From the NCBI GenBank assembly GCA_016209985.1, contig JACQVB010000196.1, positions 1 to 35,550 of the forward strand: a stretch of DNA of 35,550 bases, read 5' to 3'. Origin of the DNA: Gemmatimonadota bacterium (GTDB taxonomy: Bacteria > Gemmatimonadota > Gemmatimonadetes > Gemmatimonadales > GWC2-71-9). The notes beneath the pieces are model-generated. The model was given only the letters and a program-made list of their open reading frames with translations, had not been told where the DNA came from and searched no databases. Positions 1-35,550 of the stretch are shown piece after piece (the stretch's first letter is position 1; each line of letters opens with the position of its first letter). The translations under genes were made by a program, and so were the position numbers.

Positions 1-1
1 G

Positions 2-715
2 CTGAAGGATCGCTTCCTGGTCGTCGCCGGCATCCAGGGTGGGGAGGACAACTACAGTCTCCAGGGCATGGCCTTCATGACGGACCTCGGGGTGGCGATC
101 AGCAACTCCGACTACAATCAGCTCTGGTATCACTTCCTGATGAAAGCCGGCAACGACGCGATTCCCATCGTGACGAGACCCGGCTTGTCCACCGATCGGA
201 ACAGCTTCACCTACAGCGATTTTTACAGCGGCGTGTCGGCGACCCGTGGCAACACCGCGGCGACCCGCGTGGCGTATCAGGCGGCCGATATCGGCGACTT
301 CATCCGCACGGTGCAGGAAGTGCAGTGGGGCTTCGTGGATCGGGGTCCCTACAGCCTGATGTCGTCCTGCGGCCTTTCGTACAACAGAGAGACGTACGCT
401 GACGGCGCTGGCATCAAGCAGATGGGGGTCGGCTGCACGGTGCGCTTCTACATCAACCGCACCTACGGCATCGTATATGGCAAGAACCGCTTCCTCAAGA
501 ACGAGTTCACGGACAAGAACGGCCTGGTGCACAAGATCTCCCAGGCGCCGCTGAATCCGTTCCAGGGGACGTTCTACTACCGTCCGGCCCAGAACTTCAT
601 CGTCTCCATGGGTTGGGGCGTCAGGAACCCGGGTGGTGGCAACCGGCTGGATGACACCCGCGTCTTCAACAAGGACGGGTGGAACTGGTCGATCGGCTTC
701 GATATCAACTTCTAA
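2..715 (+). CDS. Outer-membrane beta-barrel protein, C-terminal part (5' end outside window)
   Basis: The reading frame is open from the first bases of the window, so this is the 3' part of a longer gene. The roughly 237 visible residues are rich in Gly, Asn, Tyr and Phe, with alternating hydrophobic stretches. They end in a strand-like segment closing with Asn-Phe, and a terminal aromatic residue is the usual outer-membrane assembly signal. No catalytic motif is visible. An internal ATG at 68 is not preferred, because the frame continues upstream in the same style. The family cannot be named from this fragment; a SusC/RagA-type receptor or another large barrel is possible. A strong hairpin follows the stop codon. 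Confidence 0.65.
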   Translation: MKDRFLVVAGIQGGEDNYSLQGMAFMTDLGVAISNSDYNQLWYHFLMKAGNDAIPIVTRPGLSTDRNSFTYSDFYSGVSATRGNTAATRVAYQAADIGDFIRTVQEVQWGFVDRGPYSLMSSCGLSYNRETYADGAGIKQMGVGCTVRFYINRTYGIVYGKNRFLKNEFTDKNGLVHKISQAPLNPFQGTFYYRPAQNFIVSMGWGVRNPGGGNRLDDTRVFNKDGWNWSIGFDINF

Positions 716-740
716 CTGCTCGAAGCCCGAAGACGACGGC

Positions 741-780
741 AGACGCCCGGTGGTCACCACCGGGCGTCTTGCTTTGGTGT
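741..780 (+). terminator. Hairpin terminator after the barrel gene
   Basis: A perfect 14-bp inverted repeat (741-754 with 756-769) forms a very GC-rich hairpin. A short, imperfect T-containing tail follows (TTGCTTT). It lies 26 bases after the stop codon and separates the barrel gene from the histidine kinase. The stem is self-complementary, so it could also slow transcription from the other strand. Confidence 0.8.
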
Positions 781-803
781 TCGGGTGAGCCTATTTCTTG
801 CCC

Positions 804-2303
804 ATGAACCTGAGTACCCGGCTTCTCGCAGCGCTCCTCCCCACTGTTGCGGTCATCATGCTTGGCTATTCCGCTCTTGCCATACGCCAACGCAAAGCCA
901 TGCTCGTCCCCGCCGCGCAGCGCGAGACCGTGGCCTATGCGACTGCCCTGGGGCTCGCGCTGGAATCACACGGCCTCGCCAGCGAGCGCCTGCAAGACGT
1001 CATCAACGAGGCCGGCCGTGAGCCCAAGATCTACGGCATTCTGGTTTACGATTCGGCAGGGCGCCCGCTGGTGGTCTCGGATCCCCTGCGCACCCCGGCG
1101 ACGGCCCCCCGGGAGTTGCTGCAGCGGGTGCTGGAAGGTGGTGAGACCGTCAGATTCGAGCGAGATATTGACGAGGATCGGGTGTACTCGGTCCTTCGCC
1201 CCCTTCACAGTCGGCCCGGAGCCGTGACCGGGGTCCTGGAAGTGGCGCAATCGATGGCGCTGCTCACCACCGAGCAGAATGCTTCCACGCGGCGATCCGT
1301 CCAGAACACCCTCACCCTGTTCGCGGCGCTCATCCTGGTGACCGTCTGGCTGGTGCGCCGGTTTGTGGGCCGGCCGTTGGAGCGATTCCTCGACGCGGTG
1401 CGCGCGCTGGAGCGCGGGGAGCTGACCTACCGGGTTGACGAGGGAACCGGCGGAGGTGAGTTGGTGAAGCTGGGCCGGGAATTCAATCGCATGGCCGAGC
1501 AGCTCCAGGGCGCGCGCAGCCAGATGATTCGCGAGGCGGAGGAACGATTGACCCTCGAGCGTCGACTGCGGGAGAGCGAGAAGCTGGCCGCCGTGGGCAA
1601 TCTGGCCGCGGGATTGGCCCATGAGATCGGTGCGCCGCTCAATGTGATTGCCGGACGAGCGGAGATGCTGCTCGAGGAGGAACGTTCCGCTGCGCACCAG
1701 CGCAACGTGCAGATCATCATCGACCAAATCGAACGGATCACCACTACGGTCCACAGCCTGCTCGGATTCGCGCGGCGCCGGGAGCCCAAGCTGCAAGCGT
1801 TCGACCTGAACGGCACCATCGCCGACGTGGTCGAATTCATGGAGCGAGAGCTCAGCCGCCGCGGCATTCTCCTGGAACGTCAGGGAACCGGGCGCGCCGT
1901 GATCCAGGGGGATCCCGACCTACTCCATCACGTGTTCGTGAACCTGCTGCTCAATGCCATGCACGCCATCGAAGGCAGTGACGGCGAACGGCGCATCGTC
2001 GTGCGGGTGCTGCCGCAGGACGTCTCGCGTGAGCCCGATCCGGACGGCGAGCGGCCGGCCGACGGACCGTCGGGAGTGATCGTCGACGTGATGGATTCGG
2101 GGCCGGGAATCAACCCCGACGAACTTGCTCGCATCTTCGAACCGTTCTACTCGACCAAGGAGAGCGGAACGGGCCTGGGTCTCGTGATCGCGCGTAGCAT
2201 CGTGGAGCAGCAAGGGGGCGTGCTGTACGCCTACAATCGAACCGATTCCACCGGAGCGATCTTCCGGTGTGTGTTGCCCGCCGGGTCCCCTGCCCATGCC
2301 TGA
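804..2303 (+). CDS. Membrane sensor histidine kinase (NtrB-like)
   Basis: This is a two-component sensor kinase that would autophosphorylate on His and pass phosphate to the regulator encoded next. It has an N-terminal membrane segment (about residues 5-25), an extracytoplasmic domain of about 140 residues and a second membrane segment (about 170-190). A HAMP linker, a coiled region and a HisKA H-box HEIGAPLN (His near residue 273) follow. The ATPase domain shows an N box (NLLLNAMHAI), G1 (DSGPGI) and G2 (GTGLGL). The ATG at 804 is chosen; an in-frame TTG at 798 lies 8 bases after GGTGAG and is possible. Weak -35/-10-like elements (769-774, 792-797) would make the mRNA nearly leaderless. The stop overlaps the next gene by 8 bases. 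The signal sensed is unknown. Confidence 0.92.
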   Translation: MNLSTRLLAALLPTVAVIMLGYSALAIRQRKAMLVPAAQRETVAYATALGLALESHGLASERLQDVINEAGREPKIYGILVYDSAGRPLVVSDPLRTPATAPRELLQRVLEGGETVRFERDIDEDRVYSVLRPLHSRPGAVTGVLEVAQSMALLTTEQNASTRRSVQNTLTLFAALILVTVWLVRRFVGRPLERFLDAVRALERGELTYRVDEGTGGGELVKLGREFNRMAEQLQGARSQMIREAEERLTLERRLRESEKLAAVGNLAAGLAHEIGAPLNVIAGRAEMLLEEERSAAHQRNVQIIIDQIERITTTVHSLLGFARRREPKLQAFDLNGTIADVVEFMERELSRRGILLERQGTGRAVIQGDPDLLHHVFVNLLLNAMHAIEGSDGERRIVVRVLPQDVSREPDPDGERPADGPSGVIVDVMDSGPGINPDELARIFEPFYSTKESGTGLGLVIARSIVEQQGGVLYAYNRTDSTGAIFRCVLPAGSPAHA

Positions 2304-3690
2304 GTCGGTTCTGGTGGTCGAGGATGATCGCGAATTGCGTGACTTGTTGGTCGAGGTATTGAGGAGTCGGGGGTACCACGCGGTACCGTTTTCCAACGCC
2401 CGCAGCGCGCTTCGGGCGATCGCTGCCGGCCAAGGCGCCGACGTGGTCGTCACCGATCTCAAGATGCCGGGGATGCGAGGCGAAGATCTGCTCCGCGAGC
2501 TGCGGGAGCGCTCCTCCGAGGTCAACGTCATCGTCATCACCGCGTTCGGCTCGATCGACTCGGCGATCGCGCTCATCAAGGCGGGTGCCTACGACTATCT
2601 CACCAAGCCGCTCAACACCGGCGACCTGGTCGCCGCCGTCGAGCGCGCACTCGCGGAAAGCCGAGTGCGACGGGAAACCATGCAGCGGATCCAGGCGGGC
2701 GGTGGCGGGCCCGCCGGATTCGTCGGGCGCAGCGCACCCATGCAACGGCTCTATGAGCTGATCGCACGCGCGGCCCACTCTCGTCACCCGGTGATCATCA
2801 CCGGTGAGAGTGGGACTGGAAAGGAGCTGGTCGCGCGGGCACTGCACCAGACCAGGGGCAATGCCCCCTTCATCGCGGTCAACTGCGGGGCCTTGCCCGA
2901 AACGCTGCTCGAATCGGAGCTCTTCGGACACGAGAAGGGGGCTTTTACCGGCGCCGACCAGCCCAAGGCCGGGCTGTTCGAAGCAGCCGATACCGGCACG
3001 CTGTTTCTCGACGAGATCGCCGACCTGCCTGTGGTGCTGCAACCCAAGCTTCTGCGCGCGATTGAACGGGAGGAAATCCGCCGGGTCGGAGCGACGACGG
3101 CTCGCCAGCTGGACGTTCGCATCGTCGCCGCCACCAATCGGAATCTGGAGGAAGAAGTCCGCGCGGGTCGGTTCCGGGAAGATCTCTTCTGGCGATTGAA
3201 CGTCCTGCACCTCCACCTTCCACCGCTCCGGGAGCGCAGCGAGGACGTACCCCTGCTGGTGGCGCATTTCCTCAGCCAGGCGATCGCGGAACGCGAGCGA
3301 CAGGACAACTTGAATGGATCGCCCCACTTGGGAGCGGCCCGCAGGCTCGCCCCGGACACCATATCGCTGCTGCTACGCTACCCCTGGCCCGGCAACGTTC
3401 GGGAGCTGAGAAATGCCATCCAGCGGGCAACCACGCTGGCCCGGACCGATGAGATCCAGCCGGACGACCTCCCGCTCCGGATCCGGGAGCCGGCGCGGTC
3501 CGCCGCGTCCCCCACCGGCACACCGCGTCGTGTTCCGCTGCGGGAATTCGAGCGCCGCTACCTCCTCGAGGTGCTGCAGGAGGTCGGGGGGAACAAGACC
3601 CGGGCGGCGGAAATCCTGGGACTGGACCGCAAGACGTTATCCCGCAAGCTGGAGGAGTACCAGCAGGACCCCACGTCCGAAGCCCCCTGA
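2296..3690 (+). CDS. NtrC-family sigma-54-dependent response regulator
   Basis: This is a cytoplasmic transcription activator that remodels sigma-54 RNA polymerase. A receiver domain with acidic pocket VEDD and phospho-acceptor Asp54 (TDLKMPG) is followed by an AAA+ domain. That domain has Walker A GESGTGKE (about residue 170), the sigma-54 contact loop GAFTGA (about 215), Walker B LFLDEI and PWPGNVREL. A C-terminal Fis-type helix-turn-helix ends the protein (GGNKTRAAEILGLDRKTLSR). The length of 464 residues is standard. The ATG at 2296 is chosen because it opens the receiver domain at its normal distance and overlaps the kinase stop by 8 bases, implying a coupled, cognate pair. The target genes are not proven, but a -24/-12-like element lies just downstream of the gene. 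Confidence 0.95.
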   Translation: MPESVLVVEDDRELRDLLVEVLRSRGYHAVPFSNARSALRAIAAGQGADVVVTDLKMPGMRGEDLLRELRERSSEVNVIVITAFGSIDSAIALIKAGAYDYLTKPLNTGDLVAAVERALAESRVRRETMQRIQAGGGGPAGFVGRSAPMQRLYELIARAAHSRHPVIITGESGTGKELVARALHQTRGNAPFIAVNCGALPETLLESELFGHEKGAFTGADQPKAGLFEAADTGTLFLDEIADLPVVLQPKLLRAIEREEIRRVGATTARQLDVRIVAATNRNLEEEVRAGRFREDLFWRLNVLHLHLPPLRERSEDVPLLVAHFLSQAIAERERQDNLNGSPHLGAARRLAPDTISLLLRYPWPGNVRELRNAIQRATTLARTDEIQPDDLPLRIREPARSAASPTGTPRRVPLREFERRYLLEVLQEVGGNKTRAAEILGLDRKTLSRKLEEYQQDPTSEAP

Positions 3691-3749
3691 GCTGGTCGGG
3701 GCATTCCGCCGCAGTGAGTGGGACAATTCTCCCCGCCCTGGTTCGCCCA

Positions 3750-3779
3750 GGTCCACCGGCGCATTCGTTGTGGTCCACC
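3750..3779 (+). promoter_or_regulatory. Paired direct repeat GGTCCACC, possible activator site
   Basis: Two identical octamers GGTCCACC start at 3750 and 3772. They are 22 bases apart, about two helical turns, so both face the same side of the DNA. The second runs into an 8-bp palindrome ACCTAGGT (3777-3784). They lie 43 to 72 bases upstream of a -24/-12-like element. That spacing would suit an enhancer-binding protein, although NtrC sites are usually further away. Function is inferred from position only. Confidence 0.3.
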
Positions 3780-3821
3780 TAGGTCCTTGTCGCACAAGCG
3801 ATTTCCCGATCGGTGCTTGGG

Positions 3822-3836
3822 GGGTCCGCATCTTGC
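3822..3836 (+). promoter_or_regulatory. Possible sigma-54 (-24/-12) promoter
   Basis: The 15-mer GGGTCCGCATCTTGC matches the sigma-54 consensus TGGCACG-N4-TTGC at GG (-24), at C and G just after it, and at the full TTGC (-12), with correct spacing. It mismatches at the first T and at the CA of the -24 box. It would start transcription near 3848, about 23 bases before the GTG of the OmpA-like gene. A sigma-54 activator is encoded immediately upstream. No comparably good -35/-10 pair was seen here. Confidence 0.42.
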
Positions 3837-3870
3837 CTACACTGCGACCGGTATTGTAAAGGACGCAGCA

Positions 3871-4406
3871 GTGAACGTTTCTCCCGGTACCCCGCTGGCT
3901 CTCGGAATGGTGGTGTTGCTGGTGCTCGTTTCAGTCGTGATCGATCAGGGAACTGCTCGCCGTCAGTTTGAGCCGGCTGCGGCCACCCGAGAACTCCAAG
4001 CCACCACTCCCGCCGACGAAGCTCGCCGCCGCGCCGAGGTCGTGTCTCGCGTCCGGGCCACCCTGGAAGAACCTATCTTCTTCGATCTCGATGAATCCGC
4101 GATTCGCCTCGACGCGCGTCGGGTGCTGGAGGCAAAACTCAGTCTCTTGCAGGCAGATTCTTCCATTCGCCTCCGGGTCGAGGGTCACGCCGATCAACGG
4201 GGCAGCCCGGAGTACAATGAGGGGCTCGCCTTCTTCCGCGCCAGCGTGGTCAAGGACTTCTTCACCGTTGAGGGAATCGACCCGGTACGAATCGAAATCC
4301 TGAGCCTCGGAAAGACGGTCCCCACGGACTCGAGACCCAACCAAGCGGGCTGGGCCCAGAATCGGAGAGCGGAGTTCCGGATCCTGGCCGGCCGAACGGT
4401 GGGGCA

Positions 4407-4410
<4 letters not shown>
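3871..4410 (+). CDS. OmpA/Pal-like peptidoglycan-binding protein with N-terminal membrane anchor
   Basis: This 179-residue protein probably tethers the envelope to peptidoglycan. A hydrophobic segment (about residues 9-24) acts as a membrane anchor or uncleaved signal; no lipobox is seen, unlike classical Pal. A linker and an OmpA-like domain (about 65-175) follow. The domain has FFDLDES near its start, EGHADQRGSPEYN with the diaminopimelate-contacting Asp, and NRRAEF with the conserved Arg. The GTG start at 3871 is supported by AAAGGA at 3858-3863, 7 bases upstream; the frame continues upstream but without protein-like content. The stop overlaps the next start as ATGA (4407-4410), so it should be translated with the trehalose-phosphate synthase. 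That link to an osmolyte enzyme suggests an envelope or osmotic stress role. Confidence 0.85.
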
Positions 4411-6662
<2,252 letters not shown>

Positions 6663-6664
6663 CC

Positions 6665-7405
6665 GTGAAGATTCGCGCCCTGCTGCTCGTTGAAGATGTG
6701 CGCCCGTCGCGCGAGATGCTCCAGCACTTCCTCAACCAGCAACCCGACATGCACGTCGTGGCAACGCCGAGGGACGCGCGGGCAGCGATCATTCGGGCGC
6801 GAGACCTGGATCCGGACGTGGTGCTGCTCGGGACGCTGCGGGACGAAACCGACCGAGCCGAGCTGGTGCGAGAGATTCGCGTCGCCTCGCCCAGCGCGGC
6901 GGTCGTGGTGATGGATTTCCACCAACCCGCAGGTGCGGTAGTCGAGGAATTCACTCGGGCAGGAGCGCACGGCTTCATCCTGAGGGACACGCCGATGGAG
7001 AATCTGCTCTACGTCATCCGCGTGGCCGCCACGGGACCAGATGCGACGCGCGGGAACGGTCCACTTTCCCTGATAACTGGTAACGGATCGGTGGACGGCG
7101 GCCACGGGAACGGGAGCCACGCCGGCCGGGATGCGATCCCTCAATCTTCGGCCCCGCATCTCACCAGGCGCGAGCTGGAAATTGCCGAGTTGATCGGCCA
7201 GGGTCACAGCAACAAGGAAATCGCGCGGGTGCTTGAGCTTTCGCTGCACACGGTCAAGACTCATGTTCGCCGCATCATGGAAAAGCTCGGTCTGCATTCG
7301 CGAGTCGGGATTGCCGGGTATGCGTACCGGGAGCGGTCCCTCAAACGTGCGGGCCTTTCGCTCGAAGAGGTTGAAACGGCTCTCCTCGAAAGGAGTATGT
7401 CATAA
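6665..7405 (+). CDS. LuxR/NarL-type response regulator with degenerate receiver domain
   Basis: This 246-residue protein has an N-terminal receiver-like domain (1-125), a Gly/Asn/Ser-rich linker and a C-terminal LuxR helix-turn-helix (LTRRELEIAELIGQGHSNKE, then TVKTHVRRIMEKL). The receiver keeps the acidic pair Glu10-Asp11. However, the phospho-acceptor Asp is Gly56 (LLGTLRDE, codon GGG at 6830-6832), the switch Ser/Thr is Asp84 and the conserved Lys is Arg107. Normal phosphorylation is therefore not expected, and it may bind a ligand or partner, or act constitutively. The GTG at 6665 is preferred, with GAGAGG at 6654-6659 five bases upstream. It starts 2 bases after the synthase stop, so it belongs to the same operon and may report on or control osmolyte synthesis. 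Confidence 0.88.
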   Translation: MKIRALLLVEDVRPSREMLQHFLNQQPDMHVVATPRDARAAIIRARDLDPDVVLLGTLRDETDRAELVREIRVASPSAAVVVMDFHQPAGAVVEEFTRAGAHGFILRDTPMENLLYVIRVAATGPDATRGNGPLSLITGNGSVDGGHGNGSHAGRDAIPQSSAPHLTRRELEIAELIGQGHSNKEIARVLELSLHTVKTHVRRIMEKLGLHSRVGIAGYAYRERSLKRAGLSLEEVETALLERSMS

Positions 7406-7514
7406 ATGCGCGCGGCGCCCGGGAGGCCAGCGGGTGCCCGGTTTGGTGCTCCTCGAAAGCCAGGCTCGCTGGGCCCCGCTTGCCGGGCACGCGCAAGCAT
7501 GCATCTTCTCCTCC

Positions 7515-8360
7515 ATGAAGACGTGGCTGGGATTGGCGATAGTCGCGTCGGTCGGTCTCGCGCCCGGCTGGCTGACCGCGCAGGAAACTGCGGCCGGCCG
7601 TGTGCTCCGCGGGATCATCGTCGATTCGGTGTCGCAGCGGCCGGTGGGTGGGGCGGTGATGTACTTCGAGGGCCGACGGGACGAATTCTATTCCGGTTCT
7701 GAGGGACAGTTCCACATACCGGGAGTGGGCTTCCGCGACACGGTGATGGTGGTACGACGAATCGGATATGTACCCCTCCGAGTAGCGGTACCGAGAACCG
7801 ACTCTCCCTTGGCCGTCGACCTGGGCGAGCTGGCGTTGCGGCCGGTCGCCACCAAGCTCGATCGCATAGCGGTCGAAGCAGAAGAAGTCTCCCGGTTCCC
7901 TCAGCTGTCGGAGTTCTACCGCCGGAAACAGAGGGCGACCGGCGGTGTCTTCATCACCCGGGAGGACATCGAGCGCTCGGCCGCGCGGCAGACCAGCGAG
8001 ATGCTCCGCCGAGTGGTCAAGATCGAGCTGGACTGCATCAATGACCGGGTCGGCGCCGACAACTGCATCGCGCGGAACCGTCGCGGCCGCATCATCCGAC
8101 CCAATCGCGTCTCCTCCGGCACCCGGCGGGGAAACGTCATCATTCCCGAAGACACCGCTACGCTAGACCTGGCGGCCGACCGCTGCGAGATGACGATCTA
8201 TGTGGACGGCATGCGGAGCAGCCTCAGGGTGGATGAAGTGCCGCTGTCGTGGATCGGGGGTATCGAAGTCTATTCCGGACTCGCGACCACCCCACCGGGG
8301 TTCGGGAATGCCACGTGCGGAGTGATTGCCATCTGGACCACGACCGCCATCAGGGGATAG
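7515..8360 (+). CDS. Secreted carboxypeptidase-regulatory-like / TonB-plug-like protein without barrel
   Basis: This 281-residue protein has a signal peptide with probable cleavage after LTA (residues 1-22). A carboxypeptidase-regulatory-like beta-sandwich (about 28-95, with VRRIGYVP) follows. A TonB-plug-like segment comes next: FITREDIERS, EMLRR, then IYVDG and the closing GIEVYSG...CGVIAIWT. The sequence stops where a receptor would begin its 22-strand barrel. Four Cys (174, 184, 224, 268) match positions in two other proteins of this window, suggesting two periplasmic disulfides. The ATG at 7515 is chosen because it opens the signal peptide. The 109 bases before it are non-coding and hold an 8-bp inverted repeat (7434-7441 with 7483-7490). 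Function is unknown. Confidence 0.8.
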   Translation: MKTWLGLAIVASVGLAPGWLTAQETAAGRVLRGIIVDSVSQRPVGGAVMYFEGRRDEFYSGSEGQFHIPGVGFRDTVMVVRRIGYVPLRVAVPRTDSPLAVDLGELALRPVATKLDRIAVEAEEVSRFPQLSEFYRRKQRATGGVFITREDIERSAARQTSEMLRRVVKIELDCINDRVGADNCIARNRRGRIIRPNRVSSGTRRGNVIIPEDTATLDLAADRCEMTIYVDGMRSSLRVDEVPLSWIGGIEVYSGLATTPPGFGNATCGVIAIWTTTAIRG

Positions 8361-8379
8361 TCGTACCTCCGGAGGGACT

Positions 8380-9162
8380 ATGCGCGTCGTTGCGCGATGG
8401 TCCACTTTGATCATGGCGGTGTTGCTCGGCGCGCTCTCCCCGGCCCCTGCGCGCGCGCAGGCAGGGAGTCGCACGATAACCGGAACCGCGGTGGATTCCG
8501 CATCCGGCAAGCCGCTTTCCGGGGCGATGGCGTACGCCAACCGCACCATCGGCGGGAAGCCAACCGGGAAGGACGGGAGATTCGCGCTCGCTGCCGAGCC
8601 GCTCGAACCGTTCTTCGTGGTGCGCGTGCCCGGGTACGTGCCGGCGAAGGTGCCATGGTCGAATGCCGATTCGACCGGTTCTGTCGGGAGGGTTCGACTC
8701 CGCCGCGTGAAGGGGGACCAGGACCGGTTCGCGGTCCAGGCGGAGGACATCCGGGTGTATCCGCAGCTCGCCCGGTTCTACGACCGCAAGGCCAATCTGC
8801 GCCAGGGCGCGTTTCTCACCCCGGACGAGGTGAAGTTGCGAGGAACGTCGTCATTGAGGGATGTGATTCGGCAGATGCCAGGACTGCAGCGGATGTGCCT
8901 GGTGACCCGGGAGGGTGAGCTCGATTGCGGGAAATCACTCGATCGCGGCCCGACGACCATCCTGAATCAGCCGGCCCAGCCGGACGTCTGCGTCGCGGCG
9001 ATATGGTACTACGGCTTCACCGGCCCCACGCATCCATCCATGGAGGAGGTCCGCATGGACGAAGTCATCGCGATCGAGGGGTATGAGCGGGCCGGCTCGA
9101 CGCCGGCCGAGTTCAGCGGGCACAATTGTGGTGCGATGGTCCTGTGGATGAAACCGGACTGA
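8380..9162 (+). CDS. Secreted plug-like protein, divergent relative of its upstream neighbour
   Basis: This 260-residue protein has a signal peptide ending PARAQA (about 1-27). A carboxypeptidase-regulatory-like domain follows (TGTAVDSASGKPLSGA, GKDGRF, VPGYVP), then a plug-like region (RFYDRK, FLTPDEVKLRG, SLRDVIRQMPGLQ, and a C-terminal AIEGYERAG...NCGAMVLWM). Cys 173, 183, 204 and 250 correspond to those of the gene before it; the Cys-x9-Cys spacing is identical. GGAGG at 8371-8375 lies 4 bases before the ATG. The gene follows its neighbour by 19 bases, so both are probably one transcript. The VDG-type strand of the plug is less clear here. Function is unknown. Confidence 0.78.
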   Translation: MRVVARWSTLIMAVLLGALSPAPARAQAGSRTITGTAVDSASGKPLSGAMAYANRTIGGKPTGKDGRFALAAEPLEPFFVVRVPGYVPAKVPWSNADSTGSVGRVRLRRVKGDQDRFAVQAEDIRVYPQLARFYDRKANLRQGAFLTPDEVKLRGTSSLRDVIRQMPGLQRMCLVTREGELDCGKSLDRGPTTILNQPAQPDVCVAAIWYYGFTGPTHPSMEEVRMDEVIAIEGYERAGSTPAEFSGHNCGAMVLWMKPD

Positions 9163-9180
9163 ACGGAAGGCGGGGGACGG

Positions 9181-9696
9181 GTGAGGATCGTGGGAGGGAA
9201 GTTCGGGGGCCGCGACCTCACCTCACCGCAGGATCTGCGCGTGCGGCCCACCGCGGAGCATGTGCGCGCCGCGTTGCTGGATCTGCTGGGCGCCCAGGTA
9301 AAGAACGCGCGCGTGCTCGACCTCTTTGCGGGCACTGGCGCCTTGGGTCTGGAAGCACTCTCGCGCGGGGCGCGTAGCGCCGACTTCGTCGAGCTCAAGC
9401 CGGATAGCTTGCACGCGCTCCGGGCCAACATCGCGGCGCTCCGCCTGCGCGAGCGAACCCGCGTCTTCAAGCGCGATGCGATCCCGTTCGCGGCTGCTCT
9501 CGCGGCCGATAGCTACGACATCGCGTTCGCCGACCCTCCCTACGGATCCCGGAAGCTGGACCGGGTGCTCGAGAGCTGGCGTCACAGCCGGTTTTCCCGC
9601 ATCCTCGCGCTCGAGCACGCGCGCGAGCACGAGGTGACGGGCGGGGCAAAGCGACGCGTGTTCCAGGAAACCGTAGTCACGATCTTCGGCGTCTAA
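9181..9696 (+). CDS. rsmD: 16S rRNA (guanine966-N2)-methyltransferase
   Basis: RsmD methylates G966 of 16S rRNA with S-adenosylmethionine during 30S assembly. The 171-residue protein starts MRIVGGKFGGRDL and has RPTAEHVRAALLDLL. The SAM-binding motif I is VLDLFAGTGALGLEALSRGA and the catalytic motif of N-methyltransferases is ADPPYG. It is slightly short for the family but complete, ending in TVVTIFGV. A GTG start at 9181 follows a purine-rich stretch (GGGGGACGG). It lies 18 bases after the secreted protein gene, probably a chance neighbour in function. In many genomes coaD follows rsmD; here it does not. Confidence 0.93.
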   Translation: MRIVGGKFGGRDLTSPQDLRVRPTAEHVRAALLDLLGAQVKNARVLDLFAGTGALGLEALSRGARSADFVELKPDSLHALRANIAALRLRERTRVFKRDAIPFAAALAADSYDIAFADPPYGSRKLDRVLESWRHSRFSRILALEHAREHEVTGGAKRRVFQETVVTIFGV

Positions 9697-9787
9697 CAGA
9701 CACTGGCGTCAATCGGCGGACCTGCGGCGAGCGACGTTATCCATGCGGGGTGCATCCAAGGAATAAGGTTCTACCGAAGGAGCCCTC

Positions 9788-12352
9788 GTGGACGCGTTGT
9801 TACAGGATCTCAAGTACGCCCTCCGGCTACTCGCCAAGAGCCCGGGATTCACCACCATCACGGTGCTGACCCTGGCCCTGGGCATCGGCGCGAACACGGC
9901 GATCTTCAGCGTGGTGAACGCGGTGCTGTTGCGGCCGCTCCCGTATCCCAAGTCCGAAGAGCTGGTCGGGGTGCACACCACCGGGGCGTTCGGTGAGCGG
10001 ACAGCCATGGCCATCGGATACCGGGATTACGAGGATATCGCCGCCTTGAAAGGACCCATTACCGGAGCGGCGGTGTTTCGGGGCGCGCGGTTCAATCTGA
10101 CCGGGGTCGGCGATCCGCGGGAGTTGGAAGCCGTGCAGGTGAGCCCCAGTCTGTTCACCGTTCTCGGCGTCCGGCCAATGCTGGGCCGCGTCTTTAGCGC
10201 CGCCGAGGAACAGGAGCCGGTGGCCGTGATCTCGCACCGGTTCTGGCAAAACGCCTTCGGCGGTGATTCGGGCGCGCTCGGCCGCATGGTCACTCTCGAT
10301 GGCCGAGGCTTCCAGGTGATCGGCGTCATGCCCGCCAGCATGCGATTTCCCAATGCCGACGTGGAGGCGTGGATTCCCATTGGCTGGGCGTTCGTGGCGA
10401 CCCCGCAGCTCCGGGTGGCTCGCATGTTTCGCGCCTTTACCGGCCTGGTGCGGCTGGCACCCGGTGTGACGATCGAGCGGCTGGAGTCGGATCTCACGGT
10501 ACTGGCTCGCCGAATCGACGAAGAGCTGCAAGCCACCATGGGCAGCGGCGGCCAAGGGATGCAGGTAACCATCAGCGGCGGCGGGGGCGGTGGGGGAGCA
10601 CCAGCCGCCGCCAGATCTCCTGCGGCTGCTGCCCCTGCTCAGTCTCCCGGCGCGCGAGCACCAGGGCAGGGGCCCAGGCCAACCATGGGGTTCGTGGTCG
10701 CGTATCTCCGTGACGAGATCGTCGGAGACCGAAACCGCGCCATCGCCGTACTGGCCGGCGCAGTGGGCCTGGTCCTGCTCATCGCGTGCGCCAACACCGC
10801 GAGTTTGCTCATCGCACGAGCCACGCGGCGCCGGAAGGAGATCGCCGTGCGACGAGCACTCGGCGCCGAGCGGGGTCGCCTGGTGCGCCAGCTGCTTACC
10901 GAAAGCGTGGTGCTGGCGCTGGGCGGAGCGGTGATCGGGATCGGATTTTCTCTGTTGGCCCTGCGGGCGACCCTGGCCGTATGGCCGGCGGTGCTCCCGC
11001 GGCAGAACGACATCCGGATCGATGGCGCGGTGCTGGCCTTCACCCTGGTGCTGTCGCTGCTGACCGGCCTCGCCTTCGGGCTCGTGCCCGCGCTCCGGAT
11101 CTCTTCGCCGAAACTCGAAGAGGCGCTGCGGGATGAGTCCGGGATCGGCGGTGGGCGCCGGCCCCGGCGCACGCTGGCGACCCTCATCGTGGCAGAGGTG
11201 GCGCTCGCCCTGGTCCTGCTGGTGGGAGCGGGACTCATGGTGCGGAGCTTCATCTCGCTGAACCAGGTGGACCCGGGCTTCGACACGCGCGATCTGCTCG
11301 CGGCGCGCATCCGTCTTACCCCTTCGCGCTATCCGTCTCCACCGTCGCAACAGCAGTTCTTCGACCAGTTGGTGGCGACGCTGCGTGGCCGTCCCGGGGT
11401 CAGCGGAGTCACGACCGCCCGCACACTGCCGCTGTCGGGCGCGCGCATGGTCCTGGCCATCAATCCTCGCGACATCCGCGGGGACGACCCCGAGCAGCTT
11501 CTCCCGATCGGGACGACAGTCGTGGGACCGGATTTCTTTTCCACCCTGCGGATCCCGATCCTCCAGGGCCGGGCGTTCACGACCCAGGACGATGCCGGGG
11601 CACCGCCGGTGCTGGTGATCAATACCCGGCTCGCGCGCCGTCTCTGGCCCGGCGAAGACCCGCTCGGCAAGACGGTTCCCATGGGCCCTCCGGGCGGGCA
11701 ACAGACCGGGTTGACCGTGGTGGGCGTCATCGGGGACATCCACGGCACCTCCCTCGCCCAGGAGGTGGCACCGGAGATGTTCATGCCGGTCGCACAGACC
11801 CCGACCAGCCCGCAGCCCGTGATGTGGGTAGCCTTGCGTGGGCCGCGTCCGCTTTCCCTCGCGCCCGCGCTGATCGAGGCAGTCCGCGCGGTGGATGCGC
11901 AACAGCCCATTGCCGAGATCACCAGCGTGGAGCAGATGGTGGCGCGCGATCAGTCGGCCCGCCGGCTCAACACCACCCTGGTGACCGTCTTCGCCCTGAT
12001 CGCCGCACTGCTCGCGGTCATCGGGATCTACGGAGTCACGGGCTATGCCGTGTCGCAGCGGACCCGGGAATTCGGCGTGCGCATCGCGCTGGGTGCGCGG
12101 CCGGCGCAACTACTCGAGCTCGTCATGAGAGAGAACCTGGTACTGGTCGCCTCGGGGGTGGTGGCTGGGATCGCCATCGCCGCCGCGGCGAGCCGAGCCC
12201 TGAATTCGCTCCTGTTCGGCGTCGCTGCGCTGGATCTGGTCACGTTCGTCGGGGCGGCGGTGTTGCTATCCGGGGGGGCGCTGCTTGCTACTGCGGTGCC
12301 GGCGCGACGTGCGGGGCGGGTGGATCCGGTGTCGGCGTTGAGGAGCGAGTAA
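9788..12352 (+). CDS. Orphan duplicated MacB/FtsX-type ABC permease (ADOP family)
   Basis: This 854-residue inner-membrane protein consists of two MacB-type halves. Each has a periplasmic MacB_PCD domain and FtsX membrane helices. Helix 1 ([20 protein letters not shown]) and the FtsX cores ([20 protein letters not shown], then [16 protein letters not shown]) are clear. The organisation matches the acidobacterial duplicated orphan permeases, which lack a partner ATPase gene; none adjoins it here. The function of the family is unsettled (MacB-like mechanotransmission or export). A Gly7 run followed by an Ala/Pro/Ser/Gln-rich stretch (about residues 264-299) interrupts the end of the first periplasmic domain. 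The GTG at 9788 has AAGGAG at 9777-9782, 5 bases upstream. Confidence 0.9.
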
Positions 12353-12398
12353 CCGGTGGGGGCGCTCGCAAGTGCGCTGACACAGCACCCACCTCCGA

Positions 12399-12553
12399 TC
12401 AATGGCTACTGGGCGTCCGGGTCGACATCCAGATGTCGTTCCCACCCGAGCCGCCAGGCCGATTGAAGTGAAGACCAGCGTTCGGCCGTCCTTCGACAGG
12501 CTCGGTTGTTGGTCGCAGTCGATCGCCCGAATGTGGTCAGAACCTTCGATCAA
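12399..12553 (-). pseudogene. Remnant of a WD40-like (PD40) beta-propeller protein, frameshifted
   Basis: Read on the minus strand from 12553, the frame gives DQQPSLSKDGRTLVFTS. The blade then continues only after a +1 shift near 12461-12467 as NRPGGSGGNDIWMSTRTPSS, with a stop at 12399-12401. Joined, this is a textbook PD40 blade and C-terminus, so one base appears to be missing at the junction. No upstream part survives, because the barrel gene ends at 12554. It lies in the convergent gap between the orphan permease and the barrel gene. The 202-base gap holds nothing else recognisable. A sequencing error is an alternative to decay for the frameshift, but not for the missing 5' part. Confidence 0.6.
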
Positions 12554-13843
12554 TCAGAAGTAGTACCGGACTCGCAACTCCACTCGCACATTGCCCTGCT
12601 TGTCGCCGAACTCCGTGCCCCGCGCGCCCGTGATCAGGTTCACCTGCGACCGGAGCTCCAGGTTAGTGAACAGTTTGTACATCATTTCCTGAGTCAGCGA
12701 GAAGCTCCGATCAGCGAGGTTGAAGACGCTGTAGGCCGCTGGAGTGAAGTACAGCACGCCAAAGGCGTCTGGCTGGCTGACGCGAAGGTACGCGTAGTCG
12801 CGCATCGGGTTGATGCCGCCGTAGCCCAGTTCGGCTGCCTTGGCCGCCTGCGTGAGCCGCGCGGCATCCCCGGAGGCCAGGTACCGATCGTACGCCGTGC
12901 CCACGAATGCGAAGAAGTCGCGCATCTCGGCGGTCGTGAAGCCGGTGCCCGCATGGTAGTAATCGAGGATCAGCGTCGTCTCCGACCGGGTCAGGTACCG
13001 AAGGCCCAAGAGATAGCTGGTGGCGTCGCCAACGGTCTGGCTCATCTGCCCCTGCCCGTCGACCGTGCTGCGGATACGGTCATGGATGAACGCCAGCTCC
13101 CCATGGACCTCGAAATTGGAGGTGATATTGCGTGAGAGGTCGAAGCCGACCCGGCTCGGCCGACTTCCGCCGGCCAGGAACAGCAGGTCGATGTCGGTAT
13201 CGTAGAGCAAGAGATACAACTTGCCGGCGGCGTTCACCCGGCCGGTTCGCCCGTACGCCGCGTTGAGGTGCCGGTAAACCGGGATCAGCACCGGCGTGAC
13301 GGAGACCGTCTGCAACGGTCCGTCAAAGCTTCTGATGTAGTCGGCTGCGAGGACCAGAAACCCTTCCTGCGCCAGCGTGGGGTCGTCCGGGTTCTTGGGC
13401 CGGTCCACGAAGGCCACCGGATTCCACACGTAGCCCTTGCCCCAGGTCTGCCGCTTCTTGCCGAGGTCCAGAGTGAACGACGGCGAGGGCTTGAACGACA
13501 GGTTCGCCTCGTAGCTGGTCGCGTGTGCCGACCAGTCGCCCGCCTGGTCCACGTCGACCACGCTGCGCGAGTTGAAGCTCCACGCCCCGCGCCGCAAGGC
13601 GGCATCGAGGAGGAACTGCTGGTTCAACTGGGTGGTCGTGTGCTTCCCGGCCGAGTCATGCCACCGGAGCTGGTACAGCGCCGCCCCGGTGTCCAGCCAG
13701 AGCACGGTTGGGCGCGTTTCGAGAAAACCGCCGACCGTGTACGGCTTTCGCTTGATCGCTGGAATCTGCTCGGGCTGGTCCTGACCTCCCGCCAGCGCTG
13801 GCACCAGGCTGAGCAGGAGAACGACCGCAGCCGGACTTCTCAC
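12554..13843 (-). CDS. Outer-membrane beta-barrel protein of the ABC/LolA-like operon (DUF1302-like)
   Basis: This 429-residue protein has a signal peptide (about residues 1-20, ending LAGG) followed by alternating amphipathic strands. It ends in RVELRVRYYF, whose terminal Phe is typical of outer-membrane barrels. The segment LGKKRQTWGKGYVWNPVAFV resembles the RQ-x-WGKA-x-x-x-NP signature of DUF1302-type barrels; this is suggestive, not proven. A GTG start at 13843 overlaps the upstream stop as GTGA, so the two genes are translationally coupled. The frame continues upstream, but there it lies over the preceding gene. It is the last gene of a four-gene operon and probably forms the outer-membrane exit or docking point. 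Confidence 0.82.
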   Translation of the reverse strand: MRSPAAVVLLLSLVPALAGGQDQPEQIPAIKRKPYTVGGFLETRPTVLWLDTGAALYQLRWHDSAGKHTTTQLNQQFLLDAALRRGAWSFNSRSVVDVDQAGDWSAHATSYEANLSFKPSPSFTLDLGKKRQTWGKGYVWNPVAFVDRPKNPDDPTLAQEGFLVLAADYIRSFDGPLQTVSVTPVLIPVYRHLNAAYGRTGRVNAAGKLYLLLYDTDIDLLFLAGGSRPSRVGFDLSRNITSNFEVHGELAFIHDRIRSTVDGQGQMSQTVGDATSYLLGLRYLTRSETTLILDYYHAGTGFTTAEMRDFFAFVGTAYDRYLASGDAARLTQAAKAAELGYGGINPMRDYAYLRVSQPDAFGVLYFTPAAYSVFNLADRSFSLTQEMMYKLFTNLELRSQVNLITGARGTEFGDKQGNVRVELRVRYYF

Positions 13844-14598
13844 CGTCTCAGCGACTCCACGTTTGGCAGGAACGTCAAGGTGAAGACTTCGTCCGGAAAG
13901 GTGCGCTTCTTGATGTCCACGAACACCATGATGGACTTGTATCCCTGGTGGAGTGGACTGTCGGTCTCGATGGTCGCGGGCCGCACCAGGCCGCCGCCGA
14001 AGTCTTTGATGTCCTTGAAGTAGAGCGTCTTGATGAGCAGCGATGCCGCCGTCAGGCATTCGATGCGGGTCGGCAGGTACCGGTCCTTGGTGACCCACAT
14101 CCGCAACCTGTCATAGGCGACCGTCCTGGTCTTGGCCTGCAGCTGGAGCAGGTACTCGGTCCCCGCGTCCTCCTGGCTGACGACGTCGTACTCGGCGCTG
14201 TAATCAAGTGCCAGGATGTCCGCGTTGTTGAAGATGCCCCCGACGATGCCTTGCAGGCTGGTGATGCGCACGGGCTTCCCCGCGTTCGGGATGTAGAGCC
14301 ACATGTTCTCACCGAGGCGAAGCGTCCCCCGCCCGCGGTCAGCGGCCGGTGAGAGGAAAAGGGCGGCGACCTTCTCGCGCCCGCGTGCCACCGAAAACAG
14401 CAGGTACTCGCGTTGCCGCCCGCCGGGCTCGATGTTGGTCAGCTTCCGGTACGACTCGTATGACTCAGGTGTGAGGTTGCGATCGAGGCGTCTGAGGATC
14501 TCGTTGCCCCCTTGGGCACGAGCGACGCTGGTCCACGTGCCGGCTAGAACGAGGGCGGCCGTTACCCCAAGCAGCCGAGCGACCGCCCGCCTACGCAT
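13840..14598 (-). CDS. LolA-like periplasmic protein (outer membrane lipoprotein-sorting protein family)
   Basis: This 252-residue protein has a signal peptide ending ARAQG (about 1-29). It contains the hallmarks of the LolA-fold 'outer membrane lipoprotein-sorting protein' family: ENMWLYIPNAGKPVRITSLQ, DYSAEYDV, a YLLQLQAK strand, MWVTKDRYLPTRIEC and a C-terminal VFTLTFLPNVESLRR. Such proteins carry hydrophobic cargo (lipids or lipid-anchored molecules) across the periplasm in a beta-sheet half-pipe. Classical LolA sequence is not seen, so lipoprotein transport itself is not implied. The gene overlaps the permease by 8 bases and the barrel gene by 4, so it is an integral member of the operon. 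Confidence 0.85.
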   Translation of the reverse strand: MRRRAVARLLGVTAALVLAGTWTSVARAQGGNEILRRLDRNLTPESYESYRKLTNIEPGGRQREYLLFSVARGREKVAALFLSPAADRGRGTLRLGENMWLYIPNAGKPVRITSLQGIVGGIFNNADILALDYSAEYDVVSQEDAGTEYLLQLQAKTRTVAYDRLRMWVTKDRYLPTRIECLTAASLLIKTLYFKDIKDFGGGLVRPATIETDSPLHQGYKSIMVFVDIKKRTFPDEVFTLTFLPNVESLRR

Positions 14599-15829
14599 GC
14601 CGCAACGCCTCGACCGGTTCCATTCGCGAAGCCTTGAACGCCGGCTGGAGACTTGCGAGGACCGACACCAGGACCACGATGCCCGACACGACCAGCAGGT
14701 CGCCCGCCGTCACGACGGGCGCCAGCACCAGCCCCTCGACGCGGGCGAAATCGAAGGTGGGACGCGCGGCCCGGACCAGCAGGACAATGACGCTGCCCAG
14801 CGCGCCTCCCACGACCGTGCCGAACACGCCGAGCGAGAATCCCTCGATGACGAACATCGCCAGGATCTTGCCCGGCAGCGTGCCCATCGCCGCGATGGTG
14901 CCGATTTCCCGTATCCGTTCGTAGACCGCCATCAGCATCACGTTCATCACGCTGATCAGGACGATGGCGACCAGCGCGACCTTGATGAATACCGCCAGGA
15001 GATCGATCATCCGGGCGATGCTGCTGAACGGCGACAGACCCTCCCAGGTGTGGACCTCGAATACCGGCTTTCCACCGGCATCGACCTGGGATGCCAGCAG
15101 ACGGGTGAGCTGGGCGTACACCTCGTTCACGCGGCCAGGCTCCCTCACACCGATGGCGATCTCGCTGATCTCCAGCTCCTCCATCCTCAGCAGTTCGCGC
15201 GCATCGTCCATATGGATGTACGCGTCACGCCCGCTGGGTCCCGCGGCACTCACCAGGACGCCGCCGACGGCCAACTGGAGGGCGTTCACGGAGCCGTCCT
15301 GGTTGGTCGCGATCACCACCACGGCGGAACCGACCTTGACCTTCATGCCCTGAGCCAGCAAGTCGGGGATGAGGATCTCTCCCTTCCGAATGGTCTGCGC
15401 GCCCCCCTTGATCCGGGATGGCAGCAGCGGAACGGTGGCGAACTCCCGTTCCGGATCGACGCCGTTGAGCCGGATGCTGGTGGTTTCGAGATAGTTGCTG
15501 AACATGGCGCCCAATTTGACGCGCGGCGAGTAGACCTCGACCTCGGGGATAGACTGGAGCGCGCGCTCGACGGCGGTGACCTGCTGCGCAGACAGATTCA
15601 GCGTCAGTGGCAGATTGTCGATCGACGCCACATAACCCCGGCGGTGCACTTCCAGGTCTCCCAGCACCGCGTCCGTGAACTGCGCGATCATCATGCCCTT
15701 GAACGCCCCGGCCACCGCGCCGAAGACCACCACCGCGATGATCCCGACGGCGATGAGCGACCCCGTCAAAATCGTTCGGCGCCTGTTTCGCACCAGATTG
15801 CGAATGGCAATCTCAAACAGCTTGCGCAT
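14591..15829 (-). CDS. FtsX/LolE-type ABC transporter permease
   Basis: This 412-residue inner-membrane permease has an N-terminal helix (about 18-45, after RNLVRNRRRTILTG). A periplasmic MacB_PCD-like domain (about 45-270) follows, then three C-terminal helices of the FtsX domain including VYERIREIGTIAAMGT. It ends AFKASRMEPVEALRHA, the family's usual tail. The topology is that of LolC/E and MacB, which extract or push substrates at the outer face of the inner membrane by mechanotransmission. The start overlaps the ATPase gene by 17 bases and the end overlaps the LolA-like gene by 8, so all are cotranscribed. Confidence 0.92.
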   Translation of the reverse strand: MRKLFEIAIRNLVRNRRRTILTGSLIAVGIIAVVVFGAVAGAFKGMMIAQFTDAVLGDLEVHRRGYVASIDNLPLTLNLSAQQVTAVERALQSIPEVEVYSPRVKLGAMFSNYLETTSIRLNGVDPEREFATVPLLPSRIKGGAQTIRKGEILIPDLLAQGMKVKVGSAVVVIATNQDGSVNALQLAVGGVLVSAAGPSGRDAYIHMDDARELLRMEELEISEIAIGVREPGRVNEVYAQLTRLLASQVDAGGKPVFEVHTWEGLSPFSSIARMIDLLAVFIKVALVAIVLISVMNVMLMAVYERIREIGTIAAMGTLPGKILAMFVIEGFSLGVFGTVVGGALGSVIVLLVRAARPTFDFARVEGLVLAPVVTAGDLLVVSGIVVLVSVLASLQPAFKASRMEPVEALRHA

Positions 15830-16526
15830 AGGCCCGCCCTCGCGGTTCCCGCCGCCCGACGATCCTGCCGTCCTCGAGGTTATACAGCACCTCGGCCTCG
15901 TTCACGACTCGCGGATCATGGGTCGAAAAAATGAAGGTGGTGCCCAGGCGATCCTTCATCTGTCTCATGAGACCGATGACAGCCGCCGCCGTCGCGGTAT
16001 CCAGGTTCGCGGTCGGCTCATCGGCGAGCACGATCGCCGGCTCGGTGACGAGGGCCCGCGCTACCGCCACCCGTTGTTTCTGGCCGCCGGAGATTTGATC
16101 GGGATACTTCCCTGCCTCATCGCCCATGCCGACGCTCTCGAGCAGCTTCGCTACCCGCGCGGCACGTTCGGCGGAGGGCGTGGTGCGCACCAGCAGCAGC
16201 GGGTATTCCACGTTCTCGTACACCGTGAGCACGGGAATCAGGTTGAAATCCTGGAAGATGAAGCCAAGGTGAGCGCCTCGGAAGATCGCGCCACGCCGCC
16301 GATCCAGCAGGGAGACATCCTCGCCGGCCACCGTGAGGGACCCGGACGTGGGCCGGTCCAGCCCACCGAGGAGGTTCAACAGCGTCGTCTTGCCGCTGGC
16401 GGACGGACCGATGAATGAAACGAACGACGCCGCCTCGATCTCGAAGCTCACCTGCTTCAGCGCCTCGACTTTGGCTGCGCCGGTGGAATAGGTCTTGGAG
16501 AGGTCTTTCGCGACTATCAGACTCAT
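15813..16526 (-). CDS. LolD/MacB-type ABC transporter ATPase
   Basis: This is the 237-residue ATPase of the neighbouring permease. Walker A is GPSASGKTT, the Q loop lies in FIFQDFNLIP, the signature is ISGGQKQRVAVARAL, Walker B is IVLADEPTANLD and the switch His is in FSTHDP. The length and the extended A-loop region match the LolD/MacB/FtsE group. An ATG at 16526 is chosen, with GAGGG upstream at suitable distance; a GTG directly before it (16529) lies too close to that site. It heads the operon. The only candidate control site seen is the inverted repeat at 16550-16567. Confidence 0.94.
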   Translation of the reverse strand: MSLIVAKDLSKTYSTGAAKVEALKQVSFEIEAASFVSFIGPSASGKTTLLNLLGGLDRPTSGSLTVAGEDVSLLDRRRGAIFRGAHLGFIFQDFNLIPVLTVYENVEYPLLLVRTTPSAERAARVAKLLESVGMGDEAGKYPDQISGGQKQRVAVARALVTEPAIVLADEPTANLDTATAAAVIGLMRQMKDRLGTTFIFSTHDPRVVNEAEVLYNLEDGRIVGRREPRGRAYAQAV

Positions 16527-16549
16527 CACGCCCTCACGTCGATCGGTTA

Positions 16550-16567
16550 CGTAGAAGCGGATCTACG
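16550..16567. promoter_or_regulatory. Inverted repeat, possible operator of the ABC operon
   Basis: A perfect inverted repeat, CGTAGA-N6-TCTACG, lies 24 bases upstream of the ATPase start. The symmetric 18-bp layout is typical of a dimeric repressor site or of a small leader hairpin. No regulator gene adjoins it. Confidence 0.35.
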
Positions 16568-16753
16568 ACGCCTCGGCCGTAGCATCGCCAGCCAGCCGTG
16601 AAAAGGGCGTTGCGAACTTTGTGAAGGTGGCTTCAGATTGCAGACCCAGATGTAACAGTCCGCGGTCAATCCGACGATCCCCCGGGCCAGCAGGAGCCAG
16701 GCTGTAGGCGATCCAGAATCGGCCAGGCACAGGCCGGCTAGGACGCGGTAGGG

Positions 16754-16882
16754 GTCGTGCGCCGCAAGGGGACCGACCTCGACTGGGCCTACATCGAAGG
16801 GTGGGCGCGCGGGTTCGCGAGCGTTCCGGGCCGGGAGGACCTACCAAGCAAGGTGGCTCAACTCCGCGGGGCGGGAGCGTAG
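16754..16882 (+). pseudogene. C-terminal remnant, possibly of a nucleotidyltransferase-like (AbiEii/DUF6036-type) protein
   Basis: Forty-two codons read GVVRRKGTDLDWAYIEGWAR and on to VAQLRGAGA, ending in a TAG at 16880-16882. The style (a D-W-x-Y-I-x-x-W-x-R-x-F helix and a leucine-rich tail) recalls the C-terminus of nucleotidyltransferases of AbiEii/DUF6036 type; this is recollection, not a search result. In the same frame a TAG stands at 16739-16741, and no start codon with a full domain exists upstream, so it is a broken 3' end. It lies in a 508-base gap between the ABC operon and the antitoxin. I see nothing else coding in 16568-16750 or 16883-16976. Confidence 0.35.
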
Positions 16883-16976
16883 CCCCCGGTCGCGACCGCA
16901 CGCCGAACGTAAACGTCACGTCAGTTTTTGGAATAACAGGACGCGGGCTCAACCGAGCGCCCGTTTCTCATCGCCA

Positions 16977-17015
16977 TTGTGGCTCCATGGCAAAAGTAGT
17001 AATAATTCATACTAC
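16977..17015 (+). promoter_or_regulatory. Promoter and operator of the toxin-antitoxin pair
   Basis: TTGTGG (16977-16982) and TAATAA (17000-17005) with a 17-base spacer form a plausible housekeeping promoter. They lie in an AT-rich island that stands out from the surrounding GC-rich DNA. An inverted repeat GTAGTA-N8-TACTAC (16996-17015) covers the -10 box and the start point. That is where an antitoxin would bind to repress its own operon. Confidence 0.5.
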
Positions 17016-17034
17016 AAACGAATCGAGGGGCCCC

Positions 17035-17271
17035 GTGGCCAATGCGGTCAAGAAAACCATCTCGCTGCCTGCTCAACTGGCGCGCGAAGTCGAGGACCTG
17101 GCGCGCGCCGAGGGCAAGACCCTGAGCGCCGTGATCCAGGACGCCCTGCGTGCCACGCGGAGTGCTCGCCTGGGAGGCGAGCTTCGTAGCCTCCAGGGCT
17201 ACTGGAGTCGCCGGGCAAAGGCGAAGGGCATCCTGACGGAGCGGGATCTCCAGCGCTACGTTCGCCGGTGA
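17035..17271 (+). CDS. Antitoxin of a PIN-type toxin-antitoxin pair (ribbon-helix-helix-like)
   Basis: This 78-residue basic protein has an N-terminus, KKTISLPAQLAREVEDLARA, that looks like a ribbon-helix-helix or MetJ/Arc DNA-binding fold. EGKTLSAVIQDALRATRS and an Arg-rich C-terminus that would cover the toxin follow. The GTG at 17035 has GAGGGG at 17025-17030. An in-frame ATG at 16987 lies inside the promoter island and is less likely. The stop overlaps the toxin start as GTGA, so both are made together. It probably binds the inverted repeat at 16996-17015. Confidence 0.75.
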   Translation: MANAVKKTISLPAQLAREVEDLARAEGKTLSAVIQDALRATRSARLGGELRSLQGYWSRRAKAKGILTERDLQRYVRR

Positions 17272-17690
17272 GGGTTGTGTTCGACTCGAATATCTACGTC
17301 TCTGCACTTACCCTTCCGGGCGGTCGAGCCGATGCCGCAATTCAGAAGGTGATTTCGGGCGAGGTCCAGCTTGCCATATCCAAGGCCATTGTCGGTGAGG
17401 TCCTGGGCGTGCTGGCCGACAAGTTCGACCGAAACGTGGAGGAACTGGCCCGCGTCGCGGTCTTCCTGGCTGACCTGGCCGAAGTGGTGACTCCCCGGAG
17501 CACCGTCGACGTGCTGGCGGATGAACCCGACAACCGAGTTCTGGAATGCGCTCGGGCTGGTCGAGCAGGTGTGATTGTCACGGGCGACCGGCGCATCCTC
17601 GCGCTCGGCGAGTTTGAAGGCATCACCATCCTCTCGCTCAGGCAGTTCCTTGAGAGGAGCGGCCCGGCCGAGGGCCCTGATGACGAATGA
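17268..17690 (+). CDS. PIN-domain toxin (putative endoribonuclease)
   Basis: This 140-residue PIN protein belongs to the 'putative toxin component, PIN family' group. Metal-binding acidic residues are in place: Asp6 (VVFDSNIYVSAL), Glu44 (IVGEVLGVL), Asp88 (EPDNRVLECA) and Asp107 (TGDRRIL). Such enzymes cleave RNA when not bound by their antitoxin. The GTG start at 17268 overlaps the antitoxin stop by 4 bases. The pair ends 20 bases before the 3' end of tRNA-Ser, a common site for insertion of mobile cargo, although no integrase or attachment repeat was found. Confidence 0.85.
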   Translation: MRVVFDSNIYVSALTLPGGRADAAIQKVISGEVQLAISKAIVGEVLGVLADKFDRNVEELARVAVFLADLAEVVTPRSTVDVLADEPDNRVLECARAGRAGVIVTGDRRILALGEFEGITILSLRQFLERSGPAEGPDDE

Positions 17691-17709
17691 CGCACTCGAG
17701 GGCCTGAAA

Positions 17710-17793
17710 CGGAGGGCGAGGGACTCGAACCCCCAAGGGCTTGCGCCCAGCGGTTTTCAAGACCGCCGCCTTACCAGTTAGGTCTAGCCCTCC
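17710..17793 (-). tRNA. tRNA-Ser (anticodon UGA)
   Basis: On the minus strand the acceptor arms GGAGGGC (17793-17787) and GCCCTCC (17717-17711) pair over 7 bp, with discriminator G at 17710. The anticodon stem GCGGT/ACCGC holds the loop CTTGAAA, giving anticodon TGA, which reads UCA. A long variable arm (GGGC-GCAA-GCCC) and a T loop TTCGAGT confirm a class II serine tRNA. CCA is not encoded. It is not tRNA-Sec, whose anticodon would be TCA and whose acceptor stem is longer. Confidence 0.95.
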
Positions 17794-17858
17794 AGGCGAA
17801 GGAAAACTATCACGGAATCGCTCCTGTCGCTCTCGGCCGCGGGGGGGCATGTTAGAGC

Positions 17859-18656
17859 ATGGGCCGAAAGGCGGTCTTCCTGCTGGTCGCGGCGGTGGTG
17901 AGCGGAACCGACGCCGGGGCCCAGATCATCGCCCCGGCGGATCGGACCGTAGCCGGGCTGGTGCGTGACTCGATCAGCGACCGCCCGCTGTCCGGTGTCC
18001 TGCTGTACTTCGACGGCCGGCCCGATGAGTACCGCTCCGGCTCAGACGGCCGGTTCCGGATCGGGAACGCCGCGCTGCACGACACCGTACTGGTGGTCCG
18101 ACGCGTCGGATATGTGCCGAGGCGAGTGAGCGTCCCCCCCTCACCCTCCGCTGCCGCCGTCGATGTTGGAACCGTGTTCTTGCGGCCCGTCGCGACGGAA
18201 TTGGACCGAATCGCGGTCGAGGCCGAGGAAGTCCGGCTGTACCCCCATCTCGCCGATTTCTATCGCCGCAAGCAACAGAAACTCCCCGGGGGCACCTACA
18301 TCACCCGGGAGGACATCCAGCGATCAGGTGTCCGGCGCACGAGTGAGATGCTCCAGCGCAGCCCGCAGATTCAGCTCGATTGTCCCAACCAGCGGCTGGG
18401 GGACGACGCCTGCGTGGCCCGGAACCGGCGCGCCCGCAATAATCCGTTCGTGAATCGGGATCCCGCAGGTGCCGACAAGTGTGAAATGGACGTGTTTATG
18501 GATGGTCAGCGCTCGACGCAACGACCGGACGAGGTCCCGCTGTTCTGGATCGCCGGGATCGAAATGTATTCGGGGCCGGCCACGACGCCGTCGGTTTTCG
18601 GGAACGGACGCTGTGGGGTGATCGCGATCTGGACGGTGGGCGCCCGCGGGGGATAA
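17859..18656 (+). CDS. Secreted plug-like protein, close paralogue of the gene at 7515
   Basis: This 265-residue protein has a signal peptide ending DAGAQ (1-22). A carboxypeptidase-regulatory-like domain (about 30-95, VLVVRRVGYVPRRV) and a plug-like region (YITREDIQRSGVRRTSEMLQ, VFMDG, IAGIEMYSGPATTP, CGVIAIWT) follow. It aligns with the product of 7515 almost without gaps through residue 150. Cys 175, 185, 208 and 252 sit at matching places. No barrel follows. The ATG at 17859 starts the signal peptide. It lies 66 bases from the tRNA-Ser 5' end and converges with the SusC-like plug gene, leaving only 18 bases between the two stops. Confidence 0.8.
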   Translation: MGRKAVFLLVAAVVSGTDAGAQIIAPADRTVAGLVRDSISDRPLSGVLLYFDGRPDEYRSGSDGRFRIGNAALHDTVLVVRRVGYVPRRVSVPPSPSAAAVDVGTVFLRPVATELDRIAVEAEEVRLYPHLADFYRRKQQKLPGGTYITREDIQRSGVRRTSEMLQRSPQIQLDCPNQRLGDDACVARNRRARNNPFVNRDPAGADKCEMDVFMDGQRSTQRPDEVPLFWIAGIEMYSGPATTPSVFGNGRCGVIAIWTVGARGG

Positions 18657-18674
18657 AGGCCGCGCGCAGCCCGT

Positions 18675-19388
18675 TCACCTCTTCTGGTTGGAATTCCCGC
18701 CGCGCTTAGTGGTGATGATCACCACGCCATTCGAGGCCCGGGACCCGTACATCGCGCCAGCCGACGCGCCCTTGAGGATCTGCAGGCTCTCGATGTCATT
18801 GGGATTGATGCCGTCGATACTGTATACGGTGACACCGTCCACGATGTAGAGCGGGGTGGTGTTGCCGAGTATGGTGGTCATGCCGCGCAGCTGCATGCGA
18901 ATGGCAGCCCCCGGCGCGTGGCTTTGCGAAATGGTCGCCCCCGTCACCCGGCCGCTCACTGCCTGCTCCATGTTCTGGGCCGGCGTGCGGGTGAGATCTT
19001 CGGCGCCGACCCGTGCCACCGTCGTGGCCGCGTTCTTCCGTTCCACGCCGGTGGCCTGTCCGGACACGACCTCGGTCTCTTGCTCGAAGTAATCCCGGGC
19101 CAGGCGAATCACCACCACGTCGTCGGTGGGCCTGAGCGAGACCTCCTTGGCCTTGTAACCCTCCGCGCGAATCGACGCAGTAATCTCCCGCACCGGAATG
19201 CTGAGCGCGAAGCTGCCGTCCTCGCGGAGCATTGCAGAGATGGCCGTCCCGAGAATGGAGATCGATCCCGGAACGACCGGCTTGCCGGTGGCCGAGTCGA
19301 CGATGCGACCGACCAGCAATGAGGTTTGCCCGAATAACGGACCGGGAGCGACGGCCATGATGACCGCGAGAACGCGCATGATTCGCAT
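18675..19388 (-). CDS. SusC-like plug protein lacking the beta-barrel
   Basis: This 237-residue protein has a signal peptide (1-20, PGPLFGQ). A carboxypeptidase-like domain (GRIVDSATGKPVVPGSISIL, IRAEGYKAKEV) is followed by a full TonB plug with the SusC-type signatures AVSGRVTGATIS, IRMQLRGMTTI, PLYIVDGV, DIESLQILKGASAGAMYGSR and GVVIITTKRG. SusC proteins continue for about 700 more residues of barrel; this one stops nine residues after the plug, followed by a stop codon. ATG 19388 has AGGAGG ten bases upstream; an ATG at 19379 is also in frame. It is divergent from the complete TonB receptor, 148 bases away. Unlike the other plug-only proteins of the window, it has no cysteine. Confidence 0.8.
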   Translation of the reverse strand: MRIMRVLAVIMAVAPGPLFGQTSLLVGRIVDSATGKPVVPGSISILGTAISAMLREDGSFALSIPVREITASIRAEGYKAKEVSLRPTDDVVVIRLARDYFEQETEVVSGQATGVERKNAATTVARVGAEDLTRTPAQNMEQAVSGRVTGATISQSHAPGAAIRMQLRGMTTILGNTTPLYIVDGVTVYSIDGINPNDIESLQILKGASAGAMYGSRASNGVVIITTKRGGNSNQKR

Positions 19389-19536
19389 GTGGGGCTGTCC
19401 TCCTGAAGACGAGCCAGCGAGCAGCCTTCCCAACTGTAATTGGCGGGTCCCGAGCCAGCGTGTCAATACGCGGAATTGTTCGCGACCTGGACGTGCCATC
19501 TTGCGCCGGAGCGTCACCCCCAGAGAGAATGGGGCC

Positions 19537-21612
19537 ATGATCCTCCCGAGGCGCCTCGGCGGGCTGCTGGCCGCACTTATTCCCGTCGCCGCGCAGGCGC
19601 AAAACCCTCTCCCCGACAGCGCGCGCGGGGATTCACTCGCCCGCTACACCCTGGCGCCGATCGACGTCACGGTCACCCGTTCCGCGACCGACCTGAGCCG
19701 TCTGCCGTTTGCGGTGCACGTCATCACCGGTGACGATATCGGGAAGGGACGGCCTCGCCTCGGGTTGGACGAAGCCCTGGCCGGAGTGCCGGGCGTGCTC
19801 GCGACCAGCCGGCAGAACTACGCACTCGACCAGACACTCTCGATACGCGGTTTTGGATCGCGATCGGCGTTCGGGGTACGGGGGCTCAAGATCCTGCTGG
19901 ACGGCGTCCCGCAGACATTGCCCGATGGCCAGGGGCAGCTCACCAACGTGGACCTGGACGACGTGGAGCGGGCAGAGATCCTCAGGGGGTCGGCCTCCAG
20001 CCTGTACGGCAATGCTTCAGGTGGTGTGATCAGCCTCTCGACCGCGGGGGAACGGCCCGCCCGCATCGCACCCACCGTGCGGGTGCTGGGCGGAGCCTAC
20101 GGCCTGGTCAAGTATCGCGCGGGAATGGGCCTTCCGGTTGGCCGAGGGAGCCTGTCGGTGTCCGGCGTCCGCACTCAAAGCGACGGTTTTCGCGACCACA
20201 GCAACGCCGATCTGTGGCAGGGACGCACTCGCCTCGCACTGCCGCTTGGATCTCAAACCCTGATGACGATCCTGGGACAGGTCGCCCACGATCCGACCAT
20301 CAAGGATCCGGGCGCACTCACCTTCGCCGAGATGGGAACCGATCCCACCCTCGCCAATCCGCTGAGCAAGACGCGTGACGCGGGCAAAGACGTGAGCCAG
20401 GAACAGGCTAGCGTCACCCTCGTCCGTCATTTTCCCGGCGGCGCCACGGCGAACGTGACCGGCTTCGGCCTCCGGCGCAAGCTCAAGAATCGCACGACGG
20501 CGACGTATATCGAGCTTGGGCGCTGGGCGTATGGAGCGCGAGGGTCGGCCGGGCTGCCGGTGGTATTGGGGTCGCGGACCGCGCTCCTCACTGCGGGTGC
20601 CGACGCGCAGTGGCAGCGCGACGACCGCATCAACAAGAACGTGGCTCTGACCGCGCTGACCCGCGACCAGTTGGAACGGGTCGCCGAGCTGGGCCCCTTT
20701 TTCCAGGCGTCGTTCGAGGCAATGCCGTTTCTGACACTCTCGGTCGGCGCGCGCTATGACTGGGTGCGGTTCTCGGTGGACGACCGTTTCCTGACCGATG
20801 GGGACGACTCGGGAAGCCGTCTGATGTCGGCGCTGTCGGGGAGCGCCGGGATAGCCACCCACGGCCTCAACGCCTTCGCCCCTTATGCAAACGTAAGCAC
20901 CTCGTTCGAGACACCGACCACGACGGAGCTGGCCAACCGGCCCACCGGACCGGGCGGATTCAATCCCGACCTGGACCCTCAAAAAGCAGTGAACTACGAG
21001 GTGGGGTTCCGTGGAGGTGCGGGAGCAGCAGGGGCGCGGCTGGATTACTCGGTGGCGCTCTACCGGGCGGACGTGCGGGGTGAGCTCATTCCGTTTGAGG
21101 TGCCGGGCGATCCCGGGCGGCGGTTCTTCCGCAACGCGGGATCGTCACGCCACCAGGGGGTCGAGATCGGGCTGGGTGCGAGACTCCTCGCGGGCCTGTC
21201 TCTCCGCGGCGGGTACACCTATTCCCACCATCGATTCGTGGATTATCGCACTGCCACCGCGGTGTTCGATGGCCTCGAGCTGCCCGGGGTGCCGGCTCAC
21301 TACTTCAAAGGCACCCTGACGGCGCGATTCGGCGAGCATGGTTGGGTATCGCTGGAGCAGGCCGTGTCGTCGTCCTATTTCGTGAACGACGCCAACACGA
21401 CCCGTAATGCGGGCTGGTCCACGACCGCGATGCGTCCCGGAGTCGCGCTGGATATCCGTGGCTTCACCACGACGTTATTCGGCGGCATCGAGAATCTTTT
21501 CAACCAGCGCTACGCGGCATCGGTGCAGGTGAACGCCGCGAACGGCAGATTTTTCGAGCCGTCGCCGGGGAGAAACGGATACATCGGGATAGAGCTCCGG
21601 CCAGCGCGGTGA
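19537..21612 (+). CDS. TonB-dependent outer-membrane receptor (complete)
   Basis: This 691-residue receptor has a signal peptide (1-22, PVAAQAQN) and a TonB-box-like IDVTVTR. Its plug domain (about 45-150) contains LDEALAGVPGV, LSIRGFG, KILLDGVPQTLPDGQG, VERAEILRGSASSLYGNASG and GVISLSTA. A barrel of about 540 residues follows, including FAPYANVSTSFETPTT, NYEVGFRGG and ENLFNQRYAAS, and it ends GYIGIELRP. The plug-barrel style is that of siderophore or metal receptors, but no substrate can be assigned. ATG 19537 is chosen because it opens the signal peptide; the frame runs on upstream over the divergent gene. It has no linked TonB/ExbBD or transporter genes here. Confidence 0.93.
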   Translation: MILPRRLGGLLAALIPVAAQAQNPLPDSARGDSLARYTLAPIDVTVTRSATDLSRLPFAVHVITGDDIGKGRPRLGLDEALAGVPGVLATSRQNYALDQTLSIRGFGSRSAFGVRGLKILLDGVPQTLPDGQGQLTNVDLDDVERAEILRGSASSLYGNASGGVISLSTAGERPARIAPTVRVLGGAYGLVKYRAGMGLPVGRGSLSVSGVRTQSDGFRDHSNADLWQGRTRLALPLGSQTLMTILGQVAHDPTIKDPGALTFAEMGTDPTLANPLSKTRDAGKDVSQEQASVTLVRHFPGGATANVTGFGLRRKLKNRTTATYIELGRWAYGARGSAGLPVVLGSRTALLTAGADAQWQRDDRINKNVALTALTRDQLERVAELGPFFQASFEAMPFLTLSVGARYDWVRFSVDDRFLTDGDDSGSRLMSALSGSAGIATHGLNAFAPYANVSTSFETPTTTELANRPTGPGGFNPDLDPQKAVNYEVGFRGGAGAAGARLDYSVALYRADVRGELIPFEVPGDPGRRFFRNAGSSRHQGVEIGLGARLLAGLSLRGGYTYSHHRFVDYRTATAVFDGLELPGVPAHYFKGTLTARFGEHGWVSLEQAVSSSYFVNDANTTRNAGWSTTAMRPGVALDIRGFTTTLFGGIENLFNQRYAASVQVNAANGRFFEPSPGRNGYIGIELRPAR

Positions 21613-21613
21613 G

Positions 21614-21664
21614 TAGTGCGTGGTGCGTGGAGGCTGACGGTGCCATACCGCGCACCACGCACCA
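21614..21664. repeat. Inverted word repeat (TGCGTGG type) in a convergent junction
   Basis: The 17-mer at 21614-21630 pairs with 21648-21664 at 15 of 17 positions, leaving a 17-base spacer. Each arm consists of the heptamer TGCGTGG or a variant in tandem. The repeat fills the whole gap between the convergent TonB receptor and DUF2723 genes. It could act as a two-way terminator, but no T-run follows on either side. Confidence 0.75.
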
Positions 21665-21665
21665 T

Positions 21666-23825
21666 TCAGTTTGTCTGCCTCCTCCCGTAGCTCGTATTCA
21701 CGAGAATCCGTTTGGCGATGTCCTCTGCCTTGGCACGGGTTGCCACCAGCGTTGAGTCGGGCCTGGCAGTCCGTTTGGTGGAGTCGTTGAGCTGGGCCTT
21801 GGCGATTTCGCCCCAGGCGGCATACATCAGCCAGTAGAGCGAGAGAATGCCCTCGGAGGGAACGTCGACCCATCCCTGCGGCCGCGCCCGCGCCGCCGAT
21901 TCCGGATGGTATACCTCGAACAGGAGCGTTTGCGTCCGGGGTAGCTCCACCCACCCCATGCCTCCGATGAAGGCGTTGGTATCACTGGGGACCACGCTGT
22001 CGGGCAGCAGTTTGCGCGCGAGACCCTGGCCCAGCAGGTAGGGCGTCAGCCCCATCCGGTCGGGATAGTTGCCGGTGGTGCGCGAGAAATATACCGGTCG
22101 ATTGCCCAGATTGTCCTTGATGAGCTGGAGGGCGGCCAGGTCGGTTCGCTCGAGGATCCCGGCATCGAGGATCGCCCGCACCTTGCCCACCTGAAGAACC
22201 GATCGTTGAGCGAGCTGGTATCCGGGCGGCAGCGCGTCGATCTCCGCGAACGTCAGTGACAGCGCGGGCGCCTTGGGCTGCGGCCAGGACCGGCCGCGGT
22301 ATGGCAGGGTGGCATGTACCGAGTCGAACGGATATGCCGGCCGGCGCTTCAATTGGCGCAGATGCCAATCCGTATTCATGAGCGATTGGTTGGCGAGCAG
22401 GACGTCTCGGCGGACGCCCTCAACTTCCTGGGCATACCAGAGCGGGAAGGTGTCGTTATCGCCCGCCGTGATGAGCACCCCGTACGGCTCGATGGATTCG
22501 AGGAGATCCACCGCGAAGTCGCGGGGCAGCATCTCGTGGGCGCGTGAGGCGGTCTGCCGGTTGCCGGCCAACGGGAGGGCCGCCACGGCGAGAAGGGGGA
22601 GCGCAGCCTGCCAGCTCGCCGCGGCGTCCAGGCGCTCGGCGAAGAACCTGGCTACCGATTCCATCAGTACCGAGAGCCCAAGCGCCACCCAGATGCCCCA
22701 GATCAGGAAGGAGGCGATGAAGAAATAATCCCGCTCGCGGACTTCCCGGGGCACGTTCTGCTGCTCGGGGTACATCGAAAAGCCGTACTTGAAGTTCAGA
22801 TAGAAGACGAGAATGACGCTGATGGTCAGCACCAGGCTGGTCATCGCGTAGGCGCCGCGCCGATCGCGCAGCCACTGCCGCCAGCCGCCCAGCAACCCGA
22901 TGCCAAGAAAAAGGACCGCCAGGATCTGGCGCGCGCGGTTGGACCAGTCGTGCCCGAATTGCCAGCTGAAGTACTGCCAATAATTGGCGAGCTGGGCGGT
23001 GAATGGCGCCTGCCGGTCGGTCAGGGGCGGCTTGGCATATTGCTCGCGATTCAGCACCGATTTCAGCGCGGCCCACGTCGTCGGCTCTCCTTCGTTGATC
23101 GCCGGGAAATGCGCGGCGCGAATCGGCAGGAACAGCCACACGCTGACCCCGACCACGACCACCAGGGCGATGCCCGCCAGGACCTGCCAGCGCACCAGCG
23201 CGGTCGCGTCGGTGAAGAGTACGTACACGATCACGGCCGGAATCACCAGCAGGCCCATGAGATGATTGGTAGCGGTGAGCGCCAGGAGAAAGGCGATGAG
23301 CCACAGCCAGCGGTCGCGATGCGGCCCGGGCGCGTCGTCGCCCCAGTGAACCGCGATCCACAGCACCAGGGCCACCGAGAAGAGACTCAGCGTATAGACC
23401 TTCTCGTTCACCACGGACTGGTTCCACACGGTGAACGATGTCGCGCCGACGATGATCCCGGCGGCGGCCGTCGCCAGGCGCGCCCAGCGGGGAGCGGTCA
23501 TGGCATCCCGGAGGAAGCGGTCGGCCACGAGGAACAGGAGGCCGGAGGCCAGCGCGCTGGTGACCGCGGCGAAGAGATTCAACCGCAAGGCATACGAGCT
23601 CGCGAGCGGCAGCAGGGCCCAGACGTGGGCCATCAGCACGAACAGCGGATTGCCGGGCGGATGGGGGATGCCGAGCACCTTCGCCGCCGCCATGTATTCG
23701 GAGGTGTCCCAGAATTGGGTACTGGGCGCGATGGTGACGACGTAGAGCACCAGGATCGCGACGCTGAGCAGGCCGGCCCAGAGGTAGGGCGGGCGCTCGG
23801 GGGGACCTTGACGGGGCGAGGTCAT
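21666..23825 (-). CDS. DUF2723-family polytopic membrane protein (putative protein O-glycosyltransferase)
   Basis: This 719-residue protein has about a dozen hydrophobic helices in its first 430 residues and a soluble C-terminal part. The N-terminal motif APSTQFWDTSEYMAAAKVLG, with acidic residues in the first outer loop, and HPPGNPLF define the DUF2723 family. Human TMEM260, a member of this family, is a protein O-mannosyltransferase of the GT-C type. By analogy this protein may glycosylate secreted proteins with a lipid-linked sugar; this is inferred from family membership only. It is the last gene of the minus-strand run, 113 bases after purH, separated from it by a repeat cluster. Confidence 0.85.
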   Translation of the reverse strand: MTSPRQGPPERPPYLWAGLLSVAILVLYVVTIAPSTQFWDTSEYMAAAKVLGIPHPPGNPLFVLMAHVWALLPLASSYALRLNLFAAVTSALASGLLFLVADRFLRDAMTAPRWARLATAAAGIIVGATSFTVWNQSVVNEKVYTLSLFSVALVLWIAVHWGDDAPGPHRDRWLWLIAFLLALTATNHLMGLLVIPAVIVYVLFTDATALVRWQVLAGIALVVVVGVSVWLFLPIRAAHFPAINEGEPTTWAALKSVLNREQYAKPPLTDRQAPFTAQLANYWQYFSWQFGHDWSNRARQILAVLFLGIGLLGGWRQWLRDRRGAYAMTSLVLTISVILVFYLNFKYGFSMYPEQQNVPREVRERDYFFIASFLIWGIWVALGLSVLMESVARFFAERLDAAASWQAALPLLAVAALPLAGNRQTASRAHEMLPRDFAVDLLESIEPYGVLITAGDNDTFPLWYAQEVEGVRRDVLLANQSLMNTDWHLRQLKRRPAYPFDSVHATLPYRGRSWPQPKAPALSLTFAEIDALPPGYQLAQRSVLQVGKVRAILDAGILERTDLAALQLIKDNLGNRPVYFSRTTGNYPDRMGLTPYLLGQGLARKLLPDSVVPSDTNAFIGGMGWVELPRTQTLLFEVYHPESAARARPQGWVDVPSEGILSLYWLMYAAWGEIAKAQLNDSTKRTARPDSTLVATRAKAEDIAKRILVNTSYGRRQTN

Positions 23826-23838
23826 GAGCCGGGCGGCA

Positions 23839-23921
23839 TAACGGCACGACGGCAGGACGGCACGGATGCCGTTGTGCCGTGGGGAGGGGCCGGGTGATGA
23901 GGGGATGCCGTTGTGCCGTTA
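23839..23921. repeat. Repeat cluster of ACGGCA/TGCCGT words
   Basis: The word CGGCA occurs in tandem (23842-23863), followed by its complement. A 17-mer GGATGCCGTTGTGCCGT occurs twice (23864-23880 and 23903-23919). The ends TAACGGCAC (23839-23847) and GTGCCGTTA (23913-23921) are exact inverted repeats. The cluster lies between purH and the DUF2723 gene, just upstream of the latter's start, and may form alternative hairpins in the mRNA. Confidence 0.75.
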
Positions 23922-23938
23922 CGCATGGTGTTCCTTCT

Positions 23939-25474
23939 CTAGTGTCGAAACTGTCTCCGCCCCGTGAGCACCATGGCGATCCCGGCCTGGTCCGCGGCGG
24001 CGATCACCTCCCCGTCACGTACCGAGCCACCCGGTTGGATGATGGCGCGAATGCCGGCGCGGGCCGCTTCCTCCACGCCGTCGGGGAACGGAAAGAAGGC
24101 ATCGGAGGCCAGAACGGCCCCGGAGGTGTCGTGACCTGCGGCCCGGGCCTTATGCACGGCCAGGAAGGAGGCGTCCACCCGGCTCATCTGTCCCGCACCG
24201 ATGCCGATCGCGGCCTCGTTCCTGGCGATCAGAATGGCGTTGGATTTGACACTGGCGACCGCGGGCCAGGCGAACAGGAGATCGCGCCACTGGTCTTCGG
24301 TGGGTGAGCTGCTGCCGGCCACTTTCCATCCGGAATTGTCGGGCGAGTAGACGAAGCGGTCCTGCACCAGAAATCCGCCACGGATCCGCTTGACGTCGAG
24401 CGCGGGAAGGCCGGGATCCAGTGGGAACTCCACGATGCGGAGGTTCTTGCGCTGCTTGAGCAGGGTGAGTGCCTCATCGTGATAACGGGGTGCCACGATC
24501 ACTTCGACAAAGAGATCGCCGATGGCCCGCGCCACGGCGGCGTCGACCAGGGTGTTCAAGGCGATGACCCCGCCGAAGGCCGAGAGCGGGTCGGTCGCCA
24601 GGGCCCGCCGGAACGCGACTTCGGCGGTGGGACCCAGTGCAATGCCGCAGGGCGTGGTGTGCTTGATGATCGCGCACGCCGGCTCGTTGGTCCATGCCGC
24701 GACCGCGTTGGCGGCGCCTTCGATGTCCATCAGGTTGTTGAACGAGAGCTCCTTGCCGTGATGCTGCACCAGGTCGGAGACGCCGCGTTTCTCGCCGGGC
24801 ACGGCGTAGAGCGCGGCCCGCTGATACGGGTTTTCGCCGTAGCGCAGTGTCTGGATACGGTCGAGGGCGAAACCGAGAAAGCGGGGCAGGCTATCCTTGT
24901 CGGGCGCGCTGAGATAGGCGGCGATGGCCGAGTCGTAGGCGCTGGTGTGGGCGAAGACCTTGGCCGCCAGTTCGCGCCGGAGCTCATCGGGGACGGTCCC
25001 CGAGCGCAGCGCCTGGAGGATGCGTCCGTAATCGGTGGGATCCACGACGACCAGCACGGCGGCGTGGTTCTTGGCGGCGGAGCGCAACATGGCGGGCCCG
25101 CCGATATCGATTTGCTCGATGGCATCCTCGAACTTGACCCGCGGGCTGGCGATCGCCTCCCGGAAGGGATAGAGATTGACGGCGACCAGGTCGATCGGCG
25201 CAAACCCCTGCGCCCGGAGCGCCAGCATGTGTTCCGGACTGTCGCGGCGCGCCAGCAGGCCGCCGTGGACGGCCGGATGGAGGGTCTTCAAGCGGCCGTC
25301 CATCATTTCCGGAAACCCGGTGATCGCTTCCACCGGTGTCACGGCCACGCCTTCCTGCGTCAACGCCTTCGCGGTACCGCCGGTGGAGATGATTTCCCAT
25401 CCCAGCTCGATGAGGCCGCGGGCCAGCTCGGGAGCGCCACGTTTATCCGAAACCGAAATCAAAGCGCGAGGCAC
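23939..25474 (-). CDS. purH: Bifunctional AICAR transformylase / IMP cyclohydrolase
   Basis: PurH performs the last two steps of IMP synthesis, formylating AICAR with 10-formyl-tetrahydrofolate and closing the ring. The 511-residue length is standard. The cyclohydrolase half shows [42 protein letters not shown] and [18 protein letters not shown]. The transformylase half shows [25 protein letters not shown] with the catalytic Lys-His, [13 protein letters not shown] and [15 protein letters not shown]; it ends [13 protein letters not shown]. The start is GTG at 25474 with AGAGGAG upstream. It follows purN by 51 bases, a gap filled by a tandem repeat. The gene is intact. Confidence 0.97.
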
Positions 25475-25491
25475 GACACTCCTCTAAAGAC

Positions 25492-25519
25492 GGGAAGAGG
25501 GAATTAGGGAAGAGGGAAT
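25492..25519. repeat. Tandem GGGAAGAGGGAAT repeat between purN and purH
   Basis: GGGAAGAGGGAAT occurs at 25492-25504 and again at 25507-25519, a period of 15 bases. It is itself built from GGGAAGA and GGGAAT words. Unlike the other junction repeats, no inverted copy is present. The repeat fills most of the 51-base gap and, on the mRNA strand, is pyrimidine-rich (TTCCC words) just ahead of the purH ribosome-binding site. Confidence 0.75.
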
Positions 25520-25525
25520 AGTAAG

Positions 25526-26173
25526 TCATTGTTCGGCGGGAACGATGTCGACTGTGTCGCCATTGAAATGCGCACCGCGGGCCACCATTCGCACGACCCG
25601 TCCTGCCCGCGCGGCAGCCAGCACGACTGCGGGCAGGAGTTGGTGCTCCACCGTGAGTATCCGCGCCGCCAGGGATTCCGGAGTGTCGTCCGGCAGTACC
25701 GGCACCGGCCACTGAGCGATGATCGGCCCGCGGTCGTACTCGGGAGTCACCAGGTGGATCGACGCGCCCGACACGGTGGCGCCGGACGCGAGCACCGCTT
25801 CATGCACCTGCCGGCCGTACATGCCCGGACCGCCGAACGCGGGAAGCAGTGCCGGATGAATGTTGATCATCCGCCCAGCGAACGCGGCCACGGTCTGGTC
25901 GGGCACCAGCTTGAGATAGCCAGCCAGCACCACCAGATCGACGCCCGCGTTGGTCAGAACGCCCGTCACGGAAGCGGCGTCGGCGCAGTCTTCGATGATC
26001 TGCGTCGGGATGCCCGCCGTACGGGCACGCGGCAGCGCGCCGGCCCGCGGGTTGTTGGTCGCGACCAGCACGACGCGCGCCGGGGCCTCGCCCACGCAAT
26101 GGTCGAGGAGGGCCTGAAGGTTGGTGCCGCCGCCCGATGCGAGAACCCCGACCCGGTAGGTCCGGTCAGCCAC
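25526..26173 (-). CDS. purN: Phosphoribosylglycinamide formyltransferase
   Basis: PurN formylates GAR with 10-formyl-tetrahydrofolate, step 3 of purine synthesis. The 215-residue protein shows VLASGGGTNLQALL for phosphate binding, ATNNPRAGALPRA, VVLAGYLKLV and the catalytic block INIHPALLPAFGGPGMYG (Asn, His). GASIHLVTPEYDRGPIIAQ supplies the catalytic Asp. The GTG at 26173 (VADRTYRVGVLASG) is chosen; the frame continues upstream over selA without protein-like content. The start overlaps the selA stop by 8 bases, and purH follows, so two purine genes are joined to a translation-related operon. Confidence 0.95.
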   Translation of the reverse strand: MADRTYRVGVLASGGGTNLQALLDHCVGEAPARVVLVATNNPRAGALPRARTAGIPTQIIEDCADAASVTGVLTNAGVDLVVLAGYLKLVPDQTVAAFAGRMINIHPALLPAFGGPGMYGRQVHEAVLASGATVSGASIHLVTPEYDRGPIIAQWPVPVLPDDTPESLAARILTVEHQLLPAVVLAAARAGRVVRMVARGAHFNGDTVDIVPAEQ

Positions 26174-27506
26174 CGCGCGCCGCCTGCACGGCTGCTGCAA
26201 CCGGACCAAAATCGTCGTCCGACAGCGTGCGCACGTCGAAGACCACTTTTCCTTCCGTAATGCGCGCGATGATCGGGGGGGCATGGCGTCGCAGTGCCTC
26301 CAGCATCGCCTCGCACGAGGTTGCCGCGACCGCCACCAGCGTGGTGGCAAGGTGGGCTTCGGGAAAGGCGCCGCCGCCGACCTCGGATTCGCCGGCCGTC
26401 ACGGTGGCGCCGCCGATTTTTCGCGCCAGCCGCCGCGCCCGCCGCGCGAGATCGGCCGGCGAGGCGGTGAGCATTCGCAGGACCGGAATCTCGGTTATCG
26501 CCACACCGGGATCTCGGTAGAGCGCGAGGGTCACCTCGAGGGCTGCCACCGTGCTCTTGTCCGGCCGCAGCGCCCGGGCCAGGGGGTCGGAAGCGATCCG
26601 GGAGAGCAACGCCCCGGGACCGACGATGATGCCGGCCTGCGGCCCACCGAGGAGCTTGTCACCGGAGAAAACCACCACGGCACCGGACGCGACGCTGCCT
26701 CGCACCAGCGGCTCGCCGGTGAGGCCGTGGGAAGCGAGGTCGATGAGCAATCCGCTGCCGATGTCGTGGATCACCGGAGTTCCCTGCGGCCGGCAGAGCG
26801 AGACCAGCTCGTCGACGCCGACCTCGCTGGTGAATCCGGTGATCCGGAAGTTGGAACGGTGCACCTTGAGGACGCACCGGGTTCGCGGGCTCAGGGCATT
26901 CTGGTAGTCCGCGGCCCGGACCCGATTCGTCGTTCCGACTTCGACCAGACGCGTGCCGCTCTTGGCGAGAATCTCCGGGATCCGGAATCCGCCGCCGATT
27001 TCGACCAGCTCACTGCGGGAGACGATGGTTTCACCATCCGCCGCGAGGGCCGAGAGCGCGAGGAACAGCGCCGCCGCGGCGTTGGTGGCCACGAACGCAT
27101 CTTCCGCCCCGGTCAACTCGCGCAGCAGCCGGCGGGTGTGATCCTGTCGGGAGCCGCGGCGCCCTTCGTCCAACTCGTACTCGAGCGCCACATATCCCGC
27201 CGCATCGGCCAAGGCCTGCCGCGCCGCATCCGCCAGCGGCGCGCGGCCGAGGTTGGTATGAAGGACTACCCCAGTCGCATTGATCACCGGTGTCAGTGAG
27301 CGCCGGTAGCCCTCGGTCACCCGGCGTTCAACCGCGCCGAGCCACCCTTCCGCCGGTTCACCTCCGGCATACTTGCGCGCCGCATCCAGCGTTTCCCGGA
27401 TGGCTCGAACCAGCACCGCGTGCGGGGTGCGGCCGGACAGGCCGGTGCGCTCGGCTTCCGACAGCAGCGCGTTCACCGGGGGCAACGAGCGGCGCCGGTC
27501 GTTCAT
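26166..27506 (-). CDS. selA: L-seryl-tRNA(Sec) selenium transferase
   Basis: SelA converts seryl-tRNA(Sec) to selenocysteinyl-tRNA(Sec) with selenophosphate and pyridoxal phosphate. The 446-residue protein is full length: LPPVNALLSE at the N-terminus, then INATGVVLHTNLGRAPL, VGTTNRVRAADYQ, KVHRSNFRITGFT and HDIGSGLLIDL. The PLP lysine is Lys284 in FSGDKLLGGPQAG, followed by RPDKSTVAALEVTLALY. ATG 27506 overlaps the upstream stop as ATGA. selB, selD and tRNA-Sec are not in the window, so a working selenocysteine pathway must be sought elsewhere. No degraded motif was seen. Confidence 0.95.
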   Translation of the reverse strand: MNDRRRSLPPVNALLSEAERTGLSGRTPHAVLVRAIRETLDAARKYAGGEPAEGWLGAVERRVTEGYRRSLTPVINATGVVLHTNLGRAPLADAARQALADAAGYVALEYELDEGRRGSRQDHTRRLLRELTGAEDAFVATNAAAALFLALSALAADGETIVSRSELVEIGGGFRIPEILAKSGTRLVEVGTTNRVRAADYQNALSPRTRCVLKVHRSNFRITGFTSEVGVDELVSLCRPQGTPVIHDIGSGLLIDLASHGLTGEPLVRGSVASGAVVVFSGDKLLGGPQAGIIVGPGALLSRIASDPLARALRPDKSTVAALEVTLALYRDPGVAITEIPVLRMLTASPADLARRARRLARKIGGATVTAGESEVGGGAFPEAHLATTLVAVAATSCEAMLEALRRHAPPIIARITEGKVVFDVRTLSDDDFGPVAAAVQAARGG

Positions 27507-28852
27507 CGGGCCTTCCTGGTGGTGTCGGCGGCCACGGGAGGTACCAGCACCGAGGTGGACTCGCCGATCGCGCCGGTGGGGTTCATCACCCGCGCCCGGA
27601 CGACGTAGCGGGTTTTGGGCTGCAACGGCGTACTCATGCGTACCACGAGCGTCGCACTGAGCTTCGGACGTTCGCGCAGCAACCGGAGGAGTATGCTGTC
27701 TTGAGGAGCCGGCGCACTCGGCGTTCCCGGTGCCACCCCCGGCGGCAGTGCCGGGGCCGCCGGACGCGGCGTGACCGGAGGGGGGGGGCGGGGTGGTTGA
27801 GGCTGGCCCGGCCGGGCCGGAACCACCGCAGCGCTGTCCGGCTTGGCGGCTGCCTTCCGCTCGGTGGCCTGCAACGAATCGTATGCCGCCTGCCCCAGGA
27901 CGCGCTCGACCGGCACCGGTGTCGAGTCCGGCAGCTGAGCGACGACGATATCACCGGGCTCGGCCGGCTGGGGGCGGAGGGCTTGATTGAATTCGATCCG
28001 GATCGTCAGGCTGTCGACCCGGGTCAGCGTGCGGATCCGGGGCCCGACCGAATCGTGGGTAAAGGCCCAGAACGTATACTGCGCGCTGGAATCGAGCGTG
28101 ACGATGGTCGAGTCGAAGGGCTCGCGATAATCGTGGCGGCGATTGGTGTTGCGGTCGACCGTCGCAAACACGACGTAGCGTCCCGGCGGAACGGCGGCCA
28201 TCGTGAAGGTGCCGGCCGAATCGGTGAGATCCCAATACACCAGCGAATCGGGAAGGCCGACTGCCTCGATCAGGGCGCGGGGCGCGGCACTGCCCACTTC
28301 CCAGTCAATGACCCGGCCGCGAAGCGTGGTGGCTGGTATCTCTGCGCCGGCCGAGAAAATCACCGTCTTTCCGGTGGGCATCTTGTTATTGCGCAGGTCG
28401 ATGATCCCGGGAAGCAGGGTGACCCGGTAGGGAACACCGGTCCGCCAGCCTTCCCGTGGCTTGACGGCGATCGCATCCCGGCGCCACGAGACGTCGAGCA
28501 CCCGGGGGCGGGGCGACACCAGGACCATCTGGTCCAGCGCCGCTCCCGGCCGTTCGGAAACCACCTCGCTGAACCGGAAGAGCACCGGAGTTTTCAGCCC
28601 GGGCACTACCACACCAGAATCCGGAGTGACGCTCACCAGCGATGGGGGAGTCAGATCGGGGGGGCCGCCGGGAGGCTCCTGGATCGTGGCGCAGGCGCCG
28701 AGGAGGAAGGCCAGGGCGGTCCAGGAAGCGGTGAGCGCGGAACGCGGAGTGCGGAGCGCGGAGCGGACGGGCAGGCCATGAAGGCAGTGGAAGGATTGGC
28801 GGCTGACCGGATAGTTCCGCGCTCCGCGCTCCGCGTTCCGCGCTCGACTCAC
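27503..28852 (-). CDS. Lipoprotein with Ig-like domains and an unusual repeat-encoded N-terminus
   Basis: This 449-residue protein is probably lipid-anchored at the cell envelope. After a lipobox LLGAC come an Ig-like (bacterial Big_5-type) domain (DLTPPSLVSVTPDSGVVVP, FRFSEVV), a carboxypeptidase-regulatory-like segment (AVPPGRYVVFATVD), a second Ig-like half and a long Pro/Ala-rich linker (about residues 315-365). GTG 28852 overlaps the valS stop as GTGA and is preferred; ATG 28858 is the alternative. From GTG the lipobox Cys is residue 54, much longer than a normal lipoprotein signal. The extra residues, Arg/Ala/Ser-rich, are translated from an inverted repeat. No ATG, GTG or TTG lies in frame nearer the lipobox; a CTG at 28774 would give a normal 28-residue signal. 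The stop overlaps selA as ATGA. Confidence 0.78.
   Translation of the reverse strand: MSRARNAERGARNYPVSRQSFHCLHGLPVRSALRTPRSALTASWTALAFLLGACATIQEPPGGPPDLTPPSLVSVTPDSGVVVPGLKTPVLFRFSEVVSERPGAALDQMVLVSPRPRVLDVSWRRDAIAVKPREGWRTGVPYRVTLLPGIIDLRNNKMPTGKTVIFSAGAEIPATTLRGRVIDWEVGSAAPRALIEAVGLPDSLVYWDLTDSAGTFTMAAVPPGRYVVFATVDRNTNRRHDYREPFDSTIVTLDSSAQYTFWAFTHDSVGPRIRTLTRVDSLTIRIEFNQALRPQPAEPGDIVVAQLPDSTPVPVERVLGQAAYDSLQATERKAAAKPDSAAVVPARPGQPQPPRPPPPVTPRPAAPALPPGVAPGTPSAPAPQDSILLRLLRERPKLSATLVVRMSTPLQPKTRYVVRARVMNPTGAIGESTSVLVPPVAADTTRKAR
28733..28845. repeat. 30-bp inverted repeat of GCGGAGC words inside the lipoprotein N-terminal coding region
   Basis: Positions 28733-28762 are the reverse complement of 28816-28845 at 29 of 30 positions, the single difference lying near the middle; the spacer is 53 bases. 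Each arm is built from GAGCGCGGA, ACGCGGA and similar words. Both arms lie within the predicted lipoprotein coding sequence, between its start codon and its lipobox, and end just before the valS stop. A 30-bp GC-rich hairpin in the mRNA could hinder translation. Confidence 0.85.
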
Positions 28853-31536
28853 GTACATCCCAGCACGCGGAGCTTTCCCGCCAGTGTCTCCCTCTGCTCG
28901 CGCCATGATTTTTCCTTGGCACGCACACGCTCGACCACGGCTGCCGGAGCGCGGTTGATGAAGTTCTCATTGGCCAGCGTCGCGGTCAGGTTGCCGAGCT
29001 GCTGGTCCAAGCGCGCCAGCTCCTCACCGAGGCGGGCACACTCCTTTTTCACGTCGATCGCGTCGCCCAACGGAACGAACACGCTCGAGCCGTCGGGCAG
29101 GACCTGGTGGGCGCCGATGCCGTCGGCGCCGGCCTGCATGGACAACCTGCCGATCTTGGCCAGCCGCTCGATGGTGTGCTGCTCCGCATTGAACGCTTCC
29201 AGCGCGGCGGTGCTGGCAGGCTCTACCACGGCGCGAATCGAGCGTCCGGGCTCGACCCCGTACTCGGAGCGAACCGTACGCACCGCCGTCACCAGCGCCT
29301 GCACCCGGGCGAACCGGTCTTCGGCTTCGGCATCCAGCAGCCGGGCGTCGGCCTCGGGCCATGACGAAAGTGCCAGCAGCGTCGTTTCCGAATTGGGCCG
29401 CCGGGGCAGGTTTTGCCAGAGCTCTTCGGTGACGAACGGCATGAATGGATGCAGGAGGCGAAGCGAAGTCTCCAGGGCGTACGCCAGCACCGCCCGCGCG
29501 ATTGCGCCGCCTTCGCTCGACCCGTACAGGCGCGGCTTGGCCTGTTCCAGATACCAGTCGGCGAGGTCGTGCCAGATAAACTGATAGATCGCGTTCGCCG
29601 AATCGCTCACCCGGAACCGCTCGAGCGCTTCGGTCGCGGCCGCGATGGTCCGCTGTGAGCGCGAAAGAATCCACCGGTCCGCCAACTCGAAGTGTGCGGC
29701 GTCCAGGTCGGTAGGATGGGGTAGCGCGTCGTCGGGCAGGTTGGCCAGCGCGAAACGGCCCGCATTCCACAGTTTGTTGGCAAAATTCCGGCCCGGCGCG
29801 AAGCTGGTTTCCAGGTCCGCCGGATCGAGGACGATGTCGGTGCCGATCGGCGCGGCGGCGAGGGCCGTGAACCGCAGGGCGTCGGCGCCGAAGCGGCGGA
29901 TGACCTCGAGCGGGTCGATTCCGTTGCCTGCCGACTTGGACATCTTGCGGTGCTGCTGGTCCCGCACGATACCGTTGAGGACCACGGTCTCGAACGGTCG
30001 CTCGCCCATGAAGTGGTAGCCCAGCATGACCATGCGGGCCACCCAGAAGAAGATGATGTCGGGTGCGGTGACCAGGGTGTGGCCGGGGTAAAACCGATCC
30101 AGATCGGCCGTTTTTTCCGGCCACCCCAACGTCGCGAACGGCCACAGCCCCGACGAAAACCAGGTGTCGAGCACATCCTCGTCCTGCCGGGCCGGCTTGC
30201 CGCAGGTGGGGCAGGTGGTGAGGTCGGTTTCCGACACGGTGATGTGCCCCTCGTCGCAGTACCACGCCGGAATGCGGTGCCCGAACCAGATCTGCCGCGA
30301 AATATTCCAGTCGCGGATTTCCGAGAGCCAATTCTCGTAGACCGCGCCCCAACGGTCCGGCACGAAGCGGATACGGCCGCGGCGGTATTCGTCCAGCGCT
30401 TTGTCCGCCAGCGGTTTCATTTTGACGAACCACTGGTCGGAGAGCCGCGGCTCTACCACGGTCCCGCAGCGGTAACAGTGCCGGATCGCATGGCGATGCG
30501 GCTCGACCTTCACCAAAAGCTCCTGGGCCTCGAGCAGCTCGACGATCTTTTTCCGCGCGGCGAAGCGGTCCAGCCCGCGGAGCTCCGCGGGGACGCGCTC
30601 GACATCGGCCATCCGCGCGTCTTCCGTCATGATCACGGGCGGGTCGGCATTAGGGAGCGAGCGCGCAATCTCGAAGTCTTTCGCATCGTGTGCCGGCGTC
30701 ACCTTGAGCATGCCGGTGCCGAAATCCTTCTCCACTAATTCACTGGTCTCGACGGGAATCACGGTGCCGGAGAGCGGGATTTGAACCATCTGCCCGCGCA
30801 TTCCGGAATAGCGCTCGTCAGCCGGATGGTAGACCACTGCGACGTCGCCGAACATTGTCTCCGGCCGCGTAGTGGCCACCACCACGCCTTCCTTATCCTG
30901 CGCGCTGTCCACTCGGGCATAGCGGATGTGATAGAGCTTGCCGTCGGTTTCCTCGAACTCGGCTTCTTCATCGGAAAGCGAGGTGAGGTCGCGCGGGCAC
31001 CAGTGGATCACCCGGTGTCCCCGGTAGATCAGTTGTTGCTGGTACAGCGAAACAAACGCGTGGCGGACGGCCTTGGAATAGTCGGCATCCATGGTGAACC
31101 GCGTCCGGGTCCAGTCACAGGAAGCGCCGAGCCCCTTGAGCTGTTCCAGGATGATCCCGCCCTTTTCCTTCTGATAAGCGTGCACCCGCTGGAGAAACGC
31201 CTCGCGCCCGATGGCCTGCCTGGTGGTTCCCTCCTTCTTCAGCTGGCGCTCGACCATGTTGTGGGTGGCGATGGCGGCGTGATCGGTCCCGGGAAGCCAA
31301 AGCGTCTCGCGGCCCCGCATGCGCTCGAAGCGAATGAAGACGTCCTGCAACGAATTGTTGAGCCCGTGGCCCATGTGCAGGATGTCGGTCACGTTCGGCG
31401 GCGGGATGACAATGACGTACGGCTCGGCCGGCGAGGACGGATCGGCGGTGAACACGCCGGCGTCCTCCCAACGGGCATAGATCGCCGACTCGACGGCGGA
31501 GGGATCGTATTGGGGTGCGAGAGTGGTTCGCGTCAT
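28849..31536 (-). CDS. valS: Valyl-tRNA synthetase
   Basis: ValS charges tRNA-Val. This 895-residue class I synthetase has PPPNVTDILHMGHGL (HIGH motif as HMGH, residues 54-57). A CP1 editing domain holds TTRPETMFGDVAVVYHP. Possible Zn-binding pairs CYRCG (about 354) and CPTCGKPARQDEDVLDTWFS (about 443) follow, then the KMSKS motif in RKMSKSAGNGIDPL (about 530). A tRNA-binding helical domain and a C-terminal coiled coil (KKECARLGEELARLDQQL) finish the protein. ATG 31536 opens the protein. It is coupled to the downstream lipoprotein gene by GTGA. Upstream lies a strong inverted array that separates it from the BON gene. No T-box leader was recognised. Confidence 0.97.
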   Translation of the reverse strand: MTRTTLAPQYDPSAVESAIYARWEDAGVFTADPSSPAEPYVIVIPPPNVTDILHMGHGLNNSLQDVFIRFERMRGRETLWLPGTDHAAIATHNMVERQLKKEGTTRQAIGREAFLQRVHAYQKEKGGIILEQLKGLGASCDWTRTRFTMDADYSKAVRHAFVSLYQQQLIYRGHRVIHWCPRDLTSLSDEEAEFEETDGKLYHIRYARVDSAQDKEGVVVATTRPETMFGDVAVVYHPADERYSGMRGQMVQIPLSGTVIPVETSELVEKDFGTGMLKVTPAHDAKDFEIARSLPNADPPVIMTEDARMADVERVPAELRGLDRFAARKKIVELLEAQELLVKVEPHRHAIRHCYRCGTVVEPRLSDQWFVKMKPLADKALDEYRRGRIRFVPDRWGAVYENWLSEIRDWNISRQIWFGHRIPAWYCDEGHITVSETDLTTCPTCGKPARQDEDVLDTWFSSGLWPFATLGWPEKTADLDRFYPGHTLVTAPDIIFFWVARMVMLGYHFMGERPFETVVLNGIVRDQQHRKMSKSAGNGIDPLEVIRRFGADALRFTALAAAPIGTDIVLDPADLETSFAPGRNFANKLWNAGRFALANLPDDALPHPTDLDAAHFELADRWILSRSQRTIAAATEALERFRVSDSANAIYQFIWHDLADWYLEQAKPRLYGSSEGGAIARAVLAYALETSLRLLHPFMPFVTEELWQNLPRRPNSETTLLALSSWPEADARLLDAEAEDRFARVQALVTAVRTVRSEYGVEPGRSIRAVVEPASTAALEAFNAEQHTIERLAKIGRLSMQAGADGIGAHQVLPDGSSVFVPLGDAIDVKKECARLGEELARLDQQLGNLTATLANENFINRAPAAVVERVRAKEKSWREQRETLAGKLRVLGCT

Positions 31537-31543
31537 GACTAAA

Positions 31544-31641
31544 GGTCGGTAAGGGACGGTGAGAGTCGGTAAAGGACGGTAAGGGTGATCGCCATGTCCC
31601 CTTACCGACTCTTACCGACCCTTACCGTCCCTTACCGTCTC
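31544..31641. repeat. Inverted array of a 10-mer (GWCGGTAAGG), four units per arm
   Basis: The left arm (about 31545-31584) holds four tandem 10-base units close to GACGGTAAGG or GTCGGTAAGG. The right arm (about 31600-31640) holds four units in the opposite orientation. The arms agree at about 34 of 40 positions and are separated by only about 15 bases. The array fills the gap between the BON gene and valS, both on the minus strand, and would form a very long hairpin in a shared mRNA just before the valS start. Confidence 0.85.
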
Positions 31642-31648
31642 TTCCTCC

Positions 31649-32110
31649 TTAGCTGCGCGTTGGTGGCGCGGTGTGTCCGGGCGGGATGTCCCGACCCTGA
31701 ACCAGAATGCGATTCACGACGAGATCGGGTCCCGCCACCTGCGCCGCCGCGTCGCCCGCGACCTGCCGGGTGCGCTCATCGGGAGCGATCCCGGTCAGCT
31801 CGACCAGTCCGCCATCCAGCGCGCGCGCCGAGAGATTGAGCCGGCGGGTGGCGGCGGTGGTCTTGAAGGCGCGGAGCACTTTCCGCTCGACCTGCGCCGG
31901 ATCCAGTGGCTCGCTGGTTCGTTTGCCGCCGAGAATGCGCCGTACGCGCTCGGGATGGACATCCCCCAGCCACTCGCCGAGGACGAGCCCGGCCAGCAGT
32001 CCCGCGCTGAAACCGGCGGCTGTCGCGATGGAGATCCCGAGCGTGCTCTCGCGTTCGCGTCGAGGATTGAGCCGATCACTGTAGCGTGACAGGGGACCTC
32101 CCGTAGACAC
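31649..32110 (-). CDS. BON-domain protein with N-terminal membrane segment
   Basis: This 153-residue protein has a basic N-terminus (RLNPRRERES), a Gly/Ala-rich hydrophobic segment (about 25-48, containing AGFSAGLLAGLVLGEWLG), a linker and a BON domain (about 67-140). The domain is visible in VERKVLRAFKTTAATRRLNL, GGLVELTGIAPDERTR and VNRILVQG. BON domains bind membranes or phospholipids in envelope proteins; the exact role is unknown. The GTG at 32110 is chosen because protein-like sequence begins there. A TATAAT box on the same strand lies 31 bases upstream. It may be the first gene of the valS run, or a separate transcript ended by the array before valS. Confidence 0.75.
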   Translation of the reverse strand: MSTGGPLSRYSDRLNPRRERESTLGISIATAAGFSAGLLAGLVLGEWLGDVHPERVRRILGGKRTSEPLDPAQVERKVLRAFKTTAATRRLNLSARALDGGLVELTGIAPDERTRQVAGDAAAQVAGPDLVVNRILVQGRDIPPGHTAPPTRS

Positions 32111-32140
32111 CGTGACTTCGTCGTTACTAGAATTACGTGA

Positions 32141-32169
32141 ATTATAAGGAGTTGCGGGAGCATACACAG
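32141..32169 (-). promoter_or_regulatory. Possible promoter of the BON gene (TATAAT box)
   Basis: A perfect TATAAT stands on the minus strand at 32146-32141, in an AT-rich island rare in this window. The -35 candidate at 17-base spacing (CTGTGT, 32169-32164) is poor. Transcription would start near 32134, giving a short leader. The island also holds a near-palindrome AATTACGTGAATT (32131-32143), which could serve as an operator for the divergent thrS and BON genes. Confidence 0.4.
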
Positions 32170-32287
32170 GGTGCGCGGTGCGAGGTTCGCGGCCTGCCCT
32201 GAGCGCAGTCGAAGGGTGCGCGGACCCATCTTGTGAAGCGCCGTCACCGCCGCAGGCAGCGACGGCGCGCACCTCGCACCGCGCACC
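32170..32287. repeat. 17-bp inverted repeat (GGTGCGCGG words) in the thrS leader
   Basis: GGTGCGCGGTGCGAGGT (32170-32186) is the exact reverse complement of 32271-32287, with 84 bases between. A third copy of GGTGCGCGG lies in the spacer (from 32215), so the right arm could pair with either copy. The right arm ends 26 bases before the thrS start codon, close to its ribosome-binding site. Confidence 0.85.
32191..32216. repeat. Short dispersed repeat of the CTTCGACTGCGCTCAGG type
   Basis: On the minus strand this reads CCCTTCGACTGCGCTCAGGG and continues into CAGGCC. Similar elements are scattered between genes in many high-GC genomes, usually as 'CTTCG...GCTCAGG'. It sits inside the spacer of the thrS-leader inverted repeat and is related in style to the element after thrS. 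The dispersed nature is from memory and was not tested here. Confidence 0.5.
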
Positions 32288-32313
32288 GTTACGAGGAGTT
32301 ACGCAAGGCGCCG

Positions 32314-34272
32314 ATGTCAGCAACCATCCGCATCACCCTTCCCGACGGCAGCGTCAAGGAAGTTCCTGCCGGTATCACCACCGGGGAAATTGCCCAGCAA
32401 ATCGGTCCGAGATTGGCGCAGGCTGCGGTTGCGGCCAAGGTGGACGGCGCCATCTGGGACCTGAATCGTCCCATTCAGAAGGACGCGAGGGTCGAGATCC
32501 TCACGGAAACCAGCGGTGCCGATGCGTTGTACGTGCTGCGGCATTCGTCCGCGCACGTGCTCGCCACGGCGGTGCGCCAGCTGTTTCCGGAAGCAAGAAT
32601 CGGGTTCGGGCCGCCGATCGACGACGGTTTCTACTATGACTTCGAGGTCCCGCGGCCGTTCACGCCCGACGATCTTGAGCGGATCGAAGCCGCCATGCGG
32701 GATGTGGTGAAGGCGGACCAGCGCTTCGGCCGGGAGGAAGTCAGCCGGGACGACGCGCGACGTCGCTTCCGGGATGACCCGTTGAAGATCGAGCGGCTGG
32801 AGGAGCTGGGGGACGAAGAGACGATCTCGGTCTACACCAACGGGCCGTTTTTCGACCTCTGCCGGGGCCCCCACGTGCCGAGCACCGGTCGCATCAAGCA
32901 TTTCAAGCTGCTGCATGCGGCCGGCGCCTACTGGCGGGGTGATTCCCGCCGGCAGATGCTGCAACGGATCTACGGCACCGCCTGGTTCAAGAAGGACGAT
33001 CTCGAGCAATATCTCCGGCGGCTGGAAGAAGCGGCCAAACGCGACCACCGGATGCTGGGCAAGCAGCTCGATCTCTTCAGCATCCAGGAAGACGTCGGCC
33101 CGGGCCTGATCCTGTGGCATCCGCGCGGCGCGGTGATCCAGTTCCAGCTCCGCCGCCTGATCGAGGACGAGGTGATCAAGCGGGGGTACGACTTGGTCTA
33201 CACGCCCAACATCACGCGAGAAGAGCTGTTCAAGCGCTCCGGCCATCTTCCCCTGTACGAGGCCAATCAGTTCCCGCCGATGGCCGCGGGTGCGGGCGAG
33301 GCGGAAGAGGTGCGCTACCGGGCGAAGCCGATGAATTGCCCGTTCCACATCCTGATTTACGCGTCGCGCCAGCGCTCCTACCGCGACTTGCCCATCCGGC
33401 TTGCGGAAGTGGCCAACGTGTACCGGAACGAGCTTTCCGGCACGTTGCACGGGTTACTGCGGGTCCGCGGCCTTTCCATGGATGACGCGCACATTTTCTG
33501 CCGGGAAGACCAGATCGAGGAAGAGATCTTCCAGATGCTGGATCTCACCGATTTCGTTCTGCGCCAGGTGTTCTCCTTCGAGTACCGGCTCGACCTCGCC
33601 ACCCGGCCCGAGAAGAAGATCGGCGACGACGCCCAGTGGGAGTTCGCGGAGAAGGCGCTGAAGGCCGCCCTCGACCGGCGGGGGCTGACCTACGGCATGG
33701 ACCAGGGCGGCGGGGCCTTCTATGGCCCCAAGATCGACGTCAAGATCCGCGACGCGATCGGCCGGGAGTGGCAGGGCACCACGATCCAACTCGACTATCA
33801 GCTCCCCGAGCGGTTCCAGCTCGAGTACATCGGATCGGACAACAAGCCTCATCGTCCGGCGATGATGCACCGGGCGATCTATGGAACGCTGGAACGGTTC
33901 GTCGGGTTGTTGATTGAGCAGTTCGCCGGTGCGTTTCCGCTGTGGTTGGCACCCGAGCAGGTGCGGGTGCTGTCGATCACCGATGCCCAGGGGCCCGCGG
34001 CGAAGGCGATTCACGAGCGGCTCCGCGCGGCGGGAGTCCGGTCACACATGGATGAGCGTAATGAGACATTGAATTATCGGATCCGCGACGCCGAGCTGCA
34101 GAAGGTGCCCTACATGGCCGTTGTGGGTCAGCGCGAGGTGGATCAGGGTACCGTGGCGGTGCGGACCCGCGGCGCCGGCAACAAGCAGGAAATCATCTCG
34201 GTGGATGCGTTCCTGGAGCGTCTCAAGCGCGAAATCGCCAGTCGTTCATTGGAATTGGGGAAAACTCCCTAG
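32314..34272 (+). CDS. thrS: Threonyl-tRNA synthetase
   Basis: ThrS charges tRNA-Thr. This 652-residue class II synthetase has an N-terminal TGS domain (about 1-62). The editing domain has HSSAH (His77, His81) and CRGPHVPSTG. In the catalytic core, GPGLILWHPRG (motif 1 region) is followed by MNCPFH with Zn ligand Cys342, LRVRGLSMDDAHIFC (motif 2 region with Zn-binding His) and HRPAMMHRAIYGTLERF (motif 3 region). The anticodon-binding domain ends the protein (VRVLSITDAQGPA to the C-terminus). ATG 32314 is chosen with AAGG 5 bases upstream; the frame runs on upstream into the repeat, giving only Arg-rich non-family sequence. The leader carries an inverted repeat but no recognised T-box. Confidence 0.97.
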   Translation: MSATIRITLPDGSVKEVPAGITTGEIAQQIGPRLAQAAVAAKVDGAIWDLNRPIQKDARVEILTETSGADALYVLRHSSAHVLATAVRQLFPEARIGFGPPIDDGFYYDFEVPRPFTPDDLERIEAAMRDVVKADQRFGREEVSRDDARRRFRDDPLKIERLEELGDEETISVYTNGPFFDLCRGPHVPSTGRIKHFKLLHAAGAYWRGDSRRQMLQRIYGTAWFKKDDLEQYLRRLEEAAKRDHRMLGKQLDLFSIQEDVGPGLILWHPRGAVIQFQLRRLIEDEVIKRGYDLVYTPNITREELFKRSGHLPLYEANQFPPMAAGAGEAEEVRYRAKPMNCPFHILIYASRQRSYRDLPIRLAEVANVYRNELSGTLHGLLRVRGLSMDDAHIFCREDQIEEEIFQMLDLTDFVLRQVFSFEYRLDLATRPEKKIGDDAQWEFAEKALKAALDRRGLTYGMDQGGGAFYGPKIDVKIRDAIGREWQGTTIQLDYQLPERFQLEYIGSDNKPHRPAMMHRAIYGTLERFVGLLIEQFAGAFPLWLAPEQVRVLSITDAQGPAAKAIHERLRAAGVRSHMDERNETLNYRIRDAELQKVPYMAVVGQREVDQGTVAVRTRGAGNKQEIISVDAFLERLKREIASRSLELGKTP

Positions 34273-34305
34273 ATCCTTCGCTCGCTACGCTCGCTCAGGA
34301 TGACA
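34273..34305. repeat. Dispersed repeat of the ATCCTTCG...GCTCAGGATGACA type after thrS
   Basis: The element begins ATCCTTCGCTCGCTACGCTC and ends GCTCAGGATGACA. CGCTCGCT occurs twice (34279-34286 and 34288-34295), and ATCCT (34273-34277) pairs with AGGAT (34297-34301). Very similar intergenic elements occur in many unrelated bacteria, from memory. It starts directly after the thrS stop and lies upstream of the thiolase. Confidence 0.65.
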
Positions 34306-34340
34306 GCGTGCGTCGGGCTGGTTGAGAGAGGCAAACAGAT

Positions 34341-35534
34341 ATGAGTAAGAATGGAGACCGCACTCCGGTAATTGTGTCCGCGACGCGGACGCCGATAGGG
34401 AAATACCTCGGCGGGCTCTCGAGTCTGCGGGCTCCGCAGCTCGGCGCGATCGCCGTGCGCGAAGCGGTCAAGCGAGCCGGCATCGATGCCGCCGCGGTGG
34501 AAGAGGTCATTCTCGGCAACGTGGTACAGGGCGGAGAAGGGCAGGCACCCGCGCGGCAGGCGGCGATCGGCGCCGGTTTGCCCGGCACCATCCCCGCGCT
34601 CACCATCAACAAGGTCTGCGGGTCCGGGCTCAAGGCCGTCATGCTCGCGGCGCAGGCGATCAAGGCGGGTGATGCGCAGTGCCTCGTGGCCGGTGGCATG
34701 GAGTCGATGTCCACCGCACCGCATTACCTGTTCGGGCTTCGCAATGGCGTGAAATTCGGCAATCAGGAGGTGCTGGACGGCACCATCCATGATGGCCTCT
34801 GGTGCTCCTTCGGCGACTGTCACATGGGGAGCTATGCCGAGTACACCGCGCAGAAGGCGGGCGTGAGCCGCGCCGAGCAGGACCGCTTCGCGCTGGAGAG
34901 TCACCAGAAGGCGGTTGCCGCCATGGAGTGCTGCTCCTTCGCGGCTGAGATCGTCCCGGTGGAGATCCCGTCAAAAAAGGGCACGGTGGTGGTCGACAAG
35001 GACGAAAGTCCCCGCCAGGACACCTCGCTGGAAGCGCTGGGCGGCCTCAAGCCCGCGTTCCAGAGCGGCGGCACCGTAACCGCGGGGAACGCCCCGGGCC
35101 TGAACGACGGCGCGAGCGCGCTGGTGGTCACGTCCGAGTCGTTCGCGCGGGCGCACGGGCTGCCCATCGTGGCCCGCATCACGGCCTACGCCACTGGCGG
35201 CGGGGAGCCCAAAGATGTCTTTTTCGCTCCGATCGTCGCGGTGCAAAGCCTGCTGAAAAAGGCCGGGACCAGGATCGGAGACTACGACCTGATCGAAGCC
35301 AACGAGGCGTTCGCGGTCCAGGCCCTCGCCGACGGAAAGGCGCTGGGGTGGGACTGGAGCCGCGTGAATGTGAACGGAGGGGCGGTGGCGCTGGGGCATC
35401 CGATCGGCGCATCGGGCGCGCGGGTGCTGACGACCCTGCTGTACGCGATGAAGGCGCGAGATGCCAAGCGGGGGCTGGCGACGCTGTGCCTCGGGGGCGG
35501 AAACGCGGTGGCCTTAAGCGTGGAGACTCTATGA
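34341..35534 (+). CDS. Acetyl-CoA C-acetyltransferase (thiolase)
   Basis: This is a 397-residue thiolase that joins two acetyl-CoA units, or cleaves 3-ketoacyl-CoA, in the cytoplasm. The acyl-accepting Cys lies in INKVCGSGLKAVMLA (about residue 94). The conserved EANEAFAVQAL, the His in NGGAVALGHPIGASGAR and the second catalytic Cys in TLCLGGGNAVAL are all present. Length is standard. GAGG (34328-34331) stands 9 bases before ATG 34341. Sequence alone does not separate the biosynthetic (PhaA/AtoB-like) from the degradative role. The stop overlaps an ATG as ATGA at 35531-35534, so another gene probably follows. Confidence 0.95.
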   Translation: MSKNGDRTPVIVSATRTPIGKYLGGLSSLRAPQLGAIAVREAVKRAGIDAAAVEEVILGNVVQGGEGQAPARQAAIGAGLPGTIPALTINKVCGSGLKAVMLAAQAIKAGDAQCLVAGGMESMSTAPHYLFGLRNGVKFGNQEVLDGTIHDGLWCSFGDCHMGSYAEYTAQKAGVSRAEQDRFALESHQKAVAAMECCSFAAEIVPVEIPSKKGTVVVDKDESPRQDTSLEALGGLKPAFQSGGTVTAGNAPGLNDGASALVVTSESFARAHGLPIVARITAYATGGGEPKDVFFAPIVAVQSLLKKAGTRIGDYDLIEANEAFAVQALADGKALGWDWSRVNVNGGAVALGHPIGASGARVLTTLLYAMKARDAKRGLATLCLGGGNAVALSVETL

Positions 35535-35550
35535 CCTCACCCCTCGCCCC
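35531..35550 (+). CDS. Probable start of the next gene, cut by the window end
   Basis: An ATG at 35531 overlaps the thiolase stop as ATGA, the same junction type seen at several real gene pairs here. The six visible codons read MTSPLA, too few to identify a product. Confidence 0.35.

Follow-up and report, generated by a model that had tools for sequence, protein, structure and literature searches.

Lol-type machines, in the form of LolCDE or of LolF/LolD with LolA, are usually treated as housekeeping. The closest published system to the locus described here is Borrelia BBJ23-29 (PMC13078400, 2026), in which a homodimeric LolE-like/MacB-type permease, a separate ATPase, a LolA-like carrier and an outer-membrane barrel lie in one cluster and coexist with another LolA. 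Export of a non-polar ligand has been proposed for this cluster, with a specialised Lol route for lipoproteins as a second option (PMC13078400). In F. johnsoniae, LolA2/LolB2 of the flexirubin operon provide a LolA-type carrier for which a non-housekeeping, probably hydrophobic cargo is proposed (PMC11885536), and iron-regulated MMPL/LolA-like operons are described in Porphyromonas and Prevotella (PMC10434189). Literature searches on PF17131, on NE2245 and on NifX together with LolA yielded nothing about the present cassette.

The cassette lies in a window of 35,550 nucleotides, the whole stretch of DNA analysed, from a Gemmatimonadota bacterium, and it is a variant of the export idea put forward for BBJ23-29. 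A single LolE-like permease, an ATPase, a LolA-like carrier and an outer-membrane barrel are again found in one cluster. Whereas BBJ23-29 has an Omp85-family barrel and two TPR proteins, the barrel here is porin/AlgE-like and the overlapping set consists of four genes only, without any TPR protein; the present cassette is also spread across phyla, with a NifX-like partner in some carriers. Unlike the pigment biosynthesis operon of F. johnsoniae (PMC11885536), it contains no biosynthesis genes. The best explanation, given a probability of about 0.6, is that the cassette is a self-contained, horizontally spread, ATP-driven trans-envelope exporter of hydrophobic cargo, separate from housekeeping lipoprotein sorting.

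Layout and predicted parts of the cassette

Table 1. The four cassette genes, in positions of the window.
Feature	Coordinates	Strand	Description
LolD/MacB-type ABC ATPase	15813..16526	(-)	237 aa, all catalytic motifs intact
FtsX/MacB_PCD-type permease	14591..15829	(-)	412 aa, 4 TM helices and one periplasmic domain
LolA_like (PF17131) periplasmic carrier	13840..14598	(-)	252 aa, signal peptide
Outer-membrane beta-barrel	12554..13843	(-)	429 aa, signal peptide, GTG start

Successive reading frames overlap by 17, 8 and 4 bases in the order ATPase, permease, carrier and barrel, and the coordinates (Table 1) and overlaps are exactly those given in an earlier note on this DNA. The starts of the frames match those of relatives, and conservation across phyla rules out a chance or frameshift origin of the overlaps.

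The ATPase carries Walker A (GPSASGKTT), signature (SGGQKQR) and Walker B/H-loop (LADEPT and STHD) sequences and matches ABC_tran in Pfam (E 2.1e-32). Its best NCBIfam match is LolD (TIGR02211) at 218 bits, below the cut-off of 307.75. The permease contains FtsX (E 1.2e-12) and MacB_PCD (E 1.4e-9) domains by Pfam and scores 116 bits against the LolC/E equivalog TIGR02212, whose cut-off is 362.45. LolE and LolC are the top Foldseek matches of the permease model, with LolE first (E 5.2e-26, TM 0.70), and LolF is best in profile comparison (3.5e-25), while MacB is among the matches of both ATPase and permease and ranks below LolE/LolF. As the only LolE/LolF-like permease of the cassette, it presumably forms a homodimer. 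In LolC, the Hook hairpin grips LolA. The hairpin at this position in the cassette permease, which we take to be the counterpart of the Hook, has some 5 residues fewer than that of LolE/LolF by profile alignment and is tight in the model. On this comparison the permease appears to lack the longer, Hook-bearing loop of LolC, and the carrier would then have to dock in another way or not at all. The permease also has a conserved DGSVNG hairpin.

The carrier is assigned to LolA_like (PF17131, E 2e-37 in Pfam), has no match to PF03548 and is homologous to 3buu (E 6.9e-24), which indicates a LolA fold. The predicted model of the barrel is confident (pLDDT 89.7, pTM 0.83) and has about 18 strands; the protein starts with a signal-like segment, contains a conserved motif GKKxxxWGKGYxxNP and ends in a Phe shared by all 53 homologues. 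Chitoporin, AlgE and MOMP are its best Foldseek matches, with TM values of about 0.5-0.57, and in fold the modelled protein resembles a generic porin-type barrel. No Pfam family gives a credible match, and sequence profile searches found no relatives in PDB. The earlier description of this barrel as DUF1302-like is not supported, as no match to DUF1302 (PF06980) occurs in any of the 53 homologues and hhalign against DUF1302 sets, which are shallow, gives probabilities of 0.6 and 3.6%, the common ground being one short motif, G(K/R)xxxxWG. The view that the parts together cover the inner membrane, periplasm and outer membrane is supported for the ATPase and permease, the LolA-like protein and the barrel.

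Conserved gene order and proposed transport route

A scan of GTDB species genomes yielded 252 carrier relatives, and the best 80 loci were compared. These belong to deltaproteobacterial lineages (Desulfobacterota and others), Nitrospirota, Nitrospinota, Aminicenantes, Acidobacteriota, Planctomycetota, Spirochaetota, Omnitrophota and others. Conservation of the four-gene order across genomes, the check proposed in the earlier note, is borne out: the ATPase-permease-carrier-barrel order on one strand is intact in 67 of these best 80 loci. Twelve of the 13 exceptions are cut by a contig end, and a single locus (L060, 7953-9480) truly lacks the barrel, with the other three genes present and a PIN-domain gene at the expected barrel place. 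Median identity to the window is 64% for the ATPase, 58% for the permease, 65% for the carrier and 46% for the barrel, and the carrier is 58-71% identical across phyla among the best 80 of 252 relatives. The four-gene arrangement is far beyond chance.

In the proposed route, a homodimeric LolF-like permease with its LolD-like ATPase would draw a hydrophobic molecule out of the inner membrane. The LolA_like protein would take this molecule into a hydrophobic cavity and ferry it across the periplasm, and the barrel would accept or release it at the outer membrane. Sequence homology suggests the inner-membrane and carrier steps, and gene order suggests the carrier-barrel step; from these we infer the direction of transport, the hydrophobic cargo and the hand-over between parts. 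Three observations count against this explanation, namely the apparently short Hook-type loop of the permease, the barrel-less L060 and the lack of recurrent lipid-biosynthesis genes in the flanks. The overall logic would be that of an MMPL-LolA_like-barrel module in which ATP hydrolysis replaces the RND/MMPL pump.

Such a module is present in the same genome, where contig C78 (L032, 3074-7466) encodes, one after another, an MMPL protein (775 aa), a LolA_like protein (PF17131, 7e-60) and a barrel-type protein of 423 aa. The cassette shares with it a PF17131 carrier with an outer-membrane barrel beside it and differs in its engine, which is an ABC ATPase with an FtsX permease and includes no MMPL/RND pump. 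No relationship is detectable between the C78 barrel and the cassette barrel. In a further MMPL-LolA_like-barrel locus, that of a relative (L035, read from sequence), the barrel is distantly related to that of the window (E 1e-5), and divergent ABC-LolA_like loci in relatives (L024, 69-5852; L025, 5614-11048) combine two different permeases with a distant relative of the window barrel. Divergent two-permease ABC versions occur in G021, G003 and other genomes. From the C78 and L035 modules and the divergent ABC versions, it appears that ABC and MMPL engines can stand in for one another beside a LolA_like carrier and a barrel, which fits the earlier proposal that an ABC pump takes the place of MMPL here. 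A flavoprotein and a methyltransferase are encoded upstream of the C78 module, and L024 contains a small MarR/GbsR-like regulator, as read from its sequence.

Gene neighbourhood and nature of the cargo

A gene for a secreted NifX-like protein (PF02579) occurs in 22 of the best 80 loci (of 252), nearly always between permease and carrier, and in three Planctomycetota the carrier bears the NifX-like domain as an N-terminal fusion (L038, 7614-8669; L063, 2366-3421; L108, 2777-3871). For comparison, 39 control regions were taken from the same genomes, 19 random and 20 around canonical lolCE; control region L172, which is on a cassette-bearing contig, was left out. PF02579 occurs in none of the 39 (Fisher 8e-5, with loci that are not independent). 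Spy/ZraP-like Metal_resist genes are found in 16 of the best 80 loci (of 252) and in none of the 39 controls (Fisher 1e-3, again with non-independent loci). An unbiased count of Pfam families in the flanks is led by Metal_resist, AhpC, TauE, ArsP, ArsR, SBF and chromate transporter genes, each with at most one member in a random control of the same size.

These associations, together with the carrier fusions, would fit an efflux system for metal, metalloid or thiol stress. Its cargo would be a lipophilic species that is oxidised or bears a metal or metalloid, and its NifX-like protein would be an accessory binder. As a full explanation this is the best placed of the alternatives and still an unlikely one. 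The genome of the window contains no PF02579 protein and the window flanks contain no metal genes, so the NifX-like partner and the metal neighbours are accessory. The NifX-like proteins share no invariant Cys or His, and the association may only mirror shared mobile islands. The dependence among loci weighs against it as well, although the NifX-like trait changed at least nine times on the tree.

For the exporter favoured here, the gene context of the carriers suggests that the cargo is linked with metal, metalloid or thiol/oxidative stress and is not a dedicated structural lipid, and a metal cargo may be put forward as a hypothesis. The lipid or lipid-linked cargo proposed in the earlier note found no support, since no lipid or lipid-biosynthesis gene is associated and the neighbours instead concern metal, metalloid and thiol stress and a secreted NifX-like protein. 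The flanks of the cassette in relatives contain no recurrent lipid-biosynthesis genes, which speaks against a dedicated natural-product lipid of the flexirubin kind. A bolder and doubtful version sees the cassette as a mobile exporter that spans the envelope of anaerobes and serves in defence; here the LolF-like pump, the LolA-like carrier and the secreted NifX-like partner would remove metal-, metalloid-, sulfur-bearing or metal-damaged lipophilic species to the outer surface. We know of no metal, metalloid or sulfur cargo for LolA-fold carriers and of no extracytoplasmic role for the NifX/NafY domain. Should the links with NifX-like and metal-stress genes be functional, they would point to a new cargo class for LolA-fold carriers. 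The four defined proteins offer a direct test set for cargo and hand-over.

Several loci show further features of this neighbourhood. In L040 (3524-4757), two neighbouring reading frames just before the carrier gene appear to encode three NifX-like domains in tandem. Beside the cassette in L076 and L106 stands another ABC set of the MacB type, accompanied by sigma-factor-like, zf-HC2-type anti-sigma and Metal_resist-type genes; in L106 these lie ahead of the cassette, the anti-sigma gene belongs to the zf-HC2 anti-sigma cluster, and thioredoxin-like genes are also present. This neighbourhood looks like a metal or envelope-stress regulon. A peroxiredoxin-like reading is split into two reading frames (84 and about 138 aa) in L079 (4648-5373) and in the Smithellaceae relatives L058, L084, L098 and L105. 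The cause may be an in-frame UGA (selenocysteine) instead of a frameshift.

Relation to Lol sorting and probable horizontal spread

The cassette resembles the Lol pathway in its LolD-like ATPase, LolE/LolF-like permease and LolA-fold carrier, and departs from it in scores below the curated cut-offs, a PF17131 rather than PF03548 carrier, a barrel in place of LolB, an apparently short loop at the Hook place and coexistence with canonical Lol. By the sequence tests run, it would be Lol-like in its first two steps and outside the Lol family. In the same genome, a separate LolC/E-family permease on contig C187 (351.8 bits, against the TIGR02212 cut-off of 362.45) has a LolD-like ATPase adjacent to it, and a PF03548 LolA is encoded on contig C123. 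A separate strong LolC/E match is likewise present in 46 of 50 sampled carrier genomes. The cassette is thus not the housekeeping Lol system, which agrees with the earlier statement that it is distinct from the Lol pathway. The separate LolF/LolD and PF03548 LolA also rule out that it is the only Lol system of its genome.

A specialised second Lol route, in which some lipoproteins would travel to the outer membrane or the cell surface and the barrel would act as a surface flippase, would account for the closeness of the ATPase and permease to LolD and LolE/LolF and for the LolA fold of the carrier, and is one of the published options for Borrelia BBJ23-29 (PMC13078400). It is nonetheless improbable, a little more so than metal or thiol-stress efflux, because canonical Lol is already present, the scores fall well short of the equivalog cut-offs for LolD and LolCE, and the Hook-type loop appears short. 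In a crude lipobox motif scan, no lipobox protein was found in the cassette core, 5 of 272 flank reading frames encoded one and no lipoprotein gene recurred beside the cassette, which argues against a private lipoprotein cargo.

A MacAB-like efflux pump for small molecules or peptides, with the LolA-like protein replacing the MacA adaptor, is very unlikely. The cassette shares with MacAB-TolC the MacB periplasmic core domain and the type VII ABC fold, and MacB is found among the ATPase and permease matches, but the cassette contains neither a MacA-type (HlyD-type) adaptor nor a TolC-type channel, its ATPase and permease are separate reading frames, and LolE/LolF outrank MacB.

Within its own phylum, the carrier was found in 1 of 298 sampled genomes (119 genera), that of the window itself, and relatives of the same family and order contain at best a 33% identical protein. 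Yet carriers in other phyla are about 60-70% identical, and for this reason the simplest reading is that the cassette was probably acquired by horizontal transfer between distant phyla. A quick tree of carrier, permease and barrel groups the window, which has a long branch, with Aminicenantes, Acidobacteriota and Planctomycetota at moderate support; the high-GC Acidobacteriota loci L039 and L100 are missing from it as the ORF picker chose wrong frames, and the long branch of L076 reflects a different permease taken by the same picker. From a tRNA-Ser gene rightwards, the window is collinear with a same-genus genome (G001, contig C25), and it is therefore not a stray contig. An assembly artefact or chance adjacency, for which the single occurrence among 298 genomes might speak, is scarcely credible given the order conserved across phyla, the syntenic right flank and a GC content that is even over the whole window. 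The even GC content is uninformative as a sign of transfer. The exporter would represent ABC-LolA logic packaged with its own outer-membrane barrel as a portable unit moving between phyla, beside canonical Lol.

Integration at the tRNA-Ser with a second att copy was considered and set aside, as no second copy of its 3' end was found in the window within 3 mismatches. The cassette does sit 3' of this tRNA-Ser, as integrated islands do, and an RHH/PIN_3 (VapBC-like) pair together with the tRNA-Ser (16801-17794) adjoins it on the ATPase side.
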